This document shows positions 1-64,000 of a DNA stretch of 64,000 nt, piece after piece. Both the position numbers and the translations under genes were made by a program. The stretch spans positions 682,001 to 746,000 of the forward strand of contig NZ_CP036250.1 in assembly GCF_004300825.1 (NCBI RefSeq), given 5' to 3'. The first letter of the stretch is position 1. Each line of letters opens with the position of its first letter. The DNA is from Egicoccus halophilus (GTDB taxonomy: Bacteria; Actinomycetota; Nitriliruptoria; Nitriliruptorales; Nitriliruptoraceae). The notes beneath the pieces were generated by a model. It ran no database searches, was not told where the DNA came from, and saw only the letters and a program-made list of their open reading frames with translations.

Positions 1-165
1 CCGGCCCCGACCCGTATCGAGGTCAGCGGCATCGACAAGGTGCTCGTCGGCCAGATCGCCGCGAACATCCGCAAGGTGCGCCCGCCGGAGCCCTACAAGG
101 GCAAGGGCATCAAGTACGAGGGTGAGCGCATCCGCCGCAAGGCCGGAAAGGCCGCCGGCCGCTGA
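1..165 (+). CDS. rplF: 50S ribosomal protein L6, C-terminal fragment
   Basis: The last 54 residues of large-subunit protein L6; the rest lies left of the window. The end of the family is recognisable in [15 protein letters not shown] followed by a basic tail ([12 protein letters not shown]). L6 binds 23S rRNA near the base of the L7/L12 stalk. The reading frame is open from base 1 to a TGA at 163-165. L18, S5, L30 and L15 follow in canonical spc-operon order, which confirms the call. Confidence 0.95.
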
Positions 166-187
166 GCCGGTCCCACTCGGGACCGGC
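166..187 (+). promoter_or_regulatory. Intercistronic stem-loop after rplF
   Basis: A perfect 9-bp stem (GCCGGTCCC / GGGACCGGC) with an ACTC loop begins at the first base after the rplF stop. No T-run follows, so it may be an RNA-stability or attenuation element rather than a terminator. The rest of the 173-bp gap to rplR (188-338) holds no gene; GAGGAGGAG just before rplR is its ribosome-binding site. Confidence 0.6.
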
Positions 188-338
188 GCCCGGTACGCCG
201 ACGCAACGACCACGACACCACACCACCAGCGGTGCCGCCGGAACGGACGGCGGTGCCGCCGCCCGCGACACCGACCGGTGCCGGGCTCGTGGCCACCGGA
301 GCAGCAACCGGTGGCTGCACGAGGAGGAGCAGACCTTC

Positions 339-698
339 ATGGACGCGAGCAAGAAGCGCCTCGCCCGCCAGCGGCGGCAGCAGCGCATCCGCAAGCAGGT
401 ACGCGGCACCGCCGGCAAGCCACGGCTGTCCGTCTACCGCAGCAACACCAACATCTACGCCCAGCTGATCGACGACGTCGCCGGACGCACGGTGGCCGCG
501 GCCTCCTCGCTGGAGACCGACGTCGCCAAGGGTGAGGACGGCAAGGTCGGCGTCGCCAAGCAGGTCGGCACGCTCGTCGGCCAGCGGGCCAAGGACGCGG
601 GCATCACCACCTGCGTGTTCGACCGCGGTGGCAACCGCTACGCCGGTCGTGTCGCGGCCCTCGCCGAGGGCGCGCGCGAGGCGGGGCTCGAGTTCTAG
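339..698 (+). CDS. rplR: 50S ribosomal protein L18
   Basis: A 119-residue L18, the usual bacterial length, which binds 5S rRNA in the central protuberance together with L5. The N-terminus is very basic ([15 protein letters not shown]), followed by the conserved [16 protein letters not shown] segment and the C-terminal [23 protein letters not shown] signature. The ATG has a strong upstream GAGGAGGAG site. The 173-bp gap from rplF is long for this operon and carries a stem-loop. rpsE follows after 40 bp. Confidence 0.97.
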
Positions 699-738
699 AC
701 AGGTCTCCCCGGTTCCCGGGGTACAAAGGAGTCAACCA

Positions 739-1341
739 ATGGCAGCCAACAACCGTGGAGGCGGGGGCCCGGGTCGCGGCGGACGCGGCCGGGACGACCG
801 TCGCGGTCGGGGTCGCGAGCAGGAGCGCGAGCAGTACGACGAGCGCGTCGTCGCGATCAACCGCGTCGCCAAGGTCGTCAAGGGTGGTCGTCGCTTCCAG
901 TTCACCGCCCTCGTCGTCGTCGGCGACGGCAAGGGCATGGTCGGCGTCGGTCACGGCAAGGCCAAGGAAGTCCAGTCGGCGATCCAGAAGGGCGTCGAGG
1001 AGGCCAAGAAGAACTTCTTCAAGGTCCCCATGGTGGGCAGCACCATCGTGCACCCGGTCGTCGGGCGCGCCGGTGCGGGCCAGGTCATGCTGAAGCCGGC
1101 CGCCCCGGGTACCGGGGTCATCGCCGGTGGTCCGGTCCGTGCGGTCATCGAGGCCGCCGGGATCGCCGACCTGCTCGCCAAGTCGCTGGGCACCGCGAAC
1201 CCGATCAACGTCGTGCACGCGACCGTCGCCGGCCTCCAGAGCCAGCGCTCGGCCCATGAGATCGCCACCCTGCGTGACAAGGCGGTCGAGGACGTCGCCC
1301 CGAAGAAGATGCTCGAGACCATGCGACAGGGCGGGAAGTGA
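739..1341 (+). CDS. rpsE: 30S ribosomal protein S5
   Basis: A 200-residue S5, a small-subunit protein involved in decoding accuracy and mRNA unwinding. The first ~30 residues are a Gly/Arg-rich extension seen in actinobacterial S5. The double-stranded RNA-binding domain ([17 protein letters not shown]) and the C-terminal domain with [12 protein letters not shown] follow. The ATG at 739 is chosen because AAAGGAG lies at 725-731; the frame stays open upstream but without family similarity. The TGA overlaps the rpmD start (ATGA), implying translational coupling. Confidence 0.97.
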
Positions 1342-1559
1342 TGGCCGACAAGACGCTCCGCATCACGCAGACGCGGTCGGTCATCGGCCGCACCCAGGAC
1401 CAGCGCGCCACCGTGCGTTCCCTGGGCCTCAAGCGCATCCGTCACACCGTCGAGCAGCCGGACCGCCCCGAGATCCGCGGGATGCTCCGCAAGGTGCCGC
1501 ACCTCGTCGAGTGGGAAGTTCTCGACGCGGCGCCGTCGAGCACGCAGGACGAGGCCTGA
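1341..1559 (+). CDS. rpmD: 50S ribosomal protein L30
   Basis: A 72-residue L30 ([24 protein letters not shown], quoted only in part by residues RSVIG and RATVRSLGL). It is slightly longer than the typical 58-61 residues because of an acidic C-terminal tail (SSTQDEA). The ATG at 1341 overlaps the rpsE stop by one base. A GTG at 1338 would add one Met-equivalent but has no better ribosome-binding site. rplO starts one base after the stop, so S5, L30 and L15 are tightly coupled. Confidence 0.94.
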
Positions 1560-1560
1560 C

Positions 1561-2001
1561 ATGACCATCAAGCTGCACCACCTCAAGCCCGCCGAGGGCG
1601 CCAAGACCGACAAGAAGCGCGTCGCCCGTGGTGACCGCGGCAAGGGCGGCAAGACCGCTGGTCGCGGGACCAAGGGCACCGGCGCGCGCGGCAACGTGCC
1701 CGCCGGGTTCGAGGGCGGCCAGATGCCGCTGATCCGTCGGCAGCCCAAGCGCCCCGGGTTCAACAACCCGAACAAGATCGAGTACGCGGTCATCAACGTG
1801 GCCCGGCTCGAGGAGGCGTTCGAGGCCGGTGACGAGGTCACCGTCGCGACGTTGACCGCCAAGGGGCTGGTCAAGAAGAAGCGCCCGGTCAAGGTGCTCG
1901 GTCACGGTGAGCTCTCCAAGGCGCTCACCGTCGACGTGGACGCGCTGACCGGCACCGCCCGGGAGAAGATCACCGCGGCCGGCGGCACCGTCCGCGACTG
2001 A
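1561..2001 (+). CDS. rplO: 50S ribosomal protein L15
   Basis: A 146-residue L15, an early-assembling 23S rRNA-binding protein. The Gly-rich basic N-terminus ([20 protein letters not shown]) and the [18 protein letters not shown] segment are diagnostic. The C-terminal half carries the usual [14 protein letters not shown] motif. The ATG begins one base after the rpmD stop, with GAGG inside rpmD as the likely ribosome-binding site. A 232-bp structured gap follows before secY. Confidence 0.97.
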
Positions 2002-2028
2002 CGCCGTCCCGGTTCCACCGTTCGACCG

Positions 2029-2094
2029 ACCGCCGGTGGCTGCGGGTGCACGACCCGGCAGGACCGGGCCGCGCGCCTCGCGGCCACCGGCGGT
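2029..2094 (+). promoter_or_regulatory. Branched inverted repeat in the rplO-secY gap
   Basis: Twelve bases at 2029-2040 (ACCGCCGGTGGC) are the exact reverse complement of 2083-2094. The intervening bases contain a second hairpin (CCCGG 2054-2058 / CCGGG 2064-2068). It sits in a 232-bp gap between L15 and SecY, where most genomes have only a few bases. It could terminate or attenuate ribosomal transcription, or stabilise processed RNA ends. No T-run is seen. The rest of the gap holds no gene. Confidence 0.55.
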
Positions 2095-2233
2095 TCGGCG
2101 CGAAGGACGGTGTCCGATCGAACCGGTAGGCTCGCGACCGCGACCGCGAATCGTCGTGTGGCGCCCGGGGGAGTGACGCTTCGTGAGCGGCGACTCCCGG
2201 GCCGTGTAGTTCCCTGTGCAGCCCGAGGACCCC

Positions 2234-3532
2234 ATGCTCCGAGCGTTCGTCAACGCCTTCAAGATCCCCGACCTGCGGCGCAAGCTGCTGTTCACCCTGG
2301 GGATCATCGCCCTCTACCGCCTCGGCGGCTGGATCCCGGTCCCGGGGGTCGAGATCGACCTGTTGCGCGACGCCGTGGCCGGCGCGGGTGCGGGCGGCAT
2401 CGTCGGCATCATCAACCTGTTCGCCGGCGGCGCCCTGCAGCAGATGGCGGTCTTCGCGTTGGGCATCATGCCCTACATCACCGCGAGCATCATCATGCAG
2501 TTGCTCGCGGTGGTGATCCCCAAGCTCGAGGCGCTCCAGCGCGAGGGTGAGCAGGGACGGCGCAAGATCACGCAGTACACGCGCTACATCACCATCGGTC
2601 TCGCGCTGCTGCAGTCGACCACGCTGGTGACCCTGGCGCGCAACGGCGTGGCGTTCGGGGTGAACGTCGTGCCCAACGCCGGCACCGGCACGATCATCCT
2701 GATGGTGCTGACGTTGACCGCCGGCACCGGACTGATCATGTGGCTCGGTGAGCTGATCACCCAGCGCGGGATCGGCAACGGGATGTCCCTGCTGATCTAC
2801 GTCTCGATCATCAGCCAGTTCCCCTCGCAGCTGTACGCGCTGCGCTCCGAGAAGCAGCTCGAGTCGCCGTTCCAGGGCTGGGAATGGGTGGCCGGCGTGC
2901 TGCTCATGGGCGTGTTCCTGACCGTGGCCGTCGTGTTCATGGAGATGGGCCAGCGGCGCATCCCCGTGCAGTACGCCCGCCGTCAGGTCGGCCGCCGCAG
3001 CTACGGCGGGCAGTCGACCTACATCCCCCTGAAGGTCAACCAGTCGGGCGTCATCCCGGTCATCTTCGCCTCGTCGCTGATGTACCTGCCGGGGCTGATC
3101 GCCAACGTCGCCGGGTCCGAACGCATGCGGGTGTGGACCGAGACCTACCTGGCCGACGCCAGCAACTGGTTCTACATCGTCCTGTTCGCGGCGCTGACGA
3201 TCTTCTTCGCCTACTTCTACACCGCGATCGCGTTCAACCCGGTCGAGGTCGCCGACAACATGAAGCGCTACGGCGGCTTCATCCCGGGCATCCGGCCGGG
3301 TCGCCAGACGGCGGAGTACCTCGACCGCGTGCTGACGCGCATCACCCTGCCGGGGTCGTTGTACCTGGCTGCGGTGGCGGTGCTGCCGTTCATCCTGCTC
3401 GCCGTCGGCAACGTCACGGCCTTCCCGCTCGGTGGCGTCAGCCTGCTGATCATGGTGGGCGTCGCCCTGCAGACGATGCAGCAGGTCGAGAGCCAGCTGA
3501 TGCAGCGCAACTACGAGGGCTTCCTGCGCTGA
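2234..3532 (+). CDS. secY: Protein translocase subunit SecY
   Basis: A 432-residue SecY, the channel-forming subunit of the general secretion translocon in the cytoplasmic membrane. Ten hydrophobic segments alternate with basic loops. Hallmarks include the N-terminal IPDLRRKLLFTLGIIALYRLG region, the plug region after GGALQQMAVFALGIMPYI, the RRIPVQYARR cytosolic loop and NPVEVADNMKRYGGFIPG. The ATG at 2234 is preferred (GAGGA just upstream); a GTG at 2216 would add six residues. The many exported proteins in this window would depend on it. adk follows. Confidence 0.97.
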   Translation: MLRAFVNAFKIPDLRRKLLFTLGIIALYRLGGWIPVPGVEIDLLRDAVAGAGAGGIVGIINLFAGGALQQMAVFALGIMPYITASIIMQLLAVVIPKLEALQREGEQGRRKITQYTRYITIGLALLQSTTLVTLARNGVAFGVNVVPNAGTGTIILMVLTLTAGTGLIMWLGELITQRGIGNGMSLLIYVSIISQFPSQLYALRSEKQLESPFQGWEWVAGVLLMGVFLTVAVVFMEMGQRRIPVQYARRQVGRRSYGGQSTYIPLKVNQSGVIPVIFASSLMYLPGLIANVAGSERMRVWTETYLADASNWFYIVLFAALTIFFAYFYTAIAFNPVEVADNMKRYGGFIPGIRPGRQTAEYLDRVLTRITLPGSLYLAAVAVLPFILLAVGNVTAFPLGGVSLLIMVGVALQTMQQVESQLMQRNYEGFLR

Positions 3533-3608
3533 GCCGCGCAGCTTGGACGCACGTGGCCGCGGATGGGAGACTCCGCGGCCACGCCGTAATCCACGAGAGG
3601 ACGAGCAC

Positions 3609-4259
3609 GTGCGCGTGATCCTGCTGGGACCGCCCGGAGCCGGGAAAGGCACGCAGGCCGGCCGCATCGCGGCGACCTACGCCATCCCGCACATCTCCAC
3701 CGGCGACATCCTGCGCGCGAACGTGCGCGAGGGCACCGAGCTCGGCAAGCAGGCTCGGACCTACATGGACGCCGGCGAACTCGTGCCCGACGACGTGATC
3801 CTGGGCATGGTCGGGATCCGGCTCGCCGAGCCCGATGCCACCGAGGGGTTCCTCTTCGACGGCTTCCCGCGCACCGTGCCCCAGGCCGAGGCCCTCGAGC
3901 AGTTGCTCATCGAACGTGGGCAGCCGCTCGACGCCGTGCTGCGGATGATCGTCGACACGCGGGAGGTCGTGCAGCGGCTGACGGGCCGGCGCACGTGCCG
4001 TGCCTGCGGCGCGGTCAAGCACATGGTCTACGACCCGCCGGAGGTCGAGGGCGTGTGTGACAAGTGCGGAGGGGAACTCGTCCAGCGCGACGACGACGCC
4101 GAGGACGTGGTCCTCAACCGCCTCGAGGTGTACCGGCGCTCCACCGAGCCCCTCGAGGAGTTCTACTGGGGCCGCGGCCTGCTGCGTGACGTCGAGGCGG
4201 TCGGTAGCGTCGACGAGGTCGGCGAACGCATCGACGCGATCCTCCGCGACGTCGCCTAG
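3609..4259 (+). CDS. adk: Adenylate kinase
   Basis: A 216-residue long-type adenylate kinase (ATP + AMP to 2 ADP). The P-loop GPPGAGKGTQ is at residues 7-16 and the AMP-binding HISTGDILR follows. The LID domain has a four-cysteine zinc knuckle (CRACG ... CDKCG), and DGFPRTVPQAEAL is conserved. The GTG at 3609 follows GAGAGGA at 3595-3601; in-frame sequence upstream lacks family similarity. The secY-adk-map order is standard. Nothing looks degraded. Confidence 0.97.
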   Translation: MRVILLGPPGAGKGTQAGRIAATYAIPHISTGDILRANVREGTELGKQARTYMDAGELVPDDVILGMVGIRLAEPDATEGFLFDGFPRTVPQAEALEQLLIERGQPLDAVLRMIVDTREVVQRLTGRRTCRACGAVKHMVYDPPEVEGVCDKCGGELVQRDDDAEDVVLNRLEVYRRSTEPLEEFYWGRGLLRDVEAVGSVDEVGERIDAILRDVA

Positions 4260-4272
4260 CCGCACGAGCGAG

Positions 4273-4301
4273 CGCCAGCGAGCGGGACGCTCGGGCTGGC
4301 G
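4273..4301 (+). promoter_or_regulatory. Stem-loop between adk and map
   Basis: CGCCAGC (4273-4279) pairs with GCTGGCG (4295-4301), and GAGCG (4280-4284) pairs with CGCTC (4288-4292) around a GGA loop. This gives a 12-bp hairpin with a two-base bulge, filling most of the 55-bp gap and ending 13 bases before the map start. It could mask or position the map ribosome-binding site or protect RNA ends. Confidence 0.5.
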
Positions 4302-4314
4302 GGCGGGGACAACC

Positions 4315-5118
4315 GTGATCCTGAAGAAGACCGCAGACGACATCGCGAAGATGGCACGTGCCGGTGCCGTCGTGGCGAAGGTCCACGAGGAGCTGGTGGC
4401 GGCGTTGCGGCCCGGCATGTCGACGCTCGACCTCGACCGGATCGCGGAGAAGGTCGTGGTGGGCGCGGGCGCGGTGCCGTCGTTCAAGGGCTACCGCGGG
4501 TTCCCGGCCACGCTGTGCACCTCGAAGAACCAGCAGATCGTGCACGGCATCCCGTCGAAGGACGTGGTGCTCGACGAGGGCGACGTGATCTCGATCGACG
4601 CCGGTGCGATCGTCGACGGCTTCCACGGCGACTCGGCCACCACGTTGATCGTCGGTGGCGAGGACACGGTCGACCCGGCCGTGGCGACGTTGGTGCGCGA
4701 GACCCGCAACGCGCTGTGGCGCGGCCTGGCCGAGGTGCGCGACGGCAACCGGCTCGGCGACGTCGGTGCCGCGATCGAGGCGGTCGCCGACACGCGTGGC
4801 TACGGCGTCGTGCGTGAGTACGTCGGGCACGGCATCGGCCGCTCGCTGCACGAGGACCCCTCGGTGCCCAACTACGGCCGCCCCGGTCGTGGACTGAAGC
4901 TCACCCGCGGTTGGGTCATCGCCGTCGAGCCGATGTTCAACCTCGGCACCGAGGAGACCGAGACCCTCGACGACGGCTGGACCGTGGTCACGGCCGACGG
5001 CGCGGTCTCGGCCCACTGGGAGCACACGATCGCGATCACCGCGGACGGACCGGTCGTGCTGACCGCGCGCAGCGACGAGCCGTCGCACCTGCTCGAGGCG
5101 ACGATTCCGAGCTGGTGA
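4315..5118 (+). CDS. map: Methionine aminopeptidase type I
   Basis: A 267-residue type I methionine aminopeptidase that removes N-terminal Met from nascent proteins. The pita-bread metal ligands are present: Asp in [17 protein letters not shown], His in [15 protein letters not shown], Glu in IAVEPMFN and Glu in HWEHTIAI. The GTG at 4315 begins [17 protein letters not shown], the normal family start, preceded by a weak GCGGGG. The frame extends far upstream but only as antisense-like sequence inside adk. Confidence 0.96.
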
Positions 5119-5139
5119 GGCCCGGCGACGGAGTGGCAG

Positions 5140-5169
5140 TTGCCCCGCGCCCGTCGGACTCGGTACCCT
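5140..5169 (+). promoter_or_regulatory. Candidate promoter upstream of infA
   Basis: TTGCCC (5140-5145) and TACCCT (5164-5169) are separated by 18 bases, resembling a housekeeping sigma-70 promoter of a G+C-rich actinobacterium. It lies in the 238-bp gap between map and infA, which has no gene. A short CCCTGC / GCAGGG hairpin lies just downstream, near 5180. Position and spacing are the only evidence. Confidence 0.35.
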
Positions 5170-5356
5170 CCCCTCACGCCCTGCCTGCGCAGGGTGTGTC
5201 TTCGTCCGGCGGAACGGCACCTCGGCACGTCGAACCGCCCTCCGCCCGGACCTTGCGCCCACCACCGCGAGCCGACGCGCTCGTCCCGTGGGGCGCGGAC
5301 CGACCGGAACGCCGCAGGGCGGCCCGGGCACGATCATGAACCGACCCGGAGACGGC

Positions 5357-5578
5357 GTGGCAGAGAAGGAAGACTCCATCCAGGTGGAGGGCACCGTCAC
5401 GGAGGCCCTCCCGAACACCCAGTTCCGCGTGGAGCTGGAGAACGGCCACAGCGTCCTGGCCCACATCAGTGGGAAGATGCGGATGCACTACATCCGCATC
5501 CTGCCGGGCGACAAGGTCGTCGTGGAGCTGTCCCCCTACGACCTCTCCCGCGGGCGGATCACCTACCGCTACAAGTGA
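5357..5578 (+). CDS. infA: Translation initiation factor IF-1
   Basis: A 73-residue IF-1, a single OB-fold protein that binds the ribosomal A site during initiation. The sequence [20 protein letters not shown] and the C-terminal RGRITYRYK are almost invariant in Actinomycetota. The GTG at 5357 gives exact family length and has GGAGA at 5348-5352. An ATG at 5336 would add seven unconserved residues. Map and L36 are its usual neighbours. Confidence 0.97.
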
Positions 5579-5788
5579 GACCGACCGGCGAGGCCGCGTG
5601 TCGCTGCCACGACACGGTTCCCGACCCCGCCGCTCGCCACAACGCGTCGCCCGTTCGCGGACGACGCCACAGATCGGCCGGCCGTCACCTCGCCGCCCGC
5701 CACCGGTGCGGCGCCACAGGAACGACGAGCCCTCCATCCGTCCGGGATGGGAGGCGGCCCCGGTGCGAGGCAGGCAGGCCCCGCGCCG

Positions 5789-5811
5789 CCGACGACCAGA
5801 CGGGTCGTCGG
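5789..5811 (+). promoter_or_regulatory. Stem-loop just upstream of rpmJ
   Basis: A perfect 9-bp stem (CCGACGACC 5789-5797 / GGTCGTCGG 5803-5811) with an AGACG loop ends ten bases before the AGGAGA ribosome-binding site of rpmJ. A second imperfect hairpin (CCTCCATCC / GGATGGGAGG, one bulge) lies earlier in the same 253-bp gap. No gene is visible in the gap. The placement suits translational or attenuation control of the downstream ribosomal genes. Confidence 0.5.
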
Positions 5812-5831
5812 ACCAGCCGAAGGAGACGAAC

Positions 5832-5945
5832 GTGAAGGTGCATCCTTCCGTCAAGAAGCAGTGTGACAAGTGCAAGATCATCCGCCGACGCGGCAGTGTG
5901 CGTGTGATCTGCGAGAACCCGCGCCACAAGCAGCGCCAGGGCTGA
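5832..5945 (+). CDS. rpmJ: 50S ribosomal protein L36 (zinc-binding type)
   Basis: A 37-residue L36 starting at GTG 5832 with AGGAGA six bases upstream. It keeps the zinc-knuckle ligands of the C+ form: C11 and C14 (CDKC), C27 (VICENPRHK) and the following His. This small basic protein stabilises 23S rRNA folding. Many actinobacteria also have a zinc-free paralogue elsewhere, used under zinc limitation; this copy is the zinc form. rpsM starts 18 bases downstream. Confidence 0.96.
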
Positions 5946-5963
5946 CGGGGAGGCTGATCAACG

Positions 5964-6344
5964 ATGGCACGTATTGCTGGAGTCGACGTCCCGCGCGAGA
6001 AGCGCGTGGTGATCGCCCTGACCTACATCTACGGCGTTGGCCGTTCGCGTGCGGAGGAGACCCTCGCCGCGACCGACATCAACCCGGACACGCGCGTCCG
6101 TGACCTGAACGACGACGAGGTGGGCCGTCTGCGCGCCCACATCGAGAACGCCTACCGGGTCGAGGGTGACCTGCGGCGCGAGGTCGCCAACAACATCAAG
6201 CGCAAGATCGAGATCGGCTCGTACCAGGGCATCCGGCACCGTCTCGGCCTGCCGGTCCGCGGTCAGCGCACCCACACCAACGCGCGGAGCCGCAAGGGCC
6301 CCAAGCGCACCGTCGGCGGCATCCGCAAGCCGACGCGCAAGTGA
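5964..6344 (+). CDS. rpsM: 30S ribosomal protein S13
   Basis: A 126-residue S13 of the small-subunit head, contacting P-site tRNA and the L5 bridge. [24 protein letters not shown] is the typical start (short core: [10 protein letters not shown]). The helix-two-turn region ([21 protein letters not shown]) and basic tail ([16 protein letters not shown]) are intact. A GGGGAGG site precedes the ATG. It heads the alpha part of the cluster with S11, S4, RpoA and L17. Confidence 0.97.
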
Positions 6345-6368
6345 CGAAGCGACCGAGGTAGCTGACCC

Positions 6369-6758
6369 ATGGCACAGAAGAAGCAGCGCGGTCGCCGGCG
6401 CGAGCGCAAGAATGTGATGCACGCCAAGTGCCACATCAAGGCGACCTTCAACAACACCATCATCACCTTCACCGACCAGCAGGGCAACGTCCTGTCGTGG
6501 TCGACGGGTGGCAACGCGGGCTTCAAGGGCTCGCGCAAGTCCACGCCGTTCGCCGCGCAGGTCGCTGCCGAGGCCGCGACCAAGGCCGCCATCGACAATG
6601 GCGTGCGCAAGGTCGACGTGCTCTGCAAGGGTCCGGGCGCCGGTCGTGAGACCGCGATCCGCACCCTGGCTGCCGCCGGTATCGAGGTGCTGTCCATCAA
6701 GGACATCACCCCGGTGCCGCACAACGGCTGCCGCCCCCCGAAGCGCCGCCGCACCTGA
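6369..6758 (+). CDS. rpsK: 30S ribosomal protein S11
   Basis: A 129-residue S11, located on the platform near the mRNA exit. The [15 protein letters not shown] segment, the [14 protein letters not shown] motif, [12 protein letters not shown] and the C-terminal [15 protein letters not shown] are all conserved. The ATG at 6369 is preceded by GAGGT. It lies 24 bases after rpsM. The 123-bp gap to rpsD is filled by a long stem-loop. Confidence 0.97.
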
Positions 6759-6780
6759 CGCCACCGGCGTCTCGCGGCGA

Positions 6781-6829
6781 GGAGCGCGCCGGTCGACCGA
6801 CCCACGTCGGCGACCGGTCCGCGCGCTCC
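6781..6829 (+). promoter_or_regulatory. Long stem-loop between rpsK and rpsD
   Basis: Three nested stems form one hairpin. GGAGCGCGC (6781-6789) pairs with GCGCGCTCC (6821-6829), CGGTCG (6790-6795) with CGACCG (6811-6816), and CCGAC (6797-6801) with GTCGG (6806-6810) around CCAC. The only large irregularity is a four-base bulge at 6817-6820. S4 is a translational repressor of the alpha operon in other bacteria, so an S4-binding leader is possible, but no pseudoknot homology was established. Confidence 0.6.
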
Positions 6830-6881
6830 CGTGGCACCTCGCGACTCCGCGGGGTGACCGAGGACCAAGGATCGCGATCAC

Positions 6882-7487
6882 ATGGCTCGTTACACCGGCC
6901 CCATGACGAAGAAGTCGCGCCGTCTCGGCGTCGACCTCAAGGGCAACGACAAGTATTTCGAGAAGCGCCCGTACCCGCCGGGTGAACACGGCCGCGGCCG
7001 CATCAAGGAGTCGGAGTACCTCCTCCAGCTCCGCGAGAAGCAGAAGGCGCGGTACTACTACGGCGTGCTCGAGAAGCAGTTCCGCCGTTACTACGAGGAG
7101 GCCACCCGCAAGGACGGCCTCACCGGTGAGAACCTGCTCGTGCTGCTCGAGCTGCGCCTCGACAACGTGCTCTTCCGCGGCGGCTTCGGTCGCACCCGGG
7201 CCGAGTCGCGTCAGCTGGCCAGCCACAAGCACGTGATGGTCAACAACCGGGCGACCAACATCCCGTCCTACCGGGTCAAGCCGGGCGACGTCATCGAGAT
7301 CCGCAGCCGGGCCCGTGAGTCCCAGGCGGTCATCGGTTCGCTCGAGGTCTTCGGTTCGCGTGAGGTCCCGGGCTGGCTGCAGTCCGACCCGAACCAGTTC
7401 AAGATCCACGTGGTCGACGCCCCGGTGCGTGCCCAGATCGACGCGCCGGTCAACGAGCAGGCCATCGTCGAGCTCTACTCGAAGTAG
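6882..7487 (+). CDS. rpsD: 30S ribosomal protein S4
   Basis: A 201-residue S4, a primary 16S rRNA-binding assembly protein. MARYTGPMTKKSRRLGVDL and KRPYPPGEHG mark the cysteine-free (zinc-independent) class. The S4 RNA-binding domain follows (LRLDNVLFRGGFGRTRAESRQ, core DNVLFRGGFGRT; then ASHKHVMVNNRATNIPSYRV). AAGGA lies upstream of the ATG. A strong stem-loop follows the stop, before rpoA. Confidence 0.97.
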   Translation: MARYTGPMTKKSRRLGVDLKGNDKYFEKRPYPPGEHGRGRIKESEYLLQLREKQKARYYYGVLEKQFRRYYEEATRKDGLTGENLLVLLELRLDNVLFRGGFGRTRAESRQLASHKHVMVNNRATNIPSYRVKPGDVIEIRSRARESQAVIGSLEVFGSREVPGWLQSDPNQFKIHVVDAPVRAQIDAPVNEQAIVELYSK

Positions 7488-7494
7488 TCGCGCC

Positions 7495-7535
7495 GTCGGC
7501 GTGGCCGCCCCCGTCGGGGCGACGGCCACGCCGAC
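7495..7535 (+). promoter_or_regulatory. Strong stem-loop between rpsD and rpoA
   Basis: GTCGGCGTGGCC (7495-7506) is the perfect complement of 7524-7535, with a second hairpin (GCCCC ... GGGGC) inside. It begins eight bases after the rpsD stop in a 236-bp gap that holds no gene. It could be a partial terminator separating S4 from RpoA expression. No T-run is seen, as often in actinobacteria. Confidence 0.6.
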
Positions 7536-7723
7536 GCCTCGCGTGTCTCGTCGCCGCCACGCCCCGTGCGGCGACCCGCGGACCGGCCCGGGAACACCGG
7601 ACCGCGGTCGTACGAACGCCCCGCCGATGGCCCCGGGATCGAGGGCGGCGCGTGGTGGGGGGAACGCCCCACCGAAACCCTGCGGTCGCCCCGTCGCCGG
7701 GGCACCGGAACAGAGGAGCATCC

Positions 7724-8764
7724 GTGTCGGACTTCGGTTTCTACGACGAGGACGGCGTCATCAGCCTGGGGGAGACCACCTCGGGCTCGCCGTTCGTCGC
7801 CTACCGCCCGCGCCTCGACGAGCAGGTCGTCGAGGAGGGCACCCGCTCGCGGTTCACCATCGAACCGCTCGAGCCGGGCTTCGGCTACACCATCGGCAAC
7901 TCGCTGCGCCGCACCCTGCTGAGCTCCGTGCCCGGCGCCGCGGTGACCCGCATCCGGTTCACCTCCGCCCAGGCCGCCGGGCCCGAGGGCGGTTCGGTCC
8001 TCCACGAGTTCTCGGCCATCGAGGGCGTCAAGGAGGACGTGACCGACATCATCCTCAACATCAAGGACCTCGTGGTCCGGTCGGACTCCGACGAGCCGGT
8101 CGAGATCTTCCTCGGTGGTGACGGACCGGGTGTGCTGACCGCGGAGAACATCTTCGCACCGTCGCAGGTCGAGGTCGTCAACGAGGACCTGCACATCGCG
8201 ACCCTCAACGCCAACGGCCACCTCGAGATGTACCTGACCGTGGAGCGCGGCCGCGGCTACCGCACCGCGGACGCCAACAAGCGCAACAACGACCCGATCG
8301 GCGTCATCGCGATCGACTCGGTGTTCAGCCCGATCCGTCGGGTCGCCTACCGCGTCGAGTCGACCCGTGTCGAGCAGATGACCAACTACGACCGCCTGGT
8401 CCTCGACGTCGAGACCGACGGCTCGCTCACCCCGGCACAGGCACTGTCGTCGGCGGGTGAGACCCTCAAGGGCCTGTTCGAGCAGTTCGCCGGCTTCGAG
8501 ACCTCCGGCCCCGGCGGCATCGTGGTCTCGCCGGAGGAGGCACTGGCCTCGATCGGGTCCGACCCGATCAAGCAGATGGCCATCGAGGACCTCGACCTGT
8601 CGGTCCGGTCCTACAACTGCCTCAAGCGTGAGGGCGTCGCCACGGTCGGCGAGCTGATGGAGCGCACCGAGCAGGACCTGCTCGAGATCCGCAACTTCGG
8701 CTCCAAGTCCGTGGACGAGGTCAAGGACAAGCTGACCGAGCTGGGCGTCGCACTGCGCGAGTGA
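7724..8764 (+). CDS. rpoA: DNA-directed RNA polymerase subunit alpha
   Basis: A 346-residue alpha subunit that nucleates RNA polymerase assembly and contacts regulators and UP elements. The N-terminal dimerisation domain has [25 protein letters not shown] and the 45AA-type core. After a linker, the C-terminal domain carries [15 protein letters not shown] and [19 protein letters not shown]. The GTG at 7724 is selected by GAGGAG at 7713-7718; the frame is open upstream but without similarity. Confidence 0.97.
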
Positions 8765-8802
8765 CCGGCCTCGTGGGGGAGTCGCGGCGTCGCCGCACCG
8801 CC

Positions 8803-8828
8803 CCCACCACACCACCAGGCGTGGTGGG
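8803..8828 (+). promoter_or_regulatory. Stem-loop between rpoA and rplQ
   Basis: CCCACCAC (8803-8810) and GTGGTGGG (8821-8828) form a perfect 8-bp stem with a ten-base loop in the 110-bp gap between rpoA and rplQ. It is the last of a series of intercistronic hairpins in this operon. Function unknown; possibly attenuation or RNA protection. Confidence 0.45.
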
Positions 8829-8874
8829 AGGCGCGCACCCGCGTCCCCACGGAACCTTCGAAAGAGAGCACATC

Positions 8875-9510
8875 ATGCCGACCCCCAAGCGTGGCCGCCG
8901 GCTCGGCGGCAGCCCGGCACACCAGCGCCACATCCTGGCGAACCTGGCCAAGGACCTGTTCCGCCACGGTCGTGTCAAGACGACCGAGGCCAAGGCCCGT
9001 GCGCTGCGGCCCTACGCCGAGCGACTGATCACCAAGGCGAAGCAGGGTGACCTGCACGCCCGCCGTCAGGTGCTCGCCAAGCTCAACGACCGCGACGTGG
9101 TCGCCTACCTCTTCGAGGAGGTCGCGCCGCGCTTCACCGAGCGCAACGGCGGCTACACGCGCCTGCTCAAGCTCGGTCCGCGCAAGGGCGACAACGCCCC
9201 CATGGCGCTGGTCGAGCTCGTCGAGCTGCCCACCGGTTCCGGTGAGGAGGCGATCGAGGAGGCCAAGGTCAGCCGTTCGCGCGGTCTGTTCGGCCGCCGT
9301 CGTCGCCAGTCCGCGGACACCGAGGGTGCGGCCGCCGGCACGGCGCTCCTCGACGCCGACACCGACGCCGACGACGAGATCGCGGACGACTCGCCGGCGT
9401 CGCCCGACAGCCCGGAGTCGGTCGACTCGCCCGCCTCGGTCGACTCGCCCGCGGAGACGGTCGCCGAGGCCGACGCCGAGGCGCTCGTCGACGACGAGGA
9501 CGACAAGTAG
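8875..9510 (+). CDS. rplQ: 50S ribosomal protein L17 with acidic C-terminal extension
   Basis: A 211-residue L17. Residues 1-120 are the conserved core ([57 protein letters not shown]) located near the peptide exit tunnel. Residues ~140-211 form an actinobacterial-type extension rich in Asp, Glu, Ser and Pro, with [10 protein letters not shown]-like repeats ending DDEDDK. The ATG at 8875 has AAAGAGAG upstream. truA starts ten bases after the stop. Confidence 0.96.
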
Positions 9511-9520
9511 GACCGCACGC

Positions 9521-10372
9521 ATGACGAGCGGCGCGCCAGCGACCGTCCGGCTCCGGCTGGACCTCGCCTACGACGGCGCGCCGTTCGTCGGTTTCGCCCG
9601 CCAGCCGGATCAGGTCACCGTCCAGGGCACGCTCGAGCGCGCGGCCGAACGGATCCTCGGGCAGCCGATCGACGCGACCTGCGCCGGACGCACGGACCGT
9701 GGGGTCCACGCCCTGGCGCAGGTCGTGCACTTCGACCTCGATCCCGAGGTGGATCGCGCCGCGCGGGCCCTGGACGACCTCGAGGTCTTCCGCGACCGGC
9801 TCGACCGGCTCGTCGGTCCGCCGATCACGATCTGGGCGGCGCGTCGGGTCGCCGACGACTTCTCGGCCCGCTTCTCGGCGACCTGGCGGGGCTACCGCTA
9901 CCGGGTCGCCGACACCCCTGCGCTCGCTCCGCTCGCGCGCCACGACTGCTGGCACGTCCGCCAGCGGTTGTCGCTGTCGGCGATGCGTCGGGCTTCCACG
10001 CACCTGGTCGGCGAACACGACTTCGCCGCGTTCTGCAAGAAGGCGCCCGGTCGCTCGAGCGTGCGCCGGCTGGACACGTGCACGATCCGGCGGGACGACA
10101 CCGGGATCCTGCACCTGCGCTTCGTCGGGAACGCCTTCTGTCACAACCAGGTGCGCTCGCTGGTGGGCAGTCTGGTCGAGGTGGGGGCGGGCCGCCGGGA
10201 GCCGGACTGGATCGCGCAGGTCCTCGCCTCCGGCGACCGGCAGCGTGCCGGACGTGTCGCACCACCACAGGGGCTCGTGCTCGAGCGGGTCGGCTACGGG
10301 CGCCGATGGCCCGGAGCCCCGCCGGCCGGCGTCCGCGGTGGCATCCGGACCGCCTCGCCGGCGGCCGGTTGA
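9521..10372 (+). CDS. truA: tRNA pseudouridine(38-40) synthase TruA
   Basis: A 283-residue TruA, which isomerises uridines 38-40 in tRNA anticodon arms. The catalytic aspartate is in [13 protein letters not shown]. The N-terminal [19 protein letters not shown] and the second-half motif [22 protein letters not shown] are conserved. The ATG at 9521 follows rplQ by ten bases. truA after rplQ is the standard actinobacterial arrangement. A promoter for rplM overlaps its stop. Confidence 0.95.
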
Positions 10373-10398
10373 CCGCCGCCGGGGGTGGGGGGTACGCT
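10369..10398 (+). promoter_or_regulatory. Probable promoter of rplM-rpsI
   Basis: TTGACC (10369-10374), overlapping the truA stop, and TACGCT (10393-10398) are separated by 18 bases and match a sigma-70-type consensus well. The transcript would have a ~270-base leader before rplM. That leader (10399-10671) contains a CGCGGTCC / GGACCGCG hairpin at 10406-10426 and no visible gene. A long leader suggests autoregulation, which is inference. Confidence 0.55.
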
Positions 10399-10671
10399 TC
10401 GTGTCCGCGGTCCCCTGTGGACCGCGCGTTCGTGCACGGCGCGCCGGAGACCGGCCCCGCGGTTCGGGCCGAGCTCGTCGCCGCGGCCACCCGCCAGACG
10501 GGTCCGCCGGCAGACCGGGGCCGCCGGACGCCACCTCGCGAGACACCGAAGCCACCACGACGTGGTCGGGTGTCGTCGCCCGCAGCACGCACCGCACCGA
10601 CCGAGCAACCGCCACGCGACGACCCACCGCTTCTCGCCTCGCGACGAGCAACCGTGGCCACCGAGGACGAC

Positions 10672-11106
10672 ATGCGCACCTACTCGCCCAGCGCCAAGGA
10701 CATCACGCGCGACTGGTACGTGGTCGACGCCGAGGGCCAGACCCTCGGGCGGCTCGCCACCCGCGTCGCCAAGGTCCTGCGCGGCAAGCACAAGCCGACC
10801 TTCGCCCCCCACATGGACATGGGCGACCACGTCATCGTGATCAACGCGGACAAGGTCGTGCTGTCGGGCGCCAAGTCCGAACAGAAGCTCTACCACGCCC
10901 ACTCCGGTTTCCCGGGCGGCCTGCGGTCGGTGCCCTTCGCCACCATGTTGGAGAAGAAGCCGACCGACATCGTCGAGAAGGCCGTCAAGGGCATGCTGCC
11001 CAAGAACAAGCTCGGCAATGCCATGGGCAAGAAGCTCAAGGTCTACGCCGGTGCCGACCACCCGCACGCCGCCCAGCAGCCCATGCCGCTGCCCGACCAC
11101 GTCTGA
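10672..11106 (+). CDS. rplM: 50S ribosomal protein L13
   Basis: A 144-residue L13, an early 50S assembly protein. [20 protein letters not shown], the [17 protein letters not shown] segment and [15 protein letters not shown] are conserved. The ATG at 10672 has GAGGA at 10663-10667. A GTG at 10654 is an alternative that would add six residues. It forms a two-gene unit with rpsI, ten bases downstream, behind its own promoter. Confidence 0.96.
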
Positions 11107-11116
11107 GGACCGACTG

Positions 11117-11506
<390 letters not shown>

Positions 11507-11528
11507 GACGAGTACACGCCCGCGACGT

Positions 11529-11554
11529 ACGCCGTCCCCGTCCGGGGGCGGCGT
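11529..11554 (+). terminator. Terminator after rpsI
   Basis: An 11-bp stem (11529-11539 with 11544-11554, one G-U pair) and a GTCC loop, followed by a moderately T-containing stretch (TCGTCGTTCG). It lies 22 bases after the rpsI stop and before glmM, so it probably ends the ribosomal transcript. A TAGGCT near 11584 could be the -10 box of a separate glmM promoter. Confidence 0.65.
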
Positions 11555-11625
11555 TCGTCGTTCGTCGACGTCTGCACGCGCCCTAGGCTGCCGACGCCCA
11601 CCCTTCCCAGCAGAAAGTCCGGCCC

Positions 11626-12966
11626 GTGGGATCGATCTTCGGCACCGACGGCGTGCGTGGCAAGGCAAACGCCGACCTCACGCCCGAGCTGGCGCTGGCG
11701 CTGGGCCGCGCGCTGGTCACCGTGTTGCGCGAGGACGGAACCCGCCGGCCCTCGATCCTGATCGGCCGTGATCCACGCTGGTCGGGTGAGATGCTCGAGT
11801 CGGCGCTGATCGCCGGGATCACCTCGGCCGGTGGCGACGCGGTGTCGGTGGGCGTGCTGCCCACGCCGGCCGTCGCCCACCTCACGGCCCACTCGGCGGC
11901 CGCCGCCGGCGCGATGATCAGCGCGTCGCACAACCCGGTCGGCGACAACGGCATCAAGTTCTTCGGCCCGGAGGGCTACAAGCTGACCGACGCCGAGGAG
12001 GAGCGCCTCGAGCAGCTGATCGCCGAGGACGCCGGGGAGCGGCCGCTGTCGACCGACATCGGCCGCCGGCTGCGCGACCACGCGGCCGTCGCCCGGTATG
12101 TCGAGTACCTCGCCACCATCGCCGACGTCGACCTCACGGGCCTGCGGATCGTGGTCGACGGTGCCAACGGCGCGGCCTCCAACGTCGGACCGCAGGTCTA
12201 CCGCCAACTCGGCGCGGACGTGGTCACCGTCCACTGCCGACCCGACGGCGCGAACATCAACGCGGGTTGTGGTTCGACCCATCCGGAGGTCGTCTCGGCG
12301 GCGGTGCTCGAACACCGCGCCGACGCCGGGATCAGCCACGACGGGGACGCCGACCGCCTGATCGCCGCCACCCACGAGGGCGTCGAGGTCGACGGCGACG
12401 TGATCCTGGCCGTCCTCGCCCGCGACGCCAAGCACCGTGGGGCGCTCGCACAGGACACCGTCGTGACCACCGTGATGACCAATCTCGGCTTCAAGCGTGC
12501 CATGGCGGGCCTGCACATCGACGTCCTGGAGACCAAGGTCGGCGACCGCTACGTCCTGGAGGCCATGCGCGAGCGCGGCCTCAACCTCGGGGGCGAGCAG
12601 TCGGGACACCTCATCGACCTCGACCACGCCACCACTGGGGACGGGATCCTCTCGGCCGTGCGGTTGCTGTCGGTGGTGCGCTCGACCGGCGCCTCGTTGC
12701 GGGAGTTGACCGACGTCATGGCGCGCCTGCCGCAGGTGCTGGTCAACGTCCGCGGCGTCGACAAGTCCCGGTTGGACACGACCGACGCCGTCTGGGACGT
12801 CGTCCGGCGCGAGGAGGAGCGCCTCGGCGACGGCGGTCGGGTGCTGTTGCGGCCCTCGGGCACCGAGGCGCTGGTGCGCGTCATGGCCGAGGCGGAGACC
12901 GCCGACGACGCCCAGCTCGCCGTCGACCGCATCGCCGACGCGGTGCGGGACCACCTGACCGTCTAG
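11626..12966 (+). CDS. glmM: Phosphoglucosamine mutase
   Basis: A 446-residue GlmM that converts glucosamine-6-phosphate to glucosamine-1-phosphate for UDP-GlcNAc synthesis. It begins FGTDGVRGKAN; the phosphoserine loop is AGAMISASHNPVGDNGIKFF, the metal loop is DGDADRL, and the sugar loop is GGEQSGHLI. The C-terminal phosphate-binding RPSGTEALVRVM is present. The start is GTG 11626. With glmS downstream it supplies amino sugar for peptidoglycan and for the wall polymer suggested by csaB and wecB. Confidence 0.96.
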   Translation: MGSIFGTDGVRGKANADLTPELALALGRALVTVLREDGTRRPSILIGRDPRWSGEMLESALIAGITSAGGDAVSVGVLPTPAVAHLTAHSAAAAGAMISASHNPVGDNGIKFFGPEGYKLTDAEEERLEQLIAEDAGERPLSTDIGRRLRDHAAVARYVEYLATIADVDLTGLRIVVDGANGAASNVGPQVYRQLGADVVTVHCRPDGANINAGCGSTHPEVVSAAVLEHRADAGISHDGDADRLIAATHEGVEVDGDVILAVLARDAKHRGALAQDTVVTTVMTNLGFKRAMAGLHIDVLETKVGDRYVLEAMRERGLNLGGEQSGHLIDLDHATTGDGILSAVRLLSVVRSTGASLRELTDVMARLPQVLVNVRGVDKSRLDTTDAVWDVVRREEERLGDGGRVLLRPSGTEALVRVMAEAETADDAQLAVDRIADAVRDHLTV

Positions 12967-13367
12967 AACGCCGGGCCGTCCGAGCCATCGGGTCCGAGCG
13001 GGCCGCCGGCGGCGGGTGCACCCGGCGACGGCGCGAATGACGGCCCGAATGACGGCGCAGACGACACCACGGGTGACGGCACCGCCGACGACGGTGCGTT
13101 GGTGGACACCACGCGGGCCGTCCCGGGCACCTGGCCCGTGGGCGACGCCGGCACCGTGACTTCGACGTCCGCGACGGCGGGCTCGTGCCGATGGACCACA
13201 CGGTGGCGGACGGTTGGCGGGCCTACGTCGACGTCGACGTCGACGACCGCGACGAGGTCGAGGTGGACTTCGCCCGCGACGGCGAGCGCTGGGACTTCGA
13301 GGTGGAGATCGACGACGGCCGCCTCGAGCTCGAGATCGACTACCGCGTGGTGGGCCCGCTGCCCTGA
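12967..13367 (+). pseudogene. Frame-broken remnant of a Gly/Asp-linker protein
   Basis: Directly after the glmM stop, the same frame reads a Pro/Gly then Asp/Gly-rich linker and then VPGTWPVGDAGTVT up to ~13160. Sense continues only in the next frame from 13161 (FDVRDGGLVPMDHT ... ELEIDYRVVGPLP, stop 13365-13367). A single missing C in the GTGAC-TTC stretch would restore one reading frame. No start codon with a ribosome-binding site is visible. It looks like the C-terminal domain of a decayed secreted or membrane protein; a sequencing error is the alternative. Function unknown. Its end overlaps the convergent cyclase gene by 28 bases. Confidence 0.5.
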
Positions 13368-14809
13368 GCCGGATCGGCCGTCGGCGCGGTCGCCGGGCGG
13401 TCGCCTGGTCCGGACCCGGCGAGCACGGCGCGGTCGCGTCCGCGGCGCTTCGCCTCGTAGAGGGCGTCGTCGGCCTGGCGCACGAGCCGGCTGAGCGCGA
13501 CACCCGGGCGTGCCAGCGCGATGCCGGCGGAACACGTCTGGTCACCGGGGACCACCGCACGCAGGCGTGCGACGGCGATCTGGGCCGCCTCGGCGTCGCA
13601 GCCGGGGAGCAGCACGGCGAACTCCTCCCCGCCGTAGCGGGCGAGCAGGTCGACCTCGCGCAGCTCGGCGGTCCACCGTTGCACCGCGTCCTGCAGCAGC
13701 GCGTCGCCGCTCGGATGGCCGTAGGTGTCGTTGAAGTCCTTGAACCGGTCGAGGTCGAGCAGGGCGAAGGCGAGCGGCCGTCGGTCACGCTCGTAGCGGG
13801 CCAGCGCGTGCTCGAGCTCCTCGTCGAGCGCTCGTCGGTTGGCGGCACCGGTCAGTGCGTCGGTCCGGGAGAGGCGGTCGAGCTCGCGTGCCTGCTCGTC
13901 GACCTGGCTGACCAGGATCGACATGCGGCGGACGACCAGCAGGAACAGCAGGATCGAGGCCACACCGGCCACCCACCCCACCGAGGTGCGTGGCGGGTCG
14001 TGCACCAGCAACAGGACCGGCGCCAGGACGCTGGCCGCGGCCAGCGCGCCCAGCCGGCGCCGGGACACGACGTCGATGGGCGCCAGCGGTGGGGGCTCTT
14101 CGGCCGCAGAGGGGTGCCAGGCAGCGGCCGCGATCAGCAGATAGGACAGCACCCACAGTCCGTCGAGCAGTCCGCCGGCGTAGGCGTCGGCGAGCACGTC
14201 GACCGTGAACAGCACGTCGGCGACGAGCAGCACCAGCAGCGCGAGCAGGACCAGCAGGTGGGCCCGGATGCGCGCGCCGTGGGCGAACACCAGCCGGGCG
14301 ATCAACGGCAGCAGCACCAGGTCACCGACCGGGTAGGACAGAGTCACCAGGCGCTCGAGCAGGCGCACGTCGCTGCCCGTCGCCAGCGGCGCGAGCACGT
14401 AGGTCCAGCCGAGCACCATGCCGGCGAGGCCGAGGATCAACGCGTCGGTGAGCACGCCCCGGTCCGCCACCCGGCCGCGCCGCCCGAGCAACCACAGCGC
14501 CAGCCCGTACAGCGGGTAGGCGGCGAGGTAGAACACGTCGGCCAGCGACGGGAACGGGTCCAGCCCGAGGCGGGCGTAGGTCTCCCAGACGACGTCGGCG
14601 ACGACCGAAGTCGCGATCGCCAGCGTCAGGGTCACCCACGCGCCGCGGCGTACCAGCGGTCGCCACCGCAGTGCCGAGCCCAGCGCGACCAGCGCCATGA
14701 CACCGCCGGCGAGGTAGACCACGCCGGCCACGGACGCGGGCAGCACCACCTGGGCCGTCGCCCACAGGACGCCGGCGAGCACGAGCCCCAGCGACGTGCG
14801 CCTGGCCAT
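13340..14809 (-). CDS. Membrane-bound GGDEF diguanylate cyclase
   Basis: A 489-residue protein. Residues ~5-300 contain about nine hydrophobic segments (a membrane sensor of unknown ligand). A short coiled segment (VSQVDEQARELDRLSR) leads to a GGDEF domain, ~312-470. The active site is GGEEF at 393-397, with the metal Asp in LLDLDRFKDFNDTYGH. The inhibitory I-site RxxD (REVD) is at 384-387, five residues before GGEEF. It should make c-di-GMP from two GTP with product inhibition. The ATG at 14809 follows AGGAA. Likely partners: the EAL gene at 58279 and the BldD-like pair at 27429-28945. Confidence 0.92.
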   Translation of the reverse strand: MARRTSLGLVLAGVLWATAQVVLPASVAGVVYLAGGVMALVALGSALRWRPLVRRGAWVTLTLAIATSVVADVVWETYARLGLDPFPSLADVFYLAAYPLYGLALWLLGRRGRVADRGVLTDALILGLAGMVLGWTYVLAPLATGSDVRLLERLVTLSYPVGDLVLLPLIARLVFAHGARIRAHLLVLLALLVLLVADVLFTVDVLADAYAGGLLDGLWVLSYLLIAAAAWHPSAAEEPPPLAPIDVVSRRRLGALAAASVLAPVLLLVHDPPRTSVGWVAGVASILLFLLVVRRMSILVSQVDEQARELDRLSRTDALTGAANRRALDEELEHALARYERDRRPLAFALLDLDRFKDFNDTYGHPSGDALLQDAVQRWTAELREVDLLARYGGEEFAVLLPGCDAEAAQIAVARLRAVVPGDQTCSAGIALARPGVALSRLVRQADDALYEAKRRGRDRAVLAGSGPGDRPATAPTADPAQGSGPTTR

Positions 14810-14967
14810 GGCGGTTCCTGAACGCTCGGGTGGCGAAGAGCACATCGGCCGACGCGATCCGACCGATAGGCCGCGGGCGCTGGGCGGGCCGACGCCGTGC
14901 ACGCGTCGATGGCGCGGCCGTCGGGACCGGGCACTACGGTGACGCGCCGACGGAACGGGAGAGGAAC

Positions 14968-15987
14968 ATGGCGAGCAGAGGTGTGGCGCTCGGTGGGCCG
15001 TACGCGTTCCTGCGCGAGCTCGCGAAGCAGGTCGAGGCGAAGGGCTTCGACGCGGCCTGGGTGTCGGAGACGACCCAGAACGCCACCATCCAGGCCGCCG
15101 TGCTGGCGCAGGCGACGTCGCGGATCGACATCGGCACCAACATCACGTTGGCGTTCCCCCGCTCGCCGGTGATCACCGCGATGGAGGCCTGGGACCTCAA
15201 CGAGGTGACCGGCGACCGCTTCGTGGTCGGTCTCGGCAGTCAGGTCAAGCGCATCATCGAGGAGCGCTTCTCGGCCGACTTCGACCGTCCGGCCAAGCGC
15301 ATGGCCGAGTACGTGCAGGCGATGCAGACCGCCTGGCGGATGGAGCGGGGGGAGGACGTCACCTTCGAGGGGGAGATCTACCGCGTGCTGCGGCCCGGGC
15401 TCGGCGGTCGGGGCCGCGCGTCGGAGCGCGCGCTGCCGCGGGTCTACGTGGCCGCGGTCGGTCCCCTGATGACCCGGGCCGCCGCGTCGTACGCCGACGG
15501 GTTGCTCGGGCACCCGTTCACCTCCGACCGGTACCTGACCGGGGACGTGCTGCCCCGGGTCGACGAGGCCCTGGCCGCCGCCGGTCGTGACCGGGACGCG
15601 TTCACGATCTGCCAGGGGGTGATCCTGTGCATCGCGGACGACCGCGAGGTCGCGGTGCGGGAGGCGAAGCAGCAGATCGCCTTCTACGGCACGACTCCCA
15701 ACTACCAGGCGGTGTTCGCCTCCTACGGTGACGAGGAGCTGACCGACCGGCTGCGTGCGGTCTGGCGCGACACCGACCGCGACCTCGACGCGATGGTCGC
15801 GGCGGTGCCCGACGAGGCGGTGGAGCGCTACGCGGTCGCCGGCACCCCCGAGGAGGTCCGCGACCGGCTGTCGGCGATCGAGGCGCACGTCGACCACGTG
15901 ATCCTCGGTGGCGCCTGGTACGGCGTGTCCCCGCAGCGCCTGGCCGAGAACCTGTGGGCGATCCTCGAGACCTTCGGTACCGGCTGA
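14968..15987 (+). CDS. F420-dependent LLM-class oxidoreductase (TIGR03617-like)
   Basis: A 339-residue luciferase-like monooxygenase-fold protein. Recognisable segments are FDAAWVSETTQNATIQAAV, IGTNITLAFPRSPV, GDRFVVGLGSQVKRIIE and PRVYVAAVGPLMTRAAASYADGLLGH. These resemble the actinobacterial F420-dependent subfamily that acts on unknown substrates. The ATG at 14968 is set by GGAGAGGA at 14958-14965; a TACGGT -10-like box lies at 14935-14940. It is divergent from the diguanylate cyclase. Substrate cannot be predicted. Confidence 0.85.
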   Translation: MASRGVALGGPYAFLRELAKQVEAKGFDAAWVSETTQNATIQAAVLAQATSRIDIGTNITLAFPRSPVITAMEAWDLNEVTGDRFVVGLGSQVKRIIEERFSADFDRPAKRMAEYVQAMQTAWRMERGEDVTFEGEIYRVLRPGLGGRGRASERALPRVYVAAVGPLMTRAAASYADGLLGHPFTSDRYLTGDVLPRVDEALAAAGRDRDAFTICQGVILCIADDREVAVREAKQQIAFYGTTPNYQAVFASYGDEELTDRLRAVWRDTDRDLDAMVAAVPDEAVERYAVAGTPEEVRDRLSAIEAHVDHVILGGAWYGVSPQRLAENLWAILETFGTG

Positions 15988-16033
15988 GCACGCCGGACAC
16001 CGGCGGAGACGGACCAGGTCACCACCGGGCGCG

Positions 16034-17119
16034 TCAGCGCGGGCGGGCGGCGGCCTCCAGCAGCCGATCGAGGACGACCCGGTTCCCGGCCTGCCGGGCC
16101 TGCAGGTCCGCGCGGGTCCGGGTGACCGCCCGCTGGTGGGGCAGGACGGCCTCGAGGGCCGCGGGCACGTCGGCGAGGTCGCGCGGGTCCCAGGCCAGCA
16201 CCTTGCCGCCCGCCCCGAGCTCGTGGGCCAGCGCATCGACCTTCGGTGCATACCCGATCAGCACCGATGGCACCCCGGCGAGCGTGGCGGCGACCCCACC
16301 GTGGTAGCGCATGGCCACGACGGCCCGTGCGCCCGCGATCGTCGGCACGAGCTCACCCGACGACGGCGTCACGCGCGTCGACGGGGTCCGCATCCGTTCG
16401 GCGACCCGGGCGTGGACCGCGTCGTCGCGGTCCGCCTGGAGCGCGACGAACTCGATGCCGAGGCCGGTCGCGCTCGCCGCCTCGTCCAGCGCACGGGCGA
16501 GCGCGTCGAGGTGCTCCTCGGCGATGGTGCCACGCTGCGCGGCGGCCGGTCGTCGGGCACGGTCCGCGCTCCACGGTCGCAGGCAGACCGCCAGGTGGTC
16601 GCCGGGCGAGACCGCGACCGCGGGCGTCGGCAGGGCGAACGCGAGGTCGGCGGCGACGGTCGCCGACGGCACACCGATCGTCTCGAGCAGTCGCCGGCTG
16701 TCCTCGTCACGCACCGCGAGTCCGACCGCCGGGCGCATCGCGAGCCGTGCGAGTCGCCGGCCCGACGACGTGGACAGGCCGCCGACGCCGAGCCCGACCA
16801 CCGCGTACGGCGTGCCTCGCACCCGCGCGAGTGCGAGGCGCGACAGGTGGTACGGGAGGTTCAGAGCACTCGAGTCGTCCTGCAGCAGACCCCCGCCGCC
16901 GAACACGACCGCATCGGCCTCGTCGATCGCGCGCACGAGCGTCGGCGCGTCGAGGTGGCCGACGGCACCGACGCCGTGGTCGCGTCGGGTCGCCCCGGGA
17001 TCGACCGAGATCGCCGAGAGCTGCACCCCCGAGGGGCGCAACAGGGCGCGCAGGCCCGCGAACACCAGTTCGTCGCCGAGGTTGGTCGAGCCGATCCAGC
17101 CGGCCACCAGCACCTTCAT
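16034..17119 (-). CDS. csaB: CsaB-type polysaccharide pyruvyltransferase
   Basis: A 361-residue polysaccharide pyruvyltransferase. The start MKVLVAGWIGSTNLGDELVF, the glycine motif FGGGGLLQDDSS, the central MRYHGGVAATLAGVPSVLIGY and APKVDALAHELG resemble CsaB. CsaB adds ketal-pyruvate to ManNAc of secondary wall polymers so that SLH domains can bind. That role fits the six triple-SLH proteins at 38891-55716. The ATG at 17119 is divergent from glmS (192 bp). Pyruvylation of another exopolysaccharide is the main alternative. Confidence 0.85.
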   Translation of the reverse strand: MKVLVAGWIGSTNLGDELVFAGLRALLRPSGVQLSAISVDPGATRRDHGVGAVGHLDAPTLVRAIDEADAVVFGGGGLLQDDSSALNLPYHLSRLALARVRGTPYAVVGLGVGGLSTSSGRRLARLAMRPAVGLAVRDEDSRRLLETIGVPSATVAADLAFALPTPAVAVSPGDHLAVCLRPWSADRARRPAAAQRGTIAEEHLDALARALDEAASATGLGIEFVALQADRDDAVHARVAERMRTPSTRVTPSSGELVPTIAGARAVVAMRYHGGVAATLAGVPSVLIGYAPKVDALAHELGAGGKVLAWDPRDLADVPAALEAVLPHQRAVTRTRADLQARQAGNRVVLDRLLEAAARPR

Positions 17120-17311
17120 CGCATCGCCTCACCGGGTCGCCGGTGCGGGCAGGCTAATCCCACCCGGCGCCGGACCGGCTCACGGATCGCAGCTCGACCG
17201 GCCGTCGCCGACCGGCCGCCGGCCTCGCGGGCGACGCTACGCTCCGGCGACGCAACCTCGGCGTCGGCTCGTGCGTCGGTCCCGGGGGACCGTCAGGACA
17301 GGAGCTCGACC

Positions 17312-19143
<1,832 letters not shown>

Positions 19144-19147
<4 letters not shown>

Positions 19148-20727
19148 GCCTGCCGCCGCTGAGCGGGGTCGCGGCCGTCGTCGAGTCGACGGCGGACGTC
19201 GTGCCGCTGCTCGACGCGGCCGCGGCACGGGCCGGTGACCAGGCCGCCGTCGCCGCCGGTGACACGTGGTCCGGGCTGATGGAGCGTGCCGGTGGGCATC
19301 TCGCCCGCGGCGTGACCCGGCTCGCCGGGCGCGGGTACGGGCTGCGGGTCGTGATCCTGGTCGGCAAGGGCGACAACGGCGGAGACGGCTGGGTCGCCGC
19401 CCGCCGGCTGGCCGAGCGTGGTGCGCAGGCACGGGTCGTGTCCACCCACCCGGCCGACGAGCCGCTGTCGGACGCCTCCGCTTCGGCTCGTGACCGCTGG
19501 CTCGCCGCGGGTGGACGGGTCTCGTGGGAGCTCGCCGATCTCGCCCCGGCGCTGGCCCGCGCCGACGTCGCCGTCGACGCGCTGCTGGGCACCGGGGCGT
19601 CCGGTGCGCCCCGCGGCGCCGTCGGTGACGCGACGGCCGCCCTGCGGCGGGCCCGGGACGCCGGCGTCCCCGTGGTCGCGTGCGACGTGCCCTCCGGTGT
19701 CGGCGCCGACGACGGTGCCGCGCCCGACGGTGCCGTCGTCGCCGACCTGACCGTCACGTTCGGCGGCCTCAAGCGCGGTCTGCTGCTCCACCCGGGGGCC
19801 GCCCACGCCGGCCGGGTCGTGATCGGCGATCTGGGCCCCGGGTACGTGCCCCCGACCGGGACCTGGACGGCACTGAGCGCGCGGGGCGCGGCCCCGCCGC
19901 GCCTGGGAGCCGCAGCGGACAAGCGCGAGCGCGGCGTGGTGCTGGTCGTCGCCGGTGCCCTCGGCACCGCTGGCGCGGCCGCCCTGAGCAGTGCCGGCGC
20001 GCTGGCTGCCGGTGCCGGGCTCGTGACGGTCGCCGTGCCCGCACCGGTCCGCACCGAGGTCGCGGTCCACCACCCCTCGGCGATGGTGCACGGGCTGCCC
20101 GTCGACGCCGACGGACGACTCGCACCCGAGGCCGTCGAGGCGCTGCCCGACCTCGGCGGTTTCGACGCCGTGGTGGCCGGTCCGGGCCTCGGACACGGTC
20201 CGGGTGCGGCCGCCGTGGTGGCACACCTGCGGCGGGGCGCCCGGCGGCTGGTGCTCGACGCCGACGGCCTCAACGTCCACCGCGACGACCCTGCCGCGCT
20301 GGCCGAGCACGCGGGCGCGTTGGTGCTCACGCCCCACGAGCGGGAACTGGCCCGCATCGGTGGTGGAGCGGACGGCGGTGACGCCTGGGCACACCGCGTC
20401 GAGCGGGTGCCCGACCTCGCCCGGCGCTACGACGCCACGTTGGTGGCCAAGGGCCCCGGCACGATCGTCGCCGCCCCCGACGGTGCGGTGTGGGTCACTC
20501 CCAACGGCGGGCCGGCACTGGGCAGCGGCGGCACCGGTGACGTGCTGGCCGGGATGATCGGGGCCGCGATCGCCGCTGCCGCACCGGACGCCGTCCCCGA
20601 GGCGGTCGCCCGGGCGGTGTGGTGGCACGCCGCGGCCGGGGTCCGCGCCGGTGAGGGGCGCGCTGCGCGAGCCACCGCGGTGGACCTGCTCGACGCCGTC
20701 CCCGGGGTACTGGGCGAGCTCGCGTGA
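19144..20727 (+). CDS. nnr: Bifunctional NAD(P)H-hydrate epimerase / dehydratase
   Basis: A 527-residue fusion that repairs damaged NAD(P)HX. Residues ~20-225 are the YjeF_N epimerase (LVGKGDNGGDGWVAARRL; DALLGTGASGAPRG; VACDVPSGVGADDG). Residues ~255-525 are the ADP/ATP-dependent dehydratase of ribokinase fold (GPGLGHGPGA; LDADGLNVH; VLTPHERELARI; GSGGTGDVLAGMIGA). The GTG at 19144 overlaps the glmS stop. In many actinobacteria acpS lies between glmS and nnr; it is absent here. The alr start overlaps its stop by four bases. Confidence 0.95.
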
Positions 20728-21875
20728 GGGCCCACCGCCCGACCCGGATCGAGGTGTCCACCGACGCCGTCCGGCACAACGCGGCCCGACTGGCCGCCCT
20801 CGCCGGCACCGAGGTGTGCGCGGTGGTGAAGGCGGACGGGTACGGACACGGCGCGGCCGCGGTGGCCCGGGCCGCGCTGGCGGGCGGAGCGAGCACCCTC
20901 GCCGTCGCGCTGGTCGAGGAAGGCCTCGCCCTGCGGGCGGCGGGGATCGACGCGCCCGTGCTCGTGCTGGCCGAGCCGCCGGTCGACGCGCTGCCGACGA
21001 TGGTGGACGCGGCGCTGACCCCGACCGTCTACCGCGAGGCGACGCTCGACGTGCTCGACCGGCTCGGCCGGCAGCGGGGCACCCCGGTCGGCGTCCACCT
21101 CAAGGTCGACACCGGCATGGGGCGCGTCGGCGTACCCGAGGCGGACTGGGACGCCCGTCTGCGACAGGCCGTTGCCGCCACGGGGCTCCGGGTCGAGGCC
21201 GTCTACACCCACCTGGCCCGGGCCGACGAACCCGCGGCCGACACGACCCGGGACCAGCTCGCCGTGCTCGAGCGCTTCCTGCGCCGGGGCGCGAGTGCCG
21301 GTCTGCCCGCCGGGGTGCGGGTGCACACGGCCAACAGCGCCGCGACCCTGCTGCACCCGGCCGCACGTCGCGACCTCGTGCGGCCGGGCATCGCGCTGTA
21401 CGGGCTCTCGCCCGCACCCGACGTCGACGCCGCCGCGTTCGGGTTGCGTCCCGCGTTGCGCCTGGTCACCGAGGTGTCGTTCGCCAAGCGGATCCCGGCC
21501 GGCACGGCGGTGTCGTACGGGCACCGGTGGGTCGCGCCGGCCGACGGGTGGCTCGCGACGCTGCCGCTGGGCTATGCCGACGGCGTCCCCCGGGCGCTGA
21601 CCAACGTCGGGGTGGTGCTCATCGATGGTCGTCGACGTCCCGTCGCGGGCACGGTCTGCATGGACCAGCTGTTGGTCTGGTGCGGCGACGACGAGGTGGC
21701 CGCCGGAGACGAGGCCGTCCTGATCGGCACCCAGGGCGACGAGCAGGTCCGGGTCGAGGAGTGGGCGGCACACGCGTCGACCATCACCTACGAGATCGTG
21801 ACCCAGCTGACCGCTCGGGTGCCCCGGGTCGTCGACCCGCCGCCGACCGGCCGACCTGACCACCCGCCGACCTGA
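20724..21875 (+). CDS. alr: Alanine racemase
   Basis: A 383-residue PLP-dependent racemase that makes D-alanine for peptidoglycan. The PLP lysine is in CAVVKADGYGHGAAAVARAAL. The C-terminal domain has IPAGTAVSYGHRWVAP and the catalytic tyrosine segment; TVCMDQLLVW and GDEAVLIGTQG follow the family pattern. The GTG at 20724 overlaps the nnr TGA (GTGA). The stop is followed by 40 bases before the P1 peptidase-like gene. Confidence 0.95.
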   Translation: MRAHRPTRIEVSTDAVRHNAARLAALAGTEVCAVVKADGYGHGAAAVARAALAGGASTLAVALVEEGLALRAAGIDAPVLVLAEPPVDALPTMVDAALTPTVYREATLDVLDRLGRQRGTPVGVHLKVDTGMGRVGVPEADWDARLRQAVAATGLRVEAVYTHLARADEPAADTTRDQLAVLERFLRRGASAGLPAGVRVHTANSAATLLHPAARRDLVRPGIALYGLSPAPDVDAAAFGLRPALRLVTEVSFAKRIPAGTAVSYGHRWVAPADGWLATLPLGYADGVPRALTNVGVVLIDGRRRPVAGTVCMDQLLVWCGDDEVAAGDEAVLIGTQGDEQVRVEEWAAHASTITYEIVTQLTARVPRVVDPPPTGRPDHPPT

Positions 21876-21915
21876 CCGACGCGACCGACTGACCGATCCG
21901 AGCGGGGAGCAGCGC

Positions 21916-22866
21916 ATGGCACTGGGTGTCGACGGGGTACGGGTCGGGACGTGGACGGCACCGGGAGGCGTCTCCGGCTGCACGGTGGTGCTGCCCCCAC
22001 CGGGCACCGTGGGCGCGATCGCGGTGCGCGGTGCGGCACCGGGGACGCGGGAGGCGGCCGCACTCGGGCCGGCGGGGAAGGTGACGGTCTGCTCCGGGAT
22101 CGTGCTCGCCGGCGGGTCGGCCTTCGGCCTCGCCGCTGCCGACGGGGCGATGCGCTGGCTGGAGGAGCGCGGCATCGGTCACGCCCTCGGCGCGGGGGTG
22201 GTCGTGCCGATCGTCGGTGCGGCGATCGTCCTCGACGAAGCGGTGCTGGTACCCGCCGCCCGCCCCGGCCCGGAGGCGGGGTACGCCGCCTGTGACGCCG
22301 CGGTGGACGCCGACCCGTCGGAGGGCGGCGTCGGCGCCGGTGCCGGGTGCACCGTGGCGAAGGTGGCCGGACTCGCCCACGCGTGGCGGAGCGGTCAGGG
22401 TGTCGCCGTGCGTCGCGCCGCCGGCGTGAGCGTCGGCGCGCTCGTGGTGAACAACGCCGTCGGCGAGGTGCTCGCCGAGGACGGAACCTGGCTGGCGCGG
22501 GCCCGGGTCGCCGACGACGTCGTGCGCTGGCCGGTGAACGGCCGGGCGCTGGGGACCGGGGAGGCCGGGGACGAGGTCGGTCCGAGCACGAACACCGTGA
22601 TCGGCTGCATCGTGACCGACGCCCGGTTGACGAAGGCCGAGGCCCATCGGGTGGCCGACCTCGGCCACTCCGGACTGGCCCGGACGCTGCGACCGGCCCA
22701 CACCGACGCCGACGGCGACGCGCTGTTCTGCCTGGCCACGGGTGCCCGGGACGCCACCGTCGACCTCGTCGCCGCGCTCGCGGCCGACGCCGTGGCCGAC
22801 GCGGTGCGCCGGGGGCCGTTGACCGCGAGCGGCCGGGGCGACCTCCCTGGGCTCGCGGACCGCTGA
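21916..22866 (+). CDS. P1 family (DmpA/S58-like) peptidase homologue
   Basis: A 316-residue protein resembling actinobacterial P1 family peptidases of the DmpA/ornithine-acetyltransferase-like self-processing superfamily. Features are the start GVDGVRVGTWTAPGGVSGCTVVL, the GIVLAGGSAFGLAAADGAMRWLEE segment, and VGALVVNNAVGEVLAEDG, near where cleavage and the nucleophile lie in relatives. I could not assign the nucleophile with certainty. The family ends with DGDALFCLATG. The ATG has GGGGAG upstream. Substrate unknown. Confidence 0.8.
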   Translation: MALGVDGVRVGTWTAPGGVSGCTVVLPPPGTVGAIAVRGAAPGTREAAALGPAGKVTVCSGIVLAGGSAFGLAAADGAMRWLEERGIGHALGAGVVVPIVGAAIVLDEAVLVPAARPGPEAGYAACDAAVDADPSEGGVGAGAGCTVAKVAGLAHAWRSGQGVAVRRAAGVSVGALVVNNAVGEVLAEDGTWLARARVADDVVRWPVNGRALGTGEAGDEVGPSTNTVIGCIVTDARLTKAEAHRVADLGHSGLARTLRPAHTDADGDALFCLATGARDATVDLVAALAADAVADAVRRGPLTASGRGDLPGLADR

Positions 22867-23005
22867 TGCTTGCAGGAGCGAGCGGAACAGCGAGACGAAC
22901 GCGCGCTCATCGTTCCGCACGTCCCCGGACGTGCCACAGCCGCTAGCGTGCGCGTCGTGGCGCGCTGGGAGGCGTATCGCCATCCGTTGCGGGGAGGGAT
23001 GGAGC

Positions 23006-23656
23006 GTGGGCAGCGATCTGACGGCGCCGGCGAACGCCTCGCCGGCACGGCTGAAGCGGGAACTCGAGCGAGCGGTCCGGGCGTGCACCGCCTGTGGGCT
23101 CCACCAGGGGCGGACGACACCGGTGGTCGGGGAGGGCTCCTTCGACGCCCGCCTGATGATCGTCGGCTCCAAGCCACGCCGACACGAGGACCTGCAGGGC
23201 AGACCGTTCGCCGGGGGCACCGGGAACGTGCTCGACCAGGCGATGCAGGTCGCCGGCCTGGCCCGGTCGGACGTCTACCTGACCACGTTGGTGAAGTGTC
23301 GACCCGAGGACGACCGGCCGGCGAGCACGCACGAGGTCGAGGCCTGTGGGCAGCTGTTCCGTGCCCAGCTCCAGCTGGTACGACCCGAGGTCGTCGTCGC
23401 CCTCGGGTCGTTCGCTGCCAGCGTGCTGTTGCGGCGTCCGGTCTCGATCGAGCGCGTGGCCGGCTACCGTCTCGACGTCCAGGGCGTGACGCTGATCCCG
23501 ACCTACCATCCGGCCGACGCGGTCCGGGGTGTGCCGCAGGCCGCGGTGACGCTCCGCCGTGACCTCTCCGCCGCCAAGGCGGTGCTCGACGGACGGTTGC
23601 CGACCGGCGCGCAGACCCTGGCCGAGCTGCGGTCGAGGACGGCCGTCGGCTCGTGA
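23006..23656 (+). CDS. Uracil-DNA glycosylase superfamily protein (4Fe-4S type) with altered motif A
   Basis: A 216-residue member of the family 4/5 uracil-DNA glycosylases. Cluster ligands are present: C27-x2-C30, C98 (VKCRPEDD) and C114. [16 protein letters not shown] matches the region after motif A. However, the usual GEAPG motif reads GSKPR (54-58), replacing the conserved acidic residue, and the HPS motif is HPA (168-170). It may have changed specificity, act only in binding, or be inactive. The GTG at 23006 is set by GGGGAGGG at 22991-22998. The upstream 139-bp gap shows nothing. Confidence 0.8.
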
Positions 23657-23722
23657 CGTCCGGCAGGTCGCCTCGGGGTCGACCGCACCGGAGCCCGTGT
23701 CCGTCGTCCCCGAAGCGCGAAG

Positions 23723-24253
23723 GTGCCTGCCACCGTGTCGTCCGACCTGCTGCTGCGCTCCACCTCCCCGGAGCAGACCCGCGCGTTGGCCGCCGTGGTC
23801 GCCACCGAGCTGCGGCCCGGCGACGTGGTGGCGCTCAGTGGTGACCTCGGCGCCGGCAAGACGTGCTTCGTGCAGGGTGCGGCCCGTGGCCTGGGTGTCA
23901 CTGGCCGGGTGACCTCACCGACCTTCACGCTGGTGCGCACGCATCTCGACGGGCGGGTGCCGGTGGTCCACGCCGACGTCTACCGACTCGACCGCCTGCA
24001 GGACGTGCTCGATCTCGGCGACGACGTGCTGGCCCCCGACGCCGTCACGTTCGTCGAGTGGGGGGACGCCGTGACGCCGTTGCTGCCCGACGACCGGCTG
24101 GAGGTCGAGTTGTCGCTGGCCGGCGGGAGCGACCCGGCCGTCGACGCCGTCGAGGGCGACCGGCTCGTGCGGCTCACCGCCGTCGGCGCACGGTGGCCGT
24201 CGCGGCTGGACGCGCTCGCCGACGGGTGTGCGCCCTGGCGCGAGGAAGGCTGA
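23723..24253 (+). CDS. tsaE: tRNA t6A synthesis ATPase TsaE
   Basis: A 176-residue TsaE, the P-loop ATPase of the threonylcarbamoyladenosine (t6A37) tRNA complex. The Walker A is [45 protein letters not shown] and FVEWGD follow the family order. Starts at GTG 23723 or GTG 23735 are both possible; GAAGG near 23718 fits the second slightly better. It heads tsaE-tsaB-rimI-tsaD, with only two bases before tsaB. Confidence 0.94.
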
Positions 24254-24255
24254 CC

Positions 24256-24969
24256 GTGCTCGTCCTGGGACTGGAGACCTCCACCGGCCGTTCCTCGGTC
24301 GCCCTCGTCGGCGAGGACGGCCTGGTCGCGTCCGCATCGCTCGGGGTCGCCCGGCGGCACGGCGAGTTCCTGGCGCCCGCCGTGCGCTTCTGTCTCGACC
24401 AGGCCGGCGTGGGTGTCGACCGCCTGACCGGTGTGGCGGTCGGGCTCGGACCCGGTCTCTACACCGGCCTGCGGGTCGGCATCGCCACCGCCCAGGCCAT
24501 CGCTGCCGCGCGGCAGCTCCCGGTCGTCGGGCTGTCCGGGCTCGACGTGCTCGGCTTCCAGCAGCGTCACGTCCGGCGCCCCGTCTTCGCCGTGCTCGAC
24601 GCCCGTCGAGGCGAGCTGTTCTGGGCTTCCTACCGCGCCGTCCCCGGCGGCGTGCAGCGGCAGGACGAGTTGCGCGTGGGGACGGCCGAGCAACTGGCCG
24701 CCGACATCCAGGCGACCGGGCAGGAGTGCCTCGTGACCGGCGACGGGCTCACCCGGGCCGCCGACGAGTTGCGTCGGGTCGGCGTCGAGGTGGACGACAC
24801 CGCCGAGGCCAGCCCCGACGCCGCGGCGCTCGCCGAACTGGCGCTCCCACGCTTCGCGCGTGAGGAGACCCAGCGGCCCGGTGAGCTCCTGCCGATCTAC
24901 CTGCGTCAGGTGGACGCCAAGATCGGGTGGCAGACGCGGGGTCGCCTGCAGGGCGGTGCGGGCGCGTGA
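24256..24969 (+). CDS. tsaB: tRNA t6A synthesis scaffold protein TsaB
   Basis: A 237-residue TsaB, an inactive ASKHA-fold partner of TsaD in t6A synthesis. The VLGLETSTGRSSVALVG start, GLGPGLYTGLRVGIATAQAIA and VFAVLDARRGELFWA are typical. The GTG at 24256 has CGAGGAAGG six bases upstream, inside the end of tsaE. Its TGA overlaps the rimI GTG (GTGA). Its 3' end adjoins the expanded repeat at the start of rimI. Confidence 0.94.
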   Translation: MLVLGLETSTGRSSVALVGEDGLVASASLGVARRHGEFLAPAVRFCLDQAGVGVDRLTGVAVGLGPGLYTGLRVGIATAQAIAAARQLPVVGLSGLDVLGFQQRHVRRPVFAVLDARRGELFWASYRAVPGGVQRQDELRVGTAEQLAADIQATGQECLVTGDGLTRAADELRRVGVEVDDTAEASPDAAALAELALPRFAREETQRPGELLPIYLRQVDAKIGWQTRGRLQGGAGA

Positions 24970-25508
24970 CCGACGCCGAGTTGCGGGTCGCGACCGACAC
25001 CGACGCCGAGTTGCGGGTCGCGACCGACACCGAGTTCGAGTTGCGGGTCGCGACCGACACCGAGTTCGAGTTGCGGGTCGCGACCGACACCGACGTCGAC
25101 GCGATCCGTCGCCTGGAGGGGCTGTCGCCGTCGACACGCCGCCTGCTGCGCAAGGACCTGGCCCGCGACGACCGCCGGTGCCTGGTGGCCAGCACGCGAC
25201 CCGGTCGGGTCGTGGGGTACGCGGCCGCACTCGTCGCGCTCGACGAGGCCCACGTGTTGGACCTGGTGGTCGACCCGGCGGCGCGTCGCCGTGGCGTGGG
25301 GCGACGTCTGCTCGAGGCGCTGCTGGAGGCCGTCGCCCCGCAGGCACCCGACGGGGTCACCCTGGAGGTACGGCGGTCGAATGCCGCCGCGCTGGCGCTG
25401 TACCGTCAGCGCGGTTTCGTCATCGAAGGCCAACGCCCGGGGTATTACCCGGACGGTGAGGACGCGCTGCTGCTGTGGCGGCGGCCGCGGCCCGACACGG
25501 AGGACTGA
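24966..25508 (+). CDS. rimI: Ribosomal-protein-alanine N-acetyltransferase RimI with quadruplicated N-terminus
   Basis: A 180-residue GNAT acetyltransferase, probably RimI (acetylates the N-terminal Ala of S18; in actinobacteria embedded in the t6A operon). The acetyl-CoA loop is DPAARRRGVGRRLLEALL, and RRSNAAALALYRQRGFV is conserved. Residues 3-42 are four tandem copies of a ten-residue unit (DAELRVATDT twice, EFELRVATDT twice) in place of a single first beta strand. The GTG at 24966 is the only good start upstream of the repeats; TTG codons inside each unit could also initiate. A TsaD start follows six bases after the stop. Confidence 0.9.
   Translation: MTDAELRVATDTDAELRVATDTEFELRVATDTEFELRVATDTDVDAIRRLEGLSPSTRRLLRKDLARDDRRCLVASTRPGRVVGYAAALVALDEAHVLDLVVDPAARRRGVGRRLLEALLEAVAPQAPDGVTLEVRRSNAAALALYRQRGFVIEGQRPGYYPDGEDALLLWRRPRPDTED
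24972..25091 (+). repeat. Four tandem 30-bp coding repeats in rimI
   Basis: Four directly adjacent 30-bp units (24972-25001, 25002-25031, 25032-25061, 25062-25091). Units 1-2 begin GACGCC and units 3-4 begin GAGTTC; the remaining 24 bases are identical in all four. The period keeps the reading frame. The near identity points to recent slippage or unequal recombination and a likely variable copy number between strains. Confidence 0.95.
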
Positions 25509-25514
25509 CCGGAC

Positions 25515-26522
25515 GTGCTGGTGCTCGGGATCGAGACGTCCTGCGACGAGACCGCGGTCGGGGTGGTCGAGGACCGCTTCACCCTGCGCTCGAACGTGAT
25601 CGCCTCCCAGGTCGAGCTCCACGCCCCCTACGGCGGGGTGGTGCCCGAGGTCGCGGCCCGCGCCCACCTCGAGGCGCTGCTGCCGACCATCGACCGTGCC
25701 CTGGTCGAAGCCGGCTGTGGCCTGTCGGACGTCGACGCCGTCGCCGTGACCTCGGGACCGGGGTTGATCGGCGCGCTGCTGGTCGGGGTGTCGGCCGCCA
25801 AGGGGCTCGCGCTCGCCCACGACAAGCCGCTGATCGGGGTCAACCACCTGCGGGCCCACGTCGAGGTCGCGCAACTCGAGCACGGCGAGCTCGAACCGCC
25901 GCTCGCGGCGCTCGTGGTCTCCGGTGGTCACACCTCGATCGTGGCCCTGGGCGAGGACGGCCGGTTCCGCCAGCTCGGGGCGACCATCGACGACGCGGCC
26001 GGCGAAGCGTTCGACAAGATCGCCCGCTTCCTCGGTCTCGGTTACCCGGGCGGTCCGGAGATCGACCGGCTGGCCCGTCAGGGCGACCCGCACGCGATCG
26101 CCTTCCCACGCGCGATGCGCGCCGACCCCGGCTACGACGTGTCGTTGTCGGGACTCAAGACCGCCGTCGTGCGCTACCTGCGCCGGCTGGAGGCGGCCGG
26201 CCAGGAACCCGACCTCGCCGACGTCGCCGCCTCGTTCCAGGAAGCGATCGTCGACGTCCAGGTGGACAAGACGCTGCGTGCCGCGGCCGACCAGGGGCTC
26301 GAACGGGTCGTGCTCGCCGGCGGTGTCGCCGCGAACAGCCGCCTGCGGGCGCGGTTCGCCGAGGCGTGCGGACAGGCCGGTCTCGGCCTGCTGGTGCCGT
26401 CGGTCCCGCTGTGCACCGACAACGGGGCGATGGTGGCGGCCTCGGGGGCGAACCTGCTGGCGGCCGGTCACCTCGCCCCGCTCGAGCTCGGCGTCGACCC
26501 CAACCTCCCGTTGGCCGGATGA
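25515..26522 (+). CDS. tsaD: tRNA N6-adenosine threonylcarbamoyltransferase TsaD
   Basis: A 335-residue TsaD, the catalytic metal-binding subunit for t6A37. [16 protein letters not shown] is the standard start; the HLRAH metal pair lies in [50 protein letters not shown] and [12 protein letters not shown] complete the ASKHA ATP fold, and CTDNGAMVA supplies the last metal ligand. The GTG at 25515 has GGAGGA at 25499-25504. It overlaps nothing; a GNAT gene follows after 61 bases. Confidence 0.96.
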
Positions 26523-26583
26523 TGGGCCGCCGGACGTCCGCCCGCTGCTCGGTCGGAGAGCGCCGAGGTCGCCGGTGGCGCGC

Positions 26584-27432
26584 ATGATGCTGCGACGCTT
26601 GCGGTGGCGGCGTGCCGGTGCAGGAGAGCTCGAGACCATCGTCGCCCGGCTCGAACAGTGGCCGGCGGAGGCCGGTGGCGCCGCGCGGCACATGTTCGCC
26701 CTGTCGGTGATCGAGAACCAGGGCGTCGGCTCGGTGCGGCTGGCCAGTGACGACCAGCGTTGGGCGGCGGCCGTGGTGTTCCCCAACCGGCTGGTGGTGC
26801 CCTGCGGCGACGCGAGCGCCATCGAGGAAGCGGGCAGCCCCGGTCGCCGCTGGCGGTTGCTCATCGGCGACGTCGCCGCCGGCGACGCCGTGCTGCGCCA
26901 CACGCCACCCGACCCGGCGCTGATCGTCCACGACCAGCGCTTCTTCCTGGTGGACCCGGAGCGGGTCCCGCCGGCGAACGTCCTGCCCGATCCCGGGCTG
27001 CGGCGGGCCGAGGCGGCCGACCTCGACGCCCTCGCGCGGTTGGCCGTGCAGTTGCACGTCGACGACCGTTTCGGACCGGACCCCGGACGGGTGGGCTGGC
27101 GCGGGTACCGGCAACGGCTCGAGGGGACGGTGCGCCAGGGGCTGGCCTACTGCGTCGGCCCGGTCGGGGCGCCGGTGTTCAAGCTCGAGCGCTCGGTCTC
27201 GTCGCGGCGTTGGGGCGTGCAGTTGGCGGGCATCGTCACCGCACCGGACGTCCGCGGCCAGGGCATCGCCCGTGGCGCGGTCGCCGCCGCCGTCCGCGCC
27301 GCGCTCGCGGAGGGGCCACTCCGTCGGCGGATCTCCCTGCACGTCCGGGCCGACAACCCCGCGGCACACAAGGCCTACTTCGCCGCAGGCTTCGAGGACC
27401 GAGAGGCCTGGCGCCTGGCCGTCCGCTCCTAG
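26584..27432 (+). CDS. Two-domain GNAT N-acetyltransferase (DUF4081-GNAT)
   Basis: A 282-residue protein. Residues ~10-130 match the actinobacterial DUF4081 region (FPNRLVVPCGDASAIEEAG; RWRLLIGDVAAGDAVL). Residues ~140-282 are a GNAT fold with VTAPDVRGQGIARGAVAAAV for acetyl-CoA and a C-terminal NPAAHKAYFAAGFEDREAW. The substrate is unknown. The ATG at 26584 is weakly supported by upstream sequence; the frame is open further upstream inside tsaD. Its stop overlaps the convergent BldD-like gene by four bases. Confidence 0.8.
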   Translation: MMLRRLRWRRAGAGELETIVARLEQWPAEAGGAARHMFALSVIENQGVGSVRLASDDQRWAAAVVFPNRLVVPCGDASAIEEAGSPGRRWRLLIGDVAAGDAVLRHTPPDPALIVHDQRFFLVDPERVPPANVLPDPGLRRAEAADLDALARLAVQLHVDDRFGPDPGRVGWRGYRQRLEGTVRQGLAYCVGPVGAPVFKLERSVSSRRWGVQLAGIVTAPDVRGQGIARGAVAAAVRAALAEGPLRRRISLHVRADNPAAHKAYFAAGFEDREAWRLAVRS

Positions 27433-28037
27433 CGTCGGGGGCCGTCGACCGGCGTCCGCGGGAACCCGTCGGGACCGGTCGTCGACGTGGGATCGACGAC
27501 GCCGCTGGCCACCAGTGCGGCGACGAACTGCTGTGGTTCGCGGCCGATGCTGACCGCGACGGTGCGCAGGTCGTCGCGGCGGACCGTGAGCACGACGCCG
27601 TTGTGGTCGCGACGTCGCCACCGGAGATCCGAGGCGAAGCGGGTGGTCGCCAGCAACACGGCGGTGTCCACGTCCGCGGGGGCGTCGCGGACGTCCAGCG
27701 CGTACAGGTGCAGTCGGGGTGCACGCCGAGCTCCGCCAGCAGCAGGCGTCCGGTCGGTTGGTGCGTCGGCGTGGTCCGGACCATTGCTGCGCGAACCCGT
27801 CAGGTCGTCGAGCAACGCGGTCAGGGGGACGCCGTAGAACGTGGCCAGCCCGGCCAGGCGTGGCAGGTTGACGTCGCGTTCCCCGCGCTCGTACGCGCTC
27901 AACGACACCGCCTTCCAGCGTCCCTGGCTGCGCGCCTCGACCTCGGCCAACGACAGCTGCTGTTGACGCCGGACGTGGCGTAGCCGCCGTCCCAGTGCGA
28001 TGCGCAGTCGGTGGGGGTCGTGGGGCACGGGTTGCAC
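27429..28037 (-). CDS. BldD-like regulator with c-di-GMP signature (copy 1)
   Basis: A 202-residue transcription factor. The N-terminal HTH (LGRRLRHVRRQQQLSLAEVE; GRWKAVSLSAYERGERDVNL) resembles Streptomyces BldD. The C-terminal domain carries RRD (142-144), eight residues, then RRDD (153-156), the RxD-x8-RxxD signature through which BldD binds c-di-GMP and dimerises. The GTG at 28037 is chosen for AGGA seven bases upstream; the open frame extends to 28313 without conserved sequence. The 272-bp gap to copy 2 shows nothing. Likely targets are developmental or envelope genes, by analogy only. Confidence 0.85.
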   Translation of the reverse strand: MQPVPHDPHRLRIALGRRLRHVRRQQQLSLAEVEARSQGRWKAVSLSAYERGERDVNLPRLAGLATFYGVPLTALLDDLTGSRSNGPDHADAPTDRTPAAGGARRAPRLHLYALDVRDAPADVDTAVLLATTRFASDLRWRRRDHNGVVLTVRRDDLRTVAVSIGREPQQFVAALVASGVVDPTSTTGPDGFPRTPVDGPRR

Positions 28038-28309
28038 GGCGCGATCCTCTCGGCGGACGAGGCACGAGGCGGCGTGGGTGACCTGCGCGGTGCCGTCGTG
28101 GTGTGACCAGCGTGCCGAGGCGCCTGCGCGGACGGGCGGCGTTCGCCCGCGCGGTCGCGCAAACCGGGCTGCCGGCCGCAGATCCCGCCGCGCACGGACA
28201 CCCGACGCACGTACTCGGCCGAACGGCCTCGACGCCGCGTTCGCGCGCCGTGACCGAGCGTGACCGGAGGTGCCCGGACGTGCCGGGGGCACCGGTCGTC
28301 CCGCCCCGG

Positions 28310-28945
28310 TCACGGCGACAGGACGGCGCCGGAGGCACGCAGCGACGCGAGGAGCGCGTCGGGGTCCGCGCCGGCGGCGACGGCGACCGTCCGCAGGTCG
28401 TCGCCGCGTACCGTGAGCACGCGCCCGTTGTGGTCGCCGCGGAGCTGGGCGATGTGCCCGGCGAAGCGGGCGACCGCATGCAACGCGGCCCGGTCGTCGG
28501 CATCGTCGGGTTCGTCGCTGCCACGGCCGAGATCGTCGAGGCGGCGAAGGTCCAGCGTCACGGGTGTGCGCCCCGTGTCCGCCTCGCGACGCCGGTGGCC
28601 GGCGGTCCGTGGTGACGAGACGGGCCGGCTCGGGAGCAGGCTCGCGATCGGGACGCCGTAGAAGCCGGCGAGTTCGGCCAGGCGCGAGATCGTCACGGCG
28701 CGGTCGCCGCGCTCGTAGGCGCCGACCACCACGGCCTTCCAGCGACCGTCGCTGCGGACCTCGACGTCGGCCAGCGACAGCCCCTGCTGGTGGCGGATGT
28801 CACGCAGCCGGTCGCCGATCACGTTGCCGTGCCGATCCGCTGCTGCGGCCCCGGTCGGGACGGTCGGCGTGTGGTCGAGGGCCGGATCGTGTGCACCGGG
28901 CGCGGACGTGTGCGCGCCCGCCTCGCTCCTCGGTCGGTCGGGCAC
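28310..28945 (-). CDS. BldD-like regulator with c-di-GMP signature (copy 2)
   Basis: A 211-residue paralogue of the gene downstream. The HTH is closer to BldD: IGDRLRDIRHQQGLSLADVE, GRWKAVVVGAYERGDRAVT, LAELAGFYGVPIASLLP. The c-di-GMP signature is intact: RGD (169-171), eight residues, RGDD (180-183). The first ~40 residues are unconserved, so translation may start at a later GTG (VIGDRLRD, residue 42); GAAGG upstream of GTG 28945 supports the longer form. Both copies face away from groES. Confidence 0.85.
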   Translation of the reverse strand: MPDRPRSEAGAHTSAPGAHDPALDHTPTVPTGAAAADRHGNVIGDRLRDIRHQQGLSLADVEVRSDGRWKAVVVGAYERGDRAVTISRLAELAGFYGVPIASLLPSRPVSSPRTAGHRRREADTGRTPVTLDLRRLDDLGRGSDEPDDADDRAALHAVARFAGHIAQLRGDHNGRVLTVRGDDLRTVAVAAGADPDALLASLRASGAVLSP

Positions 28946-29139
28946 GGCAGCGGCCTTCGTCGGCTCCCTCGGGTCGGCAGTATGGTCCCCGGCCGGGCAC
29001 GACGGCGCATCCCGGGTGCGCCGCCCGCAACCGCCGCCCGCAATGCCCAGCGAACGGCGAGGGCCTCGGCCGGCGGGCGGGGCGATCGACGCGCCCGCCG
29101 GGAACTGCGTCGGGGTGGCTCAGCCTCGGCGGGGCATCC

Positions 29140-29166
29140 CTTGCACTCGCCGAGGGTGAGTGCTAG
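29140..29166 (+). promoter_or_regulatory. CIRCE operator 1 overlapping the groES promoter
   Basis: TTGCACTC (29141-29148), nine bases, then GAGTGCTA (29158-29165), close to the HrcA-binding CIRCE consensus TTAGCACTC-N9-GAGTGCTAA. It overlaps a promoter: TTGCAC (29141-29146), 17 bases, TAGCGT (29164-29169). HrcA bound here would block RNA polymerase until heat shock. The preceding stretch 28946-29139 shows nothing further. Confidence 0.85.
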
Positions 29167-29169
29167 CGT
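29141..29169 (+). promoter_or_regulatory. groES-groEL promoter
   Basis: TTGCAC (-35) and TAGCGT (-10) separated by 17 bases, nested in the first CIRCE element. The predicted start, near 29176, would place the second CIRCE at the 5' end of the mRNA, leaving a leader of about 165 bases before groES. This is inferred from consensus and position. Confidence 0.6.
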
Positions 29170-29174
29170 CGTGG

Positions 29175-29201
29175 CTGGCACTCGGAAACCAGGAGTGCCA
29201 G
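29175..29201 (+). promoter_or_regulatory. CIRCE operator 2
   Basis: CTGGCACTC (29175-29183) and GAGTGCCAG (29193-29201) form a perfect inverted repeat with a nine-base spacer, the geometry of an HrcA operator. It begins 35 bases after the first element, so two HrcA dimers could bind on nearby turns of DNA. No hrcA gene is in the window. Confidence 0.85.
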
Positions 29202-29340
29202 CGCACAGCGCTGGCGTCCGGACGACGACCGAACACACGGTCTCGTGGACCTGGGCCGGGACCCGCGCCACATCGTGGCGCGCCCCCATCCGTTCCCTCG
29301 CGGGCGACGCCCCGCGTACGACAGACCTAGGGAGGGCACA

Positions 29341-29649
29341 TTGGCTACCGCCACCGAGGTCAAGATCAAGCCGCTCGACGACCGGGTGATCGTCACCATC
29401 GACGAGAACGAGCAGACCACCGCGAGTGGGCTCGTGATCCCGGACACCGCCAAGGAGAAGCCGCAGCAGGGCACCGTCGTCGCCGTCGGTCCAGGCAAGC
29501 GCTCGGAGACCACGGGCGAGGTCATCCCGCTCGACGTCAACGCCGGTGACACCGTGCTGTTCAGCAAGTACGGCGGTACCGAGGTCAAGGTCGAGGGCCA
29601 GGAGTACCTGATCCTGTCGGCCCGCGACATCCTCGCCGTCGTCGGCTGA
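29341..29649 (+). CDS. groES: Co-chaperonin GroES
   Basis: A 102-residue GroES forming the heptameric lid of GroEL. The start region [20 protein letters not shown], the mobile loop [18 protein letters not shown] and the C-terminal [17 protein letters not shown] are conserved. The start is TTG 29341 with AGGGAGGG at 29329-29336; no ATG or GTG nearby fits. It lies under two CIRCE operators, with groEL 77 bases downstream. Confidence 0.97.
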
Positions 29650-29675
29650 GCAACGTCGCTCGCGCCGGTCGCTGA

Positions 29676-31364
<1,689 letters not shown>

Positions 31365-31405
31365 TCCAGGCCACCTCCCCGATCCCGGGGAACGCTCGCA
31401 CCATC

Positions 31406-31438
31406 GGCAGGGCCCCGCGCGACGCGCGGGGCCCTGCC
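31406..31438 (+). terminator. Terminator after groEL
   Basis: A perfect 15-bp stem (31406-31420 with 31424-31438, starting GGCAGGGCCCC) with a GAC loop, 42 bases after the groEL stop. There is no T-run, common for actinobacterial terminators. A TACACT at 31472-31477 could be the -10 box for the next operon. Confidence 0.75.
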
Positions 31439-31506
31439 GCGTCGGCGCCGCCCAGCCGGGGCCGACTCGCCTACACTGGCGGTTTTGGACCGTCGGAGGG
31501 AGCCTG

Positions 31507-32151
31507 GTGGGCGAGTTGGCCCTCCCCAGCCTGGTGCGTGACCTGGTGCTGAACCTGGTCGCGGTGACGATCCTGGCGTACGCGATCTACTTCCGGCGGC
31601 ACCGGCGTCGTGACCTGCTGCTCGGCTACGTGGCGCTCAACGTCAGCCTGTTCACCGTCGCCGCCGCGCTGGGTTCGTCGAGTCCGCTCAACGTGGGGGT
31701 GGGTTTCGGGCTGTTCGCGGTGCTCTCGATCGTGCGGCTGCGTTCCGACGAGGCCACGCAGAGCGAGATCGGCTACACGATGGTCGCGCTCGTGCTCGGC
31801 CTCGTCTGCGGGCTGCCGGGGCTCCAGGTGGAGGCCAAGCTGCTGTTCAGCCTGCTGCTGGTCGCCACGATGTACGTCGCCGACCACCCCGCACTGATCC
31901 CTCCCCAGCGTCATCAGCGGTGCCGCGTCGTCCTCGACGTCGTGCACACCGATCACGAGGTGTTGCGGCGCGAGCTCGAACGGCGTCTGGGCGGCATCGT
32001 CCATTCCGTCGTGGTCCAGGAGGTCGACTACGTCCGCGAGACGATGCGACTGGACGTGCGGGTGCGACTGCACCGACCGTCGCGTCTCGACGCGCCGGCC
32101 GACGCCGACGCCGGACCGCGCGAGGAGCTCGCGCCGGGCCGCGGGCGATGA
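31507..32151 (+). CDS. DUF4956 membrane protein
   Basis: A 214-residue protein with about four hydrophobic segments (LVLNLVAVTILAYAIYF; LLGYVALNVSLFTVAAALG; VGFGLFAVLSIVRLR; IGYTMVALVLGLVCGLPG) and a cytosolic tail with VREVDYV-like alpha/beta sequence. The FGLFAVLSIVRLRSDEATQSEIGYT region is the DUF4956 hallmark (core: FAVLSIVRLRSDE). The GTG at 31507 is fixed by GGAGGGAG at 31496-31503. It overlaps the VTC-domain gene (ATGA). The family often neighbours VTC and CotH genes; its role is unknown. Confidence 0.88.
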   Translation: MGELALPSLVRDLVLNLVAVTILAYAIYFRRHRRRDLLLGYVALNVSLFTVAAALGSSSPLNVGVGFGLFAVLSIVRLRSDEATQSEIGYTMVALVLGLVCGLPGLQVEAKLLFSLLLVATMYVADHPALIPPQRHQRCRVVLDVVHTDHEVLRRELERRLGGIVHSVVVQEVDYVRETMRLDVRVRLHRPSRLDAPADADAGPREELAPGRGR

Positions 32152-32960
32152 TCGACGCGCTGCTCGCTGCGCTGCCGGGGGTCCGGCTCGACGAGCTGCC
32201 GGCCGAGGCCGGCCTGCAGCGCCGCTACGACGCCAAGTACCTGGTGCCGCTCGCCCGGCTGCCGGACCTGGTCGGGGTCCTGGCCGCCGACGTGCACGCG
32301 CTGGAGGTCGAGGGTCGGCGCAGCACCGCCTACTCGAGCGTCTACTTCGACACCGCCGAGCTGTTGACCTTCACCGACCACCTCAAGGACCGGCGTCGGC
32401 GGTTCAAGGTCCGCACGCGCTGTTACGGCGAGGCCGAGCCGTTGCTGGAGGTCAAGTACAAGGGCCTGCGGGGGCAGACGGTCAAGGAACGCTTCCGGCA
32501 CACCGGACGAGCCGCCGACCAGCTCGACACGACCGGCATCGCCCAGGTCCGGCAGGCGCTGGCCGGCCACTACCCGGACGAGGTCCCCAGCGACCTGAAC
32601 CCGGTCCTGATGACGCGCTACCGGCGCAGCACGCTGGTGGGTCTCGACGCCGGGGAACGCGTCACCATCGATCGCAACCTCGTCGTCGTCGACCTCGGTG
32701 AGCCCGCGCCGGGTCACCGGCCGGCGGGGACACCGCAGCGCCGGCCCTCGGCGGCGGGACTCGGGGGCAGCCACGCGATCGTCGAGGTGAAGTCGTCGCG
32801 CTTCGCGGGGCCGTCGCACGTCGCGCTCCGTTCGCTGGGTCTGCGCCCCGACCGGCTCAGCAAGTACTGCCTGGGCGTCACCGTCACGCGTCCGACGGTG
32901 CGGGGCAACCCGTGGTTGCCGGTGTTGCGCAAGCTCGTCGAACGGGACGACGCCGCGTGA
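32148..32960 (+). CDS. VTC-domain (polyphosphate polymerase-like) protein
   Basis: A 270-residue protein of the VTC/triphosphate-tunnel fold. Basic and acidic strand motifs line the presumed tunnel: RRYDAKYLVP, YSSVYFDTAELLTF, RRFKVRTRCYG, LLEVKYKG, MTRYRRSTL, RVTIDRNLV and AIVEVKSSRF. Yeast Vtc4 uses such residues to make polyphosphate from ATP. Whether this bacterial homologue makes polyphosphate is unproven. The ATG overlaps the DUF4956 stop by three bases, and its own stop overlaps the CotH start by three (GTGA). Confidence 0.85.
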   Translation: MIDALLAALPGVRLDELPAEAGLQRRYDAKYLVPLARLPDLVGVLAADVHALEVEGRRSTAYSSVYFDTAELLTFTDHLKDRRRRFKVRTRCYGEAEPLLEVKYKGLRGQTVKERFRHTGRAADQLDTTGIAQVRQALAGHYPDEVPSDLNPVLMTRYRRSTLVGLDAGERVTIDRNLVVVDLGEPAPGHRPAGTPQRRPSAAGLGGSHAIVEVKSSRFAGPSHVALRSLGLRPDRLSKYCLGVTVTRPTVRGNPWLPVLRKLVERDDAA

Positions 32961-35224
32961 GTGCCGTCGACACCGACGCGCCGCTGGGGCGGCAGCGACT
33001 GCTGCTCGCCGGTGTCGGACTGGCGGTGCTGGCGGTCATCGCGGGCCTGGCGACCCGGCTCGACCCGGTCGGCATGCCCGACGACGTCGTGCTCAACGAG
33101 CTCGTCGCGTCGAACGCGAGCACGCTGGCCGACGAGGACGGCGATCACCCCGACTGGGTGGAGTTGCACAACCCCACCGACGAGGCCCGCCAGCTCGAGG
33201 GCTGGTTCCTCGGCGACGACCCGGCCGAGCCCGCACGCTGGCGCTTCCCGGCCGTGACCGTCCCCGCCGGCGGCCACCTCGTCGTGTGGCTGTCGGGCAA
33301 GGACCGGCGGGATCCGGCCACCGGACTGCACACCGACTTCGCGTTGGCGCGGACCGGCGAGCCGCTGCTGCTGGTCGAGCCCGACCGGGTGACCGTCGCC
33401 GACCGGCTCGAACCGGTCGCCGTGCCCCGCGACGCCTCCTACGGCCGTGATCCGGACGACCCCAGCCGCTGGTGCTTCTTCGCCAGCCCGACGCCGGGCG
33501 GTCCCAACGACGCGGTCTGCCACGCCGACGCCGACCTCGGTGCGCCGGTGCTCTCGGCGCCGAGCGGCTTCTACGACGGGCCGTTCGACCTGCGCATCGA
33601 GGTCGCGACCTCCGACCCGGTGTACGTCACGCTCGACGGGTCCTACCCGGACCCGCAGCACAACGCCGACGCCACCTTCGTCTACCGGGGGCCGATCCCG
33701 GTCGCCGACCGCTCCGGCGACCCGGACCGGTTCACGACCATCCCGACCACGTTCGCCTTCGACGCGTCGTTCCACGGCGAGGGTTGGCGACCCCCGGCCG
33801 GCCCGCAGCCCAAGGCCACCGTCGTGCGGGCCCGCACCGCCGCGGGGCGCGAACGCGTCGCCACGTACTTCGTCGGCGACCACCTGCGGCGCGAGGCACT
33901 ACCGGTCGCGAACCTCGCCACCGACGCCGAGCACTTCTTCGACCACGAGACCGGCATCTACGTGCCGGGCCGGGTCTACGAGGACTGGTTGGCCGGGCCC
34001 GACGGCGACCCCGACCACGGGTGGAACGTGCCGGCCAACTTCGCCGAGGTCGGCCGGGCGTGGGAACGCCCGCCTGCCGACGACCTCGCGCGCGCCGTCC
34101 ACCTGACGTGGTGCGACGCCGGCGGGGCGTGCACCTACGCGACCGATCTCGGTGTCCGCGTCCACGGTGGCTACAGCCGTCGCCTGCCCGCCAAGTCCCT
34201 GCGGCTCTACGCCCGCAACGACTACGGCGAGCGCACCTTCGACCACGACTTCTTCGCCGCGGCCGAGGCCGACGTACCACCCGATCAGCGCGCCCCGGTG
34301 GGGCACCGACGTCTGTTGATCCGCAACGGCGGGGGAACCTGGGGGCTGTCGTTCCTCAACGACGCGCTGTTCCTCGACCTCGCCCGCCCGATGGCGATCG
34401 ACACCCACGCCGTCCAGCCGATGGTCCTGTACCTCAACGGCGAGTACTGGGGGCTGCACCTGCTGCACGAGCGCTACGACCGGCACTACCTGGCGGCGGT
34501 CCACGGCGTCGACCCGGCCGAGGTCGCCATCCTCGAGGCCCGCTTCGCGCTCGACACCGGGGTCCCGGGTGACGAGCAGCACCTGCTCGACGTGCTCGAC
34601 CTGCTCGCCGAACGCGACCCCGCCGACCCCGACACGATGCGGGCGGTCGAGGCGAGCCTCGATCTCGACAGCTTCCTCGACTACGTGATCCTCGAGACCT
34701 ACGTCGCCAACACCGACTGGCCGCACAACAACGTCCAGGTGTGGCGGACCCGCACGGCCGATCCCGACGGCCCGGCCGTCGCCGACGGACGCTGGCGGTG
34801 GAAGGCCTACGACCTCGACCGGGTCGGTGGCTCGGTGTGGCCCAACGATCCCACCCACGACCTGCTCGCGCATCTGCTCGCGCCGGTCGACGATCCCCGC
34901 GACGACTCGGGCATCCCCTTCCTGCTGCAGCGGCTGCTCGAGAACCCCGAGTTCCGGGAGCGCTTCGTCACGCGCTTCGCGCAGCATCTCGACACCACGT
35001 TCGACCCGGTGCGGGCCGAGGCGCGCCTCGACGAGTTCGTGGCGCTGCTCGCACCCGAGCTGCCGCAGCAGGTCGACCGGTGGGGCTACCCCGGCTCGGT
35101 CGAGGAGTGGGAGGGCTACGTGGCGTCGTTGCGGACCTTCGTCCGCGAACGGCCCCGACACCAGCGTGCCCAACTCGCCCAGCACCTCGGCGTCGAGCCC
35201 CCGGGACCCCCGGAGGAGGGCTGA
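32957..35224 (+). CDS. CotH kinase-family exported protein with lamin-tail domain
   Basis: A 755-residue protein. A single N-terminal membrane segment (LLLAGVGLAVLAVIAGLA) anchors it outside the cell. Next come a lamin-tail-like domain (~40-190; VLNELVASNASTLADEDGDH, DWVELHNPTDEA), a beta region with VYVTLDGSYPDP, and a CotH domain (~310-720). The CotH domain has RVHGGYSRRLPAKSLRLYAR, YLNGEYWGLHLLHERYD, NNVQVWR and WKAYDLDRVGG. CotH proteins of spore formers are atypical kinases of coat proteins; here the target is unknown. The GTG overlaps the VTC stop. Confidence 0.88.
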   Translation: MSAVDTDAPLGRQRLLLAGVGLAVLAVIAGLATRLDPVGMPDDVVLNELVASNASTLADEDGDHPDWVELHNPTDEARQLEGWFLGDDPAEPARWRFPAVTVPAGGHLVVWLSGKDRRDPATGLHTDFALARTGEPLLLVEPDRVTVADRLEPVAVPRDASYGRDPDDPSRWCFFASPTPGGPNDAVCHADADLGAPVLSAPSGFYDGPFDLRIEVATSDPVYVTLDGSYPDPQHNADATFVYRGPIPVADRSGDPDRFTTIPTTFAFDASFHGEGWRPPAGPQPKATVVRARTAAGRERVATYFVGDHLRREALPVANLATDAEHFFDHETGIYVPGRVYEDWLAGPDGDPDHGWNVPANFAEVGRAWERPPADDLARAVHLTWCDAGGACTYATDLGVRVHGGYSRRLPAKSLRLYARNDYGERTFDHDFFAAAEADVPPDQRAPVGHRRLLIRNGGGTWGLSFLNDALFLDLARPMAIDTHAVQPMVLYLNGEYWGLHLLHERYDRHYLAAVHGVDPAEVAILEARFALDTGVPGDEQHLLDVLDLLAERDPADPDTMRAVEASLDLDSFLDYVILETYVANTDWPHNNVQVWRTRTADPDGPAVADGRWRWKAYDLDRVGGSVWPNDPTHDLLAHLLAPVDDPRDDSGIPFLLQRLLENPEFRERFVTRFAQHLDTTFDPVRAEARLDEFVALLAPELPQQVDRWGYPGSVEEWEGYVASLRTFVRERPRHQRAQLAQHLGVEPPGPPEEG

Positions 35225-35226
35225 GC

Positions 35227-36102
35227 GTGGAGCAGCCGCCCTCGACGACGCCGTCTGCGGGACCCGGGTCCGTGCCGGCCGTGCCGCCGGCGGCCGCGCT
35301 GGCCGCGCTGCTGCCCGCCGACGTCGACCTCGCGACAGGCGCCGGCCTGCGCCACGAGGCCGCCCGCCCGGTGTGGTACGGCATGGTCTGGTCCCGGCTG
35401 GGACGCGGTGAGCTCGCCTGGGCCCACTGGGACCGGGTGCGACTGCCCGCCCTGCAGCCCTGGATCGCCGCGGAACGCGGCCGGGTGCTGCGCGAGCTCG
35501 GGTTGCACCGCCGTGCGGAGGCGCTGGAGTGGCCGGCGCTGCTCGCCGCGGACGACGCCGTCGACGCCGCGATGCTGCGGGTGTCGCTGACGGCCGACGC
35601 GGTGGGCACCGGCGACCGCGAGCGGGCTCACCGGCGACTCCAGGCCGCGGCGCGTGCGGTGGCCGAGCTTCCCGACGGGCCGCGGGCAGCGCGTCAGCGC
35701 CTTCGACTGGCCTGGGTCCGCGTCGAGGTCGCGGCGCTGCTGGGCGAGCCGCTGCCGGGCGAGGGCCTGCCGGTGTGGGACGCCGACGCGCAGGCGCCGG
35801 TGCAGCCGCCCGACGCGGCGTGGGGCACCGGTTTCCACGCCGCGAAGGGCCTGCTGTTCGGCGGCCTGGTCTCCGGTGACCTCCGGTTGCTGGACGCCGC
35901 GGCACGGCTCGCCCCGCCCGTGCTGAAGTGGGCGGTGCACCTCGCCCGCGCCGAGGCGTGCGACGACCCCGCCGCGGCCACGACGGCGGCCACGGCGGCG
36001 GCCGCGGCCTGGCAGGTCGTCGTGCCGCCGTGCGACCACGCCGGCGAGGTGGCCGACACCACGACGGCCCGACGTCTGCGAGCCCCGCGCGACCCGGGTT
36101 GA
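35227..36102 (+). CDS. Conserved helical protein of the CotH operon, function unknown
   Basis: A 291-residue, Ala/Arg-rich soluble protein. No signal peptide or membrane segment is seen. Short helical pairs (GMVWSRLGRGELAWAHWDRV; RRLQAAARAVAELPDGPRAA) suggest degenerate TPR-like repeats, and tryptophans recur (WYGMVW, WAVHLA, WQVVVP). The GTG at 35227 is two bases after the CotH stop, with GAGGAGGG at the end of cotH as ribosome-binding site. It is therefore probably the fourth gene of this operon. I do not recognise a named family. Confidence 0.7.
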   Translation: MEQPPSTTPSAGPGSVPAVPPAAALAALLPADVDLATGAGLRHEAARPVWYGMVWSRLGRGELAWAHWDRVRLPALQPWIAAERGRVLRELGLHRRAEALEWPALLAADDAVDAAMLRVSLTADAVGTGDRERAHRRLQAAARAVAELPDGPRAARQRLRLAWVRVEVAALLGEPLPGEGLPVWDADAQAPVQPPDAAWGTGFHAAKGLLFGGLVSGDLRLLDAAARLAPPVLKWAVHLARAEACDDPAAATTAATAAAAAWQVVVPPCDHAGEVADTTTARRLRAPRDPG

Positions 36103-36104
36103 GC

Positions 36105-36521
36105 TCAGCGGAAGGTCCACAGGCTGTTGAGCACGTAGTTGTTGGCCGGTGCCGCGACGAACGCGGCCAACTGCACCCAGGCGTAGTGGTGGGAGAAGAG
36201 CTCGGTGCCGACCAGCAGGACCAGGGTGTTCACGGCCAGCCCCGCGCCGACGACGACGAGGTAGCGGGGCAGCGTCCGCCGGTGCCGACGTCGGGTGGCG
36301 AACACCCACCGCCGCTGGAGCGCGTACGACACCACCAGCCCACACCCGAATCCCATCGCCGAGGCCGTGACCGGGCGAACGGCGAGCAGTTCGACCAGCG
36401 CCGTCAACGCCAGCAGGTGGACGAGCGCGGCCGTCGTCCCCGACACGCCGTAGCGCAGCAGGCGCCGCGCGTCGCGCAGCCCACGGGCACCTGACGCGCG
36501 CGCCTCCGTGCTCGTGCCCAC
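36105..36521 (-). CDS. GtrA-like membrane protein
   Basis: A ~138-residue protein with four hydrophobic segments and the GtrA signatures RYGVSGTTAALVHLLALTAL near the start, SYALQRRWVFATR in the middle and NYVLNSLWTF at the end. GtrA proteins are thought to help flip undecaprenyl-linked sugars. That fits the surface-polysaccharide genes further right, such as the glycosyltransferase at 49007. The start is uncertain: two adjacent GTG codons (36521, 36524) lie beside GGGAGG. It is convergent with the preceding gene (two-base gap). Confidence 0.8.
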   Translation of the reverse strand: MGTSTEARASGARGLRDARRLLRYGVSGTTAALVHLLALTALVELLAVRPVTASAMGFGCGLVVSYALQRRWVFATRRRHRRTLPRYLVVVGAGLAVNTLVLLVGTELFSHHYAWVQLAAFVAAPANNYVLNSLWTFR

Positions 36522-36664
36522 CACCTCCCGTCCCGTGATCGACGCGTTGCGGCCGCCGCCGGCCCGGTGTGGCCGACAGGGTACGGCCCCGTCGGTGCGG
36601 CGGGCCGACGGCGCGGTCCCACCTGACGGGTGTGCGGGGTCCTGCTCGTTATCCTCGCCCCACG

Positions 36665-38206
36665 ATGACGAGCCGACCCATCCCCCCCGCACGCCGTTCG
36701 AGCACTCCGCTGTGGCTGCTCGACGGACTCGACGTCCTGCGCCGTCGGGCCGGTGCGGTCCGGGTGACGGTCGTGGCGGTGTGCCTCGTCGGCCTGGTGC
36801 TCGCCGTGGTCGCCCCCGGCGTCGTGCCACCGACCTGGCCCGTCGGTGCCGCGGTCGCGGTGGCGGCGCTGCTGCTCGGTGCAGCGGTCGCGTACGCCGT
36901 CGACACGGCGGACCTCACCCTGCGGGGGCCGCGTCACGTCCGCGCCGCCGGCGGTGAACTGGTCGCGGTCCTGCCGCGCGAGTCCACGGTGGACCGCGTC
37001 GGACCGCTCGCCGAGGCCGTGCTCGAGGCGCGGGAGCCGCAGGGCAAGCTCATCCTCGGCGTGGCTGCCGCCGGCCGGGACGGTCGCCCGGTCGCGGCCC
37101 TCACCGACGCGCTGGCCGTGGCCATCGCCTCCCGACGGACCAGTGTGCTGCGGCTCGACCTGGCCTCCGGACGCAGCGACCGGGCCGGGCTGTACGAGGT
37201 CCTGCGAGCCGAGCGGCGGCTGGTCGACGCGGTCGACTTCGAGCCGGGCGGTCTGCACCTGGCCCGCATGGGTGCCGGTGGCGACCTGGCCGGAGCCCTG
37301 GAGGCCTTCCCGGAACTGCCGCTGCGCCTGCCGCGCGACCTCGACGTGCTGCTGGTCGCGCTGCCGACGGCGGCCTCGCGCACCTCGGTCACGGCTGCGG
37401 CCTCGCTCGACCACGTCCTGGTGGTGGGGGAGCGCGACATCACCTCCCGGGTGGACCTCATCGCCGGTCTCGACGCACTCGAAGCGGCCGGGATCGCCGC
37501 CCAGGTCGTGCTGCTCGATGACGTCACGGCCGACCGGGTGGCGCCGACCTCGCTGCCTTCCGACGACTCCTCGGCCTCCGACGACTCCTCGGCCTCCGGT
37601 GGGTCCTCGGCCTCCGGTGGGTCCTCGGCCTCCGGTGGGTCCTCGGCCTCCGGTGGGTCCTCGGCCGCCGACGAGCCCGTCGGCGACGGGACCGAGCCCA
37701 CGTCGGGTGCAGCGACCGGACGGCCGACGGTCGACGAGCGACCCGACGCGCCGTCGCGGGAGGCCGGCTCCGCCGTGTCGCCCGGGACGCACCCGCGCGC
37801 GACCCTCGCCTCGGGAGCGGGTGTCGACCTCGGGGAGCGCGTCCGTCGCGCCCGCCGTCGCCTGCGTGGGGCGTGGCTGCGGCCGCTGGCCATGACGCCG
37901 GCAACCGGTGTGCCCTTGCTCGCCGGCGCCGCGGGGGCAGCCGGTCCGATCCGCGACCTCCGGGTGTCGGACGCCAGTTCCGTGGCCGCAACCGCGCCGA
38001 GCGGACGGCTGCCGGTCGGCGAGCCGGCGCCCCACGCGACCGTGCCGCCGCCGGACCCGTTCCTGCCGGTCCCCGATCCGGTTCCGGCCCCGGATCCGGA
38101 CCCCATGCCGAGCCCGGATCCGGAGCCCGAGCCCGCGCCCGAGCCCGCCGAGCGTGCACCGGTGGGTGCGGTGCTCGACGACCTCGACGCACACGAGGGC
38201 TTCTGA
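36665..38206 (+). CDS. Membrane protein with degenerate BY-kinase-like domain
   Basis: A 513-residue protein. Two membrane segments (~34-80) precede a domain (~100-300) laid out like a bacterial tyrosine kinase/MinD P-loop fold: ILGVAAAGRDGRPVAALTDA sits where Walker A should be but has no GKT, VLRLDLASGRSDRAGLYEVL resembles Walker A', and LDVLLVALPTA resembles Walker B. It looks like a non-catalytic relative, possibly of polysaccharide chain-length regulators. A Ser/Gly/Asp tandem repeat follows, then a Pro/Asp-rich tail (PDPVPAPDPDPMPSPDPEPE). TATCCT at 36650-36655 is only nine bases from the ATG, suggesting leaderless mRNA. Name of family not known to me. Confidence 0.6.
   Translation: MTSRPIPPARRSSTPLWLLDGLDVLRRRAGAVRVTVVAVCLVGLVLAVVAPGVVPPTWPVGAAVAVAALLLGAAVAYAVDTADLTLRGPRHVRAAGGELVAVLPRESTVDRVGPLAEAVLEAREPQGKLILGVAAAGRDGRPVAALTDALAVAIASRRTSVLRLDLASGRSDRAGLYEVLRAERRLVDAVDFEPGGLHLARMGAGGDLAGALEAFPELPLRLPRDLDVLLVALPTAASRTSVTAAASLDHVLVVGERDITSRVDLIAGLDALEAAGIAAQVVLLDDVTADRVAPTSLPSDDSSASDDSSASGGSSASGGSSASGGSSASGGSSAADEPVGDGTEPTSGAATGRPTVDERPDAPSREAGSAVSPGTHPRATLASGAGVDLGERVRRARRRLRGAWLRPLAMTPATGVPLLAGAAGAAGPIRDLRVSDASSVAATAPSGRLPVGEPAPHATVPPPDPFLPVPDPVPAPDPDPMPSPDPEPEPAPEPAERAPVGAVLDDLDAHEGF
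37562..37669 (+). repeat. Six tandem 18-bp coding repeats
   Basis: Six in-frame 18-bp units encode DDSSAS (twice), GGSSAS (three times) and GGSSAA. Units share TCCTCGGCCTCC and differ mainly in the GACGAC or GGTGGG lead. They form a flexible Ser-rich linker between the nucleotidase-like domain and the C-terminal part. Likely slippage-prone and length-variable. Confidence 0.93.
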
Positions 38207-38310
38207 GCCGATCCGGTCGCTCGCGTGGCGGTCGCGTCGTCGCGTCGGTGGGCCGACGGCGTAGCTCGTAAGCTTGGCCGGCGTCCCGGCCCGTCCCAGC
38301 AGGAGCCCGC

Positions 38311-38871
38311 GTGTCCCGCGTCCGTCGTGTCCCGCTCGTGCTCGCGCTGTTGCTCTCCCTGGCGTTGTCCGGCTGCGGGGGCGAGGACGCACAGCCGTCG
38401 TCGGTCACCTGGCGCAACGTCACGATCGACCTGCCCGAGGGCTGGTACCGCAACGAGGAGACCGAGACCCACCTCACGATCGCCAACGTGGACCTGCGTC
38501 CGGGCGAGTCGGACGAGGAGTTCGTCGCGCCGGAGGAGGGGGTGGTCTCGATGGCGTTCACCTACGAGCCCGCCACGCTGCCCGACGACTGGCGCCGGTT
38601 CGTCGCCGAGCAGGACGCGACGCTGGAGGCGGACACCCGGCTGACGCTCGACGGCGAGATCCCGGCGACGCAGTTGGTCTTCTCGTACGTCACCAACGAC
38701 ATCCCGACCCGGGAGATGGTGGTACTGGTCCCGTCACGGTCGATCGTGGTGCTCAGCCAGCCGATCCCGGGTCCGGGCGACGAGGAGGGGCCGGAGGTGT
38801 TCCTGGCCCACATCGACACCTTCCTGCAGGTGCTCGAGACGGCCGACTTCGGACCGCCGGTCCTCGAGTGA
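38311..38871 (+). CDS. Secreted lipoprotein, function unknown
   Basis: A 186-residue lipoprotein. The signal peptide (MSRVRRVPLVLALLLSLALS) ends in the lipobox LSGC, so Cys would be lipidated. The mature part has the pattern of actinobacterial PsbP/LpqN-like surface lipoproteins (VTIDLPEGWYRNEE; VVLVPSRSIVVLSQPIPG), but this is not certain. The GTG at 38311 has AGGAG upstream; TAAGCT at 38269-38274 may be a -10 box. Confidence 0.75.
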   Translation: MSRVRRVPLVLALLLSLALSGCGGEDAQPSSVTWRNVTIDLPEGWYRNEETETHLTIANVDLRPGESDEEFVAPEEGVVSMAFTYEPATLPDDWRRFVAEQDATLEADTRLTLDGEIPATQLVFSYVTNDIPTREMVVLVPSRSIVVLSQPIPGPGDEEGPEVFLAHIDTFLQVLETADFGPPVLE

Positions 38872-38890
38872 GCCCACGCGGCGTGGCGGA

Positions 38891-39925
38891 TCAGAGCCGG
38901 AAGGCGCGAACCAGGAAACTGGCCATCTGCGCCCGGGTGACGGTCGCCTCGGGACAGTAGGTCCCCGACGTACACCCACTGGTGACCCCCGCGTCCGCGA
39001 GGGCCTGGATCCAGCCGGCCTGCGGATGGGCGGGATCGACGTCGGCGAAGCTGCGCAGCGCCGCGGGGCGCAGCCCGAGGGCGCGGCCCAGGAACTCGGC
39101 CATCTCGGCGCGGGTCAGCGCACGGTCGGCGCAGAACCGATCGGTCGTGCACCCGGTGGTGATGCTGGCGGCGGTGGTCCCGTTGATGTTCCCGGCGTGC
39201 GTCGCCGTCGAGGCCAGGTCCCGGTACGGCCCGGAGTCCGCGGGCAGCACGCCCTTGGCACGGCCGATGAAGCTGGCGATCTGCCCGCGCGTGACCTGGG
39301 AGCCCGGGCAGAAGCGGTCGGTCCGGCAGCCGCTGGTCACCCCCGACGCGGTCAGCCGGCCGATCGGTGTGGCGTGGGGGCTGGTGGCCCCGACGTCATG
39401 GAAGCGGGTCGTGGGGCTGGTCGTCGCGGCCGAGGTCGGACGCCGGAAGACCTTCGTCACCCAGACGTTGTTGCCGCGCACCTCGACGCCGACCCCGATC
39501 TGGGACACCCGGTCGTCGACGATGTTGCGTCGGTGACCGTCGGAGTTCATGAACGCGGTGTGCAGCGACGTCGCCGATCGGCCGCGACCGACGTTCTCCG
39601 AGAGCCGCTGCCAGTTGCGCACGTCGGTCGACAGGTTGGGGTTGTGGTGCAGGCGATTCTGATCGGCCATCCTCACGCTGTGGCGTCGGGCGACCTGTGT
39701 GAGGTCGCCGGCGACCTGCAGACGGGGCAGGCCGCGCTTCACGCGCTCGGCGTTGACGCTGTCGACGAACCGTCCGGCGAGATCGGGCCGGTCCTGCGCG
39801 AGGGCCGCCGAGGGCGCGAGCACACCGGCGGCGAGCACGAGTGCGACCAGTGCGGCGAGCCCCCCCGTCAGGTGGCGGATCGTGCCACGGCGGCGAGCGC
39901 GACGAACGGGGAGGGCGCGGTACAC
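38891..39925 (-). CDS. CAP-domain protein with three SLH repeats
   Basis: A 344-residue exported protein. The signal peptide is ~1-43 (hydrophobic LVALVLAAGVLAPSAALA). A CAP/YkwD-like domain (~48-162) has VNAERVKRGLPRLQ, SENVGRG, AFMNSDGHRRNIVDDRV and IGVGVEV. Three SLH repeats follow (~175-344) with VTRGQIASFIGRA, LTRAEMAEFLGRA and VTRAQMASFLVRA; two repeats carry paired Cys (SGCRTDRFCPG). The GTG at 39925 is preferred for GAGGA five bases upstream; GTG 39940 is possible. Function of bacterial CAP domains is mostly unknown. Divergent from the amidase gene. Confidence 0.88.
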   Translation of the reverse strand: MYRALPVRRARRRGTIRHLTGGLAALVALVLAAGVLAPSAALAQDRPDLAGRFVDSVNAERVKRGLPRLQVAGDLTQVARRHSVRMADQNRLHHNPNLSTDVRNWQRLSENVGRGRSATSLHTAFMNSDGHRRNIVDDRVSQIGVGVEVRGNNVWVTKVFRRPTSAATTSPTTRFHDVGATSPHATPIGRLTASGVTSGCRTDRFCPGSQVTRGQIASFIGRAKGVLPADSGPYRDLASTATHAGNINGTTAASITTGCTTDRFCADRALTRAEMAEFLGRALGLRPAALRSFADVDPAHPQAGWIQALADAGVTSGCTSGTYCPEATVTRAQMASFLVRAFRL

Positions 39926-40417
39926 GGGGATCCTCGGCACGAGACGACATCAGGGCTTCTCGTGTGCCTGGTCGACCACGCAGCGTTCCTTCTTGAGGGG
40001 TCCGCGTCGGGGGGCGGCGCACGGTGGTGTCGCCGGACGGGGCGACGGTGCACGGCGGCGAATGCCGCGAGGCGATGCGGCTGCGCGGGCACCTCGGCAA
40101 CGCCTGTGGGCCCTCGTCGCGGGTGGACGTGGCATGACAGGAACCTGAAGGACACCAAAACGAGCGCTGGGCGCTCGTTCGTTTCCGGCCCGTAACCCCT
40201 GACAGCGGCCGTTTGCGGCGAATTCCTGGCCGATGGAACTCCGACCACCGGTCTACCGTTGGGAGGTCCGTGGTCGATCGTTCAGTTCGCCCGCCGGTGT
40301 GCCGACCTGCAGGAGAGCGGGTTGCCGCACCACTGCAGCGCGGCGAAGTGCCGCTGTCAGCCGCCCGCCGGACACCCGAACCCGCCGGCCGCCCCCGCCG
40401 GCACGTGGAGGAATACC
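39926..40417 (+). other. Divergent intergenic region between two SLH-protein genes
   Basis: Nearly 500 bases without a gene separate the CAP protein and the amidase. The one clear element is an inverted repeat, AACGAGCGC-TGG-GCGCTCGTT (40159-40179), listed separately. TACCGT at 40254-40259 could be a -10 box for the amidase. I looked for c-di-AMP riboswitch core motifs, common before actinobacterial wall hydrolases, and did not find them. Confidence 0.5.
40159..40179. promoter_or_regulatory. Perfect 9-bp inverted repeat, candidate operator
   Basis: AACGAGCGC (40159-40167), a TGG spacer and GCGCTCGTT (40171-40179) are perfectly complementary. It sits between divergent SLH-protein genes, where a terminator is not expected, so an operator or a leader hairpin is more likely. 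It is unusually AT-flanked (AAAA before, TTCGTTT after). Confidence 0.5.
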
Positions 40418-42127
40418 GTGCGCTCTCTGTTCGCTCGTGCGCTGCTGGTCGCCATGGCTCTGGCGATCGCACCGCCGGCATCGCAAGTCGACGTCGTCGC
40501 GATCCCCGAGGTCGTCAGCGAGGACCTCGCGGTACGCGTCCCGACCGACCGCCTCAGCCTGGCCAGCACCGGGCAGGACGTACCGGACGCGCACCGGTCC
40601 GATCCGATCGCCGCCCCGATCCCGTTCAGCATGGTCGGCTTCCGACTGCCCGACGGCGTCGACAGCGTCCGTGTCCGCACCGCCGGTGACGACGGCAACT
40701 GGGACGAGTGGTACGAACTCGAGCGGATCGACGAGGAGGACGGCCCCGACGCCGGGACCGCCGAAGCCGCCAACGACCGCTCCCAGCGCTACACCGACCC
40801 GGTGTTCGTCGGTGAGGCGACCCGCTTCCAGGTCGAGATCCCCGGTCAGGAGCTGGTCGGTCTGGACGCCGGCGAACTCGAGGTGGCCGCGACCGTGCTC
40901 GACACCGACGGGCTCTCGGGTGGTCCGGTCGCCCGCCGCGCCGTCACGGTCGACGGTCCGGTCGCCGAGGCCGCGACCGCCCCGCGCGTCGTGACGCGTT
41001 CGCAGTGGGGGGCCCGCGCCTACCGCGGCGCGCCCTCGTTCCAGGACAACGTCGACCTCGTCGTGGTGCACCACACGGCGGGCAGCAACAACTACACCAA
41101 GGCGCAGGCGGCCGGGATCGTGCGCGGCATCCAGAGCTGGCACATGGACAGCAACGGCTGGGCCGACATCGGTTACAACGTTCTCGTCGATCGCTTCGGC
41201 ACCATCTACGAGGGGCGCGAGGGCGGGCTCACCCGTGGCGTCGTCGGTGCCCACGCGGCCGGCTACAACTCCGGGTCGTTCGGCATCTCGGTGATGGGCA
41301 ACTTCGTCAGCGTCGACGCGCCACAGGCCGCCTACGAGGCACTGGCCGACACGATCGCGTGGAAGGCCGCCCTCCACGGCTTCGACCCGCAGGGGACGAC
41401 GAACCGGACCTACCGGGGCGCTCGCGTGCGCACGGTCACCGGTCACCGCGACGTCGGTACGACCTCGTGCCCGGGGCGGATCAGCGACCGGCTGTGGTGG
41501 CTGCGCGACCAGGCGGCCAAGCGCTCGACCACGACTCCCGCGACGGGCCCGGCAGGTGGCTCGACGTCCGCCGCCCGATTCGTCGACGTGACCGCGAGCG
41601 CACACCACCACGACTCGATCGTCACCGTCCACGAGACCCGCGCGCTGCTCGGCTTTCAGGTCGCGGGCACCGACCAGTGGGAGTTCCGGCCCAACCAGGC
41701 GCTCAACCGCGGCGACATGGCACGTGCGGTCGCCGTCGGGATGGGTCTCGAGCCGAAGTGGAACGACTGGCAGGGCCGCTTCCCCGACGTCAACAGCAGT
41801 CAGGCCTACTGGCTCGGCCCCTACATCGCCGCGCTCGTGGACGCCGGCATCATCCAGGGGTATCCGGACGGCACCTTCCGGCCCGGCGAGCCCCTGCGCC
41901 GCGACCAGATGGCGACCTTCCTGCACAAGGCGATGAACCTGCGTGACGCACGCCCGACGTTCGTCGACGTGCCCGCCGGGAGCACGCACTACTGGGCGAT
42001 CGGCGCCGTGCAGCGCGAAGGCATCACGATGGGCGTGTCCCCGACCGAGTACGGACCGACGCAGACGATGCGTCGGGACCAGTCGGCGACCCTGGTCGTG
42101 CGGGCCTTCGACCTCCAGGCCCGCTAG
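40418..42127 (+). CDS. PGRP-type N-acetylmuramoyl-L-alanine amidase with three SLH repeats
   Basis: A 569-residue exported enzyme that should cleave the MurNAc-L-Ala bond of peptidoglycan. The signal peptide is ~1-23. Residues 30-185 are a beta-rich N-terminal region. The amidase/PGRP domain is ~190-365: RSQWGARAYRG, zinc ligands H218 (VVVHHTAG), H343 (TGHRDVG) and C351 (TTSCPG). Three SLH repeats end the protein (~390-569; LNRGDMARAVAVG, LRRDQMATFLHKA, MRRDQSATLVVRA). The GTG at 40418 is fixed by GGAGGAAT. Confidence 0.93.
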   Translation: MRSLFARALLVAMALAIAPPASQVDVVAIPEVVSEDLAVRVPTDRLSLASTGQDVPDAHRSDPIAAPIPFSMVGFRLPDGVDSVRVRTAGDDGNWDEWYELERIDEEDGPDAGTAEAANDRSQRYTDPVFVGEATRFQVEIPGQELVGLDAGELEVAATVLDTDGLSGGPVARRAVTVDGPVAEAATAPRVVTRSQWGARAYRGAPSFQDNVDLVVVHHTAGSNNYTKAQAAGIVRGIQSWHMDSNGWADIGYNVLVDRFGTIYEGREGGLTRGVVGAHAAGYNSGSFGISVMGNFVSVDAPQAAYEALADTIAWKAALHGFDPQGTTNRTYRGARVRTVTGHRDVGTTSCPGRISDRLWWLRDQAAKRSTTTPATGPAGGSTSAARFVDVTASAHHHDSIVTVHETRALLGFQVAGTDQWEFRPNQALNRGDMARAVAVGMGLEPKWNDWQGRFPDVNSSQAYWLGPYIAALVDAGIIQGYPDGTFRPGEPLRRDQMATFLHKAMNLRDARPTFVDVPAGSTHYWAIGAVQREGITMGVSPTEYGPTQTMRRDQSATLVVRAFDLQAR

Positions 42128-42139
42128 CGCAGACGACGC

Positions 42140-42202
42140 ACCCACGGCAGCGCTCGAAGGGGCGGTACGGCATCCCCGCCGGACCGCCCCTTCCCCGTGG
42201 GT
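42140..42202 (+). terminator. Nested terminator after the amidase gene
   Basis: The inner stem AAGGGGCGGT (42157-42166) pairs perfectly with 42183-42192. The outer stem ACCCACGG (42140-42147) pairs with CCGTGGGT (42195-42202). CCCCGTTTGTG follows. It begins 12 bases after the amidase stop and lies ahead of the SpoIID gene, separating the two transcripts. Confidence 0.7.
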
Positions 42203-42250
42203 CCCCGTTTGTGACAGAGTCGGTGCTGCAACCTCGTGGGGAGGTCGGAC

Positions 42251-44398
42251 ATGGGCGCACGCCGGATGCGGATGCCGTTGGTCACGGCGGCCTTGGTCGC
42301 ACTGTTGTCGGCGACGGTCGCGCCGGTCGCCGCCGAGCCGGAGGTCGCGGGGCCGGAGGTCGCCGAGCCAGGGGAGGCCGAGCCAGGGGTGGTCGAGCCC
42401 GAGGAGGCCGAGCCCGAGGAGGCCGAGCCCGGGGTGGTCGAGCCCGAGAAGGTCGAGCCCGACGAGGTGCGCGGGACCGGGGCGACCGACACGGTGGCGG
42501 GCACGGCCGTAGCCCCGCCGGCCGACGGGTTCGCCGTGCGGCCGGCCGTCCGGGCCGTCGGTGACCCGCGCCCGGAGGTCCTGTTCCGGGGGTCGGGATG
42601 GGGCCACGGCGTCGGGATGAGTCAGTACGGGGCGCAGGCCATGGCCCGCGCCGGACACGCCGCCGACGAGATCCTGCAGCACTACTACCCGGGGACCGCC
42701 GTGGCCCAGCGCCCGGCGACGATGCCCGTCCGGGTCGGGTTGCGCCAGCTGCACGACGCGCCGTTCGTGCGCGCCGTCGGCGGCGCCGTGACCTGGCACG
42801 CCTGTCCGGCACCGGCCGACCCGACCCGCCGCACGCACGACGACCTGTGCACCGCCCTGACCACGCAGCCGGCGGGCACCACCTACCACGTCTGCCAGGC
42901 CGGCACCTCGCAGCGGGTGCAGACCGTCGCGTGCGGGGCCGCGGGCGGCACCGTCGTCGCGTCCGCGACCCAGCCGATCCTGCGGGTGCACCACCACGGC
43001 GTGCAGATCGAGGCTCCCGGCCCCAATGCGGCGCGGTGCCAGTCCGACGTCCGCGACGGCGTCGGTTGCTATCGCTGGAGCGCCCACGACATCGTCAACG
43101 TCGCGCCGGGCCGCTGGAACACGGTGCAGTACCTGCGCAACCTCCAGCAGTACCTGCACGGGCTCGCAGAGATGCCAGCGTCGTGGAACGCGGCGGCGCT
43201 GCAGGCGCAGGCGATCGCCGGCCGCACCTTCGCGCTGCGCACCATCGGCTTCCGGGCCACCTGCAGCTGCGAGATCCTGGCGACCCCGGCGCACCAGGCC
43301 TACGGCGGCCACCGCACCGAGACGGCGAGCGGCGGTGCCTGGCCACGGGCGGTCGACGCCACCTTCGCCGGCGGCAGCGGCAGCGTGTTGACCTACGACG
43401 GCGCACTGGCGCAGACCTTCTACTCGTCCTCGCACGGCGGCCGCACGGAGGCGGTCGAGGACTCGTGGGCCTATGCCAACAACCCGGTGCCGTACCTGCG
43501 CAGCGTCGACGACCCGTGGTCGCTGGCCGAGCCGCACAACTTCCGCAGCTGGACGTCCAGCGCGACCAACGCCGCCGTCGCGGCGCACGTCTCCTCGGGC
43601 CGCTCCGCCGCGCTCTCGCGGGTGGAACGGGTGCAGATCCTCTCCCGCACCTCCGGTGGCACCCCGCGCGAGGTGCGGGTCAGCGGGGTGACCGCGGCCG
43701 GGATGCCCGACACGTTCGTCTTCACCTCCCGGGCAGCCGACTCACCGACGCTGCAGGCCAAGCGGGTCGCCGGGGCGTCGTTCCGGATGCACCTGCCGAC
43801 GACCGGACACCCGACCGCGGCCGGTAGTCGGCTGCCGAGCTCGCAGATCGCCGCGATCGGGTTCGCGCCGTTCACCGACGACGACGGCACGACCCATGAG
43901 TACGCGATCACCTGGACCGCCCTGGCCGGCATCGCCCAGGGCGTCGGAGGAGCCCGCTTCGCGCCGGGCCGCGACGTCACCCGCGGGCAGATGGCGACGT
44001 TCCTCTACCAGACCTTCGCGATCCCGGCGCCCAGCGTCCGGGGTCGCTTCCCCGACGTGGCCGATCCCGACGCGACCCACGCCCTGGCGATCGATGCGTT
44101 GGCCCAGGCGGGTGTGGCGGGAGGCTTCACCGACGGCATGTTCCGCCCCGGTGCCCCGGTCACCCGGGCACAGATGGCGACGTTCCTCACGGCCGCCGCG
44201 GGGCTGCGCGCCCCGGCGGGAACGGCCGACCCCTTCGTCGACGTGCGGCGACAGGCCGCCCACGGCGAGGCGATCGCAGCGGTCGCGGCCGCCGGTGTGG
44301 CGGCCGGCTGCACGGCCGACGGCAGCGGGTACTGCCCGGGGGACCCCGTGTCCCGCGGACAGATGGCGAGCTTCCTGCGCCGGGTCGCCACGCGATGA
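42251..44398 (+). CDS. SpoIID/LytB-domain protein with three SLH repeats
   Basis: A 715-residue exported protein. The signal peptide is ~1-28; residues 29-75 are a Glu/Pro-rich repeat (EPEEAEPEEAEPGVVEPE). SpoIID-family sequence follows: GWGHGVGMSQYGA at 117-129, then YLHGLAEMPASWNAAALQAQAIAGRTFAL with the candidate catalytic Glu in AEMPASW, then SSSHGGRTEAVED. In the B. subtilis enzyme the GHGVGMSQYGA motif is at the C-terminal side, so order is permuted here. SpoIID is a lytic transglycosylase acting on denuded glycan. Three SLH repeats fill ~510-715. GGGGAGG precedes the ATG. Confidence 0.88.
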   Translation: MGARRMRMPLVTAALVALLSATVAPVAAEPEVAGPEVAEPGEAEPGVVEPEEAEPEEAEPGVVEPEKVEPDEVRGTGATDTVAGTAVAPPADGFAVRPAVRAVGDPRPEVLFRGSGWGHGVGMSQYGAQAMARAGHAADEILQHYYPGTAVAQRPATMPVRVGLRQLHDAPFVRAVGGAVTWHACPAPADPTRRTHDDLCTALTTQPAGTTYHVCQAGTSQRVQTVACGAAGGTVVASATQPILRVHHHGVQIEAPGPNAARCQSDVRDGVGCYRWSAHDIVNVAPGRWNTVQYLRNLQQYLHGLAEMPASWNAAALQAQAIAGRTFALRTIGFRATCSCEILATPAHQAYGGHRTETASGGAWPRAVDATFAGGSGSVLTYDGALAQTFYSSSHGGRTEAVEDSWAYANNPVPYLRSVDDPWSLAEPHNFRSWTSSATNAAVAAHVSSGRSAALSRVERVQILSRTSGGTPREVRVSGVTAAGMPDTFVFTSRAADSPTLQAKRVAGASFRMHLPTTGHPTAAGSRLPSSQIAAIGFAPFTDDDGTTHEYAITWTALAGIAQGVGGARFAPGRDVTRGQMATFLYQTFAIPAPSVRGRFPDVADPDATHALAIDALAQAGVAGGFTDGMFRPGAPVTRAQMATFLTAAAGLRAPAGTADPFVDVRRQAAHGEAIAAVAAAGVAAGCTADGSGYCPGDPVSRGQMASFLRRVATR

Positions 44399-46449
44399 CG
44401 GAACCGTCCGGCGTCCGGGGGGGTGGCGTCCACCGAGGTTCCACACGCACACGAACACGCTTCCGCGCCCCGCTGGCCGCGTCCCGTTCGTCGCGCGGAC
44501 TCGCGGCCGCGCTGATCGTCGCGTCAGGGGTCGCGTTCGTGCACGGACCGCCGCGGCCGGCAGCCGCCGTCGCGCAACCCGTACCGGTGGCGAGCGCCGG
44601 TGCGTCCGGGGACGCGGTGGTCGTCGACGGGTCGCTGCGACTGCTGCTCGGTTGGGCCCCGGACGCCGCCGCGGCGGCGCGGGCACAGGTGCTCGACACG
44701 TACGGACTGGCGGTGTCGCGCGCCGTGAGCGGCTCGGTCGACGCGGTGGACGTGCCCCCGGACGAGGCGGACGCACTCGCGAGGCGTCTGCGCACGCAGC
44801 CGGAGGTCGAGCTGGTCGAGGTGGACCGCTGGCTGTGGGCGGCCGAGCACACGGTCGACGAGCCCGTGGTCGACGACCCGCTGTTCCGCGACCAGTGGGG
44901 GCTGCACAACTCCGGTCGCCCCGTCGAGGGCCGCCCGACCGCCGCCGGGACCGACGTGCGCGCCGGAGCGGCCTGGCAGCGCACCCGTGGCGCCCCCGAG
45001 GTCCTCGTCGCGCTCATCGACGGCGGGGTCGATCTCGCCCACCCCGACCTGGCCGGTGCGATCTGGACCATCCCGCGCGAGGCGGCCGACGGCCGGGACC
45101 TCGACGGCAACGGCTACGTCGACGACCTGCACGGCTGGAACTTCGTCGACGACACCCCGGACGTGACCAACGTCTCACGCCAGGACTGGCACGGAACGGC
45201 GGTCGCGGGGATCATCGCGGCGCGCGCCGACGACGGCGTCGGGATCGCGGGCATGGCGCCCGAGGTGACGCTGCTGCCCCTGCGTACCTTCGTCGTGGAC
45301 GGTTCCGGTCCCGGGCGTGCCACGCTGGCCGCCACGCTCGAGGCGTTCGCGTACGCCCGACGGGCCGGAGCCGACCTGGTCAACGCCTCGTGGGTGCACC
45401 CGTCCGACAGCCGGCTGCTGCGGGCGGCGGTCCGCGACGCCGGCGTGCCGGTCGTGGCCGCGGCGGGCAACGACGGACACGACCTCACCGTGGGGCCGGG
45501 AACGGCCTTCCCGGCCGGCTACCGCCTGCCGAACCTGGTCAGCGTGACCGCCGTCGGGCCTTCGGGTGGCCTGCCGTCCTACGCCAACGTCGGACGGGCC
45601 AGCATCGACGTCGGCGCCCCCGGCGTACGGATCCGCACGACTGCTCCGGGCGCGTGGCAGTTCGCCGACGGCACCTCGTTCGCGACCCCGTTCGTGACGG
45701 GGGCACTGGCGCTGGCCCGCACGGCGTACCCGGACGCGGCCGCCGCCGATCTCGTCGACGCGGTGTCGTGGACCTCGCGGGTGACGGTGGGCACGCGGGA
45801 CACGACCATCTCGCGCGGGATGCTCGACGCGGCAGCGTTGCTCGACGGGCTCGACCGTCCCGTGTGCGGCCACGGTGTGCTCGGCGCGCCGCCGTTCCCC
45901 GACGTCCCGGCGGGGGCGACCCACGCCACGGCGATCAGCTGTCTGCGCACCAACGGGGTGACGGTCGGTGACCGGCAGGGTCGTTACGGCCCCGGTGCGA
46001 CGCTCACGCGTGGGCAGCTGGCGACCCTGCTGCTGGGCACCCTGGCCGCCGCGGGGGTCGAGCTCCCGGCCGCCACCGCCCAGCCGTTCACCGACGTGGA
46101 GCACTCGGTGCACCGCGATGCCATCGAGCGTCTGGCCGCGGTCGGCATCGCGCAGGGGGACCGGTCGGATCGCTTCCTCCCCGACCGCCCGGTGACCCGC
46201 GCGCAGCTGGCCGCGCTCGCCGGGCGGGTCCACGTGTTCGCCACCGGTGAGGCCCGGGCTCCCAGCCGCAACTGGTTCGCCGACGACGACGCCAGCACGC
46301 ACGCCGCCGCCGTCGACGTGGCGCGCGACCTCGGGGTGGTCCGCGGCGTGGCCGTGCTGCGGTTCGCCCCCGGCGGCGACACCCGCCGCGACCAGGCGGC
46401 GAGTGTGCTGGCCCGGTTGCTCGACGCCCTGGCGCGCGCCGGGGCGTGA
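44395..46449 (+). CDS. Subtilisin-like serine protease with three SLH repeats (1)
   Basis: A 684-residue exported S8 protease. The triad is intact: D209 (LIDGGVD), H266 (WHGTAVAG), S428 (DGTSFATPF), with oxyanion N359 (AAAGND). An I9-like propeptide lies at ~75-150. Three SLH repeats end the protein (~495-684; LTRGQLATLLLG, VTRAQLAALAGR, TRRDQAASVLAR). The ATG overlaps the SpoIID TGA (ATGA), so the protease and the transglycosylase are coupled. It may mature surface proteins or process the SLH layer. Confidence 0.92.
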   Translation: MTEPSGVRGGGVHRGSTRTRTRFRAPLAASRSSRGLAAALIVASGVAFVHGPPRPAAAVAQPVPVASAGASGDAVVVDGSLRLLLGWAPDAAAAARAQVLDTYGLAVSRAVSGSVDAVDVPPDEADALARRLRTQPEVELVEVDRWLWAAEHTVDEPVVDDPLFRDQWGLHNSGRPVEGRPTAAGTDVRAGAAWQRTRGAPEVLVALIDGGVDLAHPDLAGAIWTIPREAADGRDLDGNGYVDDLHGWNFVDDTPDVTNVSRQDWHGTAVAGIIAARADDGVGIAGMAPEVTLLPLRTFVVDGSGPGRATLAATLEAFAYARRAGADLVNASWVHPSDSRLLRAAVRDAGVPVVAAAGNDGHDLTVGPGTAFPAGYRLPNLVSVTAVGPSGGLPSYANVGRASIDVGAPGVRIRTTAPGAWQFADGTSFATPFVTGALALARTAYPDAAAADLVDAVSWTSRVTVGTRDTTISRGMLDAAALLDGLDRPVCGHGVLGAPPFPDVPAGATHATAISCLRTNGVTVGDRQGRYGPGATLTRGQLATLLLGTLAAAGVELPAATAQPFTDVEHSVHRDAIERLAAVGIAQGDRSDRFLPDRPVTRAQLAALAGRVHVFATGEARAPSRNWFADDDASTHAAAVDVARDLGVVRGVAVLRFAPGGDTRRDQAASVLARLLDALARAGA

Positions 46450-46451
46450 GG

Positions 46452-47363
46452 TCAGCCGGCGTCCGTGCGGGGGCGTTCGACGGGGGAGCGTGCCGCGAGC
46501 AGCCCCGCCAGCGGCGTGGTGACCGCCAGTCCCACGATCCGGTTGACGCCGGTGGCGGCGACCCCGACGGCGGCCGGGAGCGCCACGACGGGCGCGAGCA
46601 GGCCCGCCAGTGCCTCGGCCAACCCGATGCCGGAGGGGAACACCCCGGCCGCCGCCGACAGCGGTGCACCGAGGCCGACGACCAATGCCTGCGGCAGGCT
46701 GAGCTCGACCTGCAGCGCGGCCAGGACCACGAGCAGGCGCAGGCCGTGGGTGACGGTCACGGCGAGTTCGACCGCGGTCAGCGCGAGGACTCCCCGCCAC
46801 ATCCGACCGGGCAGCGCGAACCGGCGCACCAGCAGACCCGCCACCACGCACCCGAGCAGGCCGACGCCGGCGACCCCCAGGGCCAGCGGCCCCCGCAGCG
46901 GGGTCAGGGCCACCCCGGCCACCACCAGGCCGGAGCCGATCCACGCCCCGGCGCCGGCGAGGTTGATCCCCGTGGCGGCGACACCGGAGGCACCCCGGGT
47001 TCTCAGCGCCTGGATGCGGACCAGTGCCGCGCCCGGGATCGGCAACAGGTTCGCCGCGGTGGCCAGCACGACCGCGCGTACCGCCTCGGACCACGTCAGG
47101 GCTCCGGGCGCGACCGTGGCAGCCATCACGCGCAGCTCCGCCGCGTTGCCGAGGATCGTCAGCGGCACCAGCACGAGCGCGGCCAGGGCCAGCGGACCCC
47201 ACGCGAGCGTGCCCGCATCCACCTCGAGATCGCGCAGCGAGACGACCAGCATGACCACGAAGGCGACCAGGCCCACGCTCAGCAGCACCCGACGGGTCCG
47301 CGGTGAGGGGTCGCGGGCGGCCCCGACACGTCGGGCCAGGTCGAGCACGCGGTCGATCGGCAC
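46452..47363 (-). CDS. Flippase-like membrane protein (LPG synthase TM family)
   Basis: A 303-residue integral membrane protein with about eight hydrophobic segments. Motifs TILGNAAELRVMAATVAPG, ATAANLLPIPGAALVRIQALR and AAAGVFPSGIGLAEALAG resemble the AglD/MprF transmembrane family (UPF0104). There is no MprF C-terminal synthase domain, so lipid modification is unlikely; flipping or translocation of a polyprenyl-linked sugar is a guess from neighbours. The GTG at 47363 has GAGGA six bases upstream. It is convergent with the protease (two-base gap) and divergent from ugd. Confidence 0.75.
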   Translation of the reverse strand: MPIDRVLDLARRVGAARDPSPRTRRVLLSVGLVAFVVMLVVSLRDLEVDAGTLAWGPLALAALVLVPLTILGNAAELRVMAATVAPGALTWSEAVRAVVLATAANLLPIPGAALVRIQALRTRGASGVAATGINLAGAGAWIGSGLVVAGVALTPLRGPLALGVAGVGLLGCVVAGLLVRRFALPGRMWRGVLALTAVELAVTVTHGLRLLVVLAALQVELSLPQALVVGLGAPLSAAAGVFPSGIGLAEALAGLLAPVVALPAAVGVAATGVNRIVGLAVTTPLAGLLAARSPVERPRTDAG

Positions 47364-47592
47364 GCGAAGTCCTCGGCTCGGTGCGCCGGACGGGTCGGCC
47401 CGACGCGACGGACGAGGCTAGCGGTCCGGGTGCAGGCCCCGGCCGGACGAGTACGCTGCCGGACGATCTGCCGCGTGCCATCCGGGCACCGGGACCGGTC
47501 GCCGGGTGTCCGGGGCGTCCCGTTGCTCCGCCCCGGCACCGACCCGTTCCCGGCCGCCTTCGGCCAGCAAGCTCCCGCACAAGGACGTTGAC

Positions 47593-48924
47593 TTGGATGT
47601 AGCCGTCATCGGAGTCGGGCACGTCGGTCTGGTGACCGCGGCCTGCCTCGCCGACCTCGGACACCGCGTCGTCGGTCTCGACGACGACGCCGCGAAGATC
47701 GAGACCCTGCTCACGGGCGGGGTGCCGTTCCACGAGCCCGATCTGCCGCAGCTGGTGCAGGAGGTCACCGACTCGGGGGCGCTGCGCTTCACCACCGACC
47801 TCGGCGAGGCCCTCGCGGACGCCGAGGTCGTGTTCGTCTGCGTCGGGACGCCGCCACTGCCGGGAGGCGGGCCGGACCTGCGGTTCGTCGAGCGGGTGGG
47901 CGTCGAGGTGGCCTCGAAGGTCGATCACGAGCTGGTGCTGGTGGAGAAGTCCACCGTCCCGGCCAACACCGGCCGTCGGCTGACGCACGTCATCCGGCGC
48001 GAACAGCAGGCGCGCGGCACTCAGGTGACCAACGTCCACGTGGCCTCCAACCCGGAGTTCCTGCGCGAGGGCGCCGCCGTGCACGACACGCTCAATCCCG
48101 ACCGCATCGTGTACGGGACGAGCTCCGACTTCGCCCGCGACGCGCTGCGGCGGGTCTACGCCCCGCTCGTCGAGCGCACGGGTGCCCCGGTGGTGGAGAC
48201 CGACGTCAACACCGCCGAGCTCATCAAGCACGCCTCCAACGCCTTCCTCGCGACCCGCATCTCGTTCATCAACGCGGTCGCCAACGTGTGCGACCGGGTC
48301 GGTGCCGACGTCGAGGTGGTGGCGCAGGGCATGGGGATGGACGCCCGCATCGGCCCGGCGTTCCTGTCCGCCGGCCTGGGGTACGGCGGTTCGTGCTTCC
48401 CCAAGGACGTCGACGCGTTCCTGCACCTGTCGCGGCAGGTCGGCTACGACTTCCGCCTGCTCGAGGAGGTGGGCCGCATCAACGTCGGGCAGCGCGAGGT
48501 CGTGCTCGACAAGCTGCGCGACGAGCTGTGGCACCTGGCCGGCAAGACGATCACGGTCTTCGGCGGCGCCTTCAAGCCCGGCACCGACGACCTGCGCGAG
48601 TCCCCGGGCCTGCACCTGGCCCGCGCGCTGATCGACGAGGGTGCCACCGTGCGGGTGTACGACCCGGTCGCCTCGGACGGCGTGCGCCGTGAGCTGCCCG
48701 ACGTGGCGGTGTTCACCGATCCACTCGAGGCGTCCACCGGTGCCCACGCGGTCGTGGTCGCCACCGACTGGCCGGAGGTCGTCGACCTCGACCTCGGGAA
48801 GCTGGTCGCCGCGCTCGACTACCCGATCCTCGTCGACGGCCGCAACTGCCTCGACCCGGAGGCGGCCAGGGCGGCCGGACTGCGCTACCACGCCATCGGT
48901 CGCGGTCACCTCGAGCAGCACTGA
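47593..48924 (+). CDS. ugd: UDP-glucose/UDP-sugar 6-dehydrogenase
   Basis: A 443-residue NAD-dependent dehydrogenase. The Rossmann start is DVAVIGVGHVGLVTAACLADLG; EFLREGAAVHDTLNPDR, AELIKHASNAFLATRISFIN and GYGGSCFPKDVDAFL (catalytic Cys) match UDP-glucose dehydrogenase, giving UDP-glucuronate. A ManNAc dehydrogenase role (WecC-like) is less likely from these motifs. The start is TTG 47593 with AAGGA at 47581-47585; no ATG or GTG fits. With the glycosyltransferase and wecB it suggests an acidic surface polymer. Confidence 0.92.
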   Translation: MDVAVIGVGHVGLVTAACLADLGHRVVGLDDDAAKIETLLTGGVPFHEPDLPQLVQEVTDSGALRFTTDLGEALADAEVVFVCVGTPPLPGGGPDLRFVERVGVEVASKVDHELVLVEKSTVPANTGRRLTHVIRREQQARGTQVTNVHVASNPEFLREGAAVHDTLNPDRIVYGTSSDFARDALRRVYAPLVERTGAPVVETDVNTAELIKHASNAFLATRISFINAVANVCDRVGADVEVVAQGMGMDARIGPAFLSAGLGYGGSCFPKDVDAFLHLSRQVGYDFRLLEEVGRINVGQREVVLDKLRDELWHLAGKTITVFGGAFKPGTDDLRESPGLHLARALIDEGATVRVYDPVASDGVRRELPDVAVFTDPLEASTGAHAVVVATDWPEVVDLDLGKLVAALDYPILVDGRNCLDPEAARAAGLRYHAIGRGHLEQH

Positions 48925-49006
48925 ACCTCGCGACCCGGTGGCCCGGTGCTGGACGTCGCCGTCCGGCACCGGGCACCATGTCGCCACGCCGTCTCCGTAG
49001 GCAGCC

Positions 49007-49969
49007 ATGTCCACCGCGCCTGCCCCTGCTCCGCAGGAGGAGGACGTCCGGGCCCGTCCGGACGTCTCCATCGTGCTGCCCACCTACAACGAGGTCGGCC
49101 ACGTCCGCGAGGAGGTCGCCCGCATCCGGGCCGCCATGGACGCCTCCGACTACACCTGGGAGATCGTCGCGGTCGACGACGGCTCGACCGACGGTACGCG
49201 TGAGTGGCTGCGTGCCGCCGTCGACGAGGAGCCCCGGCTGCGGTTGATCGAGCACCGGCGCAACCTCGGCTCCGGCGGCGCCCGCCGCACCGGTACCCGG
49301 GCGGCACGCGGACACGTGGTCGTGTGGACTGACGTCGACATGACCTACCCGAACGACGACATCCCGCACCTGGTGAAGTCGCTCGAGGTCGAGGGCTACG
49401 ACCAGGTGGTCGGGGCACGCACGAGCGAGGAAGGCTCGCACAAGGCGCTGCGGGTGCCGGCCAAGTGGGCGATCCGCCGACTGGCGCAGTACCTCGCCCA
49501 GGAGGAGATCCCGGACCTCAACTCCGGGTTCCGCGCCTTCCGGCGGGACAAGGCGGTGCGCTACCTCAACCGGCTGCCCAACGGCTTCTCGTGCGTGACG
49601 ACGATGACGATGTCGTTCCTCGCCGACGGCCTGGCGGTCGGCTACGTCGACATCCCGTACGCCGCGCGGGAGGGGGAGTCGAAGTTCCACTGGTACCGCG
49701 ACACCCGCAAGTACCTGCTGCAGGTCGTGCGGATGATCCTCGGCTACGAGCCGCTGCGGGTGTTCATGCCCGTCGGGCTGTCACTGTTGCTGTTCGGGGT
49801 CGCCAAGCTCGTCTACGACATCACCACCAAGGACCTGCGGCTGGCGACCAACACGCTGCTGATCCTGTTCGCCGCCTTCCAGGTCATCAGCATCGGTCTG
49901 CTGGCGGATCTGGTGGTGCGCGTCACCAAGCCACCGGTCGACGACCCCCTGGCGCGCCCGACCCGTTGA
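49007..49969 (+). CDS. Family 2 glycosyltransferase (DPM1/ArnC-like)
   Basis: A 320-residue GT-A transferase. VSIVLPTYNEVGHVREE, AVDDGSTDGTREWL, the DXD-like TDVDMTYPNDDI and LNSGFRAFRR match polyprenyl-phosphate glycosyltransferases. Two C-terminal hydrophobic segments (~240-310) anchor it. It probably loads a sugar on polyprenyl phosphate for wall polymer or protein glycosylation; GtrA at 36105 could flip the product. The last codons and the stop lie in the first unit of a 17-bp tandem repeat. Confidence 0.88.
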   Translation: MSTAPAPAPQEEDVRARPDVSIVLPTYNEVGHVREEVARIRAAMDASDYTWEIVAVDDGSTDGTREWLRAAVDEEPRLRLIEHRRNLGSGGARRTGTRAARGHVVVWTDVDMTYPNDDIPHLVKSLEVEGYDQVVGARTSEEGSHKALRVPAKWAIRRLAQYLAQEEIPDLNSGFRAFRRDKAVRYLNRLPNGFSCVTTMTMSFLADGLAVGYVDIPYAAREGESKFHWYRDTRKYLLQVVRMILGYEPLRVFMPVGLSLLLFGVAKLVYDITTKDLRLATNTLLILFAAFQVISIGLLADLVVRVTKPPVDDPLARPTR

Positions 49970-50052
49970 CGCGCCCGACCCGTTGACGCGCCCAACCCGT
50001 TGACGCGCCCGACCCGTTGACGCGCCCGACCCGTTGACGCGCCCGACCCCGC
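49951..50052 (+). repeat. 17-bp tandem repeat covering a gene end
   Basis: Unit GACGCGCCCGACCCGTT repeats at 49951 (one mismatch), 49968, 49985 (one mismatch), 50002, 50019 and 50036 (decayed), with weaker echoes to ~50075. The first unit encodes the end of the glycosyltransferase (PTR) and each unit begins with the GA of a TTGA stop context. The period is not a multiple of three, so expansion did not follow a reading frame. No unit shows spacer diversity, so it is not CRISPR. Confidence 0.93.
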
Positions 50053-50203
50053 CGACGTGCCCGACCCATCGACGCAGTGGTGTCACGCTGTGCGCGCGTG
50101 TGCTCGCGCCGGCGGGCCGGCGGCCGACCATGGTGCGCGGAGGGGCGCGCGGGTCGAGGTCCGACGGTGCGGGCGACGCGGGTCCCGTCGAAGGCTCGCG
50201 TGC

Positions 50204-52156
50204 ATGACCTCGATCCGCCGGTCCCTGCGGGGCCTGTCGCTGTTGGCCGCTGTCGCTGCCGTGCTCGGGACGGTGGCGCTGCCGGCCGCGGCCACCGACG
50301 AGGGCAGGAGCCGACTGCTGGTGACCTTCGCTGCGCCGGTGGACGCCGAGGACGCCGCCGCCGGTCTGCCGGTCGTCGACGGTCCGCACGCGCCGACGCC
50401 GGGATCCCCCGACGGGTCGGAGGAGCTCGCGGCCACCTCGGCCGTGCAGGTGCTGGACTTCGACTCCGGCGCCGACGCGGCGGCTGCCGAGCGCCTGCTC
50501 GCCCGACGGAGCGACGTCGTGGCCGTGGAGCCGGACACGCTGCTCCACGTCGCCCGCGGTTCCTCCGACCTCGGTCCCGAGGCCTGGGGTCTGCGCAACG
50601 ACGGGCAGACCGTCGCCAGCCAGCGGGGCCGGGCCCGCGTCGACGTCGGCGCCACCGAGGCCTGGGGACTGGCCAGCGGACGCGGCGTGGTCGTCGCCGT
50701 CGTCGACACCGGCGTGGACCTGCACCATCCGTTGCTGCGCGACCAACTGTGGCGCAACCCCAACGCGGCCACGCCGCGCACCGATCCGGTGACGGGCCGG
50801 ACCTACGTCGACGACCTGCACGGGTGGAACTTCGTCACCACCGAGACCAACCGCAACGGTTCCAACCGGCTCTACACCAGCGCCAGCCTCGACGCGCACG
50901 GCACCCACGTGGCCGGGATCATCGCCGGCGCGCGGGAGTCGGCGGCCGGCTTCTCGGGCGTGGCGCCCGACGCGCGGCTGATGGTCCTGAAGTTCCTCGA
51001 GGGGGAGACCGGCCGCGTGTCCGACGCGATCGCCGCGATCCGCTATGCGCAGGCCAACGGCGCCCACGTGATCAACGCCAGCTGGACCTCTCCGTACGAT
51101 TCGCCGGCGCTGCGCACGGCGCTGCGTGAGTCCGGCCTGCCGGTCGTGGTCGCGGCCGGCAACAGCGGACAGTCGCTGGACCAGCATCCGCTCTACCCGG
51201 CGGCGTGGCGGCTGCCGAACGTGATCAGCGTCGCGGCGATCGACAACGCCGGGGCCCTGCCGGCCTTCACCGCACGCAGCCGCGAACGCGTCGACGTCGT
51301 CGGGCCGGGGGCCCACATCGTCTCGACGCTGCCGGGTGGCGGACTGGGACGGATGTCGGGCACCTCCCAGGCCGCGCCGCACGTGACCGGTGCGGTCGCG
51401 CTCGCACTGCAGCACCACCGGCACGCGTCGCCGACGCGGGTCGCGGACGCCGTGCGGGCGGGGGTGCGGCCCCTGCCGGGCCTGCGCGAGACCCGGTCGG
51501 GCGGGCTGGTGCGTGCGCCACTGGTCCTCGACCACCTTGGAACGTCCGTGCCGGCCTGTCCCCGTCCCGCGGCGGTCGCCTTCCCCGACGTGCGTCCCGG
51601 CTCGGCCCACCACGCGTCGGTCGCCTGCCTCGTCACCCACGGCATCACCGCCGGCCGCAGCGACGGCCGCTACGGCGCCACCGACGGGCTCACGCGCGGC
51701 CAGGTCGCGGCGATGGTGGCCCGGGCACTGGACCGCGCCGGCCGTATGCCGGCCGTTCCCGCTCGCGGTCGGTACCTCGACGTGCCCCAGAGCGGCTACG
51801 TGCACCGCGACGCGATCGAGGCGCTCGCGGCGGTCGGCATCGTCTCCGGTCGGACCGCGACCACCTTCGCGCCGGGTGCGATCACCACGCGGGCCGAGTT
51901 CGCCGCGATCGTGACGCGCGCCAACGAGCACCTGGCGGGTGCCCCGTACCGCATCTACGGTCCGCGGTTCCCCGATGCCGTCGGGCACGCCGAGGAAGGC
52001 CCGCTGCGGGCGGCACTCGGCCTGCGGGTGGTGGCCGGTCGCAGCGACGGCACGTTCGGGCCCGACGTGGCGGTGCGCCGCGACCAGGCCGCCAGCATGT
52101 TGGGTCGCCTGCTCGACCGGCTGGTGCAACAGGGCCTGCTCGAACCGGCCCGGTGA
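50204..52156 (+). CDS. Subtilisin-like serine protease with three SLH repeats (2)
   Basis: A 650-residue exported S8 protease, a paralogue of the gene at 44395. The signal peptide is ~1-30 (PAAA-TDEG). The triad is D168 (VVDTGVD), H232 (AHGTHVAG), S388 (SGTSQAAPH), with N320 for the oxyanion. Shared pieces with the other subtilase include YVDDLHGWNFV. Three SLH repeats follow (~455-650; LTRGQVAAMVARA, TTRAEFAAIVTRA, VRRDQAASMLGRL). GAAGG is nine bases before the ATG. Confidence 0.92.
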   Translation: MTSIRRSLRGLSLLAAVAAVLGTVALPAAATDEGRSRLLVTFAAPVDAEDAAAGLPVVDGPHAPTPGSPDGSEELAATSAVQVLDFDSGADAAAAERLLARRSDVVAVEPDTLLHVARGSSDLGPEAWGLRNDGQTVASQRGRARVDVGATEAWGLASGRGVVVAVVDTGVDLHHPLLRDQLWRNPNAATPRTDPVTGRTYVDDLHGWNFVTTETNRNGSNRLYTSASLDAHGTHVAGIIAGARESAAGFSGVAPDARLMVLKFLEGETGRVSDAIAAIRYAQANGAHVINASWTSPYDSPALRTALRESGLPVVVAAGNSGQSLDQHPLYPAAWRLPNVISVAAIDNAGALPAFTARSRERVDVVGPGAHIVSTLPGGGLGRMSGTSQAAPHVTGAVALALQHHRHASPTRVADAVRAGVRPLPGLRETRSGGLVRAPLVLDHLGTSVPACPRPAAVAFPDVRPGSAHHASVACLVTHGITAGRSDGRYGATDGLTRGQVAAMVARALDRAGRMPAVPARGRYLDVPQSGYVHRDAIEALAAVGIVSGRTATTFAPGAITTRAEFAAIVTRANEHLAGAPYRIYGPRFPDAVGHAEEGPLRAALGLRVVAGRSDGTFGPDVAVRRDQAASMLGRLLDRLVQQGLLEPAR

Positions 52157-52250
52157 GCGCCGGGGGCGGGCGTCGGGAAGTGGGCGGCGTCGTACGGCGC
52201 GCGGACCCCCGTAGACTCCGCCGCCCGCACCCCCGTCGGCTGGACCTGTC

Positions 52251-53339
52251 GTGATCCACGTCTTCCTCGGCACCAAGGCCCAGTACATCAAGACGGCGCC
52301 GCTGCTGCGGCTGCTCGACGCGAGCGGACTGCCGTACCGGTTGATCGACTCGGGACAGCACGCTGCGCTCGCCGTCGGTCTGCGCGAGGAGCTCGGGGTC
52401 CGGACCCCGGACCACGTCCTCGCCTCCGGGCGTGACGTCACCTCGATCCCCCAGGCGGCCGGGTGGGCGGCGAAGCTGTTCGCGCGGCTGCTCGACGGCC
52501 GCCGGCTCCGCCGCGAGGTCTTCGGCGGTCACGGCGGGGTGTGCGTCGTCCACGGCGACACTCCTTCGACGTTGCTGTCGACGCTGATGGCCCGCCGGGC
52601 GGGGCTCGCGGTCGCCCACCTGGAGGCGGGGCTGCGCTCGCGGCACCTGCTGCACCCGTTCCCGGAGGAACTCATCCGGGTCGTGGTCATGCGGCTGGCC
52701 TCGCTGCTGTTCGCCCCGGACGCCGAGGCGGTGGACAACCTGCGCAGGATGCGGGTGCGCGGCCGGATCGTCGCCCTGCCGGGCAACACCGTCGCTGAGG
52801 CACTGGCGCACGAGCTGGACGCGCCGGTGACGGCGTCGGACGGCCATGACGACGCGGGGGCCGTGGTCGTCACGATGCACCGCGTCGAGAACCTCAACCG
52901 TCGCGAACGCGTCGAGTCGCTGGTGTCGCTCGTCGAGCGCCTGGCCAGCGCCCAGCCGGTGTGCTTCGTCCTGCACGGGCCGACCGTCGAGACCCTGCGG
53001 CGACGCGGCCTCGACGATCGGCTGCGGGCGGCGGGGGTCCGACTGGTGCCACTGCTGCCGCACGGTCGCTTCGTGTCGCTGCTGCGTGCGGCGCCGTTCG
53101 TGATCACCGACGGCGGCTCGATCCAGGAGGAGTGCGCGCTGCTGGGCGTGCCGACGCTGCTGTGGCGCGGTGCGACCGAGCGTCCCGACGGCGTCGGCGC
53201 CAACGTCGTCGTCTCTGGCTACGACCCGGCGACGGTCGTCGACTTCGTCACCGATCCCGACGTGTGGCGGCGTCCGCCAGCCACGCAACGCCGTCAGCCG
53301 TCGGCCGTGGTCCTCGAGGAGCTCCGACCGTTCGTCTGA
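52251..53339 (+). CDS. wecB: UDP-N-acetylglucosamine 2-epimerase
   Basis: A 362-residue non-hydrolysing epimerase (UDP-GlcNAc to UDP-ManNAc). Catalytic and binding residues appear in VHGDTPSTLL, AHLEAGLRSR, HPFPEELIRV, VTMHRVEN and TDGGSIQEE. ManNAc is the sugar pyruvylated by CsaB in Bacillus wall polymers, so with csaB (16034) it supports an SLH-binding polymer. The GTG at 52251 has only a weak GGAC site; TAGACT near 52212 could be a -10 box. Confidence 0.9.
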   Translation: MIHVFLGTKAQYIKTAPLLRLLDASGLPYRLIDSGQHAALAVGLREELGVRTPDHVLASGRDVTSIPQAAGWAAKLFARLLDGRRLRREVFGGHGGVCVVHGDTPSTLLSTLMARRAGLAVAHLEAGLRSRHLLHPFPEELIRVVVMRLASLLFAPDAEAVDNLRRMRVRGRIVALPGNTVAEALAHELDAPVTASDGHDDAGAVVVTMHRVENLNRRERVESLVSLVERLASAQPVCFVLHGPTVETLRRRGLDDRLRAAGVRLVPLLPHGRFVSLLRAAPFVITDGGSIQEECALLGVPTLLWRGATERPDGVGANVVVSGYDPATVVDFVTDPDVWRRPPATQRRQPSAVVLEELRPFV

Positions 53340-53544
53340 CCCACCCCGAATCGACCCGAACAACCGAGGGGCCTCGCGGGCCGGGGACGGGGCCTGCCTG
53401 GCCCGGTCGAGCTCGTCCGAACGGACCAGTTCATCCGACGGGACTTCGGCCGACGTGGCTACCTGTACCGCGTCCGTCGGCTCACACGGGGTGAAGCCGA
53501 CGCGCCCGCACCGCCGGGCGAGGGCGACACCACAGGAGAGCAAC

Positions 53545-55716
53545 GTGAGCAAGCCGCATCGCAGCGCGCGGGCGCTCGGAGCCGGGTTGGCGGGGGCGAT
53601 GGTCCTGTCGCTGCTGCCGGCCGGAGCCGCGCTCGCCCGACCGGACGTCGACACCGTCTGTGACGACGCACCGGTGTTCGACTTCCAGGACGCCAATGTG
53701 ATCGCGCCGAACCAGGCGCAGGTCGTCAACTGTCTGGCCGCCTACGGGATCACCGTCGGCGACACGGACGGCAACTTCCTCCCGGGCACCTCGACCACCC
53801 GCCAGCAGATGGCGCTGTTCGTGGCCCGGTTCCTGTCCCAGGCCGTGTACGGCACGAACGCGCTGCCGCCGGAGGCCTATCTGCTCGAGGACGCCTTCCC
53901 CGACGTCGCCGTGCTGCGCTCCGCGCAGCAGCGAGCCGCCATCAACTGGCTGGCGGACCTCGGCATCGTCTCGGGCTTCACCGACGAGACCTACCGCCCG
54001 GCTGCACGCGTCTCGCGCCAGCAGATGGCGACCTACGTGGCCGAGTCGCTGCGGGCACTGGACGTCGACCTGCCGACGGGGGTCAACCGCTTCCCGGACG
54101 TGGTCCCGGGCGCCGCGCACGCCGCCAACGTGACGGCGCTGCGCGAGGTCGAGATCGTCACCGGCTTCCGTGACGGGAACTTCCGCCCCGGCCAGAACGT
54201 CAGCCGCCAGCAGGTGGCCCGCTACCTGGTCAACGCCGCCGCGTACACCTTCGAGCAGGACCCCGAGGCGTGGGCCGGGCAGTACCTGGGCACGCCGCCG
54301 ACGTTGCTGCCCATCCCGCCGGCCCCGTCCGCCCCGCCGGCCGAGCCGGTGACCTACAGCGTCGACGTCGCCGAGGTCCTCGTGCCCACGCCGGCGCAGG
54401 TCGCCTTCACCGCCGAGGTGTCGGGTGCGCAGCAGGTCGCCATCGCCCTGCTCGACGCGGACGCCGTCGAGGTCGACGAGGACGGCGTACTCACCGACGT
54501 GGGCGATGGCAGCCTCGCCGCCGCGGCGTCGGCCGTCGTGATCAACGTGAACGGTCGGTCGATCAGCGGCGGCATCAACCCGGCCGTTGCGGACGTCGAC
54601 GGTCCCGTGCACTTCACGGTCGGCACCATGGACGAGGAGTCGTTCGTCGCCCTGGTGTTCGACCCGCCGTCCGTCAGCATCGAGGACGGCGCGCTGGTCG
54701 GCTCGTACGGCGTGAGTGACGTGGTGACCGTCACCAACGTCGAAGGCATCGCCCTGACCGACGAGGACGGCGCACCCGTCGCGGCCACCAGTGTCCCCGC
54801 GGACACCGAGGTCACGGTGAACGCCGGGTTGGTGGACGTCGAGGGCGAGCTCGTGCCCACCGGTGGCCAGCTCGAGTACGAGCTCGCGCGTGTCGACGGT
54901 GTCGAGCGCTGTGACGCGTTGCAGGCCGACCCGGGTGCGGCGGACGAGGACGAGGTGTTCCTGCGCGGCGCGACCACGCTGACGGACGGGGCGGCGCAGG
55001 TCGTCGTACCCGGCGGCGCCGGCGGGGACGTGCACTGCGTGCTGGCACGTTGGGATCCGACCGACGGGCCCTACGAGCGCAGCAGCGCGACCAGTGGCCT
55101 CGAGCTGGCCGGCCACGGCGCCATCGCCTACCGCGGTGCGCCGATCGCGACCACGGCGCGGTTCGCGAGCGACACGACCTTCGTGCCGGCCGGGAGCTGG
55201 TTCTTCCACGCCCTCACGGTGCGCGACCAGTACGACGCGCCGGTGGCCGGCGCCGACGTCCGGTTCGTCGCCACCTCCGGGAGCAACACCGTCGCGGAGA
55301 CAAGGACCACCACGGCGGCCGACGGCGTGGCTGTGCTTCGCCGGCACGGATCCGACAACCGGACCGACGTCGTGAGCGCGGTCGTCGAGCGTCCCGGCGG
55401 CGACAGCCTCCCGGCGGTGACCGCGATCGTCCACTGGTACGACCAGTCGACCGATCTCACCGATGCGACCTACGCCTACCTCGGCTTCGACGGCGCCGCC
55501 GACCGGCTCTTCGTGCGGCCCACCGGTGCCGCGGCGTTCCCCAACTACGGCGTCAGCTACGCCGAGGTGGACATCCACCGCATCGACGGCGAGACCGTGT
55601 CGTTCGAGCAGTTCGAGGCCGCCCTCGGGACGGCCACCGTCACCGACGTCAGCATCACGGGCCTGTACACGGCCGAGGCGTCGACGGTGTTCGACCTCCG
55701 TCTCGCCGAGGACTGA
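53545..55716 (+). CDS. Candidate major S-layer protein with three SLH repeats
   Basis: A 723-residue exported protein. The signal peptide is ~1-32 (AGAALA-RPDV). Three SLH repeats come first (~48-225): TTRQQMALFVARF, VSRQQMATYVAES, VSRQQVARYLVNA. A Pro linker (PTLLPIPPAPSAPPAEP) leads to ~450 residues of acidic, Thr/Val-rich beta sequence with an Ig/invasin-like piece (RDQYDAPVAGADVRFVATSG). Other SLH proteins here have C-terminal repeats and an enzyme; this one has neither, which suits a structural S-layer subunit. AGGAGAG precedes the GTG; a terminator follows. Confidence 0.8.
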   Translation: MSKPHRSARALGAGLAGAMVLSLLPAGAALARPDVDTVCDDAPVFDFQDANVIAPNQAQVVNCLAAYGITVGDTDGNFLPGTSTTRQQMALFVARFLSQAVYGTNALPPEAYLLEDAFPDVAVLRSAQQRAAINWLADLGIVSGFTDETYRPAARVSRQQMATYVAESLRALDVDLPTGVNRFPDVVPGAAHAANVTALREVEIVTGFRDGNFRPGQNVSRQQVARYLVNAAAYTFEQDPEAWAGQYLGTPPTLLPIPPAPSAPPAEPVTYSVDVAEVLVPTPAQVAFTAEVSGAQQVAIALLDADAVEVDEDGVLTDVGDGSLAAAASAVVINVNGRSISGGINPAVADVDGPVHFTVGTMDEESFVALVFDPPSVSIEDGALVGSYGVSDVVTVTNVEGIALTDEDGAPVAATSVPADTEVTVNAGLVDVEGELVPTGGQLEYELARVDGVERCDALQADPGAADEDEVFLRGATTLTDGAAQVVVPGGAGGDVHCVLARWDPTDGPYERSSATSGLELAGHGAIAYRGAPIATTARFASDTTFVPAGSWFFHALTVRDQYDAPVAGADVRFVATSGSNTVAETRTTTAADGVAVLRRHGSDNRTDVVSAVVERPGGDSLPAVTAIVHWYDQSTDLTDATYAYLGFDGAADRLFVRPTGAAAFPNYGVSYAEVDIHRIDGETVSFEQFEAALGTATVTDVSITGLYTAEASTVFDLRLAED

Positions 55717-55762
55717 TCCTCCGGAAGGCGTGCGCCGACGCCGCTCCGCGTCGACGGCCCGG

Positions 55763-55789
55763 GCCCCGGTCGCGCACAGCGACCGGGGC
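55763..55789. terminator. Bidirectional terminator between convergent genes
   Basis: A perfect 11-bp stem (GCCCCGGTCGC 55763-55773 / GCGACCGGGGC 55779-55789) with a GCACA loop. It lies 46 bases after the SLH protein stop and eight before the end of the convergent acyltransferase gene, so it can serve both strands. Confidence 0.75.
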
Positions 55790-55797
55790 TCGGCACG

Positions 55798-57930
55798 TCA
55801 GGCGTCCGCCGCGTCGTCGAACAGCGCCGCGCCCAGCGCCGGCGTCACCCAGTGCGCGTAGGCCACGGTCAGGTGGTGGGTGTCCCAGTAGACGAGCAGG
55901 TCGCCCACGACCAGCGGACAACGCCCCTCGGCGCACACGAAGCGGGTCGTGTCCACGAACGCGATCCCGTCGGCCGTCGCGCGGGCCCGTTGCGCGTCAC
56001 GCAGTTCGAGGTCGACCGCGTCGGCCAGCGTCGGGGTGCACGCCTCCAGGGTGTCGAGGTTGCGCGCCAGGCACTCCGGCGCGACGAAGTCGAGACGTGG
56101 TGACACGCCGAACGCGACGACCCGCGTGTCGGGACTGACCTCGTGGATCCTGGACGTGGTCCGGGACTGTCCCTCGGCCAGGTTGCGTGCGTCCTCGCCC
56201 TCGAGCCGTTCGCCCTCGAAGGTGTGGGCCTCGTAGTGCGAGGCGTTGCTGACCACCAACAGCTCGGGGCGCTCGTCGGCGAGTCGCGTGAAGGCGTGCT
56301 CGCGCCAGGTGGTGCAGGCGTCACCGCGGGTGCCGTCGCGCCAGATGTGGATGTCGGCCGACGGGCACCCCGCCTTGACGAGCACGACCAGTCGCCAGCC
56401 GCGTTCGACGGCGAGGCGCTCGAAGGCCGGGAACCAGTGCGCGGCGTGGCTGTCGCCGAACAACACCAGCGTCCGCTCGGCAGCCGGGTCGCCGTACACA
56501 CAGGGAGGCGACTCGACCCCGGAGGCGACGCACCCGTCGTCGTAGATCCGCGGCAGTCGCTCGCCGGCCTCGGCCAGCGGCGGGGTGAGCCCGGCGGGGA
56601 CCGCCTCGGTGTCCCCGGCAGCCTCGAGGATCGTGCGCAGCGCCTCGTCGAGCTCACCGGCGACGGAGACCGGCTTGCCCGCGGCGTCCGGCTCACCGTC
56701 CGACGTGAACTGCGCCATCGCCTCCAGCAGTGCCCGCTCGCTCTGCCCGGCGCCGGTGAGCGTCGGTGCACTGATCGCCGCGACGAGGCTGAGCACGAGC
56801 GACCCCGCTGCCAACGAGGCGCCCATCGACAGCGAGTTGCGGGGCCGCGCAGCCAACCGGCGCGAGTGACGGACCGGGTCCTCGACGAGGGCGAAGCTGG
56901 CCTCGGCCAGCAGCCAGGAGGCCGCCAGGCACGCGACCGCCTCGAGCGCACGCAGCGGTCGGCCGAGCGCATGTTCGGTGAGCACCAGGACCGGCCAGTG
57001 CCACAGGTACAGGGAGTACGACAGCTTCCCGGTGCGCTGCAGCCACGCCCGGTCGAGCACCGGGGCGAGCGGGTTGCGGTCCCGGTCGCCGGCGGCCAGC
57101 ACGGCCACGGTGCCCAGCACCGGTATCAGGGCCCACGGCCCCGGGAAGGTCGTGGTGGCGTCGAAGACGGCGGCCGCCCCGACGACCGCAGCCAGCCCGA
57201 CACCGGCGGCGAGTCGTGCGGCGCCGGGGCCGAGCCGGGCACCGACCAGGGCGAGCAGGGCACCGGCGGCCAGCTCCCACGCGCGCGTGTGCAGCGACAG
57301 GTACGCCAGCGTCGGGTCGGTGACGCTGTCGACGACCGCCCACGCGAACGACACCAGGGTCACGACGACCAGGCCGGCCACGATCGGGCGCCGACCGCGT
57401 CCCCGGAAGGCGGCCGCCAGGCCGAGGACCAGCAGCGGCCACAGCACGTAGAACTGTTCCTCGACCGCCAACGACCAGAAGTGCAGCAGCGGGGACTCGG
57501 CCAGGTCGGCCGCGAGATAGTCCAGGCCGACCGCGACGAACCGGTAGTTGGCCAGCCAGGCGGCCGACCACAGCCCGTCGCGTGCGACCGATTCGGCCAC
57601 CATCGGACTGGCGAACACCCGCGCGCCGAGCACCGTGGTGACCAGCACGAGCGTCGACGCCGGCAGCAGCCGCCGGAAGCGACGGGCGTAGAAGGTCGGC
57701 AACGCGATGCGGCCGGTGCGTTCGAGTTCGGTGACCAACCCGCGGGTGATCAGGTAGCCGGACAGGACGAAGAACACGTCGACGCCCACGTAGCCGCCCG
57801 GCAGCCAGGCGGCACCCGCGTGGTAGATCATCACCAGCAGCACCGCGATGCCGCGCAGGCCCTCGATGTCGCTGCGGAAGCGGCGAGGGGTGACGGGGCG
57901 GTCGAAGACGGTGGCGGAGGGAGCGGTCAT
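55798..57930 (-). CDS. OafA-type O-acyltransferase with C-terminal SGNH domain
   Basis: A 710-residue membrane enzyme. The acyltransferase-3 domain (~15-370, about ten membrane segments) has RSDIEGLRGIAVLLVMIYHAG (core: EGLRGIAVLLVMIYHAG), GYVGVDVFFVLSGYLIT, SLAVEEQFYVLWPLL and SYSLYLWHWPVL. The SGNH domain (~430-705) has GDSHAAHW, SNASHY and DTHHLT. Such fusions O-acetylate surface glycans or peptidoglycan; here the wall polymer is a plausible acceptor. The ATG at 57930 is four bases after GAGG. The 348-bp gap 57931-58278 to the EAL gene shows no gene. Confidence 0.88.
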   Translation of the reverse strand: MTAPSATVFDRPVTPRRFRSDIEGLRGIAVLLVMIYHAGAAWLPGGYVGVDVFFVLSGYLITRGLVTELERTGRIALPTFYARRFRRLLPASTLVLVTTVLGARVFASPMVAESVARDGLWSAAWLANYRFVAVGLDYLAADLAESPLLHFWSLAVEEQFYVLWPLLVLGLAAAFRGRGRRPIVAGLVVVTLVSFAWAVVDSVTDPTLAYLSLHTRAWELAAGALLALVGARLGPGAARLAAGVGLAAVVGAAAVFDATTTFPGPWALIPVLGTVAVLAAGDRDRNPLAPVLDRAWLQRTGKLSYSLYLWHWPVLVLTEHALGRPLRALEAVACLAASWLLAEASFALVEDPVRHSRRLAARPRNSLSMGASLAAGSLVLSLVAAISAPTLTGAGQSERALLEAMAQFTSDGEPDAAGKPVSVAGELDEALRTILEAAGDTEAVPAGLTPPLAEAGERLPRIYDDGCVASGVESPPCVYGDPAAERTLVLFGDSHAAHWFPAFERLAVERGWRLVVLVKAGCPSADIHIWRDGTRGDACTTWREHAFTRLADERPELLVVSNASHYEAHTFEGERLEGEDARNLAEGQSRTTSRIHEVSPDTRVVAFGVSPRLDFVAPECLARNLDTLEACTPTLADAVDLELRDAQRARATADGIAFVDTTRFVCAEGRCPLVVGDLLVYWDTHHLTVAYAHWVTPALGAALFDDAADA

Positions 57931-58278
57931 CCGGCCTCTGGTCGTGTCGCGGTCGGTCCGTCGACGCACGGGGCCGGTCCCGGCCGGACGGGATCCGGGC
58001 CGGCGGCGCACGCGCACGCGGTCGACGCGAGCGCCGCGCTGCGGGCCACCCCCCGTGGCCGGCGAGGGTACCGCCCGCCGCCGGGCGTTCCGGTGCAGCG
58101 AGGCCCGCCCGTCGTGGCCCGGGGCGCCGGGTGACGGATCGTCGTGTGCGGGGCGCGTCGAGCAGCGAGACACCTCGGAGACACCCGGCGTCGAGACTCT
58201 CGCGTGGGGGTCCAGCGCCGGTCACCGCCCGACCGGACGGGCCCCGGTTCGTGCGCCCGACCCCCGAGGTACCTGCTC

Positions 58279-59502
58279 TTGTCGCTCCCGTCGTCGCTCC
58301 CGCGCGTCCGCCTCGGCTCGTGGCTGGTCGGCCGTGCCAGCCCGTGGCTGGTGGTGGTCGGCGTCGGAACGCTGCTGGGCCTGGCCTGGCTCGCCACGTA
58401 CCTGGCGGGTGGGGCACCCAGCACCCTCCCGCACGCCTACTACGTCGCGATCCTGGTCGCCGCTGCCGCTCTGGGACCCGTGGGCGGCGCGGCGACGGGG
58501 GTCCTCGCCGGTCTGCTCGGAGGCCCGCTCACCCCGGCTGACGTCGCCACCGGCGCCCCGCAGCCCGCGATCGACTGGCTGGTCCGCGGCTTCTTCTTCG
58601 TGCTCTCCGGTGCGCTCGTGGGCGGCCTGGTCGCCAACCTGCGCCGTTCCTACGAGGCGGCCGTCGCCGACCGGTTCGACCGCGAGGTGCAGTTGAGCGT
58701 CGCGTCGCCCGAACCGCCCTCGGCGATCGCGCCACTGCACGAGTGGCAGGTGCGCGCCCTGCTCGAGCAGCGCGACTTCTCGATCGTGTTCCAGCCGCTG
58801 TACGCGCTCGACGACGGCCGGCTGGTGGCGGTGGAGGCGCTGACCCGTTTCCACACCGACCCGCCGGAACGTCCCGACGTCTGGTTCCAGCGGGCGACGT
58901 GTGCCGGACTCGGTCGTGACCTCGAACTCGCCGCGATCGACCAGGCACTGACGGCGGTCGCGGCCGACGGGTTGCCGCCGGACGTGGGGGTGAACCTCAA
59001 CTGCTCGCCGCAGGCGCTGGCGGATCCGCGGCTGCCCGGCCTGCTCGGTCGTACGCGGCGTCCGGTCGTGTTCGAGATCACCGAACACGCAATGGTCGAG
59101 GACTACCCGGCGTTGGAGGCGGCGATGCAACGTCTGCGCGAGCACGGGGCCCGCTTCGCGGTCGACGACGCCGGTGCGGGCTTCGCGAGCCTTCGTCACA
59201 TCGTCCGACTCGCGCCCGAGTTCATCAAGCTCGACATGTCCCTGACCCAGAACCTGCGCGCCGACCCGGTGCGCAGCACCTTGGCCGCCTGCCTGCTGCG
59301 CTTCACCAACGAGACCGGTCGACGCCTCGTCGCCGAGGGCATCGAGCACGCCGCCGACCTCGCGCACTGGCGTCACCTGGGTGCCCATGCGGCGCAGGGG
59401 CACCACCTCGGGCGTCCGGGCCCGCTGCCGGTGCCACAACACTGCCCGGCGATCGCCGTCGAGGCCGACCGCGGGGGCGGTGGCGATCCCACGCTCCGTT
59501 AG
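58279..59502 (+). CDS. Membrane-anchored EAL-domain c-di-GMP phosphodiesterase
   Basis: A ~407-residue protein. Residues ~20-125 have about three to four hydrophobic segments with Gly-rich turns. The EAL domain (~150-390) keeps the catalytic set: VEALTRF (E), NLNCSP (N), FEITEH (E), VDDAGAGFASL (DD), FIKLDMSL (K), VAEGIEHA (E) and AQGHHLGRP (Q). It should cleave c-di-GMP to pGpG. The start is uncertain; TTG 58279 is chosen for GAGGT at 58266-58270. It is the natural counterpart of the GGDEF protein at 13340. Confidence 0.88.
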   Translation: MSLPSSLPRVRLGSWLVGRASPWLVVVGVGTLLGLAWLATYLAGGAPSTLPHAYYVAILVAAAALGPVGGAATGVLAGLLGGPLTPADVATGAPQPAIDWLVRGFFFVLSGALVGGLVANLRRSYEAAVADRFDREVQLSVASPEPPSAIAPLHEWQVRALLEQRDFSIVFQPLYALDDGRLVAVEALTRFHTDPPERPDVWFQRATCAGLGRDLELAAIDQALTAVAADGLPPDVGVNLNCSPQALADPRLPGLLGRTRRPVVFEITEHAMVEDYPALEAAMQRLREHGARFAVDDAGAGFASLRHIVRLAPEFIKLDMSLTQNLRADPVRSTLAACLLRFTNETGRRLVAEGIEHAADLAHWRHLGAHAAQGHHLGRPGPLPVPQHCPAIAVEADRGGGGDPTLR

Positions 59503-59531
59503 CCTGTGACGGACGTCCGGGAGAGGGTGGC

Positions 59532-62500
59532 GTGGCCGTGCTCGAGGTGCTGCTGCTGGGAGGCTTCCAGTTGCGGCTCGACGGCGAGTCGTTGGCGCCA
59601 CTGCCGTCCCGGGCGGCCCGGTCGTTGTTCGCGCACCTGCTGATCCACCGTGGCTCGCCCCAGCCGCGCGAGCGACTCGCGGCCGCGTTCTGGCCGGACC
59701 TGCCCGGCGCCCGGGGCCGGCGGCGGCTGAGCCACACGTTGTGGCAGATCCAGGACGCGTTCGCCGAGGTCCCCGGTGGGTGGGACCACCTGCGGGCCAC
59801 CAGCGACACGATCGCGGTCGACGGTGACGCGCCGTGCCGCATCGACGTCGAGGACTTCGAGGGGGAGCTCGACCGTGCCCGCGAGCTGCGCGACACCCTG
59901 GGCGCGGTCGACGGCATCGCCGTGCTGCAACGTGCCGTCGAGCGCTACCGCGGCGACTTCCTCGCCGGACACTACGACGAGTGGGTCCTGGTCGAACAGC
60001 AGCGCCTCGCCCAGCGCCACCTCGACGCGCTGGGTGACCTCGTGGCGCTCACCCGGTCCGTGGGGGCCTACGACGAAGCGCTCGTCTACGCCCGGCGACT
60101 CACCCACCAGGACCCCCTGCGCGAGGACGCACACCGCGAGGTCATGCGGCTGTGCACCCTGCTCGGTCGCACCAGCGACGCCCTGCGCCAGTACGAACGC
60201 TGTCGCGAGGTGCTCGCGGAGGAACTGGGCACCGAACCGGCTGCGGCCACCCGGCAGCTGCACCAGCGCATCCTGCACGAACGGCGACGGGTCGAGGGAG
60301 CGCCCCCGGGCCCGCCGGCCTCGTCCTTCCCGCAGCGGCTGCCGCTGGCCGGTCGGAACGCGGAGCGCGCCGACGGGGTCGCGGTCCTCGAGGACGCCCA
60401 GGCCGGGCGCGGCGGACTCGTCCTGATCGAGGCGTCGGCCGGCCACGGCAAGTCACGCCTGCTCACCGAACTGCTCGACGACGCCCGCTGGCGCGGGGCC
60501 AAGACGCTGCTGGCCAGTGGCCGCGGGCCGCAGGGCTCGGGCCCGTACGCGGTGGTCCGCCAACTGCTGGAGCCGGCGCTGACCCCGCTGCGGGTGGAGC
60601 AGTTGCGTCACCGGCTCGACCCGGTGTGGCTGGGGCTGGTCGCCGAGCTGTTGCCGCCGGTGGCGCGCGCCCTGCCCCCGGCACTGCGGCCGATCGCGGC
60701 GGTGCGGCCCGAGGAGGCCGCGGGCCGGTTGCGCTCGGCCCTGGTGCGGACCCTGGTCGCGATGGCGTCGCTCGATCCGCTCGTGGTGGCCGTCGACGAC
60801 CTGCAGTGGGCCGACGACGCGTCCCTGGAGCTGCTGGCCGAACTGTCGGCCGAGGTCGGTGACGCCAGCATCGCGCTCCTGCTCGCCTACCGCGGTGACG
60901 AGGCCCGCCGTCGGGGACCGGTGTGGCGGACCGTGCGTGACCTCGACCGGCGACTGCGGCCGGTGCGGTTGCTGCTGCAACCGCTCGCACCCGCCGATGT
61001 GACGGCGGTCGTACGTGCGGCCGGGCTCGGGCGCGGCGCCGAGGCCGCGTTGGCGCAGCGTCTGCACCGCGAGACCGGTGGCAACCCGTTGTTCGTGGTG
61101 GAGACCCTGCGTTCCATCGCCGAGACCGTGGACGACCTCGACGTGGATGCCGGCACGCTCCCGTTGCCCGCCACCATCCGCGACCTGGTCCGCACCCGGC
61201 TGGCATCGTTGTCCAGCGACGAGCGTGCACTGGTGGAGGTCGCGGCCGTCGCGGGTGACGGCACCGGGCTCGACGTCCTGGCCGAGGCGACCGAACTTCC
61301 CCGGCGGACGGTGGTCGACGCCGCCTCGACGCTGGTCCGTCGTGCGCTGCTGCGTGAGGCCGCCGACGGGGTGTCGCTGTCGCACGAGCAGTTGCGTCGG
61401 GTGACGCTCGATGTGCTGACCGAGGCCGCCCGACGGGCGCTGCACCGGCGGGTGGGCACGGCGCGCGAGCGGCTCGAGCCGGAGGCCGTCGACCGGCTCG
61501 CGCACCACTTCGCCGAGGCCGGCGACGTCCGCAAGGCCGTCCACTACCTGCTGGCCGCCGGGCGGGCAGCGGCGGCGGTCCACGCGTACGCCGCCGCTGC
61601 CGACTACCTGCACCGGGCGGTCGTGCAGCAGCGACAGCGTCCGGCCAGTGTCGCCGCCCGGTTCGACCTGCTCGCCGAGCTGGCCGACGTCCTCGACGTG
61701 CTCGGTGACCGGGCCGCCCAGCAGTCGGTGGTGGAGGAACTGGTCGCGCTCGCGCAGGGCTCGCCCGCCCGCGAGGTCGAGGCGCTGCGCCGGCGGGCCC
61801 TGGTGCGGGCCCAGGCCGGCGAGCACGCGGCGGCCCGTCGGGACGCGCACCGGGCGGTCGACACCGCCGACACGGTCGGCGACGACCGTCGCGCGGCGCA
61901 GGCCTGCTTCGCCCTGGCCCGCGTGCTGGCCTGGGGCGGCGAGCGACGCGCCTCGCTGCCGCTGCTGGTCCGCGCGGTCCGCACCGCCGGGATCGACCCC
62001 TCCCTGGCGCTCGAGATCCGGACCACGCTGGCGTCGGTGCTGCGCGAGCTCGGCCGCTACCGCGCCGCCGCGGTGGAGCTCGACGCGATCCTCGATCGCG
62101 CGGCCCAGGCCGGCGAGCTGCGGGCCGAGGCCCATGCCCTGGGGGTCCTGGGCACGGTGCGCATGGAGACCGGCGACCATGCGGACGCCAGCACGCTGTA
62201 CACCCGGGCCATCGACGGATTCTCCGCTCTCGGACTGCCGCAGGGGATGGCGATCGCGCAGGTCAACCTGGCCAACGTCCGCTACGTCCAGGGACGGATC
62301 GGTGAGGCGCTGGACGCCTACGAGGCCGCGGCCACGACGTTCGCGACCATCGACGACCGACGGGGGGAGGCCACCGTCCGGCTCAACCTCGGTGTCGTGG
62401 CCGCCGACGTGCTCGGCGACGACGCCCGCGCGTCCCGTGCCCTCGTGGCCGCGCTCGACCATTTCGCCGAGGCCGGCGACCGGGCGTTCGAGGCGGCGTG

Positions 62501-63341
62501 CCGGGAGACGCTCGCCCGTCTCGCCCTGCGGGCCGGTGACCTGTCCGAGGCACGACGGCAGATCGGGGCGGCGCTCGCCCTGGACGTGGCGGACGAGGAT
62601 CTCCGCGGGCAGGTGCAGATCCTGTTGCGCGCCGGCGAGGTCGAGCTCGCCGCGGGGGACACGGCCGCCGCCGCCGCCGCGGTCGCGCGGGCGGAGCTGC
62701 TCGTGGGGCGCGCCGAGCTCGCCGACCGCCGCGTCGAGGTCCGCGCCCTCGAGGGGCGCATCCTGCTCGCCCGGGGCCGACCGCACGCCGCGCTGGAGGC
62801 GACCCGCGCGGCGGTCGACGGCCTCACCGGGTCGGTCGAACGCCCGGAGCTGGTGCGACTGGCCCACGCCGAGGTCCTCGCCGCCCTCGGGCACGAGGCC
62901 GAGGCGGCGACGGTCGCCACCCGGGCGGCCGACGAACTCGGCAGGTTGCTCGTCGACCTGCCGCCCGAGTTGCGTGCGCAGGCCGAGGCGGTGCCCGAGC
63001 ACCGTCGGATCCTGACCGCCGCGGCGCGGTCGCCGGCGTCACGCGTGCGGCTGGTCGTCGCGGCGCGCGGTGCACCGCGCGGACGTCCCCTGCGACCGGC
63101 CGAGCGCCTCGAGGTCGAGGTGTCACTGACGACCGACGTCCCGCTCCCCGACGATCCGGTGGAAGCCAGGCGGGCGCGACTCGCCCTGGTCGTCGCGGAC
63201 ATCGAGGACCAGGGGGGTGCCCCGACCACCCTCGACCTGGCGGCGCTGCTCGGGGTCAGCGAGGCCACCGTGCGTCGGGACCTGCAGGCGCTGCGCGCGG
63301 CCGGGCGGCCCTTGACGACCCGGGGCAGCCGCACGGGATGA
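59532..63341 (+). CDS. SARP-type regulator with ATPase, TPR and C-terminal HTH
   Basis: A 1269-residue regulator. Residues 1-95 are an OmpR-like winged helix (LLGGFQLRLDGE; PRERLAAAFWPDL) and 105-250 a BTAD domain (HYDEWVLVEQQRL; DPLREDAHREVMRL). An AAA/STAND ATPase follows, with P-loop GHGKS at 304-308 and Walker B LVVAVDDLQWADD. About 640-1110 is TPR-like (LGRYRAAAVELDAIL; RIGEALDAYEAAA). The end (1220-1269) is a DeoR-like HTH (TTLDLAALLGVSEATVRRDL). DNA-binding domains at both ends are unusual. GGGAGAGGG precedes the GTG. Large SARPs control secondary metabolism; this target is unknown. Confidence 0.88.
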   Translation: MAVLEVLLLGGFQLRLDGESLAPLPSRAARSLFAHLLIHRGSPQPRERLAAAFWPDLPGARGRRRLSHTLWQIQDAFAEVPGGWDHLRATSDTIAVDGDAPCRIDVEDFEGELDRARELRDTLGAVDGIAVLQRAVERYRGDFLAGHYDEWVLVEQQRLAQRHLDALGDLVALTRSVGAYDEALVYARRLTHQDPLREDAHREVMRLCTLLGRTSDALRQYERCREVLAEELGTEPAAATRQLHQRILHERRRVEGAPPGPPASSFPQRLPLAGRNAERADGVAVLEDAQAGRGGLVLIEASAGHGKSRLLTELLDDARWRGAKTLLASGRGPQGSGPYAVVRQLLEPALTPLRVEQLRHRLDPVWLGLVAELLPPVARALPPALRPIAAVRPEEAAGRLRSALVRTLVAMASLDPLVVAVDDLQWADDASLELLAELSAEVGDASIALLLAYRGDEARRRGPVWRTVRDLDRRLRPVRLLLQPLAPADVTAVVRAAGLGRGAEAALAQRLHRETGGNPLFVVETLRSIAETVDDLDVDAGTLPLPATIRDLVRTRLASLSSDERALVEVAAVAGDGTGLDVLAEATELPRRTVVDAASTLVRRALLREAADGVSLSHEQLRRVTLDVLTEAARRALHRRVGTARERLEPEAVDRLAHHFAEAGDVRKAVHYLLAAGRAAAAVHAYAAAADYLHRAVVQQRQRPASVAARFDLLAELADVLDVLGDRAAQQSVVEELVALAQGSPAREVEALRRRALVRAQAGEHAAARRDAHRAVDTADTVGDDRRAAQACFALARVLAWGGERRASLPLLVRAVRTAGIDPSLALEIRTTLASVLRELGRYRAAAVELDAILDRAAQAGELRAEAHALGVLGTVRMETGDHADASTLYTRAIDGFSALGLPQGMAIAQVNLANVRYVQGRIGEALDAYEAAATTFATIDDRRGEATVRLNLGVVAADVLGDDARASRALVAALDHFAEAGDRAFEAACRETLARLALRAGDLSEARRQIGAALALDVADEDLRGQVQILLRAGEVELAAGDTAAAAAAVARAELLVGRAELADRRVEVRALEGRILLARGRPHAALEATRAAVDGLTGSVERPELVRLAHAEVLAALGHEAEAATVATRAADELGRLLVDLPPELRAQAEAVPEHRRILTAAARSPASRVRLVVAARGAPRGRPLRPAERLEVEVSLTTDVPLPDDPVEARRARLALVVADIEDQGGAPTTLDLAALLGVSEATVRRDLQALRAAGRPLTTRGSRTG

Positions 63342-63447
63342 CGCCTGGCCGACCCCGGACGGGGTCGGGATCTGAGGTAGTTCCGAGACACCGCACCGGC
63401 ACGCTCGTGCCGTCGTCTCCCTCCCCGATCCCGCGAGGAACCCGCTC

Positions 63448-63552
63448 ATGTCGCGTCTCAAGGCCCGCCTGACCACCGTCGCACTGCTCGCCACCACGGC
63501 CGTGCTGTCCGCTTCACCGGCGTTCGCCGGCATCAAGAACATGGGCCTGTAG
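63448..63552 (+). CDS. Small secreted peptide precursor (34 residues)
   Basis: ATG at 63448 with GAGGAA at 63435-63440, seven bases upstream; TAG at 63550-63552. Residues 1-27 (MSRLKARLTTVALLATTAVL plus SASPAFA) are a signal peptide with an AFA cleavage site. The product after cleavage would be GIKNMGL. It starts 106 bases after the giant regulator gene. A CGGCACG-CT-CGTGCCG hairpin (63397-63412) lies between. Strong initiation signals plus an intact export signal argue for a real gene; a peptide pheromone is inference. No homologue is known to me. Confidence 0.65.
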   Translation: MSRLKARLTTVALLATTAVLSASPAFAGIKNMGL

Positions 63553-63572
63553 TCCGGCCTCGCAACGGGGGG

Positions 63573-63605
63573 CGGCGCCCGGCGGTGTCGGCCGGTCGGG
63601 CGCCG
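63573..63605 (+). terminator. Terminator-like hairpin after the small peptide gene
   Basis: CGGCGCCCG (63573-63581) pairs perfectly with CGGGCGCCG (63597-63605) around a 15-base loop. It starts 21 bases after the peptide stop. ACTTGAG follows; no T-run. Probably ends the short peptide transcript. Confidence 0.55.
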
Positions 63606-63610
63606 ACTTG

Positions 63611-63652
63611 AGCAGGATCCGCGGCTACGCGCGCTGACGCGTCGGATCCGCT
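63611..63652 (+). other. Long imperfect palindrome
   Basis: AGC(A)GGATCCG (63611-63621) pairs with CGGATCCGCT (63643-63652) with one bulged A. Inside, ACGCG (63627-63631) pairs with CGCGT (63638-63642). It follows the terminator-like hairpin and precedes the next gene by 84 bases. It could be an operator, a second terminator stem or a structured leader. The rest of 63653-63736 shows only AGGGGA, the next ribosome-binding site. Confidence 0.5.
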
Positions 63653-63736
63653 GCCGAAGCACCGTTCGGGCGTGCTCGGCCGTACCGTCCCGCCAGCGGC
63701 CGGGCGCCACGGAGGGCGCCGCGCAGGGGACCGACG

Positions 63737-64000
63737 ATGGCAGTGTTCGGGGCGATGGCGGTGTCCGGCGTCGGACGTGGGGTCCCGCGTCGGTTGCTGG
63801 TGATGGCGACCGCGCTCGCGCTCACGGTGCCGTCCGTCCCGGCTGCCGCTGCCACGGTCGCCGCCGACGAGACCGCGGCCGAGACGAGCGCGGCCGGCAC
63901 GAGGGCGTCGGGCGCGTCCGTCGACGGGGCCGTCGACGACGGCGCGACGTACTTCGTCGAGGGGGAGCGCGCGGCCGTCGAACGCGCCGTGGGCGCGGTC
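63737..64000 (+). CDS. Secreted protein, N-terminal fragment
   Basis: An open frame of 88 codons running off the window. ATG 63737 has AGGGGA six bases upstream. A signal peptide is evident (VPRRLLVMATALALTVPSVP then AAAA), followed by an Ala/Thr/Asp-rich stretch and TYFVEGERAAVERAVGAV. The last piece could be the beginning of an inhibitor-type propeptide such as those of subtilases, but too little is present to assign a family. Confidence 0.7.
   Translation, partial: MAVFGAMAVSGVGRGVPRRLLVMATALALTVPSVPAAAATVAADETAAETSAAGTRASGASVDGAVDDGATYFVEGERAAVERAVGAV

Follow-up and report, generated by a model that had tools for sequence, protein, structure and literature searches.

A CotH, VTC and DUF4956 gene trio in Egicoccus halophilus and its possible role in phosphorylation outside the membrane

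Genes for CotH, a poly-P polymerase, DUF4956 and DUF4832 have been described as accessory genes of Gram-positive Pel systems, and the CotH, polymerase (VTC) and DUF4956 genes (hereafter the trio) are neighbors of pel genes in both streptococci and clostridia (PMC7112168). In Streptococcus intermedius, SIR_1592-1594 represent the CotH, VTC and DUF4956 families at the Pel locus. Deleting either the DUF4956 gene or the CotH gene there alters aggregation, and the two deletions affect Pel level oppositely; no aggregation change is reported for loss of the VTC gene, SIR_1593 (PMC12345266). The same paper reports failing to find the arrangement beyond the Pel locus. A cluster in Clostridium perfringens, NELoc-2, contains genes labeled VTC, ‘tubulin’, CotH, hypothetical, HEAT and glycosyltransferase (PMC2879425), and linkage among these families can be followed through several papers (PMC2879425, PMC7112168, PMC11677781, PMC12345266).

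Two further systems bear on the individual proteins. In yeast, polyphosphate is synthesized in the cytosol by the VTC complex, whose membrane subunits conduct it along a basic path with a basic channel entrance, and a triple mutation of Vtc4 residues R264, R266 and E426 impairs the complex (PMC9911596). The Bacillus spore-coat kinase CotH (structure 5jd9) uses ATP in vitro, and the source of its ATP has been called unanswered; D228 is the catalytic aspartate of the B. subtilis protein (PMC7821199).

The locus analyzed here lies in a 64,000-nucleotide stretch of the Egicoccus halophilus genome (the window; NZ_CP036250.1, positions 682,001 to 746,000), to which all coordinates below refer. Four forward-strand reading frames were confirmed base by base: a DUF4956 membrane protein of 214 amino acids (31507..32151, +; GTG start at 31507, TGA stop at 32151), a VTC-domain (triphosphate-tunnel) protein of 270 amino acids with no membrane segment (32148..32960, +; ATG 32148, TGA 32960), a CotH kinase-family protein of 755 amino acids that also carries a lamin-tail domain (LTD) (32957..35224, +; GTG 32957, TGA 35224), and gene D, encoding a TPR-like helical protein of 291 amino acids that we place outside the system (35227..36102, +; GTG 35227, TGA 36102). 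The initial annotation had described four genes that overlap or lie within two bases of one another, and this holds: DUF4956 and VTC share 4 bases (ATGA), VTC and CotH share 4 bases (GTGA), and 2 bases separate CotH from D. Its naming of the first three families is borne out as well, each match scoring far above its Pfam cut-off (DUF4956, PF16316: 168.5 bits versus 30.6, E 1.4e-49; VTC: 96.4 bits versus 23, E 2.5e-27; CotH, PF08757: 159.6 bits versus 23.8, E 1.7e-46). Profile searches across the genome found a single CotH, a single VTC and a single DUF4956, all at this locus. PPK1, the usual bacterial polyphosphate kinase, is encoded at a separate place in the same genome, so the VTC protein would not be the sole polyphosphate enzyme there.

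Between groEL and the trio lies a perfect 16-bp hairpin (31405..31440, +; z -5.1) that is terminator-like and has no T-run, which is why a pattern scan reports no terminator at this site; its position 5′ of DUF4956 fits a transcription unit separate from groEL. A pattern scan for sigma-70 promoters found none. In a congener (G041), the 4-base VTC/CotH overlap is retained, DUF4956 and VTC stand ~68-115 bases apart depending on start codon choice, and CotH and D are separated by at least 59 bases, again by start codon choice, so the tight CotH/D spacing is not conserved.

The profile of the window VTC protein matches the yeast Vtc4 structure 3g3q (E 6.6e-22), and every match in the PDB with a significant E-value is a Vtc subunit. 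R89, R91 and E213 align with Vtc4 R264, R266 and E426, the residues of the triple mutant, and form part of a longer set aligned with Vtc4 tunnel residues (K30, R89, R91, K103, K113, R160, R171, E213, S238 and K239). Vtc4 K200, K281, K294, R361, R373 and K458, which we take to be further active-site residues, are all matched in the window protein. The likeness to yeast thus comprises a tunnel polymerase domain with an aligned active site, a membrane partner, and basic residues facing the cytosol; in contrast to yeast, the polymerase and the membrane part are separate genes, and Pfam and NCBIfam scans of the locus proteins found no SPX domain or family. In some Streptomyces-type VTC proteins (L160, L165, L169, L182 and L191), RSYLVP or NSYLVP replaces RKYLVP, placing serine at the position of Vtc4 K200.

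The DUF4956 protein has five hydrophobic segments, in agreement with the five helices of its predicted model, which are followed by a C-terminal beta-alpha-beta-beta domain. Conserved R31, R34, R77 and R79 fall on the predicted cytosolic face, as do most of the conserved basic residues of the protein, and the positive-inside rule would assign an RRHRRR loop, R77/R79 and the C-terminal domain to the cytosol. A Foldseek search with the model gave no match at E <= 0.001; the best VIA-align match, with Z 8.1 across 92 residues, was a viral protein, with the remaining matches scattered among membrane or ferredoxin-like domains and no Vtc membrane domain among the matches listed. For a known channel fold, neither tool gave a clear match. 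DUF4956 differs from the Vtc membrane domains in having five helices and another C-terminal domain, with no homology to them detected. An MgtC domain is stated for the S. intermedius homolog (PMC12345266); the window protein shows weak profile similarity to MgtC (hhalign probability 29.6% over 59 columns).

The CotH protein is predicted to act outside the membrane. Its sole hydrophobic segment is an N-terminal membrane anchor (residues 15-33) that precedes both the lamin-tail domain (residues 42-140; E 1.3e-09, Pfam) and the CotH domain (residues 400-734; 34154..35158, +; Pfam). The profile matches the solved kinase 5jd9 (E 1.1e-39), and D587, D619, D621, N592, E505 and K413 occupy positions aligned with it, with the catalytic D587 and metal-site D619/D621 inside the motifs NTDW..NN and YDLD of the alignment; D587 is, by our reading, the residue aligned with B. 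subtilis D228. With catalytic residues kept in both VTC and CotH, both proteins look active. The window CotH thus shares its domain and catalytic residues with the Bacillus spore-coat kinase (PMC7821199) but differs in its membrane anchor, its lamin-tail domain and its pairing with VTC and DUF4956. As a control, the B. subtilis genome gave a profile match for CotH and none for VTC or DUF4956. In six other CotH proteins (L133-L138), with CotH divergent from VTC and DUF4956, glutamate occupies the position of window D587. A phage-borne CotH was also considered, and a single tblastn of a phage collection with one CotH query returned no match.

Co-occurrence across Actinomycetota ties VTC to DUF4956, and the pair (hereafter the core) to an exported partner. 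In an even sample of 296 genomes, placed in this phylum by its named relatives, DUF4956 was found in 33, VTC in 32 and CotH in 22. DUF4956 is present in all 32 VTC genomes, and at 34 of 35 DUF4956 places VTC is its immediate same-strand neighbor; CotH lies within 6 kb of DUF4956 at 20 of these 35. The core occurs in 21 of the 22 CotH genomes, the exception (G209) involving a contig end. Export of CotH, called by hydropathy and by eye, appears to follow the core: of the 20 sampled genomes in which the N-terminus is visible, 19 show a lipoprotein-type signal or a membrane anchor there, with G156, which has broken frames nearby, as the exception and G200 and G209 left out at contig ends. Among the 11 core genomes without CotH, the core adjoins a large Cthe_2159-family protein in 10 and a histidine kinase/response regulator pair in 8 (families confirmed for representatives); the Cthe_2159 proteins beside the core look exported, judging by those N-termini that were read. 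Searched for across all 296 genomes, Cthe_2159 turned up in 15, of which 14 have the core. Taking the partners together, CotH or Cthe_2159 occurs in 31/32 core genomes and within 6 kb at 31/34 core places, and the core occurs in 31/33 genomes with either partner; the hypergeometric value for this co-occurrence, 1.7e-38, is only a guide, since it ignores relatedness. One genome (G252) has two cores, one by CotH and the other by Cthe_2159.

Pel genes do not accompany this distribution. PelG was found in none of the 32 core genomes of the phylum sample and not in the window's genome, so the trio is not confined to a Pel accessory role. Compared with the Pel accessory set, the window has the same three families, contiguous and with a secreted CotH; it differs in the absence of PelG, in the lamin-tail domain and membrane anchor of its CotH, and in the lack of DUF4832 among the neighbors scanned with Pfam. 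The trio is real and is wider than published.

The pattern of core and partner has limits. The named loci are the best 80 of 540 relatives of the window's DUF4956, and among these 80 VTC stands beside DUF4956 at 79 and a two-component pair is present at 34, while CotH lies within 5 kb at 7 and Cthe_2159 at 2. The core is often without CotH or Cthe_2159 close by in loci of Streptomyces, Nocardiopsis, Amycolatopsis and relatives. Under strict criteria, Asp-rich exported proteins stand beside two-component pairs at 4 of the 80 loci; in Nocardiopsis-type loci (L146, L171, L181 and L205), the histidine kinase adjoining the core is flanked by a small exported protein with a poly-Asp end, and similar acidic proteins occur in core loci of Glycomyces and Amycolatopsis.

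Plasmids from other phyla add further arrangements. A Planococcus plasmid carries VTC-DUF4956-CotH followed by hypothetical, HEAT-repeat and glycosyltransferase genes, and a Pseudobutyrivibrio plasmid carries CotH-VTC-DUF4956 amid glycosyltransferases. The Planococcus cluster looks like NELoc-2; both share with the window the co-location of VTC and CotH (Planococcus also DUF4956) but differ in their HEAT and glycosyltransferase genes, which are not among the window neighbors. On an Enterococcus faecalis plasmid (L234, 986-6116), VTC, DUF4956, a response regulator, a histidine kinase and a lipoprotein-type CotH follow one another in one direction, joining the CotH and two-component contexts found apart elsewhere. 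Alphaproteobacterial plasmids (L227, L228 and L236) place DUF4956-VTC beside a phytase-like protein, with an inorganic phosphate transporter also present on L227. CotH occurs with no core nearby in Alicyclobacillus (a spore-type CotH lacking an export signal), Hymenobacter and Paenibacillus, the last with a VTC gene 1.7 Mb off on the same record; overall, the core is close to CotH in 3 of the 6 plasmid records that bear CotH.

The families, the gene order, the active-site residues, the CotH anchor and the co-occurrence of the core with exported partners are apparent at the level of sequence. We infer, tentatively, a three-gene system in which VTC and DUF4956 would make polyphosphate and hand it to, or through, the membrane, and the exported CotH would use the phosphate outside. 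VTC, as a polymerase in the cytosol, and DUF4956, as its partner in the membrane, would form the core, making polyphosphate from ATP, and could deliver it to or across the membrane in the manner of yeast Vtc4 and the membrane subunits of its complex; CotH could then take high-energy phosphate outside the membrane and transfer it to surface polymers or to proteins of the envelope. One would not expect ATP on that side of the membrane, and exported kinases have no obvious ATP supply. It is this scarcity, together with the unanswered source of ATP for Bacillus CotH, that leads us to propose the core as the supplier of phosphate to CotH. An inside polymerase, a membrane protein whose basic residues are conserved and an outside kinase, all encoded in one tight array, favor such a donor role. 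The aligned active sites, the co-occurrence counts, the core-free settings of the Alicyclobacillus CotH and of the B. subtilis control, and the phytase-like and phosphate-transporter neighbors of the core on alphaproteobacterial plasmids speak for it as well. The initial annotation had suggested an exported phosphorylation or polyphosphate system; the Vtc4 and CotH residues, the anchor and the linkage fit that suggestion for three of the genes, but not for the fourth, gene D.

A two-compartment phosphotransfer, in which VTC and DUF4956 export polyphosphate as the CotH donor and the Cthe_2159 and phytase-like proteins of sister systems bind or consume the polymer, strikes us as doubtful. For the donor role in general, the Bacillus CotH works with ATP in vitro, and we know of no CotH that uses polyphosphate. 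Against a simple donor model also speaks the deletion of SIR_1593 (VTC), for which no aggregation phenotype is reported (PMC12345266). Weak points are the opposite shifts in Pel level upon deletion of the DUF4956 and CotH genes (PMC12345266) and the predicted DUF4956 structure, which appears to match no known channel. The frequent lack of a partner near the core, and a close core in just half of the CotH plasmid records, count against the model as well.

Alternatively, the trio may tune the production or export of surface polysaccharide, a reading that we consider possible but on balance unlikely. DUF4956, with its membrane part and ACT-like domain, would sense a metabolite, VTC would set a local phosphate signal, and the exported CotH would phosphorylate synthesis or matrix proteins with ATP from an unspecified source. 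Consistent with such regulation, the trio adjoins pel genes in streptococcal and clostridial genomes (PMC7112168), loss of the DUF4956 or the CotH gene changes Pel level and aggregation (PMC12345266), and glycosyltransferases surround the trio on the Planococcus and Pseudobutyrivibrio plasmids. However, the core genomes of the phylum sample lack PelG throughout, the window genes flanking the trio belong to a D/groEL block, and a regulatory role offers no phosphate source outside the membrane.

It is also conceivable, though improbable, that the window VTC is a triphosphate-tunnel hydrolase (a tripolyphosphatase or nucleotide triphosphatase) and that the pair clears phosphate polymers and does not make them. 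The tunnel superfamily catalyzes diverse reactions (PMC4641920), and serine replaces the lysine aligned with Vtc4 K200 in several Streptomyces-type VTC rows; yet the window protein retains K30 at that position along with all the other tunnel residues checked, and its significant PDB matches are confined to Vtc subunits.

Gene D appears to have a history of its own. It matches no Pfam or NCBIfam family, gives only sub-threshold Pfam hints of TPR and has no hydrophobic segment; its model (mean pLDDT 65) is TPR-like, with a best Z of 11.7 (189 residues, 5.7 A rmsd), under the level that the tool deems safe for helical repeats. Among 66 genomes of the class, 16 encode a homolog, all of these within the window's family, and 8 encode CotH; 4 genomes have both, leaving 12 of the 16 D genomes with no CotH at all, and D lies directly 3′ of CotH only in two congeners (G000 and G041). 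At 14 other D loci compared, the window's next gene after D (p36569, 36569-38206) is kept in 13 and the trio is present at just one (G041); in G045 and G050, groEL directly precedes D. An older groES-groEL-D-p36569 block, with the trio situated beside it in this genus, is the simplest history. Gene D is therefore a resident gene of the site and not part of the three-gene system. On a 3.07-kb Nitriliruptoraceae contig (L131, 615-3063, apparently the same contig as G038:C201, with which it shares its length and its D sequence), D lies upstream of DUF4956-VTC, on the opposite side from the window, so the trio stands beside D in two arrangements; this is the one hint of a tie. That all four genes act together, with D serving the kinase system as a TPR-type adaptor, is very improbable: the 2-base CotH/D spacing in the window, the adjacency in G041 and on L131 and the TPR-like model speak for it, but we reject a four-gene unit because D occurs without CotH in most of its genomes and keeps its own neighbors, and the CotH/D spacing is not kept in G041. 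The conserved linkage of the fourth gene that the initial annotation asked about accordingly fails, D being separable from the trio.

The protein p36569 (+) is hydrophobic in its N-terminal part, weakly matches MinD-like proteins and has a Ser-rich repeat run; it belongs to the conserved D block. Its Ser-rich repeat is unsupported as a CotH substrate, as p36569 is conserved in genomes lacking CotH. The region 38891-46449 encodes a CAP+SLH protein and three proteins sharing SLH-like stretches (tblastn cross-hits) and looks like a surface-layer gene cluster, whose products are possible candidate substrates of CotH.

The families and the linkage of CotH, polymerase and DUF4956 as Pel accessories are already in print (PMC7112168, PMC12345266). 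In the literature covered, with most subscription papers and bioRxiv outside that coverage, we found no proposal of polyphosphate as a CotH donor and no link between the core and Cthe_2159. Nor did we find in print a Pel-free actinobacterial distribution, a single core with alternative exported partners, or CotH export matching core presence. The near-obligate pairing of an exported CotH with a polymerase/membrane pair offers a testable answer to the ATP-source question. If true, it would explain how an extracellular bacterial kinase is fueled without ATP and would represent a widespread means of phosphorylating bacterial surfaces.
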